This document shows, piece after piece, positions 1 to 64,000 of a stretch of 64,000 nt of DNA. Location of the stretch: contig OX485807.1 in NCBI GenBank assembly GCA_950295325.1, forward strand, positions 622,501-686,500, given 5' to 3'. The position numbers and the translations under genes are program-made. Position 1 is the stretch's first letter; every line of letters starts with the position of its first letter. Origin of the DNA: Polytrichum commune (taxonomy: Eukaryota; Streptophyta; Polytrichopsida; Polytrichales; Polytrichaceae). The notes below the pieces were generated by a model. The model saw only the letters and a program-made list of their open reading frames with translations. It did not search any database and was not told the DNA's origin.

Positions 1-3000
1 AGGCTTGGGGTTATACTAAGGATAAAGTGGGAATTATATTCCAGGGGGATGGTCAATGCACCTCTAGAAGCAGTTTGAGGACAAGTATGCATCCGGCAGG
101 TGATCACAAACAAGGTGGAAGTTTTTCAGTGAGGCCAAGTCATGTGCCTCTGAAACCAGATGAAAGCTTGGCGATGGTGGAGTTCTCATTTGGTGATGGT
201 GTGGATGTTCCAGTATCATATGAAACCACAGTGAATTGGATGTGCAGAGAAGAGGTAAGCAGAGCTGACATAGAGGTCTTAAATGATGCGGGCAGTGGAG
301 ATGATGACGACGATGATGATGAGGAAGATGATGATGATAGCAATGAGGCTGGTGACAGCAGCCGGAGGAGAAACTGTAAGAAGGTGAAGATTTTTTGCCA
401 ATGTTTTGAGCAATTAGTGGTTCTTGTCCTTTGGTATTCTTCTTTCTCCATAGTGGGTTCACGTTAAAGCATGGTTGGGTATTTGACTGGTGTAGTCAGA
501 TGTTTTAGGTGGATCCATATGAGCTCACAAATTGTGGCGGGATGCAGGCTAAGAAGGATGACAAAGCAGGAGGTACCACACGGAGAATGGACTCAGATGA
601 TAGTGATGATGAGGATGCAGGTCTAGAAGCCAAGCGGGATGAACAAAGAAGACGAGGTGAGGGCCGAAAGACACCTCAGGGTAAAAGAATATACTGGAGC
701 AAAAGATATGGGTATGGGCCTTACCCTGTTGGGTATCGGGGAGCTGGAATCTTGTCATCATACAAGAAGGCACCCAAGTTCGCCCTGACCCCAATGGAAG
801 TGAAAAGAATTTTGGAATCTGGAGTGCTTGCCTTAAAGAATGCACAGTCACATACTATGCGGAAGATTATTGTATTCTCTTGCCTATGCATTCGACATGG
901 GTGTGAAGACTTCTATGAGCTAGATATTAACCATTTCAAGGTTCTCCAGCGAGGGGAGGCTTATAAATCTGCAAAGGATCCTGGGGTATGTTCTGTACTA
1001 TTCTCATTGGCTACAATTGAAGCTTTGAGGTTGACATAATTTTTGTCTCAAATCCAAGTCCACACAGTGTATATTGTTATAATCTATCTCTATCCATCTC
1101 TCCCTGGTTGGATGTGGGTCCTCGGTCTTTAGTTGTATCCTACATGTGATTTTTGATTTGACTTGATTTTGTTTTTCCCTCTGCTTTGGCTGCTATGAAT
1201 CATAGTTACACTTGTCATTGTCCAGTATGCTCACAAAGAGCATGTTTGGATCCATGCCTGTGTGGACCATAATGTTTGGCAAAGACTTCTGCATGAGAAG
1301 GTCTTCATTGTATTTTCAAGTTTATTTCATCAACTTCTGAGGTTGCTAGTCAACAACTGGTCTAAGTGGTAGTCAGATTTATGCATCATCCAGACTTTTC
1401 ACAAAAACCCCACTGTCTTTATTATTACCAAAAGGTAAGATTGCTTCTCTTTTTAACTGAGTTGGAGGTGATTGATACAGCTGGGCAACTCACCCTCCTG
1501 TTGTTTTCATCACAGGAACACATATTGTATTCTCATCCAAGTGGCCGGACAAAAGTTTTTCTCCCAAATCAGCAGAACCCCATCCTTTGTCCAGTGCATA
1601 TTATTGATGAGGAGAAGGAAATGCGACCAGCTGGTGCAAGCACACCATCCTGCCTGTTCCTTTGTATAAAGTATGGAGGCCGCACCCGCAATCTACCCCA
1701 AAACCAGTACGTACCCTGGTTTCTCTTTTACTTATAACCTTGCATAGTCCTAGTTCGTAACATGGTAATAAGGAACCAAGAACCAAAGACTAGTGGTGGC
1801 AGACACCTCAGTCTAGTGCAGGAGGTAAATCCTGCAGATTAGCGGAGAGTGAGCAATTGATTCAATAGCTTTGCTTACCCTGAGGAGGAAATCTATGTTG
1901 CGGCAGGTATCAATGGTAGAAGATTTCACCTCTTCAGTGGCGAGACCATTACTTATGGGTCCGTTCCTCCCTCTTTAGGTGCTGGGAATCTGGTTTATAT
2001 TGACTGGGTTCTTGGAATGATTGATCAGTTGAATGTTCTAAATTAAGAGGACAGGATTAGGTTATAGTCTCTGACATTGGCAGATCAATTTCTGCATGTG
2101 ACGAGAGTCAAACATTGCTGTCACGTACTTCCTGCACTTTTTTGAGATCATAAATTCAGAGGTGTTTGACTCCATGATCTCAAATAATTGCTAGTGAAAA
2201 TCAGTAGCCCGCAGATGCTGTTTAATTTCACCATTCTTGTAAGGGATTGAAGAGTAAACAGAGGTTATAGAGCAGTGGGGCTCGGGTGTCTAGGTACGTG
2301 CGACAGCGGATGGGTCGCAACAAGCTAAAATCGTTTGGACCACTAATGTGCCAAATGGCGTTGTTGGTCCACGTTCGGACGGGGAGTTTTTTCTTCAAAG
2401 CACTTGGCATCACCTTACTGTTCATGGCGGGATTCTCTGATGATCAAGTACGCAAGGAAACTAAGTACCGGAACCTGGATCTGCTGCGAAAGTACTATCG
2501 GTAATTTCCTAAGCTTGCTCTGGGAATTTCCCATTCATACGTCTGTGATAACATAGTACGAGTGAGCTTAAGCTGTGAACTTCTCATTACAATGTGTGGC
2601 ATGTGCAACTCATTAAGTGAGGTGTTTCTTATTACTCAAAGATGTGTTTGATGAACCAAGAGTACCTATTTGGAGCTTGTAGGTTTCCTTTTGTACCAAT
2701 TCAAATTTATAATTTGATTAATTTCAGAAGTGATTTCTTCTATTGTTCTCCTTCTGCTTGATTGCTTCACAAGACTAAGACTGTCACAAATCCCAGAGCA
2801 ATCTTGATAAACAAATGAAATTTCTACTATCAGTCTACCCTCAGATCCACAATCTTTTGTGACTAGCATGTTTGATGTGCAGGTCAGATGATGCAGCCAA
2901 AGGAGAGCAATTGTTTCATCCTTACCCAGCATTTTCTCCTCAAGCACCACGACTCCCTTCAGCAGCTTCTCAGGTGAGGACACATGGATCAACTTGTTCT

Positions 3001-4663
3001 CTTGCTTCACTGCAACGTGTCAGCCTCCTTTCAGGAACTTGTCCTCATGTGGGAGCACAGAAGGTGTGCCCAGTGTAGAGACCCTATGTTAATACCAATT
3101 AAATTTGAAAAATGGTGCTAAAATCAACAAATGAGTCCTATTAAAAATGGGTCCTATGTTTGGTTTCAGGCACGGCTAGTTTGATAGGGTGGTTTCGCAA
3201 ACAACTAAACTTTGTCTCTATTGTATCTTCTACTTCCCACTACCTTCCGAGATGTAGCAGAAACTCGAGACTAGGATCCATTGTCAGGAACTGATAAAGT
3301 CAGTGGGGATGTCGTGGAAGGTGGCTTCTTCCATGCAGATTGTTGGGGATGGCCCTTCATCAAAGGGCGTGTCACCATTTGGCTGTTGCTGCATGTTTGC
3401 TTTGTTTTTTTTACTTCATTCTAGTGTTTGATTGCTTCGTTTTTACTTGCTTTGGATCAAGTATGTAAGCCTAATATCTGTGGATTAACTATCTCTATTA
3501 TACTTGTTTTGTTTTTTACTAATTACCTTATATCTGCAAGTGTAGTCTGAACCTTGATGCTTACAAGGATATTTTTACTTCAGTAAAGCGACATAGATGT
3601 CTTGGATTCTTGGTTGAATCTGAGGACTTGGTATATATGCTAGACAACAAGTTGCTTAAGTATCCCTATTACCTCCAGAGATGAAGCAGAAATCAAGACT
3701 AGGATTCACAGTTGGGAACTGATGGAGTCACTGGCAATGCTGTGGAATGTGGATGGCACTCTGTTCAAATGACTTGCCACCATTTAGCTATTGCTGGATG
3801 ATTGGTCTCTTTTGATTGATACTTGTTCTTGGTTTCCCTCTTTAGCTTCTTCTAATTGAGCATGTAACTGTAAGATCTCTGGATTTGATACCTCTCTTGA
3901 TTATTAGTCTGCTGTTTACTGGTTACTCTTATGGTACTTAAAGGATATTTACTTGCAGGCAATAACGGTTGCACCGATTGCACCAGCTCCTACTTCGACA
4001 CAACCTTCTCAAGGGAGCCTGACACCAAAGAAGCCCCCCCCTCTTCTTGTACGCAAGGATCCACCAGTATTGCCTGTGGTCTCCACCAGGCCCAAAGTTT
4101 CTGCTGATCGGCCATACAGGCGCATCCCTCCTCTACCGTTGCACCTCATGAAAGCACCAAAACGAGGAAGGAAACCCAAGAATCTGGACAAGCCAAAGCA
4201 GGCACCACTTGGACCGCCTCCATTTGGCCCCTTCCCCAGGTTCCCAATCCAAGGTCCCCCAATTGGGTTCCCCCCCATGCCCCCACCTCCCGGGTGGCGC
4301 CCTGGCAATGGCTTCCCACCAGGTGCATTTCCCTTCCCCTTCCCTCCGTTTCCAACCTCCCCAGGTGCAGGTCCTCCTCCTCCATTCTTCCCACTCCCAT
4401 ATGGCTTCCCCCCATTCATGCTGCCACCACCTCCATCAATCGCTCCGCAGGAGCATAAAGGACAACCTCAAGATGAAGTCGGCCCTTCCGATGGGTCAGG
4501 CAGCGACTCAGGCAGCAGCAAACCTGCCACGAAGCTCGCTGACAAGGGTTGTGGCAAAGCAGATGAAAGGGAGCAGGAACAACTAGTTCAAGATACAGGT
4601 ACAGATGGCATGGGTAGCAGAGAAGAAGATATTTTTGACAGTACGATGCAATCCATAGTTTAG
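1..4663 (+). CDS. Tyrosine-recombinase-like nuclear protein, 5' end outside window
   Basis: The function is unproven. Exons chain in phase: about 1-383 (or 45-383 if the AG at 43-44 is an acceptor), 509-985, 1226-1259 plus 1373-1434 (this junction is tentative), 1516-1706, 2294-2500, 2883-2973 and 3959-4663 (stop). The first exon has a long Asp/Glu run. Exon 509-985 carries a basic patch and ALTPMEVKRILESG, then CIRHGCEDFYELDINHF, which resembles the box I region with its catalytic Arg in tyrosine recombinases. Exon 1516-1706 has a basic beta-like GRTKVFLP and a CPVHIIDE segment. Exon 2294-2500 ends in ALGITLLFMAGFSDDQV and LLRKYYR, which resembles box II and the terminal Tyr, but the HxxR site reads KALG, so the enzyme is probably inactive. 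The last exon has PKRGRKPKN, an AT-hook-like motif, and a long Pro/Phe-rich tail. I infer a domesticated Crypton/DIRS-type recombinase. An unrelated plant-specific protein is the alternative. Confidence 0.6.
3222..3957 (+). repeat. Imperfect tandem duplication inside the last intron
   Basis: About 3222-3600 and 3662-3957 are diverged copies of one another. Both contain a block reading ..AGATG.AGCAGAAA..GACTAGGAT followed by GGAACTGAT, and both end with AGGATATTT..ACTT.CAG. In the second copy this CAG is the real 3' splice site before the last exon at 3959. In the first copy it is a decoy acceptor near 3582. Confidence 0.6.
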
Positions 4664-5300
4664 ACAAAGCAGGAGTAGAATGGTAACAGGTTGCATGGAT
4701 AGAAAAAGTGAGGAACTCAAGGCCAACACATGCCAGAGTTTTGTGAATATTGTCTAGGTACTGAGACTGTCTACCCTTGAAGTTCAGCTAGGATATATGG
4801 TATTGAAATGTCCTCCAACCATGCCAGTTGTGCAACGGTTCCATGCAGATGTAAGTGGCTGAGTTTCAGAACTCGGTACAGGAGTTTTGTACGTTGAGCT
4901 TTGCACAAATTTGAGCATGTTCACTTTGCTTGGCCAGGAGGCAGAGAACCCCAGGACTGGTTTGGTTGCAAGGTCTTTGCAAAGAGGTTTTTGGATAGGG
5001 AAGCAAGTTGTGTCCAGGATGCCATCAGCAGCAGCTTGAAAATAGGACAAGTTTGCTCATAGCCAAACATGATCATTATATATGGCTCTTTCCAGAGTTC
5101 ATGTTACACAGAATCCAAACAGGTGTGCAGGAAGGTAAGTGTACCTGTACTATGGACACTTTGAGCAATTCAGCATTTGTAGGGTTATGTAGGGATTTCA
5201 GAATAAAAAAAAAACACGACATGAGGACATTAGCAAATCCAAAGGATGAACATGAGAGTTGTGTCTGCTATTGTAGGAGTCAAAGGTGAATCTTCTGAAT
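4664..5300 (+). other. 3' UTR of the recombinase-like gene
   Basis: This is non-coding sequence after the stop codon. An AATAAA at 5202-5207, followed by a short A-run, is the most plausible polyadenylation signal. No other feature was seen. Confidence 0.4.
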
Positions 5301-6282
5301 TCCTCAAGTGAAATTCATAGTAACCTATCACAGATCCTTCCAGGTATATATATTTCTCAGTCTCAAATGAGGTGTAAGTTGAATTAAAGCATCAAGGATT
5401 TAAAATTACAAAACTGGGTCATCTATCATTTCCATCTCTTCATTTATATCACAATAATGTTATGGTCAATATAGATTTCTGTGATTTGCTTTGGCTTCAA
5501 TGACTGACCAACCTTGAAGCTAGCATTAAACATACATGAGCCTATTATTTAGACGTACCTTTGTATGCATATTCTAGGTTTTTAGTACGTTTTTTTCCCC
5601 TAAAGGCCAACTAATTTCTTACAGTATGCACATTACATTCACTTTCCTAGGCAACATAGCAACATTTGAAAAAATTGTCAAATGTGGTGAATGTAAATTC
5701 TTGGCTTCATTGTAGTGTTACTATGATGTGAAAGGTATGTATATATATATATGCATATGTATTTTCACTATCATATATCATGTTCTGGTAGTGCAAAAAT
5801 GCTAGGTTGTTTATAGGTTAATTTTTGAGTCTTGTGCTCTCATATCATGCTCAAATTTTGTTTGAATGAAGCAGATAAGGAGATTTTATTGTCAATATCT
5901 TCTTAATGACTTATTGGTCATGAAATTCTGCTTAGTCATTTGAATGGAATGAATTTCTGTAGATCAAACTAATTTGTGACGTTTATATCGTACTCAAAAC
6001 TTGTTCAAATGAAGCAAGTCAAGTGTCTAACCTGATAAGCTTCTCAAGAAATTTCCGATTGTCTAATACCTGCCAAATTTCACTAATCCATTTCAACACA
6101 GTATGGGGTTCCAATTGAGACCCTAAACTCCAGATGTGCATTGTATGAAATTGAGAACTCCCGATGTGCTTAGAGCTCTAGTTATGGAGTTGTCATTAGT
6201 GAAATTTGGCCCCAGAATGACAACATCATACTCAATCATGTTACTTATGCTAGACTTATCACTATATGTTATGTGAAGGATG
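5301..6282. other. Intergenic, AT-rich
   Basis: No gene is visible. It contains a nested inverted repeat at 5633-5696 and a short TA dinucleotide run near 5741-5752. The text from 5820 to 6060 holds two loosely similar segments that share AAATGAAGCA. Confidence 0.5.
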
Positions 6283-6396
6283 GCTTAAACCCAAGGCCTC
6301 AATCCGAATCCAAGAAACTTTGAGGTTTAGCTGCTTGAGGCCATAATAGTACTTGGATGGGTGACCTTCTTGGCACTTGATTTCTGGTGTATCTTA
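6283..6396 (+). pseudogene. 5S rRNA-derived pseudogene or 5S-headed SINE
   Basis: The segment follows the plant 5S rRNA along its length: a GAACTCCGAAGTTAAGCG-like block at about 6308-6332, then AGTAGTAC-like ATAGTACT and an intact C-box GGATGGGTGACC at 6356-6366, with TGGCACTTG..GGTGTAT matching the 3' end. The A-box region is altered and several bases differ, so this is not a functional rRNA gene. The intact C-box and part of the internal promoter suggest either a retro-copied 5S or the head of a 5S-derived SINE (SINE3 type). Only one copy is seen, not a 5S array. Confidence 0.7.
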
Positions 6397-9300
6397 AAAG
6401 TTATGGTTCACCCAATCGTGGTGGGGTTATCTAGGTGAACCAAATATTTTCAACCAACTATGTGGGAACCTAGGGTTTTGCCTTTGGGAGGGATAAACAC
6501 AAATTTAGGTAGATCTAGACAATTTGAATGTCTAAAATTTCACCATCAATAATTGTGGGGAGGGCATGGAATATGACTTTATGGGATAAGACTTCATAAC
6601 TTTTGAAATCCACAACATATCATGCAATCATTTGAAACCTTGTGAAGTGCACCAACACAATTTATTCACTTTTAGAGGGAGTACATTTAAACAAATTTAT
6701 TGACAACATTGCAATTCTCTAGCACATCCCCAGAGTCTACCTATGTTGTCTTTCCGGTCTCTCTTGCTTTGGAGGCCATATGCCTCTCTGTTGTTACATC
6801 CAGAAATACCTGCTAGGGAGCCAGTGGAGGCATTGTTGTTGCTATGCTATTGTGCCATGATGCCTTTGTTCTCCTTTGAGCTACAATATGCCTTACATCA
6901 ACCTTCTTTTGGGAGTCAACAACGACCACATCCATTGATAGCCTATGGACAAGGTGAATTTGACAACAAATGGCATGTCTGTGGACTTGGTCTCCAAAAT
7001 AGCATTCACCTCATGCACTTGTCCAACATCTTCCATGTCAATGTCAGTAGGAAGGTTTGGAATGGCATCCTCCTCTAACATTGCCCCATCCACCACTAGT
7101 ACATCAACTCCACTATTGAAGGCCTCTTGGGCGCATGTTCTACTTGGGCAACAAAGGTGGTGGTACCTGATTGAAATTGGTGGTAACTTTGACATTGGAT
7201 GAGGAAGTCCGAGTTTGATTCTCCCCCAAATTTGGAGACTCCAGTACAATTTATGGAGGATGTTGCGGAATAATGTCAATAGTCGAAGGAAACTTTGCTG
7301 CCACTTGCGCTCCATGTGGGCTAGCTCCATTTGCATCAGTGTTGTGGTTTGGAATAGGTGTGGGAACTGATGTTGCGGCAACCTCTCGGTGTTTATTTAA
7401 AAAACCAAAATGTTGTGCGTTGTTGTGGTGGATGCCGTTGTGCAATCCCCTCTCACAATATCGATGACTTTGGTTCAGTGCCTCTACACATTGAGGACAC
7501 ACAAAGTAAACATCTTGAAGCACACTTGACCGCAAGGTTTGTAGAGGTTTGAGGTCAACAAATTTGCTATTCACACATATTTTTCCAAACGAATGCTAGC
7601 TAGACGTGCATACATACCAGGCCGATGTTTGTGACATTCCTTCCCCCCGAAATTCAACAACAAATTCGTCTCATTCAACATCAGTTGTAAAATTTGTTCA
7701 TTGCTTCCAAGTTTAAATAGCACAATTGCTGATCGCAATTCTGAGAGCCACCATAGCACGAAGCATGTAGGCTTGGTGGTAACTTGAATTGAATCTTTGT
7801 CCTCCTCATAAACAATTTGTAGCGGTCTTGTTCTTGACCCTATTTGATTTCAAAGTTATAAGCAACAGTCATGCACAACAACACGTTGTTGTGAACTAGG
7901 GAAGAATTGATTCCATCAGTGTGCTCTAGCACATAAACCAAAGACTCCTTCTCACAATTGCAGTTTGTTTGCAATGTTTGCGCCACCTTGTTGTGGTTAT
8001 ACAAGTTAGTAACCCATAATCTTGGTCCTTTGGGATAACCTTATGCATGCTTGATGATGGAATGAATGCATGTAACATTGCTATTGCCAAAAACATTAGG
8101 AAAACCATCGTCATCCAAAAAAAATCCCCCAAAAAACAAATGTGTGTGTTGTGCATGAACTCCACTAACATAATAAACATTGAGGCGTGTACCACCTCCT
8201 CCACAGTGGTCACAAACCTATACATGTACTGTTTTTTAATATTTGCAACATGTCCTCCTTTGCCTACCCTTGGGGATCAACCACAAGATGATTTGTTTCC
8301 CTAACTTTGATGAAATCTTTAACTACAACGTTGAAGATCTCTTGGGTGGGGTTCTTGATGGTGTTCATAGATCTGAATGGGTGTGCTCGATGATCCATCC
8401 AGTCCTTGCCCAAAATGCATTTCCAGAAAAAATTCAAAATAACCTCCCTTGTGAATCTAAATTCTGCATGCACCTCCAACTACCCCTCCTCACCATACTT
8501 TTTGTAATCAAGGCTCTTGGATGCCAAAGGCTTATCTTGTACTATAGCATGTTTTTATTCATTACAACCCTGTCTATCTTTGTGTCACTACACCAATCTT
8601 ACATAGTTTTCAATTTTGATTCTTTGGTGGTCTTAAGGTACACTTTTGAGTTAGCTACTTCCTTTGCAAGGTCTCAAAGATCATCATCTCTTATGCATGT
8701 AGTGAATGACATGTCATTTTTCACAATTGGTTTCACAAGTGCTCAAGAGTGTGTTGACCGACACTGATGTAAAAATGAACATCCGCCAATTCATTAACAA
8801 TGGATGGGGGTTTGTCCACAATGAGACCATGACATATGTGGGGATTTGTGTCCACTTTGCGTCTCTTTCAAGGGCGAACAAAGTATTGGTTGTTTTGCTT
8901 GAACAAGAGTAGGTGTTGTCAAGGTGCATGTATCCAACATGTCCTTATATTTTATGGACCATGATGCAACATGTAGCCTACAATTTGGCACCATAACAAA
9001 CCCCCCCCCCCCCCGGCACTCACTAAGAATTGGTGTTTACTAAATGGAAAGCACTGCGCTAAACCTCTAGCAATGGCAAAGTTTATCTCAACCCTTTGGT
9101 TTTTCCCTTCAAAGAGTCTTCTAGTGCCACCTCCATTGTCATGCCTGAGCTCACCATTTTTGCACCTTCTTCCCTCTAAGCCTATGACAGTGTGCTCATC
9201 ACCTTCAAAATGCCATTGGTGATTTTAGGCTTCTGCACTTTGTTCTTGAAGCTCCAATAAACATGTCAAAGGTTGGAGTTGGATTGGCAACAATTGGTGT

Positions 9301-9600
9301 GTATTGTCTCACATGCAGCTATGACATGATCCACTATGGGATCTGCAACAAATTGCATGTCATGTGTATTACCTAGTAATTCCTTGCACAACTTGTGTGC
9401 ACACTTGTTTGCTAGAAGTACAAATGCAATTATCGATCCACTTTCTTTGTGGAGGTAGTTGTAGACAACCACTCCAACATCATTGTTGTTCAACGTCCAT
9501 ATAACTCAGATGACTGTGCCGAACCCATTCATGATCCTAGCGCTAATCTTGTAGTTTTATTGAAGCTCCACAATGCCATGTGCGTGTTCATGCCATGATA
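6397..9600. other. Decayed, gene-free region
   Basis: Several short open stretches occur on the minus strand (for example 7381-6893, 8225-7926, 8479-8264, 8929-8714), but they are broken by stops and I recognise no domain with confidence. It is probably an old transposon carcass. A C-run lies at 9001-9014. Confidence 0.35.
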
Positions 9601-11018
9601 CCCGCCACTACAACAATTTTTGATGGGACTCCTAGTACGAGACAATAGCCGTGTTTTTAATGGAGCTTGCATTCTAATTTGTCTCCCGCTTAAAAATGAC
9701 AATCGAGTGGGTTTGGCAATGCTTACACATGCAACATTGCCATCCACAAATCATAATTCTCGAACTTGTATGAATTTAATATATAAGTAAAGATTGTAGA
9801 CGAATATGGGGTCCTATTGATATATCATCTATTATGACCTAGAGCATTGCTATATATCGTACAAAATTATAACCACCTGCAAAACACCACTTCATCACTA
9901 TTATAGGATTCCATGTGGAGAATGAACTCCACACTAACACTCTAGGTTGGCTGGCGCCATTAAGGATATCCATCAAGGTAGGTTGTGAGTTGGACCTGCA
10001 TAATCACATGGAGGCCACCCACATCATCATGAAAACATAACGACTAGGAAAATGAGACGAACACCATGGATAGACCATTTCATAGTAGATTGCTTGACAA
10101 GCAATTGGCATCATCACCAATGTAAACTCATTTTTCTTTTAAATCCTAATTCGTTGTCACACTATTGAAAAAATATTTTATAATTATTATATTGAAAATT
10201 AACTACACGTAATCAATTATCGAGTTTGAAATGACTAAGCACCTTGAACAAATTTTGGAGATAAGAAAAATACCCTATATGATTTGGAAACCATAGTGCC
10301 TTAAACTTAGCATTTCATTTGATTATTAAATATATCCTCTACGAAATTGGCATACAATCCTTGAAGGCTGGTTGTTCTAACTAAGAGCATGATTGTTTTT
10401 GGTACACTAAACAACCATGTTATTAAAGACTAGACTTCAGTACGTGAGGCCACTACCTATTTAACTAAATCCAAAATGCTTGTTAATTGACCCAAATTAC
10501 TTCATGAGTATCGACGAACAATCCAAAATGTGAACCGAGTCATTTATAATTTCTATGTTTTTCTGTGAATTTATTAATTTTGAGTGAGCCAGAGCGATAG
10601 CCAATACTCTCGGTAGAAGGTCTAGTGGGGGGAGGGGGGTTTGGGGGGTTTGGGGACTGAAAGGGAATTCTTCCACACACACTCATAACTTAGTCTATTG
10701 CTTTTAGCTACCCTTAAATATTTAAAAACCCAGCTGGGCCTCCAAACAAATCAACAATCTGTTAATATGAATGTTAGTCATAATGAAAATAAGAGTCATT
10801 AGACAAGGGGCCATCTTACACCAAAGTGGTATTCTTAGAACCACATAAATTGGACTTTGTTTCACTAAGATGAAAGGTCTGTTGCATTGGGCTTTAAGAT
10901 GAAAATTTGTAGACATTGTGAAACCCAAACCCCTAAAAACCACATGTACTATCGATTTTAATAATGTTAATGGACAAGGAAGAAAGAAACATTACCACCC
11001 TTCAAAAGAGAAGGCACA
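9601..11018. other. Intergenic region with a G-rich tract
   Basis: No gene was seen. A CACTACAACAA string at 9606 resembles a CACTA transposon end, but no partner end was found. The G-rich tract at 10627-10655 is listed separately. Confidence 0.4.
10627..10655 (+). other. Putative G-quadruplex tract
   Basis: Four G-runs of 6, 6, 6 and 4 bases are separated by A, TTT and TTT. This meets the usual definition of an intramolecular G-quadruplex on the + strand. It stands out in an AT-rich surrounding and is not near a recognised gene. Confidence 0.7.
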
Positions 11019-11020
11019 TA

Positions 11021-12178
11021 CTGTACGTTAAGGGCAGCTTCGGCACAAAATAATTCTAAAAATAGACGCTAAAATTTTTGGAAAATTATTGACATTTTTT
11101 GCCGAATATAAAATTAATTAATTTTCAAAATTGCCGAAAAGTAAGAAATTTTAACTTCTCACTAGAATTTTACTTACACTGGAAGCATATATGAATTCTA
11201 AAGGAGAGAAGGTGCTCCTTTTGTAATCAAGCTCACTTACATTAGTCCACAAAGAACATGAGTTAAGAAGTAGCAAGACTCTAAGTGAGGCTTTTCAAAT
11301 GTGTTGTACACAATTTTTTGGAGTCCAATTGAGCATAGAAGATGAAGTTTTATAGAATTTTGTCCAACTAACAAAAGTTGAGAAATCAAGTAATTCTCCA
11401 CCTCCAACAAGTTTTGTGTCAAAATAAGTCTTTATGCGAAAGATATGGACAAAACATTGCAGCCGTGTAAAGATCAAAAAATTAAAATGCGTTCATAATA
11501 GTTTTTCAGAGCTCATTTGTGCATAGAAGATCAACATTTTTGGAATTTTGTTGCTCTAAGAAAAGTTTAGAAATCAAGTAATCTTCCACCTCGAACAAGT
11601 TTTGTGTCAAAATAAGTCTTTATGCGAAAGATATGGACAAAACATTGCAGCCGTGTAAAGATCAAAAAATTAAAATGCGTTCATAACAGTTTTTCGGAGC
11701 TCATTTGTGCATAGAAGATCAACTTTTTTGGAATTTTGTTGCTCTAAGAAAAGTTTAGAAATCAAGTAATCTTTCACCTCCAACAAATTTTATGTCATTT
11801 GAAGACTCTATGCAAAAGTTATGCGTGTTATAAAAATGAAGTCTAACTAGGTGCTTCACCTCAAACTTTACATATCCCATATGCATTGTTGAACACAACT
11901 CCACTCTACTTGTGTAAAGCACAGAGCATTCTCAACTCTTCACAAAATCGTGAAAGATTTATATCTTTTGTAAAACTCTTCACACAAATTGTGAAATCGT
12001 GAATGAACATCCTTGTTTATTGTTAGATAATAACTTCTTGGATGTATGCCGAAATTGCATTATTAAACTATTTAAAATGCCGAAATTTTTAGTAATTTTT
12101 TTTTTGCCGCCGAACACTGTTATTTTACTTTTAATAATTATTCGGCAAGAGAGCGCCGAAGCTGCCCTTAACGTACGG
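11021..12178. mobile_element. Non-autonomous terminal-inverted-repeat element, 1158 bp
   Basis: The left end (from 11021) reads CTGTACGTTAAGGGCAGCTT and continues into CGGC. The right end is its inverted copy with one mismatch, ending at 12178. TA flanks both ends (11019-11020 and 12179-12180), which fits a Tc1/mariner-type TA duplication, although the TTAA inside the repeat makes the exact border uncertain. Subterminal TGCCGAA motifs occur near both ends (about 11100, 11132, 12048, 12078). No transposase is encoded. The core consists of 188-bp tandem repeats. Confidence 0.65.
11240..11830 (+). repeat. Three tandem copies of a 188-bp unit
   Basis: The string GCATAGAAGAT recurs at 11333, 11521 and about 11709, giving a period of 188 bp. 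The second and third units are nearly identical, and the first is more diverged. The array forms the inside of the inverted-repeat element. Confidence 0.85.
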
Positions 12179-12180
12179 TA

Positions 12181-13628
12181 TAACGGATGCAACATGGCAT
12201 GAACTCCAAAACCGATGAAAAAATAGTTGATAGGAATTATTATTTTTTATATTTTATTTTTAAATGAGAGGTATGAGAAATGAACTAATCAAAGGACGAC
12301 AAACCCATCACGTAAAATGACGACATCACCTCCTAACATTGGTAGAAAGAGACCATCATATTAGAAGTAAGAATGCAAGTGAAGAAGACAAAGTAGAAGA
12401 AATATTTCTTTATTAATTAAAAAATGAGAATAAAACATTCAAGCAAGAAAAATTAGAACTTTTAGAAGACGAATACATATTACAAGATACACAATAAGAC
12501 ACTTAGAAGTTAATAAAAGCAAAGTAATCACACATATGGAAGACAAAGAGATGGCAACCAAGGAAACAAGTCAAAAAACTTCCACCAAGGAAAACAACAA
12601 CCAAAGATCAGATAGGGACATTAGAATCAATGTCCAAAATGCTAGAAGAAACTCGCAAGAATCACTTAAAACACCTCTACCAACTCCACCCACAAACCTT
12701 GGAGGAACAAACATCATGTATGGAGGAAGAGGAGGAGGAGCCTGTAGAAGTAAAACGTCATTACCTACTTATAAAAGAAAAACGATCTGGATACCTACCT
12801 AAAATAGTTTAATCATGATGTGTGCATGGCAAACCAAGACGTGGTCGATTCAATTAAATTCCAATTTTTTCTAGTGACCCTAAAAATAAGGCCCTAGAGT
12901 AATTTTAAGGGGTCTGAATATGAGGAAGATGTTCAATTGAAGACCATGATATTGAAGCATTGGATGCAAACATCAAGATCATGCAACTCAAAGGACCATG
13001 ATGCTCTCCTCCAATGGTTGGCCTATTGGCACTTTTGATTTCATCAATGGGGTTTGCATCCTTGACGGTGAGTTTGATGGACCTAAATCCGGGGGCTATG
13101 TCCTCTCTGATGGTGGCTTTTTGTGTCTAACAACATAATTCTCACTTTCATGATGTTTTAATCACATAATATGTCTTTGGAGGAGGTTGCAGTGACTCCC
13201 GATTGTAATTTGTCAAAGACTATTCGTCATTCATAGCATGTGGCATTCGGGAAGAAGGGTGTTGACTTATTTGAGGTCATAGTGGATGACTTTGCATGAG
13301 CAACCATATCTTGTCATTTTAATTTTTGGACTTTGGTAAGTCCTAGAATAGGGGTCCCAATCAAATGCAGTTGCTATGGCATGCCATACATCGACATCAC
13401 AACCTTGTTGCCATAGCAAAGGTTGTTGACAAACATGCATTGGAATTCCATGGTCGAGTGTCCCATTTAGAGGGGGAGATAAATTTGGATTTGTGAAGTG
13501 ATCCATCTCTGATGAATTGGGTGACACAAATGATTTGCATCGTCTAGATTAGGTAATTTACAACACACTCAAAATCCACATAATCCTTTCACTGCCTATC
13601 CCTTTTTGTTTTGCAGGATAGGTAGTGG
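12181..13628. other. Intergenic, no recognised gene
   Basis: Two overlapping frames at 12536-12812 read as charged low-complexity peptides (Glu-rich in one frame). They show no domain and no splice context. Nothing else is supported. Confidence 0.4.
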
Positions 13629-14415
13629 CTCCTCGGGGAGTTCACTGTGATAATATTAGAAAACAACGTGCGGGAAAATATAGGGTAATTTATATTCACA
13701 AAAGAAAAAACTTAGAATTTTCTTAGAAGTAATATAGGTGAGTATGTATGATAAAAACTGTATTATAAATAATATAGGCTTGATACAAATAACGCATATT
13801 TTTAAAATATTTGTAAAAATATACCGTAGGATTTAAGGATCCTAGGTTTTTTTGAAATAGGGTGTCCTTTGTGTTCAGAGGCGGGAAGATTTTGGATGAA
13901 AAACCAGGAGTTTTGGTTGGTCTTGTGTTTGTCTGCTTCAAGCAAGATGTTGTAGTATTAACTCTATACCCTTCTACATTATTGCATGGACCCTATTTTT
14001 GCTTGCTTTGTTGTTGGTGTTTTAATTGTTTTTTTTTTACACTCAATACCGTTGTGTTTAATTGTGCGTGTAACTTGATTGAGGAACATGGGCTGATTTT
14101 GTTGTTTGAAACTCTTTATGAGCACTCTTAATGTAAAACCTTGATGTGCATTGGATTTTGGTGACTTAGTACTTTGAATGCTCTTAAACCCTTTGGAGAA
14201 AAATCAAATAATTATAATGAACATACCTAGCTTAAAATTAGAGCTTCATCAAATTTAAAAGTAATTATAGGGTCATTTTAAAAACAATAAATTAGCAAAT
14301 TATATAATAATATGGTACAAAAATGAAGGATGGATAATTAAATACCCCTTGAATAAATACCCTTGTCACGCACGTGTATACATATATACATGTCTAGTGA
14401 ACTCCCCGAGAGTGG
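13629..14415. repeat. Inverted repeat pair about 790 bp apart
   Basis: CTCGGGGAGTTCACT near 13633-13650 is matched in inverted orientation by AGTGAACTCCCCGAG at about 14396-14410, with partial matching beyond the core. The pair could be the ends of a small transposon. No target duplication was identified. Confidence 0.4.
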
Positions 14416-14752
14416 CTCGGGGGGGGGGGGGGTAGTCATTGGTTGGAGTAGCAATATATGTGCGAACAAATGATAGGGTATTTTAAAAACATGGGGGCTA
14501 AAAATTATAAATGGACTTAAGAGTAATATAGGGTATCAAAAATGGCACTGGACATCTTTAAAGTGCTATAGGGTATGAAATAATAGGTAATTTGGAATTA
14601 TAAGTAATGCAAGCCATTTTTCTATTAACCCAAAGTAGAAATTTACATAATGATAGCATGTGAAAAAAAGAAGAGAATTGAAAGTAATACCCCCCTATAA
14701 AATAGTGGTTGTTCGCACCTATATCCTTCACTTTTTAACACACTGCCCCCCC
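14416..14752. mobile_element. MITE-like element with G-run ends
   Basis: The left end is CTC followed by a run of 14 G (14419-14432). The right end carries the inverted form, CCCCCCCCGAG, at about 14745-14755. Further inside, GTGCGAACAA at about 14460 is matched in inverted orientation by TTGTTCGCAC at about 14709. ATAGGGTA motifs recur within and just upstream. No coding capacity was seen. Confidence 0.45.
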
Positions 14753-14755
14753 CGA

Positions 14756-15937
14756 GGGTAGTGGAGATCTAGTTTCCAATTGCATTGTGGCATACTTCAT
14801 GCACCAACAAGGGCTCCAATGTGAAATGCTATGTCATTAGGGCGGCGATCCATAAGAATGTCATTGGTGCAAATTCATGTGCCATGTTATGAAGGTCCCT
14901 TTAAATTGTCTTTGTTCAAAGAGTCAAAGTAAAAAATCCTTGGTTTTGTGCCCTGGTACGCGACTATTGTATTATATGGCCCTGCTTATAATCACTCATA
15001 ATGCATTTTAGTTCAATCTCGAGTGATATAATTTTTTTTAATGTAGGAAACTCTTGTAGCTCTTCTAACAAGGAACCCAAAAATGTAATTATATATAGGG
15101 AATGAATATTTCTTGAAGCATATAATTGCATTAAGAACCTAATTATATGAGTTTTTTTTAATACATGTACCATAGGCCATACTACCCAACTTTTTAGGCT
15201 TTTCAATAAATTTTTAAGATTTTTTTAAAATAAAGAAAACATTGCCAATGACCTTTAATTTTGATTGGAGGCAACTACTCATGTGGATCTTTTTAAATTA
15301 TGTATACGCATAAATTAGAAAAATATGTATTTTAGTTGTTTATATACGTTGTGGAATGTTAAATAAATAAATAAATATGCAACCCAACCTTTTCTATATC
15401 TCATTTTATTTAATTTCAAATTGGTCTTCATCCAACTTTTTAGTCCTTTTGTTTTTGTATAATTTGATATAAACTTTTACAAAAGCCATCCTCTAGGTAG
15501 TTTTCCACCCGATGCCCCTTGCGTATAATATGAGAGTTGTGTACCCGGGGTTTTGTGCAAGTGATATTGGAAAGTATGTGATGGATTCAATGTGTGAATG
15601 TACTCTTTCCAAACCAACAATTCCATATCCTTGGTCAATGAAAAAAAGAACTAGTTTGACAACTACCAAGGTACTTATGTTGAACAATGAAGGTTTCAAA
15701 TTGGAGATATTGGGTGAGAAAACATCATTGAACCTTGGGCAAATGAAGTGCACCCAATGTGCACTCTCCAAGCTGGACAATGCACATCCTACATTGTGTG
15801 ACAACAAGCCAATTTGTTGAGTGCAACCTACAACTGATCATTCTATAAAAATGGATTTTAGGTGATTCATGGTCGCCACCATAAAAAGTAGGATGTCTCA
15901 TAGCATAGGGAGGTTGTACCTTTTGACAACCATAACA
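14756..15937. other. Intergenic, no recognised gene
   Basis: An open stretch at 15512-15820 on the + strand overlaps another on the minus strand. Neither has a recognised domain, and the text looks decayed. Confidence 0.4.
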
Positions 15938-15945
15938 ATACAAAT

Positions 15946-16355
15946 CACGGGTAGATCACTCCATTGTCAAGTTGAACACCACGTGCGACCAAAAAAAATC
16001 TTCTTTTGGTAAGTTGCACCACCAAAATGGGTCAAATTTTTATCAATTATTTTTCATGAGTAGATATACACAGTACCTATGACACAGTCAAAAGTGGTAA
16101 CTAAATTTGATGATTTGTTTTTTTCATAAAACATACCATTTCTAACTAGAATGACACAGAATTGAACTAAAACAATTACTAAAAAAAATAAAAATGACTG
16201 AAAATTTCAAAAAAGTATTCAAAAGATACTATCAATGGTTATGTATATGTAGAAAAAATATCATAAATTCTAAAAATATATATGGCATGTAATATAGGGG
16301 TAGCAAACTTTGTCCGCACGTGGTGTCAACTTGACAATGAAGTGACCTCCCCGTG
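15946..16355. mobile_element. hAT-type MITE, copy 1
   Basis: The 410-bp element begins CACGGGTAGATCACTCCATT and ends with the inverted counterpart ..GTGACCTCCCCGTG. The flanking 8-mers are ATACAAAT (15938-15945) and TTACAAAT (16356-16363), a 7 of 8 match to an 8-bp target duplication, which is typical of hAT elements. It is AT-rich and encodes nothing. Two related copies lie at 35317 and 61369. Confidence 0.8.
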
Positions 16356-16363
16356 TTACAAAT

Positions 16364-18417
16364 TGGGCATGGAGTGGAGTGTGATAGTGGACAAGTTCTC
16401 AAGATGCAATTGCCCTAATCTTCAAAAGATGTTATTCACCAACATCGGAAAGAAAGGGAAGTACATCCCTTACAAACACCAATATTATGTGTTCTTGATT
16501 GTTTTACAAGCCAATCCCATTATGAATGTATGTACTCACAACACAACATCGAATGATGATGAGGTGGCCAAGCTTCTCAAAAATGTTCCATTTGTTGAAT
16601 GATTGTACCCACCTCTATGTTCTTCCCATGTGTCATGACAACATGGCTTGGTCTATTTGCGTGGTCAAACTTAAGAGAAGACATTACCCTAGTGACATGA
16701 AAAATAATAGAGACATGAAGCACCTTTTTCTTCTTAAGCTTGCAGCACCCACCAAAGTAGTATCAACATGGGCTCTATCTTGCCTCCCATGGACCTGAGT
16801 CTTCTTGAAGCGCATTTTAAAGGTGCCATTATGGAAGACACATTCAATGAGCAAACTGCTTAGTTGTTAGAGCTTCATTTTGTGAACATTGATTGGAGCT
16901 AGATGATTAGGAATCACCTAGAGTGGTTTGCCCAATTTCAAGCAATGTGAGCCAACCAACACTACACAACGCATGTTGTTGTTTGCAGGTATTGGGGAAA
17001 AGTTTGGAGTTGAATCTAGACCATGACCAAGAAATGCAAGGCTTGAAATATTATAGTTATTATGCCCCACATGTAAAACTTGCAACTAGGGATGAGGATG
17101 TGCAAGTTTGAATTTGTCTTGAGGTTGTTGTTGCTACAACATAGCATCCTAGGGCTTTCATTAATGTTGTAGCTTATGATTTGGAATTCACTGAAGGAGC
17201 AATGTTTTGGACCTTAGGGTTAGAGATGTTCCATATAGGCCAATTTTTTCCTTGCAAAAATTTAGTAATCCGGTAAGGTTGTTGGTTGTTTTTAATTGCA
17301 CTATGTGTGAAAACTGCAAGAATATGCATGTTGCAAACATTGGTCATTTCAATGCATGTTGTTTGTTGTTGAACATCATTGTGAGGACTTCATGTGTGCA
17401 ATAGAATAAGGACCAACTTCAAATTGTAATCCATGTGAACCCTAGCCATGTAACTATTTTCCAAATAATGTCATTTGGGCAGCCAAAAATGTTCATTCGG
17501 GCAACACAAAAATATTTTGGGCAGCTGCCTCTGCAACATGTTTATAGGGGTGTGTGTGGCCTTTGAAATAGCCCCCAAAAATGAGGGCATGCCCCAAAAT
17601 GTTGGTAATAGGGGCATGCTCATGCGCATCATCTAGCTTCTCTCATAGGTGGCGGATGGCTTGTCCATGTCCATTCAAGGTGTTCACCTTTAAATGGATG
17701 CGATAGTTGTTGGGGCCACTCTAATTCTCATAATACATGTTTGGGGATTATATACAGACTTAGACCAACTCAAAAGAGGACCAACTATACCATAATCAAT
17801 GCCGGTGGCAACATTGGAGTTGTTTTTCTTTCTTTCTTTCTTTCTATCTATCTTTTCTTTGTAATGTGATGTTCAAATTGTCATAAAATCTATAGTTAGA
17901 ACATGAGAGTTGTGCTACAATATTATGGTATTTTGTGTTACACACACTATTGACCAAGTGTCCAAAGTGTGTAAAAATGACCTAGAGGTCTCAAAGTGTC
18001 ACATCCGTTGATTGTCAACATGATACTATTTGTCAATACAAGTAACTTTTTGAAGTAAAAAGTAATATAGATTTTGACATTTAGTGTAGCACATTGGTAT
18101 ACTTAAGATGAAAGTTAAATTATGTTTTAATATGCAAAGGGAAGATAAACATTGAGCATATGAATCGTGATGGCAAGTGTCATGTGTTTATATTTTAGTA
18201 TGCAAGAAAAAAAAATTCATGAGCATACCAATGTCAAGTGTCATATGTGTATATTCTAGTATGCAAGAGGAAGATATTCTTGAACATATTGATACCAAGT
18301 GTCATTTTATGTACACTTGTAGTCAACTTATAGATTGTTGTGTAACGTAGACATGATACACCTCACGACACTATTGAACATTCTCATGCCAAGATATTAG
18401 TAAGTGCACTTGAACGC
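16364..18417. other. Intergenic, decayed
   Basis: Short open frames at 16364-16800 and 16923-17404 show no recognised domain. A TTTC microsatellite lies at about 17829-17847. From 18120 to 18300 there are loosely repeated phrases (caagtgtcat, tatgcaag) suggesting old tandem duplication. Confidence 0.4.
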
Positions 18418-18946
18418 TAAGGGCCGGTTTACACTACGGTGGAGAAGGCCTCCGGTCGGTCAAGAATGCTTGGCCAAGACATGGTTTTATGAGGCAAATG
18501 GTGGATGTGCCGGAGAAGAATTAAAGGCAATAAAATATTTCTTAAGGAGTCTTGACCGGTTGAAGTCTAAACACCTAGAGGAGAAGTTTAGCGGAGAAGT
18601 CCACCAGAGAAGTCCACCGGTGAAGAGAAGTTCACCTAATGGTGAAGATTTTTTGTGATAAAAAACCATAATTCTCTACATTCACATTGTATCAAAAGAT
18701 TTCAACAAGAATTGTGTTCATAAGAATTGTGTAATATAATGATCAATTTTATTCAAAAGATAATGAAAATTGCCAATTGTCAAGTTTGGCCCATGTAGGA
18801 AATAAATGTCTCATTGGGTGTTTAAGAATGAAGAGGGGAAAACCCATACATGTTGGACAAAGCACTACTCTTTGGTATTATTTAAGACATGCTCTCCTCT
18901 TAATCATCCTCATCAATTTCTCTCTTCTTATCTTTGATCTTCAATC

Positions 18947-19305
18947 ATGGATAATCGAAGAAGAGAGACTTTGTGCTCTCTTATGATCTTTATGGTTTTG
19001 AAGTATTTTATCGTTTCAACTATGGCGATACAAAAAACCATCATGTATCACCATAATGCTTCAATTATGATGATGGCATATTTTTTGTTTGGGAGCAAGG
19101 AGAGGGTGGTGTGGAAATTTGACCGGCCAAGTGGATATGTGTCACAATTTTTTCTTGGATCATATAATGCAAAAATGTTCAAAGATCGTGTACGGGTGAG
19201 TAAGCCTACTTTTTTTTATTTATGTCATTTGCTTGGACCCATGTTGAGCAAGAAAGATACAAAAAAAATTGCACAAAAAGAATCGCTAAGGAGCTACTAC
19301 AGCAC

Positions 19306-19310
<5 letters not shown>
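18947..19310 (+). pseudogene. Truncated Harbinger transposase (N-terminal part)
   Basis: The frame starts at ATG 18947 and encodes about 120 residues before it runs into the GA repeat. The segment RVRVSKPTFFYLCHLLGPML followed by SKKDTKK matches the region before the helix-turn-helix of plant Harbinger-type transposases (a phrase of the kind R-S-K-x-T-F-x-L-C-x-x-L followed by K-x-D-T). The DDE catalytic domain is absent, because sequence after the repeat goes straight to the element's 3' end. It lies inside the inverted-repeat element at 18421-19718. An active partner elsewhere would be needed to mobilise it. Confidence 0.7.

Positions 19311-19386
<76 letters not shown>
19311..19386 (+). repeat. 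(GA)38 microsatellite
   Basis: An uninterrupted GA dinucleotide run of 76 bp. It lies within the Harbinger element, where it replaces the middle of the transposase. It reads as Arg-Glu repeats in the transposase frame. Confidence 0.98.
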
Positions 19387-19388
<2 letters not shown>

Positions 19389-19721
19389 CTTGCCAACACC
19401 TTAGGTTTTGAAAAAAACCAAATTTGAAATCTACGGTCCAGATCTGTTTTTGAAATTTAATTTTTTATTGAGTTGGGCTTCTCCGGCCTCTTGAGGCCGG
19501 ACAAGAAACTCCTCCTCTGGAGAAGCCCAACTCCAAAAAGTGCCGCCATGTAGGCGGCCATGTCATTTTATCATCCATGAGAAAAGTTCACCACCATTGT
19601 TTTCTTCACCTAGTGTAAACACCCACCGGTCAAGAGTTGCATTTTCGACCAATCACAATTGAGAAACGCCCTTTTTTTCATGATCGGTGGACTTCTCCAC
19701 CGTAGTGTAAACCGGCCCTAA

Positions 19722-20011
19722 GTGTCATGACATGACATTGATGTTGAAGTTGTTGATAACTAGTGTAACCTAGCATATGCTTCAAAATAGGGTTACTAAG
19801 TGACAATGTTACGTGTGTGACACTAAATACTATAAACGGTGCACCTATCTTTCAAATTCTTTAAATTGCTACTCCTACTTGTCCTTCAACACTTTTCTTT
19901 GCAGTTGTAGACTTGGACATGTATATACACATTAGGTAGATTTTAGAGCACTATTCCTGAATGGAAATGGTACATTGGAATCCTATCCCACATAATAAGC
20001 AAGCAAGTAAT
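19722..20011. other. Short intergenic stretch
   Basis: No feature was seen. Confidence 0.4.
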
Positions 20012-20101
20012 TTGGCTGGCAGTTTATACCGGTGGAACTGAGGGAGGTCCTAAGCAAGAGTATTGGCTGGCAGTTTGAGCCGGTGTAGCTGAGGGAGGTC
20101 T
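20012..20101 (+). repeat. Two direct copies of a ~38-bp block, 51-bp period
   Basis: TTGGCTGGCAGTTT followed by CCGGTG and CTGAGGGAGGTC occurs at 20012 and again at 20063, with few mismatches. Confidence 0.8.
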
Positions 20102-22117
20102 CTTATGGACAGGAAGCACCTCCGAACCCACATCAGACTCCAAAGTCAAGGGGTAGGTGAAGTTACTAAATCAAGTCTTTCACAACACAGTCGTAATTGT
20201 AAAACTCATATCAAGATCTCCTGTTCTGTACCATATACGTACACTTGTAATCAAACATCAAAAAAGAAAAGAAAACTAGGACTCAGGATTGTGTTGTTCA
20301 TCCTGGTGAGTTCTACCTATTCATCTAATAGGCAGCTCCTTGTCCAAAATGTCTAGAAATCGTCTTGCTCAGTGATAATCTGATTGATGTAGACAGGAGG
20401 ACTGTTTCCAGATTCTTACAAAATGGTTTTGGGATTGGTGAGTGATCTCCGTTTAATTGGTATTACTGACAAACATGGACCAGGAGAACTGGCTGCTACT
20501 TTCAGATGAACCAGTTCGTTTTCCCAAATTACCGGTTCAAATTCAAAACTATAGGAAATGAATTGAACCATGCTTTAGTTTTTTTTTAAAATCTAAATTA
20601 AAATGCAAGGAAACATTGAAGCATTTCAATTAGTAACCGATAATAGAGAAGTAAGGATAGCAATTAAGTTGGCTCAAATTTCTCCATGTTCATTGCCCAC
20701 CAACAACCCAATAATTGGTAAGATGAACATGTATATATTCCATCAAGTCAACAAGTCAAAATGTATTGTCAAATTAATTTGATGAACATTAATGTTGTGT
20801 AGTGAGTGAATAGCGTTAGGGTGTTACGTGACTTGGTATTGTTGTATTGCAATTGAGTGGATGTCAAACACGTCCTTCCACTAGTAGAAAAACATGGGTT
20901 CTTCTCAAAACAAATCCAAATGGTCCAAATGACATGGTCTTGAAGGGGGTTTGTTGAAGGGATCACATTTCATGCTCAAACGATCAAATATTGTCAATTT
21001 GACACAAACTGTGGTCCCTTTAACATGCCCATTTCGACATGGTGTTGGTTGGGTTCCTTTCGTGCATGTTGAAAGAACCACATTTTCTAGCCGTCTTGGC
21101 ATTGGATTATGCAAGCTACAAAATGCAAATAAAAATTTGCACAATACCTATTTTTATTTGGAGAAAAGTTCCAAAACTAGATCATGTGCCAAGGAGCTCA
21201 CCTTAGAACCTTATACACGCGTAGTTTGTGCATGCACATGTGCATATTTTATTGGATGTGCATGCGGCAAATTGTTAACATCAAAATTATGGACCACATA
21301 ACATGTGAGGGGAAAGCATTGGATGATGAGTTGTAGTGGCCACAAGATATCCACTTAATCAGTCCATTCATGGGACAAAACCAGTACGCTCATGGACAGA
21401 GACGTGAATTATGGTGAAATGCTATGTGCGTGGATGGAAAGGCACACGGGAGTTGCTGGAAGTGCTCTTCTCTTGGATGAAGGATTGGTTGTGCTCGACA
21501 TAATTTCTGAACCACCCATCGATTGTGAGCAGGTTGAACAGACTCGGAATCATTTCAGTGTGAGTATCTCATTGGGATCTAATTAGTTTCCGTGCATATC
21601 TTGATTCGGGAATGGAAACGCTTCGATGATAATAGTATGCAATATGTGCTCCATACTTAGATTATATAGATTTTATTGTTTGCATACCAGTGACTTTCCA
21701 AGGTCAACATCTGCAGACTGGTTTCTTGTGAAGTCTAATGTACATGTTGCATACAGGTTTATCTACGTCTTTGGGTAACTTGATGGAATTCGACTCTCCA
21801 TGCATGATCAGCCTGGTGGAGGAGAGCTGAAACTCATCAAGAAGAACCTCAACAATCGCCTCAAGAATGGGAGAGTTGTTAAAGAATCACCTCCAAAACG
21901 ACTTTCTTCATGCGCATTATCCGGGTGACATCCTAGATAGATAGGAACGCCGGCTTCCTGCGGACGCAGAAAGGAAGACGCAAATGGTTGTGAACATGGA
22001 TGTCCTACATTCTTGGTAGACGTGGCTGCATGAAGTTGCTTTCAGAGTGGCCGGTTCGCGATGTATGACTTGCGGAGCCTGGCGCCCGCGCTGAGAGAAT
22101 TAGGCCCAGAATCTTAC
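20102..22117. other. Intergenic, no recognised gene
   Basis: Open stretches such as 20951-21301 (+) and 21144-20905 (minus) overlap on opposite strands and carry no recognised domain. A CACTAGTAGAAAAA string at 20879 resembles a CACTA transposon end but has no visible partner. Confidence 0.4.
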
Positions 22118-22120
22118 TGA

Positions 22121-22612
22121 GGGCCACTTCACACACGAGACTGAGAGCCCGTGACCATTACACTTCAAGAACTCTCGTTGGTGGAAAAGGTGGAGCCGGT
22201 CTCAGTTCGCTTCACACTACGCTTGAGGGACCAATGGAGTATGTGAATGCAAAATGGATGTAAAGTCTACATGGATTCTCCATGGCATCGAATGGATCAT
22301 GTTTCATCGTCAATTGTACAATTTTCAAAAGCCACCTCTTTGGAGGTAGGCTTAACAAAAACCGGAAGACCATGGCACTCTGACCGCTCACCACCATTGA
22401 TTTATTCTATTTTATCACGTGTGAGGACCCGTGATAATTCCATTGAAATAACATTTAGTCGAGGATCCGGTCACATATGCTTTACATTACACTTGAGGGT
22501 CCGTGACCACACTAGATGATTTTGGAGGTGTCTTGGGACAGCCTTGGCACACTTTCTTTTGGGCTCTCACAATTTCATGGTCACGGCTCTTGGCTCGTGT
22601 GTGAAGTGGCCC
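22121..22612. mobile_element. Harbinger-like MITE, 492 bp
   Basis: The left end reads GGGCCACTTCACACACGAG and continues similarly for about 36 bp. The right end is the inverted copy with a few mismatches and ends CCC at 22612. TGA flanks both ends (22118-22120 and 22613-22615), consistent with a 3-bp target duplication. The start GGGCC..TT.ACAC resembles the ends of the larger Harbinger element at 18421. No coding sequence. Confidence 0.7.
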
Positions 22613-22615
22613 TGA

Positions 22616-23309
22616 TTCTCACCGAACCTGGAGGAGGCCACTCTTCGTTCCTGGATGCAGATGCAGATCCAGGAACGACTGGGCTTGCTCTTATTAGTTA
22701 TAGGTGAGAGGAATTAACCACATATCTCATGCGATATCACAACATATGAAGACATAATTCAGATTCAACAGCCATGTGGGCCGGGCCGTGGCTTCATAAA
22801 CGATATAATATTCTGCATGAAAATAAGAATTTTGTTGTAGCTTGCGGCAGGTGCTAGGGCGGTTCGCCACATGAGGAATAGATCAATCTAATTAGAAGTC
22901 AACCCGAAAGATTCCAATGATACCATTCTGTGACTGAGTCAGATTCAGCTTGACCTATCGAAATTCGTCGGTAAGGTCTAACATGATCGAATTTCCCACA
23001 AGATGGACACAGGTATTAAAAATAGTATTTGTTCAACAAGTTGGCCCATTTGTGTTTCCTCGCTGTCTGGATCGTTGACTTTGGAATAATATGTCCTTGA
23101 GGTGCTTCTAGCCGCTTTGTTAGAATTTAACTTACATAATTTCCCACTCTTTAATTACCTAGGTTTGGTGGTGAACACATATGATCATTCGTTTCAGTCT
23201 CCTTAGATGTGCCCTTTCCCAGGAAACAATGGCCGGTATCGTGTCTGGTTTTTCTGGATACGAAGACATGATATTACCTTGCCAAGGGAATTTGGGCCAT
23301 GTTGCATGG
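22616..23309. other. Intergenic, no recognised gene
   Basis: No gene or repeat supported. Confidence 0.4.
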
Positions 23310-23926
23310 CAGAATCTAATGCGTTGAAGGGTCACCTCCGTGATGTTACACCTAAAAAAATGCACCTGGAACATCAAACTCTGGCGGAAACCCTCATTCC
23401 GAAACAAATTCATGTTGAAATTTCGTAAACTCAATTGCTCCAAAGTGGATTAGGATACTTCACATTCGAACACTAATGATATGATCCTAAACATCACGAT
23501 GGGAACGCAACTCACTGGTTGAGAGAGATAAAAAGTCAAAACTCGACACTATTTGGTTGAGGTAATATGTAATACACCACTTCAGATTGCTACAGAAACC
23601 TTGACTTTCATTAACCATATAGCTAAACCACACGACGTCGAAATTTCATGAATTTAATGCATTAATGGTAAGGGTCTCAACCCTAGCTCAAACTGTCCAT
23701 TATAGGCGCTTGTTCTCGCAAGAGCCATGAAGTTTTCATCTATGTCCAGTATCAAGGATAGATGTAGATGCTACCACTTGGTGAAAATGGCACATATACC
23801 CCAATCCTAGATATGAGAGTCTTCTACATTAGAAGGATAAAGACGAGCTGTCTTATACGTGTACACAGCTCTAGAGTCTCTCTTGGATTTAGGAGATTCA
23901 ACTTCATAACCTCTTTTGAATCTACC

Positions 23927-23934
23927 CTAAATAG
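23927..23934 (+). promoter_or_regulatory. TATA-like element of dirigent gene A
   Basis: CTAAATAG within ACCCTAAATAGG, about 190 bp before the start codon. It is kept in copy B (40128-40135). The ACCCTAAA part also resembles a plant telo-box. Confidence 0.3.
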
Positions 23935-24120
23935 GAAGTATTGATTCCGCATGTTGCCCTCGCCGATCAGGGCTCCAGGACTACAAAGGTGCTCATCATC
24001 AACAACCAGATCATCATCAGAGCACTCATCAGTTGCTCATCTTCACAGCCTCACTTCGCCATCATCGAGCTGTAGTCGATCAAGTCCTGCTGCACCACAT
24101 TTTGATCTTCACCTTCAACC

Positions 24121-25732
24121 ATGGCTAAGTTCACAGCGATGGGGCGCTCAATTGCAGTGCTGATGGTCATGGCAATGGCTGTGACCGGAGCGAGCGCGCA
24201 CTTGGAACCCAGGCACAAGACGCACAACGTGACTTTCTACGCTCACGAGGCGATCAATACGGGCGCTGACGCGACGGGTGTGATAGTGGCAGGGCCCGGA
24301 GGCAACACGAGCTACCTGCAGTTCGGTGCCTTGGTTGTGGTAGACGACATCATCACCGAGACCGCCGACCCCAACTCTGCCCCGCTCGGCAAGCTGCAGG
24401 GTCTGTATGTGCTGGACGGCAGCACGAAGTACCGCGCCCAGGTCACCGTCATCATCGACCAGCCCGGCGATTTGGTGGAGACCACCTACGAGGTAAGCAA
24501 TCCTTCGATCTCTTGCACACAGTTGCTGTCACCCCTAGATCGGCCGTTACAATTGCACTACTATCTCCGATGTCGGCAACTTGGAGGAGATTGTTGATTT
24601 CTTATGTATCTGCACACAACCACCCATTTGTGAAGTACCAACGTGGTGATGGCCAACCTGATAGGGAGTCATTTTCCTTACTCGATAGGGGTAAGAGTTC
24701 TATTCGATTACTTGGTCTTTGGACTTCTCACAAACTCCTCCTCTTGACGCCTTAGGAGAAGTACCGGAGCGGCAACTCTCCCTTTCAAAACATACGATTC
24801 TAATGTTTCTAATCGATGGAATCGATGATTTGTTCTTTCACAAAGAGAAGAAACATGCTTGGAGAGATGCATTGAGAGGAATCCATTCATTAGATTTGTG
24901 TTGTTAGGGTCTGCATTTTGAAATGTCAAGTTTTTAGAACTATTAGGAGCAGTGTTTTTGTAATCCTAGAGGGTGACCATCCAGATCCCCTATGTGGGAG
25001 ATTTAAAATTAGATTTTTAGTTATGAAATGACTTGTGATGAAAAACTAGCTCTCAAATGATTTTTAGTAATGGTTTAGCAACTCCTTACAAGTTCAAAAG
25101 GCAGTGACCCTTGCCATTTTTAAAAACAATGATACCCTTTTGGAGCTGGATTTGTATTTTAAGCAACTTTCGAAAATATATGCCTAGAGCACTTTTGAGA
25201 CAAATTGCTTGTAGTAATTAGTTTTGAACGACGACGTCTGTGAGTGATTCCTTCTTTGGTGCAGGCCGAAATGATATCAATGAATGTTTCCTAATGTATT
25301 CCTCTCCATGCCCTCTTGCCAAGATTCGTAAAACCAAACAATCATCAATTCATTAGAATCATGAGATTGGTTTAGAAACATCTGCTCTCAAGGGGTGAGC
25401 TGCCACCCCCTGCTTCATGGTCCATATCCACAGTTCAGATAGAGTCGAAACAGCTTCAAATGTCTGTAGGAACTCTCCAGTACATTTTGGATCTGCCGAT
25501 GTTGAATCATTAATATTTCAACACATTAATTGAATTGGTATGAGTGCAGATTATTGGCCAGCGTGCATCCTTCAACGTAACCAACGACAGGCAGCTCGCA
25601 GTGGTGGCTGGAACCGGAAATTTCCTCGGCCAGAAGGGTTATGCCATCGTGTCCACAGTCTACCAGAAGCTCGTGGGCAACACCGGAGCGCAATACAACA
25701 TCCAGAAGTGGACACTTGTTGTTGGCAAGTAG
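24121..25732 (+). CDS. Dirigent protein, copy A
   Basis: Exons 24121-24492 and 25550-25732 join in phase 0 (GAG|GTAAGC ... TGCAG|ATT) to give 184 residues. Residues 1 to about 26 form a signal peptide (basic start, hydrophobic core, ASA cleavage site), so the protein is secreted. The rest is a dirigent domain. QFGALVVVDDIITE carries the conserved Asp pair, GKLQGLYV is the loop after it, and LAVVAGTGNFLGQKGYAIVS matches the typical GGTGxFxxARGYA signature. Dirigents form beta-barrel trimers in the apoplast that steer stereoselective coupling of phenoxy radicals in lignan or lignin-like chemistry. The substrate here is unknown. Many flowering-plant dirigents lack introns, so the 1057-bp intron is notable. 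The start is the first ATG of the frame in good context (ACCATGGC). Copy B encodes an essentially identical protein. Confidence 0.95.
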
Positions 25733-25869
25733 GGAATAAACTAATGTTTAGGAGTAAAAGCGAGAAGAAATTCATAATTTTCAATTCCGTTATTCGAAAA
25801 AGGATGAATGCCTGAGTTCAGTTAGTGGCACAACCAAGTATCCTGTATGAATCAACATTCTGATTCATG

Positions 25870-25875
25870 AATAAA
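25870..25875 (+). terminator. Polyadenylation signal of dirigent gene A
   Basis: AATAAA lies 138 bp after the stop. Copy B has lost this hexamer at the matching place. Confidence 0.45.
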
Positions 25876-26220
25876 TATTGTTACGTTACAACCGGACAAG
25901 GTTCCATAGCTTACACATTGTGTGCACCAATTCCTGATCACTTACTTCATTGCAGAGCGACAGCATGTTACATTTGAAGATGCAAACAATAGACTAGACT
26001 GCTTACTCAGCGGATAAACATCTTTCGGATATGGTGCTTACTACTCAGTGCTAGTACTACTTACTAGGAACTACCTTCGAAGCTTCCAGATGGTTTGGGA
26101 TTAGTACTAGCTCTTCGTTCAAACAATGCTAAAACCTAAGTACAGTTACTAAACGTAACAATACTCCCACTCATTGTTCCAAGAACGCACAGAAGCAACA
26201 TTAACATAATTCTCCTATCT

Positions 26221-27567
26221 AATTATAGCCACTATCGATTCAATCCACAAAGCCGAGGTTATCAATTGCACGACCTCACACGCTATGTGGACGCAACTTC
26301 AAGCGCATCATGATCAACATTCCGATGAATGTATCAATGCTCTTCAGGAAAAGTACTATGGTAGCAAGCTTCTTGCTGGCGAATCCATAGCGATCTTCAT
26401 TAGCTCCTTGCAGAAATTGGCTAACCAACTAACCGAACTCGATCACCCAATTTCGGTCCAGCAGCTGATAAGCAAAATTAAATGCGCTCTCCCTCCGGTG
26501 TTTGATCCTCTCCTCCTTGTCCGGGATAGCCCTCGTCGGTCAGACGCTTACCTCGTTACAGACGCACCTTGTGAAGTTCCAGCACAAACTGCGTGATCGG
26601 GATTTGTTCACTGAGGTGCCTGTGGACCAAGTTTTTTTCGCCAAAGGTGCTCTTCCTGAGGTTTCTCAGCCTCAATCTTCTCCAACTGATGCGCAGAAGA
26701 AAGAGCGCGCAGACCGACTTGCTCGTCAGAAACGTCACTCGCGGTGCTACAAGTGGGGGAAAGCGTGATCACTACGGAAAAGAGTGCCCTCATGACATGG
26801 ACAGTTCTTCCTCTTCCACCTCTCCGAAGCGCAACAAAGGCCCCCGTTCTGATCGCCACTCTTCCAAACGCAAGGTTCATGACGGCAAACGGAGTCAAGC
26901 TCATGTCACTGCAACTTCGGTGCCTCGATCGGATTACTCTGACTCCGTTTCCAGTGAAGCGTACTGTGTAAACTCCGTCCCCGCAGATTTTTCTGGTGAT
27001 GATGATTCTTCGTGGTACGCCGATTCAGGTGCCACCGAACACATGACTGACCAGTGGCAGTGGTTCACTAATTTCCAAACTGTTTATGATCATTGTTGGA
27101 GTGTAACTATTGCTGATAATCATCGTCTCTATGTGCGCGGAGTTGGCGATATTCCTGTTCATGCGACAGTTAACGGTGTGGTGAAACCTCCTTGGGTCCG
27201 GAATGTGCTCTATGTGCCCTCATCTATCTTCGACGCAATCTGATATCCACCAGCCGTCTCGCTGAGAAGCATGTTGCAATCATTCACGGTCGGGACGAAT
27301 GGAAATTAATCAGCCATGATGGTGCTGGCCGCCTTCTCATGCCTGGTTCTAATTCTGGCGGTTTGTGGCGTCTTCATATGACTTCCATTTCCCCTACCAG
27401 TACAGTTCATATCGCTGTCGCTGATGCTTCATCCCCTGTCACTCCCCGTTCTACACTCGCTCTCCAGCGACAACCGCCTTGGTCATGTTAGCCTTCGTAC
27501 TCTAAGAGATACGAATAATCGCGAGACTGTCGTCGGTCTTCCTTCCTTTCACAACCTCTTTCTCCTA
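26221..27567 (+). pseudogene. Ty1/copia gag-protease fragment, copy A
   Basis: Frameshifted pieces of a copia polyprotein. Bases 26285-26600 match the gag capsid region (LQEKYYGSKLLAGESIAIFI). CYKW..HYGKECP around 26745-26790 is a damaged zinc knuckle (its second Cys is Trp). SSWYADSGATEHMT at about 27007-27048 holds the D-S-G protease active site, and HVSLRTLRDTN..VVGLP near 27484-27545 is the GAG-pre-integrase domain. The fragment ends before the integrase, at the same place as in copy B, so it was inserted and truncated before the segmental duplication. Stops and frameshifts make it non-functional. Confidence 0.85.
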
Positions 27568-27972
27568 GAGTACATGCCCACTAGACATGATATATATGAG
27601 AACTTGCAATTTATAGAGTTCATCACCTGTGCATGCATCCAGGTCAACAATACTTTTGTGAGATGTGCAACTGCAAGTAGAGAATGTAGTGCAATATTCT
27701 GCTGGGATAAGCTGCTATTTGCAAAAGTTTTTTGGTCGAGGTTACTTTCACAGAAAGATGGCACGTCGGCAATCAACTGAATGGCACAACTTCGAATTCT
27801 GTATGAATTGATATTTAAGCAAATTGAGTCAATCGTCACGAGTAATTCGGAGGAAACAACCTCGCTGTGTAATGGTTTATTTATTTATACTACTACACTG
27901 TTTATGGTATTTAGTGTCACGTACACTACACCTAAACTAGATGCCTAGAGGTCTTATAATATAATTCATCTG

Positions 27973-28830
27973 AACGCACTCAAGAATGCACATAAAACAC
28001 TAGTGACAGACTCGCACTGGGACATGTGCGACAGGTGTCAACAACATAGAATTGGAAAGAGAGGGAGCTGGTGCCATAAAGCTAGAAGAAGTGGAAGATG
28101 GTCAAGAACAAGAACAAGAACAAGAACAACTGGAGGAGTAGGAGATGAGAGTAAAGAACAAGGGACATATACATAAGTATTATGTGCCTATGAGAATAGT
28201 GAAGGGGAGTAAACAGTGGCTCTATCAAGAATGATATTGGAACTTTTGACAATCTTGTCCATGGAGATTTGGGCCAACCAAACCATACACTCATTCCTTG
28301 TCGGATGCCTAAACCCTTGCTTCCAAGGAACCAATGTACGGATTGGTTCACCCCAACCGTCCGTGAATGAGTTCCAGAATCTCCATGTTGAGGCGGTCAG
28401 TAACTATGTAGATATTTTGCAGTTGGTATTTTGTGGTGGGTGAGGGTAATGAATATGGCGTAGAGTTCTGCATGTAGTATGTTTTGTAGTCCAGGGAGTC
28501 TTTTAGCAATACAGAGGTCATTATATGGACTATATACTTTTGAGGTAGCAATAAACCTTATGTCATGTTCCACATGACTATGAGTCTAACAAAATTCTAA
28601 ATGAATCGCAATGTCATCGATTTGAAAAAAGAAAATCCATCTCTCCCCACATTAGTACTCCAACTCTTGAGGCATTCAATATACCTTCTAAGAACATGTC
28701 ACAAGTTAACACCTGATGAGAGATTATTGTGATGAGTATGTTGTGATATATTTAGATTAAGAGATTCAATGTTTAATTATGCAAAAAAGAAATATTAACC
28801 ATACCTTATTGTACTTAGCATGTGAGCAAA
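27973..28830. other. Intergenic, no recognised gene
   Basis: Contains a short AAGAAC tandem (about 28103-28129). Nothing else supported. Confidence 0.4.
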
Positions 28831-28832
28831 TG

Positions 28833-29290
28833 GTCTTTGGAGTCAAACAACTCCAAAGACTGGAATGGGTTAGACAACCTAGGAAACAAATTTGCACAAG
28901 GGCTCCACAACTCATGTGCACAAGAGTTAGATAGCTCCCAATCGAAATCTTTGCGTTGGAATTACACAACTCCAAATGGGTACTAAAAACCTTCCACTGG
29001 AAGATCTTTGTGTTGGAGTTAGACAATTTCCAACAAATGGATGTCATTCATTGGAGCTAGAGAACTCTCAATGAACAAATTAATCTAGTTGGACTTAGAT
29101 GTTTCCAACTAGAAGAATGGATAAATGAATTTAGTTGGAATTAGACAATTCCAACTTGAATGGATGAATGAATGAAGTTAAAATTAGACAATTCCAACTA
29201 GAATTATGATGATCAGATTAAGTTGGAATTATACAGTTCCAACTAGAAAAATAAATAAAGGCATCAAGTTGGAATCAGACAGTTCCAACT
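28833..29290. repeat. Array of about nine small inverted repeats
   Basis: Short hairpins recur every 45-60 bp. The first is GTCTTTGGAGT, six bases, ACTCCAAAGAC (28833-28860, 11-bp perfect stem). A late one at 29133-29156 is AGTTGGAATT, AGAC, AATTCCAACT (10-bp stem). Others near 28955, 29010, 29045, 29090, 29180, 29221 and 29266 vary the theme TTGGA.TTAGACA.TTCCAA. No protein domain was recognised in any frame, although one frame repeatedly gives LELDN-like peptides. Confidence 0.75.
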
Positions 29291-30129
29291 GGTGGATTGT
29301 GATTGAGCTAATAGATAGAAGATTCATAGTAGAACCATAGATAGAGCTATAAATAGAAGACTTTTCTTACATGAGAAATAGAAAGTAAAAGTAGTGTTTT
29401 TGGCATAAAAAATAACTCAAGGGAAGAGAGAGGATATTTTCACTCTCTCCTGTGGTCAGGTGGTTCGCACTCATGAGCAATCACAATCTTGTGATTAAGT
29501 TTGTAAAGCTTTTGTACTATATAAAGTTGGAAGTGCTTTATATGCATTATATGCTTAGACTAGTGCTTTATATGCATTCTTGAATGTATTCATTTTGTTA
29601 AAATGAGGAGCATGACATGTGTGTAGGTGCATGTCACAAATATATCATAGCGATGGAGTAATTCAAACTCACCATGGTGGTTTGAGCGTTTGAAAGCAAA
29701 GATGAGGGCAAAAAGTATGCTTGGAATTCCGAAAAGCTACATCTAGCAACAACATGAAGACCATGGTGTTTGTCAAGGCAAAAGGGGGTAAATTGTTTTC
29801 CTAAATGACACTACAAATTGACCAATCATAATGCTCCACAGAAGCATACCAATTAACCTAGCAATCGACTAGACCGGTTGACCCAACTAAAAAGTATTTT
29901 TAAAGAAAATAATGTAATATAAAATTTTCAAACTGATTGGTGAGGTTGATGTGATTAAACCAGTCAATTGTCAAGTCCACCTGAATTTTCAAATTAACCA
30001 ATCAGACTTACAAACCAAATTTTACCACATCAATTTGGCAAGTTGATATCCCAATCGACCTTCCAATTTTAGTTTATTTTATAAAAAAATACATTTTCAT
30101 CCCAATCGGTCAAATGAACAACTTTTTCT
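29291..30129. other. Region upstream of the copia remnant
   Basis: AT-rich, no gene. Several CCAATCG/CGATTGG-like phrases occur between 29820 and 30110. It could include decayed copia LTR or leader sequence, but no LTR borders were found. Confidence 0.35.
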
Positions 30130-32075
30130 TGATGTAGCTCGAGGGACAAAACAAATGGCATATGACCAAGCAATCTTGGACAAACGTTGGACCTGTGCTA
30201 TGGAAGGATAATACAAGTCCATCTTGACAAACAACACATGGGAGTTTGGTCACACCTCCTCCAGACATTCGACCCATATTTGCAAGATGGATTTAGAATC
30301 AATGGGCAGCTGCAACACTACAAAGCGTGTCTCACAGTCAGAGGACTTCAACATGTACATGGTGGAAACTTTCAAGGAAATTTTGCTCCTACTATACATC
30401 AGGATCCTATTAGAAGTACGACTGCATTTGCTACGCATTTTGGCTGAGCAGTACATCATGTGAATGTTGCCACAACCTTCTTAAATGGCATCTTTCTTGA
30501 AGACTTGTATATGATCCACTCAAGAGCTTCGTTCAACGCGACCCTAGAAAATTGGTATGCAAGTTAAATCGGTCACTCTATGGACTATAGCAGAGCACTA
30601 GAGAGCATGGTCAACAAGGATTGATGCAAATTAAACCTAGTAAGGATCTAGGGACTCCAGAAACTATTGTTGATTCAAACGTCTACTTCAAAAGGATTGA
30701 TGGACTCATCATGTATGTCAATGACCTTGATATCAGTAGGTCTGGCACCTCAAGAATTCAAGCACTCAAGCTTCATCTTACCACCAGGTATGAGATGACA
30801 GATCTTGCACCCATGCAGAAGATTCTTGGAATTCAATTCCTCCAAATTTGTCCAGGGACCCTAGTTCATCAAACTTAGTCTGTCATGTCCATTCTCACAG
30901 AACACGACATGCTTGATTGGCATTCCTCTTATGTACTCATCGCTGAATCCATCAACCTAAGCAAAGATACTCAGATGGAAGTTTTTGGCCCTTCTAAGTA
31001 TCAAAGGTTGGTTGGCAAGCTCAACTACACATAATAGTCCTATTAATGTGGGTGAAAAATTAATGTCGAATCAATTAGTGGGGATCACACTAATTTTTTG
31101 GCAAGGTGAAATTAATGTTGGTCCAAGATCCCAGGTCTCTCTTTAAGTCTTCATGAACACTTCCAACAACACATTAAATATTAACTATACGACAAAAGTA
31201 GCACAAAATATAATAATCATCCATATTAATTTTCTAGAAAGATAATTAGTTTGGTCCACACTTATTTCCTAATAGAGATTTATTGTGGGTTGAAAATTAA
31301 TGTGGCCCACATTATTTTTCATTGTTAGAATTATCGTGGGCTCTAAAAAATTATTGTGGTCAACAGTACTAGGACTATTTAGTGTACGTACCTACCAAAA
31401 CAAGATGGGACATTGGGTTTATTGTTTCCATTCTCAACATGCACAACCATATGTCACAACAGGTTCACATTCAAACATCTCTCTTAGTACCAAGGTTTCT
31501 AAAGCATAACCCTTCCCTTGGCCTTTGGTTCTCAAATTAAAGGGGGAGGATTCTTCAATGCACATTACGCAGGTGATGTAGATGATCAATCTTCTACATG
31601 AGCCTATATGCTTATGGTTGGCAACAAACCAATGTCGTGGTGTTCAAATAAGCAGATTTTACTTCAATGTCTTCATGTGAATTGGAATATTGAGCCCTAG
31701 CGAAAGCCACGTGTGAAGTTGTTTGCATCCAAAGATTTACTCAAGAACATGGACTCAGAGACAATTTACCCGCCACAATTTGGTGCAACAATTGGAGCAG
31801 TATAAGAATCTCCAAAAATGTAACGTTGCACAACAAGATGACGAATTTTGAAGTCAACCTTCACTTCACAAGGCATGAGATTGAAGACAACACAATCAAA
31901 GTGGACTTCACATCATTCCAAGGACCAACTAGTGGATATCCTCACCAAGGCTCTTGGAAGAATTAAGTTTGAATTATGTAGGAACAAACTCAGTACCAAA
32001 AAATGTTTTAACCTTCAAAAGGAAGTGTATTGCATTCATGAGCTTGTGAAGGAGGAAATTAATCCACCCCTATGA
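30130..32075 (+). pseudogene. Ty1/copia reverse transcriptase-RNase H remnant
   Basis: Broken frames follow the copia polymerase in order. NTWEFGHT near 30234 and HYKACLTVRGL..GNFQGNFAPT near 30318-30395 are the start of the reverse transcriptase. LIMYVNDLDISRSG near 30706 corresponds to the YVDDL active-site region, with one Asp replaced by Asn, followed by YEMTDLAPMQKILGIQ. After an insertion (31026-31386) the text resumes with TKTRWDIGFIVS and PRFLKHNPSLGLWFS. HYAGDVDDQSST at about 31563 and VDILTKALGRIKFELCRNKL at about 31925-31990 mark RNase H and the polyprotein end. Many stops and frameshifts make it inactive. Confidence 0.85.
31026..31386. mobile_element. Short inverted-repeat insertion inside the copia remnant
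   Basis: The ends TACACATAATAGTCCTA (31026-31042) and TAGGACTATTTAGTGTA (31370-31386) are inverted copies with two mismatches. The insertion splits the copia text exactly between the LNY and TRPDI-like motifs, which is independent evidence for insertion. No target duplication was clear. 361 bp, non-coding. Confidence 0.6.
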
Positions 32076-35000
32076 AGCGATGGCTTTCATTCAGAGCGGA
32101 GGAAGCTTTCAGCCTCAAGCAATGACCGGAAACTCTTTATGTCTCGCTCCCCTGAAACCTTCCACTTGGACTCTACAATCTTGCCAAGTTGTGTATATTC
32201 TAGGGACCACACCTCTCTTCGCTACATGAAATTTCTTGGACGTGATTGCAAGAAAATGTCTCAAAACTTCCTCTTTCTCGAAGGATTGACATGTGACCTC
32301 TCCACCTCTTTGTTCCTCCCGATTTATTTACAGCAACAAGGTGATTGAAGCTCGCTCTCTCTCTCTCTCTCGCTGCCTTGCGATTGCTGCCAATCTTAGC
32401 AAGACGAGAATTGCAATTAAATGCACTCTCAAGTGCATGACGGGTTCTCTTCTTCTTGATAATGTTTTAGCCATGAGCATCAATTCATGTGTCTCCATGC
32501 TCTCTTGAACCTCTCAACTCTGTCTGGCGAATTCCTGTCTTGATGTTCCACCAAGATGCAAGCATAAGAGTTTGTTGACAAGTATCTATAATTGCTCTCA
32601 TTTAAGGTGTCATCCTACTGATTAGGATTATTGTTCCTTCCGCAATGGCTCTCGTATTTAGTGCCATCCTTTCTCTCTCTCCTGTTCGAGCCTTATGTTT
32701 CCTCCGACTAACTCTCTCCGAGCATAGCAACTAGCATTACCACGTATAGCACTTAGAGCATCACCACCTGTCATGGCATCCTGAACTGAAAAATTCAAAC
32801 AGAAAACTCAAGTTTATCAGAGATCAGTTCAGGTAGCATTCATGAGCCCCACTCACGTGCTTGTTTTTCACGTACTTGTTTCGGGATCTGATGGGAAACC
32901 AGGTGAAAAGCAATCCTCTACAATGATCGTAATCTTCCTGAAGTCCTGACCTTCAACCGGTTAATTACTTCTCAAACTCACCCGCTTCATCTGTACCTAG
33001 CTGTCAAATAGTCCGTTGCCTTCAATACTCACTCTCGATTTTCTATCTTGAAGAATATATATGAGTGGGCTCATTGCATCTGCCATGTGTATGTAGACAT
33101 AGACATAGATCAGTGTCCGTGGAGATTAATGGGGCATAGTCGGTCAGATCCTAACGTTTCCAAGTCCAACAGGTTACATGTTAACATCTTGTGGCTTTTT
33201 TTACTAGAATCTTCATGAATTTCAATCGGTTATTTGAACCAATTGGTTGTCAACCAAGGCCAAACTTTGGTTCATTTCAAAAAGTATCTCAAAAGGCAGA
33301 GTTATTAATTCATTACAATGTGTTGTAGCCTCGAAATAATTTCATAAACCCACGATACAAAATATACATACATAAAATTGATACACACTCAAGATGAACA
33401 AAAATTGCATTTATTAAAGAAGCATAAATCAATGACATCCCCAAGCAGCATGATGGAAATCCTACTGCATTTTTATTCATGTGAGAAAAAAAAAAAAATG
33501 TGCCAGCACAAAACTACTAGAAGTTATACGGTTTGTAGTTGCCAACAAACACCGAACTCTCATAATGCAACACCACAACCTGAACCAATCTCTTCCACAT
33601 TGCTAATCTAAACCCGTCAATCAACGTTCTTCAAAAATAATTCCTCCATCAACAAATTTTCATCCACTATGGGCGGGATGAGGGATTGTATATATTGTAA
33701 CATTTTGCAAAAAATGTATATCACGGTATCTTAGAAATAATATAAACCTAATTTTATGGAGTTCTTAACATCCTACATTGTTTTGAACTCAAAGGCACCT
33801 ATTATGTAGGGCCTATTTTATTTTGAAACCATTTCATTATTTGTAATACTATCATACAAATAACCCTATCTTTGGCCGCACATAGTTTCCGATTTTTAGG
33901 GAGTGTTGGCCTTTGCATTACAAATTATTTTCCGCCCATGAACATAATCTTCAAAAAAAAATTCACGTCTCATCCATGTTTACATGGTACATGATTGGGT
34001 TGCATTGCTATGGGCTCCAATTCTTGGGTTTTTTCATTGTCAATGATCATGTTTGTAGATAGGTTTTTGGATTGGGTTCCAATTACGAAAACCACATAGA
34101 GAAGACTAAATAAGTGTCAGATTTTACATCTAGGTATCATTATTAGATTAATTGATAGATTACAATGACTACATAATGTACTTAGAATGACAAACCCAGG
34201 GAAAACAACTTCTTAAGTGAGTTTTGGGACTTATTAAAGTGAGATTGGGGTAATTAAGGTCACTCAATGCGGTGCATGCAATTGCTAGCTCAGTCTCTCC
34301 CTCACTACCAACGCTCAGCACTAACATATCTCTTATTACGATTTTGTAATGTAGGAAGTCACGGCTCAACAATGGTCTTCCTTGAGATCTCAGACATTAG
34401 GATATTTCACCAAGTAGTAATCATCACTAAAGCCCTTTCGTGATTTTCAGATTATTCCTCAATTTTTCTGCTCCGGCAAAGACTTACTTTCTGGAGTGTC
34501 TTTCACAGACAATTGTCTTCAACTACAAATAATTCCAACAAGGAGTGTCCCCCCATTAAGTTCTACACTGTGTTGTTAAACTCACATCCAGAGGATTGAA
34601 TTAAGATGTGCGATCCAGACAATGGTCGTGAACTCACAAAAGTCAATTCACTTCTCCCGGTGTAACGCACACAATAGTTTCCTCACGAATTTTTCAACCA
34701 ACTCGACTTCACCCCCAGCGCTCACACTTGTATCAGAATGGTAAAGCAATGAATTCTCAGACCAATTCCACTTTCCTCTTTAAGAATTAGAGACAAGATC
34801 TACACACACGTGCACAGTATATCGTCACACTCCCATGACATTTACACAAGGTAATTCAATAGAACCAGGGTTTCACACCCTATGCTTACTGTTATTTTAT
34901 CAACGACAAAGCCCCTCACAACAGTGTTCTGTCTTCTCGGGAAGGCTTTTGAGAGACCTTAAGAAATAAACTTTTTGAGTCTACTTCGAAACTTCCTAGA

Positions 35001-35308
35001 ACACGACCATATCTATCTTTGGTTTACTTCCTTCACTGAATCATCAAAACCAAGACTATGGCCTTGTGTGATGGCAATATCTTTGACCTAAAGTACGTGA
35101 ATAATTGCTTTCATTTCCTTTCTAGAAATTAAAATATGTATTCTTTTTATTACTTTGTGTGTGTGTATTGTTTACTTGGAGTACCCTCTAAAATGACATT
35201 TTTTTTTATTTGGATAGTAATTTTCTAGAATTCATATTTATACTATCTATTACATCTAGGTAATATATTAAGTCTAAATGTGAAGAATATTCAAGAATAT
35301 GCAATGGA
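32076..35308. other. Intergenic, no recognised gene
   Basis: Contains a CT run at about 32351-32372 and short frames without domains. Part of 32080-33100 could be the decayed 3' end of the copia element. No LTR pair was identified. Confidence 0.4.
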
Positions 35309-35316
35309 ATATTGTC

Positions 35317-35729
35317 CAAGGGTGGCACTCCATTATAAAGTTGAACACCACGTGCGATAAAAAAAACTATTTTTTACATAAAGCATTCTCAAATCGGGTC
35401 AAAAAAATTTCATTTTTTTTTCATGAGTAAATATACATGGTATCTATTACATAGTCAAAAATGGTAACCAAATTTGATGATTTTTATGTTTTATAAAACT
35501 ATTTTTTTCTAAATAGAATGACACATAATTGAACTAAAACAATTACTGCAAAAAATGAATATGAAAAAACAATTCAAAAAACATATTAAAAATATATTAT
35601 CAATGGTTATGTATATGTAGAAAAAATAACATAATTTTTAAAATTATCTATGGCATATATATAATATAAGGTAGCAAACTTTTATCGCACGTGGTTATGA
35701 AACGTAAGGGGGTGTGATTGCCCCGAGGA
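35317..35729. mobile_element. hAT-type MITE, copy 2
   Basis: It starts CAAGGGTGGCACTCCATTAT and shares the internal text of copies 1 and 3 (for example ACTATCAATGGTTATGTATA in copy 1 and ATTATCAATGG in this copy). The right end is diverged after CGCACGTGG. The flanking 8-mers ATATTGTC (35309-35316) and ATATTGCC (35730-35737) match at 7 of 8 positions. It is the most degraded of the three copies. Confidence 0.7.
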
Positions 35730-35737
35730 ATATTGCC

Positions 35738-37942
35738 AGTCCAACGGAACATAATTATGGATTTGAATAATGTTATGCAACTACAACTCTAGAATTATAA
35801 TGTAGAGAGTAGTTATTATAAATATATATGATCCATTACAACAAATCTTAATTCCTATTTTATGATCAATTTTCTCTATCTACTTGATTGTTGAGTTAAA
35901 CAATTTTTTTGGCAAATGTAAGTAGTTACTTAAATTATACATGTGTTTAGAGAACTCATTGAAACCAAATGATTTTTTGTTTGTTAATTGGTGATGTATA
36001 TATCAAATTGTTATCTTGGGGGGAGGGGGAGGTTACTCCCTCTTGTGTCATGTAATCACATTTGTACAAAGGGTATTTTTATGGGGGCTATTTACTTCCT
36101 CATTTGGATTTTAGGAAACCCATTAAGTAGAAAAGAAAGAAACTTCACCAAATTGTATTAAGCACCATATAGGTAGTTTAAAAGGAAAACCTATATTATT
36201 TCAAATGATGCCCAATCACTTATAAAATTTTCATTTACTCATGTGTACGAAGGCAAACTTAAGACTCCAATGTGACATGGATTATATCCACTTTGCTATA
36301 TATTAGTGAAAGAACAGTGTACACATCATAACTCAGTCATTCAATTTTCATCATTTTACATGTATTATATGTGAATATACTCGTTTTATTTAATTTTAAA
36401 AAATCTTCTATTATTTTTTTCAAACTAATTTTTTTTACCTCAAACCTAAAGTGCGGTTTTTTCCCTTATGCTAAATTATATATAATCACATGTTTTGCAA
36501 TTTAAGTAGGCTATGGTAGATTGAAAGTTTTTTTTTTTTTTTTTTGCCAATGAATAAAAAGTACTCTATAGTTGTTCACACGTGATTTCTACTTTTTGGT
36601 CGGTCACGAATTATCGTGAGTGTAGAAAGGGGTATTAGTTGAGGCATTAGTGTACATGTATACATAAGAAAAAGGTATGTTTTTTCTCTAATGTATACAT
36701 TTGAAAATACTATTATAATAATTTTTATCAAGTAAGGATAGACATACAAAGACTCTAAGGGTCCTAAGGTTTAGAATAACATTTGATAATGGATGTGTTA
36801 GTTTCATCCACCTCACAATTTCATTCATTTATTTTCATGTGGTCATTGTCCTCAATAACTACTATATGCCTTCTTGTTAGAGTTTGCATTTGGGTATAAA
36901 TTTTTACAACTAAAGGCTCTTGAAGCTTTCATGGGCTTCCATGTTAACTATGTAAGGAATTTGAATGAATCGGTACAAATGAAAGTGATGTTAATACTAA
37001 GGCTTTAGATGTTTACAAAAGGACTCATGAAAAAAAAATTCATATATATATACACAACTTTGGTTTCATGTATTGTTGGCCTATAATTAAAGATCACCCT
37101 AAGTTCTTTGACATAGAATAGATTGCAACTCCAAAGAGCAAAGCTAGGATATGAGCATGAGCAAGGGCTTATTTCCATGGGACAATAGGGCCTATATATA
37201 GACATATTCACAAAGGAAATGAGGTGACACAAGGATTTTATATTTCTCGGATTACCCAAAAAATAAATTTGTTTTTACGAGCTGCCTAAAAAAAGGTTGG
37301 AGGGGTGACCAAAATTATCTGCGGTTGAGTGAATTTTGGTAAGGAGGTTTTACAATTTACATTCACATGTACCAAAATACTAGCTATCCTATTAGTTGGA
37401 GTAGTTTTGCTTATAATGCATGTCTCTAGGCTAGGTGGTACAATATGTTGTGTACACATTTGGTGTTTTGACATGTGTCTAAAAGAGAATGGATAATGAA
37501 CCAAAAATCCTAAGGATAATGGACAACATTTGACACCAATTGAGTAACATGGTTAGGATTTTGTTGATGTATGGTTTATAGCAGTGAGAAATTCCATCGT
37601 ACACCACATGTGCAAAAACAAACAATGTACTTTAGACTTTCATCAAAATAATGTCCATAGTGCGGGTTGGGTTTGTGTATACATTGTTTGTAGGTGACAT
37701 TAAATGACACACATAAGAAAATTGCCCTACATTCAACATCTTCAACACTAAGATCCAAAACTAAGCTCCCCAACATTGAACTCAAGCAATACTCAACACT
37801 CCTTCAAGAAGAATCGTTGTGAAATCCCAATTGTACATTTCTTGCTCATGGTTGGGGTTGGGCTCCACATTCTCTCCCAAACCTACACACCAAAAATAGT
37901 AGCATGCATTGTATAGTGTTGGTTATGCCACATTGCTTGAAA
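35738..37942. other. Intergenic, AT-rich
   Basis: No gene. A G-rich patch (GGGGGGAGGGGGAGG) lies at about 36018-36032, and a T-run at about 36529-36545. Confidence 0.4.
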
Positions 37943-39556
37943 TCAAGCAAGCCAATATGGGTGGTTTCTGATCGTCTCACTCCGATTGGTGTTCACAAGA
38001 TGGAGTTCATTTAGTTGGACAATAACCTCATGAAAGATCTCTTCTAAAATCACCTTCAAAATACGCTCCAAGAAAAGATCGTCTGGAAATGGAGGCAAGA
38101 TGTACCCCATACCAATACAATTGTCTTGGATATCGCTAGAAACTACATAAAGAGGTACAATCCACCAGAAATGGACATGGCCAAAGGTAAGCACAATTCT
38201 ACAATTTGAAATATTGTTGTGATAACATCTCACAAGCTATGATGCCTTTGGTCAAAAGACAAAAGTCTTCAACGTCAAAAGTATTATGTTTGTTTATTTT
38301 GATAAGCCACTTACAAACATCAAACAAAACCAGGGCAATGCAGGGCCCACACATATGTATTGGGATTACGTGTACTCAAAAGACAAGCCTTTTGTATCAT
38401 CCAATGAGAGCAAGAATTCTCCAAGATAAATGCACATTGTTTGAATATGCCCACATACTTGTAAACAAAGAATAACAACACCCACTTGGCAGATACACCC
38501 CAAAAAAAAAAAAAAAAATCCCTTTCTCAAGCATTAGAACTTGTGCCAACAATCTACATAAATTCATTTGAAGGACGTTAGAGATTGTGAACTTGTTATA
38601 CATGAAACACACGACATCGATGTAGAATGGTAATACAACTGTGAGCATAAACACAAGTAACTTTCCAAAACTTGTTTGTGATTGGTAAAATTGCCAACTA
38701 AATGTTTTACAAGACTTAAACCCACATCAAGGGACATCACTAAACATCAAAATGGACAACCTACATGTAAAATACAAACTTCCCAACTACACACTGATTT
38801 AAAATTCCCACTCCACATCATTGGATCGCAAACCAACAATTTTGCAAGTTTTTCTACATTCCATGTAGGACTATGAATGTAGATGTCATTGTGTAGTTTT
38901 GCTCTAAACACAACCACAAACAAGTGATACAAATGCTTGCATGGAATGTATTTACCTTTGCCACCAATACTACCCTAAGTGCATCACCTGGTAATTGAGA
39001 CAATTACATCTAGGGTACTGATTGATTGTCAGCACATGGTCTACAATTAGCGTGGTATTATTTTGGTTGGTGACAATGTAAACTTTGCCATTACTGGGAG
39101 GGTCAAGTGCACGATGTTCAAGGACATGAAACGTCCGAGATTCATCTTCATGTAGTGCTCTTCAGTTGGTTTGGAGCACCTGATTCTCTTGCCTTCACAC
39201 GTAGTGGGATGCCCCACAAGGTAGTCATTTGCTACACCCTCAGGAACAAGAGACAACACCTAACCAAATCTTTGCAATCTGAACCATACATCCTCCAAAG
39301 AAAAAATCTCTACATTTGTTGAGTTCATACCAATCTTCACAACCCAAGTCTCCGGTAATGTGAGTTCGAAGACAACAAAAGGACAAACAATATCCCCAAC
39401 GCACAATTGAATATCGCCAAGGTAGAACCACATAAACTTTTGCCTAGCCTCCTTCATATTTGCAAGTTTGAAATGACCTTCGAAGTATGCCATCCTTGAG
39501 CCTGTTTTGTTGGAACACTTTGCATGTGTAGAAGTTTGGATAGCAGAGCACATCAA
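37943..39556 (-). pseudogene. Unrecognised decayed coding-like stretch
   Basis: Open minus-strand pieces at 38233-37943 and 39556-39047 read as protein-like sequence (for example FYLGDIQLCVGDIVCPFVVF and FSLEDVWFRLQRFG), broken by stops. I do not recognise a family. The stretch stops where the segmental duplication copy B starts, so it may be a gene or transposon remnant cut by that event. It could also be chance open frames. Confidence 0.25.
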
Positions 39557-40127
39557 AATCTAATGCAATGAAGGGTTACCTCCCTGATATTACACATATC
39601 ACCTAAAAAATGCATTTGAACATCAAACTCTGGTGCAAATCCTCATTCCGAAAATTCATGTTGGAATTTCATAAACTTAATTGCTCCAAAGTGGATTACC
39701 TGTATACTTCACATTCAAGCACTAATGATATGATCCTAAACATCATAATGGGAACGCAACTCACTGGTTGAGAGATAAAAAGTCAAAAGCTCAACACTAT
39801 TTGCTTGAGGTAATATGTAATAGACCACTTGAGATTGCTACAGAAACCTTGACTTTTTTTCAACCATATAGCTAAACCACACGACGTCGAAATTTCATGA
39901 ATGTAATGCATTAATGGTAAGGGTCTCTCCAGTACATTTTGGATGTAGATGCTACCACTTGGTGAAACTGGGACATATACCCCAATCCTAGATATGAGAG
40001 TCTTCTACATTAGAAGGATAGGACGAGCTGTTTTACATGTACACAGATCTTAGATCCGGAGTCTGGAGTCCACTTGGCTTTAGAGGATTCAACTTCGTAA
40101 CCTCTTTTGAATATACCCTAAATAGAA

Positions 40128-40135
40128 AGAATTGA
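40128..40135 (+). promoter_or_regulatory. TATA-like element of dirigent gene B
   Basis: CTAAATAG in the context TATACCCTAAATAG, at the position matching that in copy A. Confidence 0.3.
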
Positions 40136-40311
40136 TTCCGCATTTTGCCCCCGCCGATTAGGACTCCAGAACTACAAAGGTGCTCATCATCAACAACCAG
40201 ATCATCATCAGAGCACTCATCAGTTGCTCATCTTCACAGCCTCACTTCGCCATCATCGAGCTGTAGTCGATCAAGTCCTGCTGCACCACATTTTGATCTT
40301 CACCTTCAACC

Positions 40312-41961
40312 ATGGCTAAGTTCACAGCGATGGGGCGCTCAATTGCAGTGCTGATGGTCATGGCAATGGCTGTGACCGGAGCGAGCGCGCACTTGGAACC
40401 CAGGCACAAGACGCACAACGTGACTTTCTACGCTCACGAGGCGATCAATACGGGCGCTGACGCGACGGGTGTGATAGTGGCAGGGCCCGGAGGCAACACG
40501 AGCTACCTGCAGTTCGGTGCCTTGGTTGTGGTAGACGACATCATCACCGAGACCGCCGACCCCAACTCTGCCCCGCTCGGCAAGCTGCAGGGTCTGTATG
40601 TGCTGGACGGCAGCACGAAGTACCGCGCCCAGGTCACCGTCATCATCGACCAGCCCGGCGATTTGGTGGAGACCACCTACGAGGTAAGCAATCCTTCGAT
40701 CTCTTGCACACAGTTGCTGTCACCCCTAGATCGGCCGTTACAATTGCCTTACTATCTCCGATGTCGGCAACTTGGAGGAGATTGTTGATTTCTTATGTAT
40801 CTGCACACAACCACCTTCCATTTGTGAAGTACCAACGTGGTGATGGCCAACCTGATAGGGAGTCATTTTCCTTACTCGATAGGGGTAAGAGTTCTATTCG
40901 ATTACTTGGTCTTTGGACTTCTCACAAACTCCTCCTCTTGACGCCTTAGGAGAAGTACCGGAGCGGCAACTCTCCCTTTCAAAACATACGATTCTAATGT
41001 TTCTAATCGATGGAATCGATGATTTGTTCTTTCACAAAGAGAAGGAACATGCTTGGAGGGATGCATTGAGAGGAATCCATTTGTTAGATTTGTGTTAATT
41101 TAAATTAGAAAAGGTCTGCATTTTGAAATGTCAAGTTTTTAGAATTGTTAGGAGCAATGTTTTTAGGTGTGGAATGACTTATGATGAAAATCTAGCTCTC
41201 AAAAATGATTTTTAGTAATGGTTTAGCAACTCCTTACAACTTCAAAAGGCAATGACCCTTGCCATTTTTAAAAACATCGATACCCTTTTGGAGCTGGTTT
41301 TGTATTATAAGTAATTTTCTAGGGGACTGTTGAAGAAAAATTGCTTGTAGTAATTATTTTGAATGACGACGTCTGTAAGTGATTCCTTCTCTGGTGCAGG
41401 CCGAAATGATATCAATGAATTCCTAATGTATTCCTCTCCATGTTTCACAATGAATTCCTCTCCATGCCCTCTTGCCCAGATTCGTAAAACCAAACAATCA
41501 TCAATTCATTAGCATCAATTCAATTCATTAGCATCATGAGATTGGTTAGAAACATCTGCTCTCACGGGGTGAGCTGCCACCCCCTGCTTCATCGTCCATC
41601 TCCACAGTGCAGATAAGCTTTGGAAACTCACATGTTTCAGATAGGGTGGAAATAGTTTCAAAGGTCTAGAGACATAATTTTCTGTTGGAAGTCTTTGGAA
41701 CTCTGTAGGAACATTTTAAATCTGCCGATGTTGAGTCATAAATATTTCAACCCATTAATTTAATTGATATGAGTGCAGATTATTGGCCAACGTGCATCCT
41801 TCAACGTAACCAACGACAGGCAGCTCGCAGTGGTGGCCGGAACCGGTAACTTCCTCGGCCAGAAGGGTTATGCCATAGTGTCCACAGTCTACCAGAAGCT
41901 CGTGGGCAACACCGGAGCGCAATACAACATCCAGAAGTGGACACTTGTTGTTGGCAAGTAG
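40312..41961 (+). CDS. Dirigent protein, copy B
   Basis: Exons 40312-40683 and 41779-41961 join in phase 0 to 184 residues. Exon 1 is identical to copy A at the nucleotide level. Exon 2 differs only by silent changes (for example CAG to CAA at the Gln of IIGQRA). The protein has a signal peptide (1 to about 26), the DD motif in VVVDDIIT and the AGTGNFLGQKGYA signature, so it should be secreted and could serve the same coupling-guiding role as copy A. The intron (1095 bp) has diverged in its 3' part by a deletion and point changes. The frame is intact and both splice sites are kept, so it is probably functional. The copies could differ in expression, since upstream sequence before about 40170 has diverged. 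Confidence 0.95.
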
Positions 41962-42439
41962 GGAATGTACAAATTTTTAGGAGTAAAGCGAGAAAACATT
42001 CTTAATTTCCAAATTCTGCTATTCGAATAAAGGATGAATGCCTGAGTTCAATTAATAGCACAACCAAGTATCCTGTATGAATCAACATTCTGATTCATGA
42101 ACAATTATTGTTACGTTTGAACCAGACAAGCTTCCATAGCTTACGCATTGTGTGCATCAATTCCTAATTACTTCATTGCAGAGCGACAGCATGTTACATT
42201 TCAAGATGTTAACAATAGATTAAACTGCTTACACAGCGGATGAATATCTTTCGGATATGGTGCTTACTACTCAGTGCTAATACTACTTACTAGGAATTAC
42301 CTTCGGAGCTACCAGATGGTTTGGGATTAGTACTAGCTCTTCGTTCTAACAATGCTAAAACCTAAGTATAGTTGCTAAACGTAATAAAACTCCCACTCAG
42401 TATTCCAAGAACGCACAGAAGCACCATTAACATAATTCT

Positions 42440-43399
42440 CACACTTGATAAACTTTCTTTGAGATATTGAGTGCAGAGCGCAGCTTATAAAAGGTGTCCG
42501 GAGTCAAAGCTTTGGTGAGAATATTCGCCAATTGAGGTTGTGTAGGCACACAAAGCATAACGATTTCATCACAAGCCTGAAATTCGCAAATAAGGTGAAA
42601 CAGCATCAATGTGCTTGGTTCTCTTGTGGAATTTGGGATTGTGAACGAGCCTAATAGCAGATTGGTTATCGGAAAAAAGAGGACTAGGTTCAGGTTGAGA
42701 AAACCCCAGGTCAAACAAAATACGCCTCGCCCACACCACTTCTTTTCTTCGTAAGAGAAGCTGCCACACATTCGGACTCCGTTGTGGAAGAAGCTGTGCA
42801 AGGTTGGTTGCGGCTGAGACAAAGAACTGGTCCGTTGTTGAGGAAAATGATTTCAAATACGAAATCATATTGGTGAGGAGAGCTTGATCTTGTCACATGG
42901 CCAAACCATCATCGACGTGCTAAAATAAGACGAAGAGCAGTGGTAGAGAAGGAAATGCAAGGATCAGCACTACTTGTAAGGATGTCATAGGCCTTCAAGA
43001 AATTGGAGAAAGTAGTGTTCCAACTACGTGCAGATTGCTTTAAACCATAAAGCCCTTTGAGAATGCGACAAACCTTGCCGCGACTGCCAGGAAATGAGCG
43101 GTAAAATTATTCCTCGAAGCCAAAAGGGAGCTCCATGAAGATGAGTTCCTGGATGGTAGAATTAAGGTAATTAAGCTGTCTTGGTATCAAATTGTACCAA
43201 ATACAAGCCATCTGCGGCAGCAATGGACGAAATGATCCTTATGCTCTCAGCTCTTGCGGTGGGAGCAAACGTCTCTGTAAAATCGATCCCAGGAGATCGT
43301 GTGAAACCCTTAGCCACGAGACGAGCTTTGAACCGCGCAAGCGTTCCATCCTATTTTGCTTTAATGCGAAACACCCACTTCTTCTTGACGGTGCTGCGC
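42440..43399 (-). pseudogene. Inverted Ty1/copia reverse transcriptase-RNase H remnant
   Basis: On the minus strand, from 43399 downward, the text reads KKKWVFRIKAK, then RFKARLVAKGFTRSPGIDFT and TFAPTARAESIRIISSIAAA (start of copia reverse transcriptase), VCRILKGLYGLKQSARSW, then DNQSAIRLVHNPKFHKRTKH and LANILTKALTPDTF (RNase H end). The YVDD active-site region is missing between 42900 and 42960, and stops are frequent. It faces away from the gag fragment that starts at about 43400. It is absent from duplication copy A. Confidence 0.85.
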
Positions 43400-45020
43400 T
43401 CGGGGGAAGAGCCTCAAGCGACCAGGTGTTATTTTTTGTCACGTCGTTCTTCCGCGTCTTCACCTCCACAGTCTGCATCCTCCATTGACTCCGACGACCC
43501 TCTCAGTCCTGTGTTGAGAAAACGCTCTCTCTCCGAGCTTTATGAGCGGATTGAGCCTCATGTTACTCTGAACTCCATTTCATGTGTTGCTGCAGCTAGG
43601 GAAAAGCTCACGAAATTGAAAAATAAAACTCATGTGCATCTTCCAGAACTGGAAGTTTGTGCCATTATATTTGTCGACTGAGCTCTCAAGAAGTCTCCTC
43701 TTACTTCTGCGGCCGAGAAAGTCATGTGGGATAAGAAAGACAAGCAGGCCATTGTGGCTATTCTAGCCACTATCGATTCAATCCACAAAGCCGAGGTTAT
43801 CAATTGCACGACCTTACACGTTATGAAAACGCAAGTTCAAGCGCGTCATGATCAACATTCCGATGAATGTATCAATGCTCTTCAGGAAAAGTACTATGGT
43901 AGCAAGCTTCTTGCTGGCGAATCCATAGCGATCTTCATTAGCTCCTTGCAGAAATTGGCTAAGCAACTAACCGAACTCGGTCACCCAATTTCGGACCAGC
44001 AGCTGATAAGCAAAATTAAATGCGCTCTCCCTCCGGTGTTTGATCCTCTCCTCGTCCGGGATAGCGTTCCCCTCGTCGGTCAGACGCTTACCTCGTTCCA
44101 GACTCACCTTGTGAGGTTCCAGCACAAACTGCGTGATCGGGATTTGTTCACTGAGGTGCCTGTGGACCAAGTTTTTTTCGCCAAAGGTGCTCTTCCTGAG
44201 GTTTCTCAGCCTCAATCTTCTCCAACTGATGCGCAAAAGAAAGAGCGCGCAGACCGACTTGCTCGTCAGAAACGTCACTCGCGGTGCTACAAGTGAGGAA
44301 AGCGTGGTCACTATGGAAAAGAGTGCCCTCACGACACGGACAGTTCTTCCTCTTCCACCTCTCCGAAGCGTCATAGAGGCCCCCGTTCTGATCGCCACTC
44401 TTCCAAACGCAAGGTTCATGACGGCAAACGGAGTCAAGCTCATGTCACTGCAACTTCGGTGCCTCGATCGGATTACTCTGACTCCGTTTCCAGTGAAGCG
44501 TACTGTGTAAACTCCGTCCCCGCAGATTTTTCTGGTAATGATGATTCTTCGTGGTACGCCGATTCAGGTGCCACCGAACACATGACTGACAAGTGGCAGT
44601 GGTTCACTAATTTCCAAACTGTTCATGATCATTGTTGGAGTGTAACTATTGCTGATAATCATCGTCTCTATGTGCGCGGAGTCGGCGATGTTCCTATTCA
44701 TACGACAGTTAACTGTGCCTCATCTTCGACGCAATCTGATATCCACCGGCCGTCTCACTGAGAAGCATGTTGCAATCATTCACGTTCGGGACGAATACAA
44801 ATTAATCAGCCGTGATTTCCATATGACTTCCATTTCCCCTAACAATACAGTTCATATCGCTGTTGCTGATGCTTCATCCCTTGTCGCTCCTTCTCGTTCC
44901 ACACTCACTCTCCAGGGACAATCGCCTTGGTCATATGTTAGCCTTCGCACTCTTAGAGATACGAGTAATCGCGAGACTGTCGTCGGTCTTCCTTCCTTTC
45001 ACAAACCTCTTTCTCCTAGA
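43400..45020 (+). pseudogene. Ty1/copia gag-protease fragment, copy B
   Basis: It starts further upstream than copy A, with a Ser-rich N-terminal gag part (SLSELYERIEPHVTLNSISC) and a longer open stretch at 43724-44296. That stretch stops in the zinc knuckle (TGA after CYK at about 44296). The D-S-G protease motif at about 44545-44590 and the GAG-pre-integrase remnant to about 45000 follow in other frames. Small deletions differ from copy A. Non-functional. Confidence 0.85.
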
Positions 45021-45425
45021 GTACATGCCCACTAGACATGATATGAGAACTTGCAATTTATAGAGTTCATCACCTGTGCATGCATCCAGGTCAACAATAC
45101 TTTTGTGAGATGTGCAACTGCAAGTAGAGAATGTTGTGCAATATTCTGCTGGGATAAGCTGCTATTTGCAAAAGTTTTTTGGTCGAGGTTACTTTCACAG
45201 AAAGATGGCACGCCGGCAATCAAATGAATGGCACAACTTCGAATTCTGTATGAATTGACATCAAAGCAAATTGAGTCAATCGTCACGAGTAATTCGGAGG
45301 AAACAACCTCGCTGTGTAATGGTTTTTTATTTATACTACTACACCGTTTATGGTATTTAGTGTCACGTACACTATTTGTGAAGGCCTAAACTAGATGCCT
45401 ATAGGTCTCGTAGCATAATTCATCT

Positions 45426-48400
45426 CTCACTCTAACATGACTAGATAAACACAAATGCCACGTTCCTCTTTTTTCACAACAATAACACATTTAAGCATGC
45501 ACATATTCTATATTTGAGTACCTAACACAAGAATGGGGGGTGCTATGAAAAATAATTCAATTTAAATAACACTTTGCTATTAGTTTCATGCATTTGAATC
45601 AAAAAAATATGATTTTAGAATACTAGAGCACTTTTTCCGTATACTTGATTGTGCTTGCTCCTTGACAGTTATTCAAAATCTTGTGCTCAACCCATCTTGT
45701 GTCAATCTTTTGCTCTCTTTTGGTCCAACTATCAACAACCTTTGTGCGAAATACAACTCTCTTTGTGCAAAACTCAATAGAACACAAAACCTATAGTAAA
45801 CCCAAATTTGATACACACGTGCACTTCTCAAGTACTAGGGAAAAAAAGACGCAAGGCTCTTTTAAAGAATAAGGCTCTTTTAAAACATAAATTTAAAGTC
45901 GAGAGGAGATCCTTGGAAAACGTCCAGTATAAATATTTGTATATAATACTCCTTTGGTAAGATGACTTCATAAAAGTGCAAAGTCAATTTCATGAAGGTT
46001 CCAAGCTAGTTCATGAACCTTCCAACCAATGTTACCAAAGTGTTCTACCAATTTCATAAACCTTCTAAATTAGTTCATGATTCTTCTAACCAACTTGACA
46101 TGTGGCACACTTCAATTTCATGATAGTGGACCTTTACGTCTAGCAACTTCATGAATCTTCCAAACCAATTTCATAAAATTAATCTTTCCGTACTACGTGA
46201 TTTTTGTATTCTCAACTTCTCACCTCCTTGTTTCGCATTCTTTGCCTTACTGTTGTTCATTGGTTCCTCTTTGTTTTGTGTTTACTTGGAAGCCTCTAAC
46301 CTTGACGTCAATTTTTCTTTGGTCTTTCATGATAATTCCTTAAAGCCGCAAGCAAGCAATGCCAGTTCTTCCATGGTCTTTGATTATTGTAAAGAAAAGA
46401 CAAAATAACGCATGTATTGGCATACCAGCGTGACTTCGAGCCTGTTGCCTTATACTGATCACGGTATTTTGTGATGCAGTATATGGTTTTATGCCTCCTT
46501 TTTTATTATTGTACATTGAAGTAAGCAACACAAACCCAAATTATGTATTTGAAGTGCGCAATCTCGTGGATTTGAGAGTGTAACATGGTTGTGGATTTGA
46601 TTGTGGGAAGAGTGTTGATCACATGAGCATAGTGCATAACATGTTTGGAATGTTTGAACATATTACCAAGGATAGATAAGAGAGGTTGATCAAAAATTTG
46701 GTAGAGCTAGTTGTGGGGAGTGATTAGGAGAATCTTATACATGATGTACCAATCTTTGTGAAATAAAGTAAAATAATTCATGAAATTGATTTTGTGAAGT
46801 TGTGAATATGGGTACTGAATCATGAACTTGTTCACAACATGTATGAAATTGGTTAAAATTCAAGCTAATTTGGTTGTCTATGTAGTGAACTTGGTTCATG
46901 ATTCCAAGGAAATTGGTAGAACCTAGTTTTAAAATCATGAAATTGAGTTTGCACTTCTGCGAATGCATCTTACCAAACGAGTATATGAACACCTTGAATA
47001 GAACTATTGCAAAAATTGAAGATAGATTTAACTTTGGAACTTGATTGATTTTAAGAAATATTTAAAAAATCATATCATATCATTAAAGTTGAATATTAAA
47101 GTTCTTTTGTAAAAATATCCATGGTCTCATTATAATGGATGAGATTTTTTGAAGTTTTTTCTCTAACCCTAAAATAGACAATGGGAATAAAAAATTAACT
47201 CGTGTTCATAGAGTATTGGTAACATGTGGACACAAGAGACATGTTATTTTCATTGCTTAGAAATAACAAATTGCATCATAGTTGCTCAAATGTCAGTTTG
47301 GTAAAGAGGACCTACCCTACATGGATATGTTGGTGTTTTGCACAAGTTCTTGGTGCCAGTGGATGTCATTGTTGGGGTGGATAAATGTGACAAACATTAG
47401 ATTGATGCCATAGAAATCTCTTAGTCCATGAATGCGTCACGTAGCTCTATGACTACATGTGTATGAAAACATTACTATCTAGTAGTGGGCACATCATGAG
47501 GAGGTGCTCCCCTTGCACTTGCACAAGACCCCCCCCCCTCCCTCCCCATCGTCAAATAACAAAGAATTTAGGGGGTGGACTCTTAATTGGACACCTAAAT
47601 GATGTGCATGGGTGACTATGGAATAAAAACCCCTATATAGAATTTATAGATACATTTATAAATAAAAACAAATGTATATGGTGGGATAAAAAATAGACTA
47701 GTGTATTTATACTAAGCTTCTCAAATTCATGTGATAAACACCTCCACTACATATACCATTTATAAATCATGAAATAATTAGTCCTTTCTCACATATCAAT
47801 CCACTCTAATTTTTTCAATGAGAAAGTCATTAAACATAATTTCATAAATAGGATATAACTCATAATAATTTGTCCCCATAATACACATCATTAAAGCTAA
47901 GAAAAATGACTAACAATAGATGAAAATGTAATTGGACGAAACTAGCAATTTTATTGTCAATTTTATTATTAAACTTTAGACCCCTTTTTGTACATCTACT
48001 TTTGTTTCAAAATTTTAATAACCATTCTAAATGTACACAATAGAGGAAAGCAATACCTCTTCCTTATGTATATCATGTACGCTAATGTCTCAAATACAAC
48101 CCCTTATATACTCACGTTAATTTCTACTTTGCATCAAGAGCCTAATCCCCAAGAGAGAAAAAAAAAGAGACATACCATTACATATTATGAAATCTGACCT
48201 TAACAGTGGCTAGGACGACCTATTATTCTTACATTTGTGACCCAAAAATTGTGAAGGATCCCCTCTGAAGGAGTTGAACAGTGATTTGTTTGCATCCATA
48301 ATTTGACTTCATTACATTGAAGATCCTTGCCAATCTCGCTATAGTGTTATTTGCAATCAAGTTGCCTTCACAAATAAAATTAATTGCCTTGTTGCTTATC

Positions 48401-48590
48401 CAAATTATCTGGGGTCAAAAACCTATTTTTTCTATTCATGCGTATAGCAACCGCAATATTAAACAAGTGCTTGTATTTTATGAACATAGTATTAAATATT
48501 CAACATAGTTTGGAATGTCGATAAATTAGCGTGGGTCAACCTAATTGCACAAATCAGTGTAGCTTAGAACCACGATGACATGGCGTGGGT
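45426..48590. other. Intergenic, no recognised gene
   Basis: From 45950 to 46180 and 46740 to 46960 the phrase TTCATGAA and its variants recur around CCTTCCAACCAA-like text, suggesting decayed short repeats. A C-rich tract lies at 47529-47547. No gene is supported. Confidence 0.4.
47529..47547 (-). other. Putative G-quadruplex on the minus strand
   Basis: The + strand has a C10 run, then CCC and CCCC separated by single T. Read on the minus strand this gives enough G-runs with one-base loops to form a quadruplex. Confidence 0.55.
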
Positions 48591-48594
48591 TTGT

Positions 48595-48602
48595 CCACGT
48601 CA
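48595..48602 (+). promoter_or_regulatory. bZIP-type ACGT element upstream of LD
   Basis: CCACGTCA, a C/G-box hybrid of the kind bound by plant bZIP factors, lies about 230 bp before the LD start codon, in the region where base composition shifts to GC-richer. Function is inferred. Confidence 0.3.
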
Positions 48603-48736
48603 GCAGATTGCGTCCATGTAGCTCGCTTCAAAGAAACAAACGTCCTCGCTTCTTCCCTTTCGGTTGATTCGCTCTGGAACGTAAGTTAGCTCTCGCGCTC
48701 ATTGTTGGTGTTGTCGCGGCTGCCCTTGCCGTCGCC

Positions 48737-48787
48737 ATGGCTATGGGCTCGTCCTCGCACTCACGATCACTCTCGACCTCGCGCTAG
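48737..48787 (+). CDS. Short upstream ORF in the LD leader
   Basis: A 16-codon ORF with ATG in strong context (GCCATGGC) ends at TAG, 35 bp before the LD start codon. The peptide is Ser-rich. If the transcript starts upstream of 48737, this uORF would be met first by ribosomes and could lower LD translation. The transcript start is unknown, so this is inference. Confidence 0.45.
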   Translation: MAMGSSSHSRSLSTSR

Positions 48788-48822
48788 TAAACACAATCCC
48801 ACGCCTCCTCCGTGCCGCCCTC

Positions 48823-51800
48823 ATGGCGGAGCTCCAGGCCGCCGCTGCCGCACCGCCGGAGTCTCCGGACTCGGTGTCGCTGCGGGAGCTCTTCTTTGTC
48901 AAGAAGGCGACGAGCAGCGCCGCAGGGATGATGCGGCAGGGCAGCAGCGAGTCTGCGGAGGAACAAGCCTTCGTGGTGGGAGTGGCGGGAACCTCCGCAC
49001 AGCTCCCTGAGGAGCCTGGCAAGGGTTCGGTGGCCGATTCGGATTTTAGGGTTTCGGTTCTGGAGAGGGCGGTTGTGCAGGATGCCTCCGAGGAAGCGGG
49101 GCCGGTTGGTGGAGGGAGACTTGAGAATTCGGGTGTGGAGAGGATGATGAAAGTTGAGGTGTCGGAAGGAGCGAGTGAGGAGGAAAAGTCGGAGAGTGAT
49201 GCAGGGGCAGTGGTGGTTACTAGGTTGCAATTGCAGCGGCAGTTAGTGCACTCGCAAATTGAAGAGCTTCAACGCATCGTGACGCTTCAGTGTCGTCTCA
49301 CGGGCGCTAACCCTTTGGCTCAAGAACTGGTGCGGCCGCTCTCTCTCTCTATCTCTTTCTTTCCTGCATTCCCTTGAGGTGTAGAAGTCCTGTAATCTTA
49401 ATGGAAATTGATGTGTAAATTAGGTCAAGAAGATGAGAGAGTATATTCCTTCATTACTTCTCAATCTTGATGACTTTAACAAAATTATCTTTGAGGAGTT
49501 TGTAATTTAACGGCCGGTGAGCCCGCTCATGGTTGACACATCTCCTGTCTATTACTGTTAAGCGAGAGTTTCAATGTTTTACCAATGGTGCATTATTAAC
49601 CAGGCAGATCCCGAGATGTTGCATTTATTATCATGTAGATAGTAATGCGGATCCTCTCGAAAATCTCCTTACAAAAGAAGAGGAAGAACAGGTTTTGAAA
49701 GTAGTATTTGGAGTGAAAAATAGATTTCATTGGGAGATTTACATAAAGCAGCTCCTCCTTGACCCCCTCCTGTCTCTTGAAATGTCCAGCTAGTTATATC
49801 GTCTGGGGCATTGCTTCCAGTTGATAGCGAAGGGCATGGGATGTTAGGTTGTTACGGTATGGTAGTTGGGAAGGCTGGCTTTTCAATTGTCGCTATGATA
49901 TCTGGTAAGTCATATCTGTAGTTTAGATTGGCAACCAGAACACTAATTGTGGCGACTCTTCGAATCTTGTTGATACATGCACATTTAATGCCAACAGGAA
50001 GTCAATGAAGGTGGTATATGACCTAATTTGTGGTAAATTTGCAACAATGTGTAGTGCATTTCATCCCATCCTTGTTCCTCGAAGTCAGTTTTTGAAGTTG
50101 TTGGAGATAGCTTCCTTTGGTGGCAGCTGCACATAGATTATAATTATTTGGTGCTGTATAATTCATAGTGCCTGTGAATGTTGCACCCGCATCCTCGTGA
50201 GAGTCTCTCAGTTGTGATAAAACATATAAGGATGGTTGAAATTTTAGTGCGAGTAAACGCTCTTATCAGTTCATGGCCTTTGCAACTACTGTGTCCATGG
50301 ACATATAATATAAGTAAGTTCTTTGTTCAACTAGTTCTCTAATCAAGATCCTCACCTTAATTCTGGTACTGTGCAGGCTTCAGCAGTTCTTGGAACAAAA
50401 GGAGGTATCATGTCTTCTGCTTTTTCACTTTGGTTTTATCCATAATCTATAGAAATATATGCTTGCTACATTCCAAGCTGATTCACTTTTGACCAAGCAC
50501 TGTCTTTTACTACCTGATTGTGGGGCCTTAGTCATGCGAAAGGAACATGTTGGCATTTCTTTGTTCTGAAGTCTGAGAATACACCGCCATTGTAAATACT
50601 GTTGGTTATTGTGGAGGCTAGTGGAATGTTGTGGATGGTGTTGGTCTACCATATAGTGGAGCTCTTGGTCAGAACTGTCATGAAAAATCAGAAAGTTCAT
50701 ATACTGAAAGATGTCTTGTGATGTCCTTGATTGGGTATCTCTGATATTTCTGTCACCATAGTCCAAGGTTGCTGTGTTGTGGTTGCCAATCTTTGTGATG
50801 CAAATTGAATTTGTTTGTTAAAGTAGTGGAGATATTTCTGTTCATTGTTTTACTAATAAAATTCATCCAGTTGTGTTTACCACCTTTCATTATAAGATGA
50901 TGCTGCAAGTGAACCTAGAAATTCTCAAGCTGAAGATGGTGTTCACTATTATCTCAGGTAAGAAAGCTGGGAATGCTATTTCAGCTGATGCTTTGAGGCA
51001 ACTGCAAGCCGTTTTTTCTGTAAAAGATACAATCACCAAGAAGGAAGCTCGTGACATTGGGGTTATGTCGGGTGCCACCCTCACACAGGTTAGTATCCTC
51101 AATGTTTCATACTTTGTGTACATTGTTCATTTCTTTTGCTGCAATGCATGCCAAATCCTGTGGACTTTGTGAGATATCTTCGCAAAGATAGCCAGAGTCC
51201 TTACTGTCAAGGTTTGGAATATGAACAGTTAGGGTCTGTACAAGTTTTGGTCTTTGTAGTATATGATGGTGATGTCAATATTGGATTCTGCCACTTGTTG
51301 ACTAATTATTAGTGTAATGGCTGTCTTTCAACATATTGAAGCATCTCATCTCATCTTTCGTTACAATATTTAACATTTCATGAGGAAAATTTGATAATGA
51401 TAGAGTTGGTCTTGCCCATCCTTGTAGGTGAGGGAATTTTTTGCAGCAAAGAGGTCCCAAGTGCGAACTTTGGTCCAAAAATGTACAGATGAAGCAGAGA
51501 GGCGCCTTGTGGAAAATGCCGACGAGCAGTCCCAGCAGATTCTAATTTCAAATTCAATATTTGAGAAGGATATTGGTTTTACTAAACTCACTGACATAGC
51601 ATCAGTGGAGATGTTGCTTGAATTAATGCGTGGAGAGGCATACTTCACAGAGCAAGAAAAAATGCTTCAAGTAATTTTACAGACAGAGCCTGGCTTGATT
51701 TTGAGAAGGTACACCCAAACTAGTGAGGTCCAATTCTTGTTAATACAAAGATGTTTTCTCCAACTAGCACATCTTTATTCAATGAATGACAAAGCTATTT

Positions 51801-54800
51801 GTATAGATTGTTGATGTGCTTAACCAGGAAAAAGTGCATTTGGCAAGTATCTTTTTGACAAGGTTGGTGCATGTCATTCCTGGCTGTAACTGAGACACAA
51901 CTTGTGAGTCAGGTTCTTGGAGAAAGGCGCACTGAAGATTATCCATGGTTGGTTGGTGGCTGCTGCTGCTGATGAACAGACCAGTATTCTGCGGCAGCTG
52001 CTACAAGTAAGATGGCCTGGGCTATTTGTCATAAGGATGGAAAGTATTTTGAGTTTGGTTGGTATGACAGCACTTTGAGTGTATTTTAAGAAGTGACATG
52101 GTGATGCAATTGCAATGTTCAGTGGTATTCTCAATTGTGTTGAATGAATCTTGAATCTTTCCATATTGAGGATCTGAAAAAGTAGTTCACAGGATAAGAA
52201 TGGAAATTTTGAGATATCTGCATAGTTGCTAATTAGCTGCTTTATTCTCCTTCTTTAATCATGACGTGTATATTGTATAACCTTTGAAGGTGCTCCAGTC
52301 AGGGGCTGACCAGAAGGCATTGCTGTGATTAGAAGTAGGAAGCAATAGAAGCCTGATTGCAATAGAAGGGCAGATGATGTATTACGTTATATATTGCTGG
52401 TTTGTGAGATGTATAGCACTTGACCTAGAACTTCATAAGTGTCAAATCTTGCCAATTTCACTCATATTCAACAGACAAGGACATGTAGATCATACACGCA
52501 TACTAAACGTGCTTAGTGCGATAAACAATGCATGTGATTCCAATGCAAATTTATATAATGGTAGAGTTGCTTGTTTATTTCAAGAGGCTATAGTACTTGT
52601 TTGTCTTCTTATTGTTCCTGTGTGATTGGCACCTGTTGCTGAAGCCAGTCGAAATGTATGGAATCAGAAGTGAAGCTTGCTTGTGATATGCTCTTAATAT
52701 TTCCTTTTAAGAGGATTTTAAATATTTTACTAGAGCCAATATGCGATGGTCTTTTATTGATACAACAAGTATTGTGCAGGTTTTGTCTCATTTGCCAATG
52801 GGACATGCTGTTCCCCTTCAGCTGTCTTCTTTGTTGCAGCCTGTGAACAAGCTTCGTTTCTACTTTGTATCTGGTAAGTATCATATATTTTATATGCATG
52901 ATTTTTGTCAGGCACATAGATCGACTTACTATATCTGGCCTTCCAGCCTATCAAGCTCCCAGTGCTTGCAAATCTTTCTCTCTGAAGCTTTCTGCTACCT
53001 TATGTACTTGATGGTAAGGCCACTTAAACAATATTGATGTATTTCTGGGGTTCCAGATGTGGCTAGCCGTGCTCGCCTGGTAATGACAAAGTGGAGCAAG
53101 CTCCTAATGCACAGGGTTGACCACCTGAGGCCAGGAGCATCTTCTGTGCGGGTTCCAGCAGCCAAGGGTGTGAAAGGTATTGAGTTATGAAAATTAAATG
53201 TCTAAATATGCAGCAGGGGTGGAATTATGGAAATGGTGGGTGTCAGTCATGTCTGTAAGACCAACAACATTTTACTCAATGAGGAGGCACCTTTATCTAT
53301 GCATTTTAAGTCAGAGGTTACTTCGTTCCTCTAAAATCTTACATAATCTTCATATCAATATCTGTGCTGTGGACTTAAAAGACAATTAGTGAAATCATGA
53401 CTTTGCAAGCCCGAAGTGTTTACTGATGTTGTTTACTGAACTTGGCTTCATTGTCATGATGGCAGACCCCTCAAGTACTATACGTATCATCAAAAAAAGA
53501 GAAAGGTAAGTTATTAAACTGTAAATTTCTAGATTATTAGTAGGTGGCAGATTCCTTTGGTCTGCCAGCGTATACAACACTATTTATGTTTTCGGGTTTC
53601 GTCTCTGCAATTCACCAGTTAGAAGCCCTGCATCTGATTTTGTAGTCACCCTTGGGAGTTTTCCTTCTTAGTGCTCCTTGGGCATGCCAATAATTGAACT
53701 GGAATTAAATAAATAATCTCCCAAATAATATCTTGAGGAGAAGTCAAGGAGTAGATGATTTAGCAATTGCATTGCCCATGTGTACAGAGATGCAGCAGTG
53801 GTGGTGAAAGGTTTTGAGGAACAAAGAAAGAAAGTGAAAACAGGTTTGTTCTGTCTGTTTGTAGCATTAGATATTATTAAAAACATTGTTATATTGATAA
53901 TTGTTGTTATTCTGGTTGTGAAATCTCAAGAACTAGGTTAGAATGTTATGGGAATACAGTCCCACGAGTTTAGTTATTCATGCAAAAACATGTGTCGGTC
54001 TTTCTTAGCCTGGAGGTACTGAGAATCTACTTAGTTTGTAAGTCTGTTTGTATTGACCTTGTATTAGGACCTTGCAGACCCATGTATCCCACAGACTCTA
54101 GCTTATCTTACACATTTGAGTAAACTTCCGTTTAACAATAGGATACGGTGGGAGCGTTGGTTTCCTACTCTAAGCTTCTTCAATTGAAATGTTTTGTTTG
54201 CAGATGATGCTGTGAAGGCTCAACATGAAGCTGCACGGTCTGCCCTAGTGGGGGATGTAGGGAAGGTTGAAGCTGGTACTTTGCAGGCTGATGTAAAAGT
54301 TTCTCTAGGGCAGCCTTTGAAGCATAAACCTGAAGTGGCAGTGCGCTCAAAAATCAAGCTAATTGATGGAAAGGACATCCCAAATGTAAAGCTATCAGGA
54401 ACACATCTTACTTCTGGGAAATCGTGGTCAAGGAGGGAGGGCTTGCAGTCTCAACAGGAATATAGACCTCGAGTTGTTGGGAAGCCTGTGTTGGACGAGA
54501 TTGCTTCAAATAAGACTCAGAATGTAAGTCTATTGAATTCTTTCTGTTAAATAATGAGATTAAGCTTTGGATGTGCAAAAAGTTGCTATAGTTGTTGGCT
54601 CACTCACAAATTTGACACTAGTGGTATTTATATGCATGTTCACTTTACATTTATTTACAAGGCTGCCTTTTCATGTAGTTCAGTTTTTTGTTACAGAGGT
54701 TCTGGGCTTGTTGATGATATTGTCCTGCAAACTATGTAGCTAGTTGTCATATAGAGGAGATTATCAAAGATATCATTCACTTTTGTCCAGGTTTATTTCT

Positions 54801-57800
54801 GCTTATGCGCTGTTGATTATGAATATAATATTGGATCGAGGAGTGGTATGGGCTGCTCCTGAATCTTTCTGTTTGATATTTCTGCAGGTTGCAGTGCAGA
54901 AACCTGCATATGGGTCCTCTCCAAACATTTCTGCCCCACTGCCTCAAGTGCCAAAAAACAGGTAGTTCCTCAGTTTTGTAGTTATTTTGCTAGGTTGATG
55001 TATCTAGAATTTTTTATAGGTGTGTCAGTAGCAGGGAAGCGCATTCTTACTATTAAATTGCTAGAAGTCAAGTACTGTTTTTTGTGTGTAGTTTCTATGA
55101 GTTGCTTTGGAATGATTCTATGTTCTATCCATGATTCTCTTGTTCTCTTCAACTTCATTGCTCTGTTGTTGAAGATTTAGAAACCAACTATCAGTGACAA
55201 GATTGTCGACTCTAGTTTCTGTACATCATTAACTGACGCTTTTAAATGATATTAGAAGATCCATCACAATGGCAGAGGAGCAGAGCAGTGCCACTAAGGT
55301 GGCAGGTGGCAACAAGAAAGTTGTGAGCAATATCAAGAACTTAAGCACTTTTCCAGTGTCTGAAGCTGCCAATGCTGCAACTGCAGTTTCAAGAAAACGT
55401 TCTCTGGCAGATCGTATCCTCCTCTTTGATTTTTCAGGACAGGTTTTGTTTCCATGTGATGCATACATCTGTCATCATTTATGTCCTCGATTCTGAACAT
55501 GTTGGTATAATAGTGGTGAAGCCCTTAACAGGTTTTTTCTACAGAAGCTAAGGAGAAGCGACAGGTGCTACCTGTGGATGATCCTGGAGCTGGGAATCGC
55601 CGGAGGGAATCTACTGCACGGCGCCCGGTTGCAGTTGTAGATAAAAATTCGAGACCTCTTTCTGCTGATGAGATTCGTAAAGCAAAACTACGAGCCCGCA
55701 TTATGAATTTACCAATATCTGGTACAAGTGGGTCCAAGTCTGCACATAATCTCGAGCCCACTAACAACCGAGGAAAACCTATACAGGTTGGTGATGGTTG
55801 GTCACTTGACAGATACACAAGCATGTCTAATGAGGATATAGGGGGAAGGTCATCCCAAGCCACTGGAGCCTCATTTTACAGACAAACATCACTGGATCGT
55901 GATGCCACTCCCACTCCTCCTCCCAGGCAGATATTGGATGATGATACGTTTGATAGTCTTCTAGCAGAACAGGCAGCAGAAGCTGAAATGCGTAGATCCG
56001 AGAAAGTTATTAGCCTTATTAGAAGCACCCCACCTTTGCAAACGACAATTGTAGAAAGGGAATCCTTAATTAATGTGAATGAAGCTATTTTACGGGATAG
56101 GTATAGTGAACCGGGCCCAAATCCAAGTCTGGAGCCAAGCGCAAATTTAAGAGAGCAAGAACCTTTATCTCCTTCCATAGCGGTTGCTTTGTCTGTTGAG
56201 GACGTGGACACAGGATCCCTGAAAGAAGATGATAGTTTAATGGCACCAGCCAGTACTTCTGAAGAGCAAAGTATAGCGCCTGTTACAGCACCAGAAATGA
56301 CACCAGAGAATATCATTCCCATACCAGAAATTGATTCTACAGTAGTGGAGGTTAGTGAAAGTATTATATCTAAAGGTGCTGAAGCTGAGTTCATTTCATG
56401 GATCATCCCTCCAGGTTAGTGATTTTCTAACCATGAGATCGAGGCTCTCTCAAGGGGTCTTCTTTCATATTCTTCTATTTCCATGATCTTGAATATGTTC
56501 GTCAATGGTATTTTGTAACTTTATGTAAGCTTGATTTGGATATTACATAGTCGTGACACAAGTATTGAGAAGAGATGTTAGCAGTGAAATAAGTCCAAAC
56601 CTTTAAATCCATGGGCATCATACTTGATGAGGCACTGAGGCTTTTTTGTATGTCCAGCTGTTAATCTGGATCCGAGCTGGGGTGTGGCTGCTGGAGATGC
56701 AAGCAAAGAACGGGGAGTGCAGGCTGCTCGCGTAAAACGTGAGGCTGAAGAGATATATCAAGACTTGCTATCTGTTCCTGCCAATCCCAAGGATCTTTGG
56801 GATGAAGAGCCTGTTTATGATGATACTCTTACACTTGAGATTCCTGTTGAAGTTCCTGAGAATTCCATCAGCAAACCAAGTTCACCTAGTTCTGCAAAGG
56901 GGGATAAAGTCCACTTAGCTGGCTCTGCTGTTGTAGATAACGGTATCCAAGCACATGAACAGATGGGATCGGAGCAGCCTTTAACAGGCCCAACTACATC
57001 TTCAGTAACAGGACAGCTGGTGGATGCATCCAATTCAGCTCATGACCCTAACTTGCTTGCGATTCTGCTTAACAATCCAGCCTTGGTTTCGCAGCTCACT
57101 TCACAGCAAAATAGGAACAGCAGTTTGGATGGTTTATCTGCATTACTGGAGATGGTAAACAAGGGAAGTCTGGGTGGCCTGTCTGTGCCTACATATGCTG
57201 CAGGCCTGGGCGATATGGCACAAAGCAGACCTGGAGTTTCAAGTGGGCCAGCATCTGGCAGTCACTTAAGCGGGCAGCTACAGTTACCTACCATGGAACA
57301 GGTGGTGGACTGCTTGTTTGTACTCTTGTGTTTCTTATGTTTTTGTGATTGTGCAATCTGGAAGTATATTGATGCTATTCTCCATACTTTAAATCATGTT
57401 GATGGGCAGTCTTTGAAAGAAACATTGTCAGGGAGGTATGAATGTCATATTTTCCAGCCCTGGTAATGGCTGTTTGGGTTTTTATCTTAAGAAATGAAGT
57501 CTTCTATCTAGTAGGAGAGATTTCTGGGCTGTACTATTACATTTTTTTTGTTGAGTTGTCAACCCAACATCTGTAGCTGTTATGTGGTTAATCCTATCAA
57601 CTTTCACTGATTAGGACATTTTCAAGGTCCTGCTTAGAATCCCCCGGCACCTATCTTTGTGGCAATCAGGTCCACTGCTAAACTAAATAATTTTGGTACA
57701 ACTCTAGTGATTTGTGTTTGGGGCCTGAATGAGCACAATCAATTTAGGCTTTTGGTGCAGGCATCATGTGCAAGTATCTAATTTCTGTAGCTGTATATCT

Positions 57801-59896
57801 ACAGTAGGGCCTGGTTTAACTTTTGTGTAGTGGGTTATGTTAGGTAGATTTTTTTCATCTTCAAAACGTGGATAATCAGTTACTTGAGAGGTCATCATTT
57901 GCTTGGTGAGAATTGTGAATATTGGTATTGTCACGAAACCACTGAAAGGATGTGCTTGACAAGTATATTGATATCATGCTTCAGAAAGCAAGGGATGATT
58001 TGTGAGGAATATGTTTACCGACAGCCATGACTGCCAACTTTTTCACTTGCATCATTGTAACCTGCAAGGTTATGACCAGCCACAGTGACATACATGGTGG
58101 TAGGATGCTGGCTTGCCCTTTGTTTTGGGGAGTCCAACATCAAATTGGAACACAATGTTTATTGCATTGGAACAGAAACATCTTAACCTTTAGATACAAA
58201 ATCATGTCACACTTCTGAATTTTCGTTCTGTTTTCTTTATCTGCAATATTCTGCTATGCAAGGTATTGGATGGTGCTTGTAGTGGTAGGACCAAAGATGT
58301 TCTGATTCTGCATCTGATTTGCTCACATGGTAATCAGATGTAAGATGAAATTTGGCTTTCCTACCATATGCATTGCTCTGCCAGGATGTGCAAATGTACT
58401 AGATCCTTTCAAGCTTGTGCATGGCATCTTGTTTGGTGAACACACAAGCCAAGCCAATATGAGTTGGTCTTGAATAGTTTTTGCATCATGGTACTTCAAA
58501 ATCTTCAATATGGTTGATAGGCACCATTGCAATACTTCGAATACCATGGTTTGACTTATCAATCTGTTTCCCTCCAAGCTGATTTCTGGCAGTAACTTTG
58601 TGGAAATAGAATCTACACCTGAATCTAATTTGATTGCAATAAGTGCAGCCAAGAATACTAATTCTCAGTTGCAAGCGTACTTGTTGAAAATATATTGAAT
58701 TTCTCTAAGTAGCTCGAACCTTGCAACAATGTGCTGGATTAACAGTCTCAAATTGGCCAGGAAGTCTCGAACAAATTGTGTCTTTTTAGTTGTTCTCAGG
58801 GAAAGAGCATGATGGACTCAACAGTGCTAAAACATGTATGCCAAGTTTGTAAGGAAAGTTACTGTGTCCTGCTCTCAACTCGCAATGAACCTTTTGTAAA
58901 AACAATGTTGGTTAGGTTTGGTGACATGTGTGGTGGTTGTATTTGCAGAATCTCGATCGGTTGCAGCCACAAGCAGAGGTTCTTGACACAAACCGGTCCC
59001 ATGGCAATGCTGGTACTGGAGCTCCAGACACCACAGATGCACAGGTGAGGAACCATGGTGCTGCAGGGAGCTGGGATTCTTCGCGGTGGGCAGCTCTGCC
59101 TCCTCCACCACCAGTGCCAACAGCAGGATTACCTCCTCAGCACCAGCATCATCCTCAGCCTCAGCAGCATGGGCAGCAGGGGCATCCATTTAACTTAGCC
59201 CCTCCTCCCCATGGAGCTTCTGGGCCCCTCGATCACAATGGAAGCTGGCAAGATCCATTAGCAGCCGGCAAGATTCATCACCCATGGGGTGCTGCTGCTC
59301 CCATTAACAATCATGTGCAGGCTAACGCTAATCAATTTGATTCTCTTCACATGGGAAGAGGAGGGGGAGGAGGGAGACCACTGCCACCACCACCACAACA
59401 ACTCATGAGTCAAAGTGTGCGGCCGCCTGTTGTAAATGGAGCAGCTTCAGGCGGGACAATGCCTGAGCTTGCGGATGTTACTAACACGGTCCCCATGATA
59501 TCGTGGCCGCCTCCTCCTCCTCTCAACCCTGCAAGCTACCCTAACACACCACACCATAACGCTGCCCCTCCAATTCTAAATCCACCTCCACACCCCCCAT
59601 TTTCCGCCAATTTTCGCGGAAATGGAAACGGTAGCAATAGCTGGTATCAACAAGACTCATGGGGCAGGCCCATGGCTATGGATCAGCAGCAGCAAGCCCT
59701 CCCCGGTCCTCCCCCTTTGCCTCCTCTCCACCTTGCGAATCCCAACCCATACTGGCAACCCCAGCCCCAACACCATCCCCCTCTTCACTTCAGGCATGAC
59801 TCTAGATCCCAGCAGCAGCAGCAGCAGCAGCAGCCGCCGCCCCCCCTTGCATGGCACCCGAACGCCGGACCCCGTGGCGGCCACCCCACCTGGTAA
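48823..59896 (+). CDS. LD: LUMINIDEPENDENS-like homeodomain protein
   Basis: Fifteen exons chain in phase: 48823-49329, 50377-50404, 50958-51088, 51428-51708, 51913-52006, 52780-52873, 53057-53176, 53466-53505, 53788-53843, 54204-54523, 54888-54961, 55256-55413, 55545-56414, 56658-57301, 58949-59896. They give 1454 residues. LVHSQIEELQ..CRLTGANPLAQEL (about 141-169) and the homeodomain-like region with ALRQLQAVFSVKDTITKKEA and VREFFAAKRSQVR (about 180-240) match Arabidopsis LD closely. VLSHLPMGHAVPLQLSSLLQ followed by NKLRFY and ARLVMTKWSKLL (about 350-400) is the TFIIS N-terminal-like domain. NPALVSQLTS lies near 1063. The C-terminus is Pro/Gln/His-rich with a Gln8 run near residue 1427. LD acts in the nucleus, where in Arabidopsis it lowers FLC and promotes flowering. 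Its role outside flowering plants is less clear. The protein is much longer than Arabidopsis LD (about 950 residues). Confidence 0.95.
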
Positions 59897-60200
59897 TCCG
59901 CCTCATTTTTTCGCAATTAAAATAGAGCTGGAGTACTCCAGAATCGGGCTGAAGGTTTATGATGTTTGCTGCGCGACTCAAGAGAAAGCTCTCGTGATTT
60001 TCCATCCCTGCCTGATCCAACTCAATCGAACCCAACCCATCACCCAGAAATGCTGAGGATTAATTTTTCTTCTTTAGAGGGGATAATGTTAGGTGTGCAG
60101 ATTACTTGGGTGAAATTTTTATCTACTCCCATTTTTGTACAGTGAGCAGTGTATCAAATATTCCCCCAAAAAAGAGATGCAAAGTCTATTTCTACATGTT
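59897..60200 (+). other. Probable 3' UTR of LD
   Basis: Non-coding sequence after the stop. No canonical AATAAA was seen close by. The end is not determined. Confidence 0.35.
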
Positions 60201-61360
60201 CTGTTGTCTTAATCACACCTCATCCATTTTCAAATCCATCCATTATTTAATGTTTTCATGCAATATATGGTATATATGTCATTATTCCTTACTGTTGTTG
60301 GTCCATTTCTTCTGCTAGTCCTTAATGGACGGAAATACTGTAGAATGAAACTACGAGAGGAATTTAGAGAACTGGCGTTGGTTGTGAACAGGTGGAGTTG
60401 GTCATCTATACTAGTTTTGGATTAATCTGCTTTTTGACATACTGCAACCACACACCAAAATGTGCATATCCTTAAGTGCGTTACTATCATAATAGGTTCA
60501 ACAGCGGGAGAAAGAAGTTCCAAATGCTGAATACCAGGGAAGACTAAGTTGATACTGGTGTTGTATGGTGATTCATTATCTTACATAACTCACAGTAGAA
60601 TTCCTTTTGTAATGGAATCGTCTTGTTGTAAACAGAAAAAGAAAAAGAAAACTTAGGAATTGATACCCAATAGCTCGTGGAATAAGAAGTATTCAAGGTT
60701 AGATGTAGATGGAATTGTCCAATACCATGTATACTCACATCAATTAGATTTCATTGCTTGTGTTAAAGGATGATGTGATACCAACTGTGTCACATATACT
60801 ATATCCATGCACTCTACATAGTGATAGCCAGGTTGAACCTTAATACCCATGCGCTTACCCTTATAGATACCCGGGTAAAAGCATGAAACTCACAGTGTTG
60901 GTGGATTCATAAAAAAATACGAACATGACTCACTACGACTGGACCGTCAGATCTAAAGGCCTATCTCCCAACGTCTACATACACTGAGTTTCGTCCTTAC
61001 ACGTCCGTCCAGTCTGACGGAAGAATCTTCGACGCTGTGATGCCACATGTCACCAAGTGGCATGCTCTGCATCCTCCACGTGTCGTGTGAGGTGTACTGC
61101 CTTATCCGGAACCTACTCGGCCACTGACTCTCTTTTCTGGCAACCAATAAATGGGGAGAACCGGTTGAGTTTGAGAAATAACCGGTAGAAGTTCAAGACT
61201 TCAGGAACATTACCTACTCTTTTAGAGAAATTTCTAGAATAAACCCCAAAGTAATAACGGAAAAATGAAAGATGTCAACATCTAAGAGGTTGGACTTCGA
61301 AACACTAGGATGTTGACCAATTATGCTCAAAAATCTCCCTGGACATTAGTTATTTGTGAA
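60201..61360. other. Intergenic, with a GC-richer patch
   Basis: Bases 60940-61190 are less AT-rich than the surroundings and carry CACGTGTC (61077-61084), a G-box/ABRE-like motif, and CCAATAAATGG. No gene follows that I can recognise. Confidence 0.35.
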
Positions 61361-61368
61361 AGTAATGT

Positions 61369-61791
61369 CATGGGGACGTCACTCCATTGTAAAGTTGAAC
61401 AGCCACGTGCGAACACTTTACATGTAAAAAATCTTACTTTTTACATAAAGCATCACCAAAATGGGTCAATCTTTTATCAATCTTTTTTCATGGTAGATAT
61501 ACACGGTACCTATTACATAGTAAAAAATAATAACTAAATTTGATGATTTTTTTTTTTTTATAAAACATATTGTTTCTAACTAGAATGATGCAAAATTGAA
61601 CTAAAACATTTACTACAAAAAATGAAGATGACTAAAAATTTCATAAAAATATACAAAAGATACTATCAATGGTTATGTATATGTAGAAAAAAATATCATA
61701 AATTTCAAAATTATCTATGTCATGTAATATAGGGGTAGCAAACTTTGTTCGCACATGATGTTCAACTTTACAATGGAGTGACCTCCCCGTG
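61369..61791. mobile_element. hAT-type MITE, copy 3
   Basis: The 423-bp element starts CATGGGGACGTCACTCCATT and ends with the inverted counterpart ..GGAGTGACCTCCCCGTG. It is flanked by a perfect 8-bp duplication, AGTAATGT (61361-61368 and 61792-61799), diagnostic of hAT insertion. It is the best-preserved copy of the family and is non-coding. Confidence 0.92.
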
Positions 61792-61799
61792 AGTAATGT

Positions 61800-64000
61800 G
61801 GATGAAACCACATGTTTAGTCCCAAACCGTGAGTTTATGAGAGTTAACACAAAGTCACCCAAGTTTTCTTAAAGCTTAAATTATCATCCACAATGAGTGG
61901 TGTCTAGCTATTAAAAACCATATTTCTAGCTTGTCCTCCTAGGATGGGTGGGCCAAGCTAGCCTTACATAGGCCGATCCAAGATTAAGGACAATGAGTCC
62001 ATGTGCATACCCTTTTTTAGATTCTAAAATTCTCTCAAAGGACTTTATGGATAACTTTGTTGTTGGCAACTTTCCTTCTTTTGCAAACTTGGGTCTCTAT
62101 GAATGCTTTATTGTATCATTTTTCAATTTTGATGCTTTTAAATGTTATGGGACCCGCTATCACATGATAACAACATAGAACATTCACAATCATGTCTATC
62201 TTGATCTTAGTTTGTAGCCTTTGCTAATGTGACCTAATTATGTGCATGGTAGGCTCATTTGACTATAAGAACTCTTTCATCTAATTAATGCACGTGAGGG
62301 GCACACAAAACATATCATAGCTTATGGGTTGATTTGGAGAGCATCTTGTCAATACCATAGTTTTGTTAGGTCAAGGTGTTGTGTAGCAAAATTTTTAAAG
62401 AAATCATTGCGCATTTTATTTCAGTTAATGTCGATGTATGATTAACATACACAACAAATATGGATCACACCAATTTGAGAGCGGATTGGAATTGAGGTCA
62501 CACCAAATAGTTCCATGTCTTGGGAGGTACATGGTGTCTACTGAATAAGTCTTTGAAACCATGTCTAGTGAATATTCAAAACTATTTGGTGTTTGCACTC
62601 TAGATGTTATTCTTAACTTTGGAAGGCCCAGGATTTACAAAGGCAAGGCCAACTACTTGAACATAGGTCTGAAGAATTATTTAATGACTTATTCAATCCA
62701 TTTAATATTATTTTGAGACGATCTCATGTGTTATAGATAAATTGCAATGTAAAATCATTGGTGTTTCCAAAAAATAATGTTATGGGACTTGGTGCTTGTA
62801 TATTTCTCTAATACCCATGATACATCCTTTTTGGGCCACATTATGTCATTTTTCACCGTAGATTTCTTGTTACATAATGTAGGATGAATAGCCTTGCCCT
62901 TGCTAAAGTATGCAATGTACTTGGAAAAGAAGTGGTAAGCATATAAATGTTGCACATGTGCAAGATGTTGCGATGACACCTCATGGCACATGTTGGTACA
63001 TCCAATGCGTATTGATCTATAATTTATACTAATATGTGTGTACATATCCAAAAGAAACTATTTGTATTTATTCATTGATTCATGACTCAAACTTTACTAC
63101 AATAAACTCAACAACTCTCATTACATTACTTACTTCAAATTATTAGATGATTTAAGTCAAAGTCATGCAATATTTATCATCTCAAAATGTCCATGATAGT
63201 GGACATGATGTTTTTCAACTACCCAGATGAGAGTCAACTAGTTGAAATCAAGAGATTGGGGCTCTCTTTTCACAATGATGTTAATAGCCCATTTATACAT
63301 GTCAAGCATCCACTCATATATCTCAATCAAGACATGGCGGTGCTTCGAATGCATGAACTTTAGTTTTAAACATGACACCCAACTGTTGCCCTTGGGTTAA
63401 CTATTAAAGGATGCATGGTCTCAATATACATCATTTCTACAGGCCTCACCAAGTTTACATTTCATATTCTACATATTTATGGGTTTGAAACCTTATTTTG
63501 TATATTATTTTATCTCATCTAGGAGGAATAAAAATGTACATATACTTAACATTGACGATCAAAGTACAACGTACACATTTTCATATTTAAATTTATATCT
63601 TCAACAATATCAAGATATTTAATTGATTCAAAAAGTATACTTGGTGAATTAGTTAATTTTGGAAGGGTTACTCTAAACAAAATTCATTAAAAATGGAATT
63701 ATTTAGCTCATATAGATGTTTTTGTGCATGGAGAGGCTCAATTTGGACCTCTCATACGCTAAAGGGTAAAGCAAATCGCATAAAATAATTGAACCCAATT
63801 CACAAGCTTACTAACATTGCTCATGATAAATCTGACCATACGGGTGGAAGCGTTACATAGTCAAGATTGTTTGCACAAATTATCAATTGTCCAAGTATCT
63901 AGAATCAAAGGATTATAACATAAATATGTACATTGATATTATTGAGCAACAAAAATGGCCTGGACAAAAATGTCCGCCTCAACCTTTAGGGGTTAATATG
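61800..64000. other. Intergenic, AT-rich
   Basis: No gene, repeat family or RNA gene recognised. Confidence 0.4.

What the first reader, a model, noticed from the sequence alone, without database searches (positions are those of the whole stretch)
509..2500. Host gene with a tyrosine-recombinase-like core and damaged catalytic site
Across spliced exons the protein follows the order of a tyrosine recombinase: an ALTPMEVKRIL entry helix, a box I-like CIRHGCEDFYELDI with the first Arg, a CPV..LF segment, and a box II-like GITLLFMAGFSDDQV..LLRKYYR. HxxR reads KALG and the later His/Trp is not evident. With an acidic N-terminus, an AT-hook-like motif and a proline-rich tail added, this looks like a recombinase turned into a DNA-binding host protein. 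Similar capture of Crypton recombinases is known in animals; I know of no described plant case of this form.
Basis: partly seen in the sequence, partly recalled or inferred. Interest (0 to 1): 0.75.

Follow-up and report, generated by a model that had tools for sequence, protein, structure and literature searches.

The report
Plant gene from a Crypton recombinase
A land plant appears to carry a single-copy gene built from the enzyme core of a mobile element (a Crypton), with the cutting site damaged and nuclear-protein-like parts around it, so a jumping-gene enzyme may have become an ordinary plant protein.

Summary
Window 3-4663 plus one upstream exon forms a seven-exon, 864-codon frame without an inner stop. 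Its core (aa 400-600; window 782-2500) is a diverged tyrosine-recombinase (YR) domain. The same genome carries many Crypton-like elements, among them a 5.2-5.6 kb family with shared ends at separate sites. Profiles made only from these align with the full protein over 183-186 columns, first helix to catalytic Tyr; 0 of 430 and 0 of 400 core shuffles score as high, and the gene outranks 82 of 82 E. coli proteins, four true YRs included. Two ungapped Crypton blocks place best at aa 400 and 562, at the Crypton spacing (162 against 160-166). Arg I and Tyr stay, Arg II is Lys, His III is Tyr. Against: no Pfam or PDB match, weak pairwise scores, two of five sub-profiles not significant, structure models unusable. 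Best reading: an inactivated Crypton YR kept as a nuclear, probably DNA-binding plant protein. Orthologues, expression and DNA binding could not be tested.

The parts
3..383 (+). Exon 2 (aa 182-308); exon 1 (aa 1-181) lies upstream of the window at -1009..-467 (L001 8991-9533)
   Evidence: open frame, acceptor TCGCAG, donor GTGAAG
300..338 (+). acidic run (DDDDDDDEEDDDD)
   Evidence: read directly; aa 271-310 has 45% D+E, net charge -13
509..985 (+). Exon 3 (aa 309-467), start of the YR-like core
   Evidence: open frame, acceptor TTTTAG, donor GTATGT
782..943 (+). Crypton N block (aa 400-453), box I with Arg I
   Evidence: ungapped Crypton block model places best here in the 864-aa protein; 2 of 2000 shuffles reach it
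893..895 (+). R437, Arg I of the YR catalytic set, kept
   Evidence: residue confirmed; register from the block and the alignment
1516..1706 (+). Exon 4 (aa 468 to the second base of codon 531), beta-hairpin region
   Evidence: open frame, acceptor TCACAG, donor GTACGT
1552..1554 (+). K480, at the place of the hairpin Lys (Crypton NHK), kept
   Evidence: residue confirmed; alignment
2294..2500 (+). Exon 5 (to the second base of codon 600), end of the YR-like core
   Evidence: open frame, acceptor GTCTAG, donor GTAATT
2385..2498 (+). Crypton C block (aa 562-599), box II to Tyr
   Evidence: best place of the ungapped Crypton block in the protein; 3 of 2000 shuffles reach it
2397..2399 (+). K566 at the Arg II place (HxxR reads FFFK)
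   Evidence: ungapped +23/+32 spacing shared with XerC, XerD, FimB and Cryptons
2466..2468 (+). Y589 at the His III place (GH reads KY)
2493..2495 (+). Y598 at the catalytic Tyr place, kept
2883..2973 (+). Exon 6 (third base of codon 600 to aa 630)
   Evidence: open frame, acceptor GTGCAG, donor GTGAGG
3959..4663 (+). Exon 7 (aa 631-864 and stop), proline-rich tail
   Evidence: 251-aa open frame from stop to stop; aa 601-864 is 24.2% Pro
4157..4180 (+). AT-hook-like PKRGRKPK (aa 697-704)
   Evidence: read directly; no Pfam match at E 10, so a resemblance only (the motif is recalled)

Best explanation
A land-plant gene, found once in its genome, whose middle is an inactivated Crypton tyrosine-recombinase core. 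Shown: an open seven-exon frame (splice sites by eye), collinear similarity of aa 400-602 to the Crypton recombinases of the same genome, two catalytic positions replaced (Arg II by Lys, His III by Tyr), no counterpart of the Crypton N-terminal domain in the alignments, one copy found. Inferred: it no longer cuts and rejoins DNA; the basic YR core (net +14) and the AT-hook-like stretch still bind DNA or a partner; with an NLS-like KRLRLE and an acidic stretch it works as a nuclear regulator or chromatin protein, in the manner proposed for the Crypton-derived animal genes (ZMYM2-4, QRICH1, KCTD1, WOC).
For: Profile of 9 Crypton rows against the full 864-aa protein: one alignment, aa 400-602 to profile 121-319, 183 columns, E 0.0029; core score 29.8, 0 of 430 shuffles as high (max 23.2). 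Profile of 16 rows: host 35.5 (E 0.0011), core 32.9, 0 of 400 shuffles (max 27.3). Rank 1 of 83 by E-value (host plus 82 E. coli K-12 proteins); XerC, FimB, FimE and XerD rank 2, 9, 10 and 12. Ungapped blocks land at aa 400 and 562, spacing 162 against 160, 160, 160 and 166 in four Cryptons. Of three Crypton proteins scanned, one meets Pfam DUF3504 at E 0.0012 and two meet Phage_integrase at 6.2e-4 and 1.8e-4, all under the curated cut-offs. Element nature: the L009 family has the same two ends at three sites, 98.65% identical over 5,038 columns between two of them. Single copy. Stop-free base shuffles per exon 1-7: 0, 0, 0, 93, 30, 561 and 1 of 2000. Host intron 4 falls within about 2 bases of an intron inferred in three Crypton families, depending on the alignment.
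Against: No Pfam family for aa 182-864 at E 1 or for the core and aa 1-277 at E 10, apart from a chance-level HicA_toxin hit (E 0.11) of a fragment; no PDB sequence match of the core. A first, trimmed profile gave hhalign E 0.057 local and 0.0049 global. HMMER gives the core only 2.0 bits, 13 of 5000 shuffles as high. Smith-Waterman against single Crypton rows is at noise for 7 of 9. Two of five sub-profiles are not significant, 5 of 60 and 3 of 60 shuffles, although the register is kept. The block scores are low in absolute terms. AlphaFold of single exon pieces has pLDDT 50 and 61, no fold evidence. Host intron 3 differs in phase and place from the nearby Crypton intron. No orthologue, transcript or selection test.
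Confidence: 0.68

Rival explanations
1. A dead Crypton copy lies in or beside a host gene and the joined reading is an annotation artefact or recent exonisation without function.
For: No transcript or orthologue is known here; the genome holds many decayed Crypton pieces with stops.
Against: No stop or frameshift in 864 codons and GT-AG sites at all six introns, although the core is only 21-25% identical to the leading Crypton row of the profiles; many of the decayed copies carry stops.
Confidence: 0.14
2. The protein is a YR-fold or other helical DNA-binding protein of independent, much older origin (not from Cryptons); the match reflects a distant common fold.
For: Similarity is weak pair by pair; no DUF3504 or Phage_integrase match to the host protein.
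Against: Against the Crypton profile it scores above four true bacterial YRs, and it fits the Crypton block spacing.
Confidence: 0.11
3. No relation to recombinases; the match is chance between helical proteins.
For: HMMER alone 2.0 bits, 13 of 5000 shuffles as high; two weak sub-profiles; low absolute block scores.
Against: Two separate ungapped blocks, each near 1 in 1000, in the right order and spacing; the alignment spans the whole domain while no shuffle exceeded 128 columns of 400 and 0 of 430 reached 150.
Confidence: 0.05

Closest known systems
Crypton-derived animal genes with DUF3504 (KCTD1, KIAA1958, ZMYM2/3/4, QRICH1, WOC; PMC3212892)
   Same: Crypton YR core retained in a longer host protein with the catalytic set broken.
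   Different: Land plant, so probably a separate event; the Tyr is kept here whereas the vertebrate and insect genes are said to have lost the Tyr and the second Arg (passages); no Pfam DUF3504 match.
Crypton elements of the same genome (L009, L013/L006, L008, L015, L017, L022 families)
   Same: Collinear YR core with nearly equal block spacing; acidic leader and proline-richer tail in those checked.
   Different: Elements are multicopy, the better kept ones have Arg II, His III, Tyr and an N-terminal domain; the host gene was found once and lacks these, the Tyr apart.
ALOG family of plant developmental regulators (PMC3537659)
   Same: Plant proteins derived from a tyrosine-recombinase element.
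   Different: [quoted passage not shown] here the C-terminal catalytic core is what is kept.
Yeast Gcr1, Cbf2/Ndc10 (CryptonF-derived; PMC3212892)
   Same: Crypton-derived proteins without a preserved catalytic site (passage).
   Different: They carry the GCR1_C domain of CryptonF; the gene here has no Pfam match to it.

Membership tests
Crypton-derived host gene (DUF3504 kind) | YR core homologous to Cryptons | tested here: met
   weaker
Crypton-derived host gene (DUF3504 kind) | catalytic set not preserved | tested here: met
   Arg II is Lys, His III is Tyr; Arg I and Tyr kept
Crypton-derived host gene (DUF3504 kind) | single copy with an intact frame | tested here: met
   (own genome only; the genome search can miss weak matches)
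Crypton-derived host gene (DUF3504 kind) | conserved orthologues under purifying selection, expressed | not testable with these tools
   no other plant genome and no transcripts are held
Pfam DUF3504 (PF12012) | score above the curated cut-off | tested here: not met
   no match; hence not filed as a member of that Pfam family. A genome-wide search with it gives one match, elsewhere, under the cut-off
Active tyrosine recombinase (PF00589) | R-H-R-H/W-Y catalytic residues | tested here: not met
Active tyrosine recombinase (PF00589) | YR three-dimensional fold | tested here: inconclusive
   exon-piece models only, pLDDT 50 and 61
Crypton transposon | multicopy mobile element with its own ends | tested here: not met
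   one place in the genome
ALOG | ALOG domain | tested here: not met
   no Pfam match in the protein

The most novel reading that the evidence does not exclude
A land plant has tamed a Crypton recombinase core into a nuclear regulator while sister Cryptons are still moving in the same genome; the protein may still recognise Crypton DNA and act as a dominant repressor of these elements, and, with Arg I, the hairpin Lys and the Tyr kept, may even hold a residual DNA-linking activity.
Probability: 0.15. Interest if true: 0.82.

Novelty: new variant of a known kind. Interest (0 to 1): 0.6.

Why it matters
Capture of Crypton recombinases is known from animals and fungi; a plant case from the catalytic core would be an independent event in another kingdom, and in a genome where related elements look recently active (copies 97.7-98.7% identical), so donor and captured gene can be compared directly. 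Cryptons in a land plant are themselves of note: in the listings of nine library searches I saw no report of them, though the library is partial.

Tried and rejected
Led nowhere: Pfam scans of host pieces, PDB sequence search of the core, single-sequence AlphaFold of two exon pieces (too poor for a fold search, none was run), pairwise Smith-Waterman. Shared introns as proof: intron 3 does not coincide, intron 4 only nearly, so treated as suggestive. DIRS-type origin of the elements: the six open frames of 100 aa or more in 4.5 kb on either side of the L009 copy are at most 155 aa and none meets a reverse transcriptase in Pfam at E 0.1, so DNA-only elements are more likely; not tested for other copies. 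The integrase on contig C23 (L005) looked bacterial and was left out of the profile. Failed runs: splice one base off, corrected before and checked; file name; time limit, no output; repeated; script error; repeated. I first took the L009-type element to be 5,031 bp; two searches showed a further 152 bp beyond a small insertion in one copy, and the lengths here are the mended ones.

Rows chosen or dropped: the profiles use 10, 9 and 16 rows picked by me from the loci fetched; badly decayed pieces (such as L020, L036, L039-L043) were left out. The C block uses 7 rows that have the +23 spacing and reach the Tyr; an eighth with that spacing ends too early, and rows without a recognisable motif were not used. 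The 82 E. coli proteins are a choice of longer annotated CDS from three stretches; some others (for example prfB, fimA, fimD, fimF-H, short and cut genes) were left out.

Full report
What the locus is. The window lies at G000:C5:622501-686500, in a 408 Mb assembly of 64 contigs; contigs C1-C7 are 42.1 to 77.9 Mb long. A dirigent-type frame in the window (Pfam E 1.2e-14) points to a land plant; seven large contigs would suit a moss such as Polytrichaceae, but that is recall, not a result. The finding sits in a gene on the + strand with seven exons: -1009..-467 (upstream, L001), 3-383, 509-985, 1516-1706, 2294-2500, 2883-2973 and 3959-4663. The splice sites were chosen by eye; all six introns are GT-AG and the joined frame has 864 codons and one terminal stop. 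Introns have 39.7% GC, the coding sequence 50.6%, third positions 44.6%. Of 2000 base shuffles per exon, 0, 0, 0, 93, 30, 561 and 1 are stop-free for exons 1-7.

Copy number and known families. The core DNA and protein match only this place in the genome (at E 1). The first 467 aa match this place and a 38-codon piece at C2:611819-611932. Pfam has no family for aa 182-864 at E 1 and none for the core or aa 1-277 at E 10, except a HicA_toxin match of 0.11 for a fragment; the PDB sequences give nothing for the core at E 10. A DUF3504 search of the genome gives one match, elsewhere (C3:21358349), at E 0.95 and under the cut-off.

Relatives in the same genome. A Phage_integrase search of the genome gave 12 matches, one above the cut-off, that one on a bacterial-looking 20 kb contig; the other 11 overlap pieces found with the L009 protein. 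The L009 protein finds 60 matching pieces at E 0.01, L015 finds 47 and L024 22 at E 0.001; the lists overlap and pieces are not copies. Of three such proteins, one meets DUF3504 (E 0.0012), two Phage_integrase (6.2e-4, 1.8e-4) and two QRICH1 weakly (0.049, 0.24), all below curated cut-offs. The L009 family has the same 5' end and the same 3' end at three sites, C7:38.12 Mb, C7:30.50 Mb and C6:44.09 Mb. The unit is about 5.2 kb at C7:30.50, 5.6 kb at C7:38.12, where a piece of some 0.4 kb lies between two copies of AATCTAGTC, and 6.2 kb at C6:44.09, where part of the middle does not match. Two copies are 98.65% identical over 5,038 columns and 100% over a further 152; the third is 97.7-97.8% over 3.6 kb, with its last 150 bases at 87.6-88.3%. 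Outside these ends no match was found within the fetched 10 kb. No terminal inverted repeat or clear target duplication was seen; two inner inverted repeats exist. This fits Cryptons, which lack terminal inverted repeats (PMC3212892, passages). By eye, five families (L009, L013, L017, L022, L024) have an intron of phase 2 just before the YDER place, and three (L015, L017, L022) one of phase 0 just before W-F/Y.

The test of homology. Profiles were built from Crypton rows only. A first, trimmed one gave hhalign E 0.057 (local) and 0.0049 (global) over 179 columns, and HMMER 2.6 bits. With untrimmed rows hhalign of the full 864-aa host protein gives one alignment, aa 400-602 to profile 121-319, 183 columns, E 0.0029; the 243-aa core scores 29.8, above all 430 shuffles (max 23.2), and no shuffle reached 150 columns; the reversed core scores 14.0 over 9 columns. 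With 16 rows the host score rises to 35.5 (E 0.0011) and the core to 32.9; 0 of 400 shuffles, max 27.3. Against real proteins the host ranks 1 of 83 by E-value; next is XerC (score 22.7, E 0.027), and FimB, FimE and XerD rank 9, 10 and 12. Leave-out profiles keep the register (152-201 columns), but two of five are not significant: 5 of 60 and 3 of 60 shuffles score as high; against the reversed profile the host scores 13.6. HMMER gives 2.0 bits, 13 of 5000 shuffles as high, and pairwise Smith-Waterman is at noise for 7 of 9 rows. So the relation is visible to profiles, not to single sequences.

A second, gap-free test. Block models of 54 columns (six Cryptons) and 38 columns (seven Cryptons) were slid along the whole host protein. 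The first is best at aa 400 (-8.0 bits, 20 bits ahead of the next place), the second at aa 562 (0.8 bits, 15 bits ahead). The absolute scores are low, as expected for distant relatives; the evidence is the place. Shuffles of aa 367-620 reach those scores in 2 of 2000 and 3 of 2000. The blocks are 162 residues apart, against 160, 160, 160 and 166 in four Cryptons. The resemblance had first been seen by eye, but the scan did not use the boundaries.

Active site. In XerC, XerD, FimB and 8 of 8 Crypton rows caught by the motif search His III lies at +23 from Arg II without a gap; Tyr lies at +32 in all of them but one row that ends earlier. On that ruler the host has K566 at Arg II, Y589 at His III, Y598 at Tyr, and HxxR reads FFFK. 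R437 (Arg I) and K480 (hairpin Lys) are kept. These Cryptons themselves have K, not H, at the first place of HxxR. Loss of Arg II and His III should stop normal recombination; this is inference from the family.

Architecture and function. The Crypton N-terminal domain (profile columns 1-119) has no counterpart in the host alignments. Around the core are an NLS-like KRLRLE (aa 13-18), an acidic stretch (net -13 over aa 271-310), and a tail of 24% Pro with PKRGRKPK. The core has net charge +14. The Cryptons checked also have acidic leaders (two of two) and tails of 9-11% Pro (three of three), so part of the layout may be inherited. I take the protein for a nuclear DNA- or chromatin-binding protein derived from a Crypton; no step of that function is shown.

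Literature. Kojima and Jurka (PMC3212892; passages) describe Crypton-derived genes in animals and yeast, the DUF3504 genes without Tyr and second Arg; the plant-lineage mentions that I saw there are Chlamydomonas in a figure legend and a mitochondrial gene of a green alga. Iyer and Aravind (PMC3537659; passages) derive the plant ALOG domain from the N-terminal part of a DIRS1-like recombinase. A review (PMC11630846; passages) mentions Cryptons in general. PMC4157794 (passages) names Cryptons from fungi, diatoms and animals. I saw no report of a Crypton-core gene, or of Cryptons, in land plants in the listings; most subscription journals and Repbase entries are outside this library.

Noticed in passing
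G000:C2:609800-613800 (L031 2021-2132 and 3862-3927): Two short inverted copies of the host gene's 5' part (112 bp at 97%, starting at the ATG; 66 bp at 94%) with similar spacing but no similarity found between them. Unexplained.
   Followed up: partly
L044, L045, L046 and the list: Crypton-like elements, some 97.7-98.7% identical, with introns at places shared between families, in a land-plant genome; possibly unreported.
   Followed up: partly
G000:C23:3200-5600 (L005): A 20 kb contig with a 370-aa integrase frame that looks bacterial; likely contamination.
   Followed up: no
window 24106-24597 and 40297-40788: Two nearly identical dirigent-type open frames 16 kb apart, each followed by similar retroelement-like frames (26575-27243 and 44115-44761); looks like a recent duplication.
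   Followed up: no
window 55529-57466: Open frames that recall LUMINIDEPENDENS (recalled; no Pfam match for the first).
   Followed up: no
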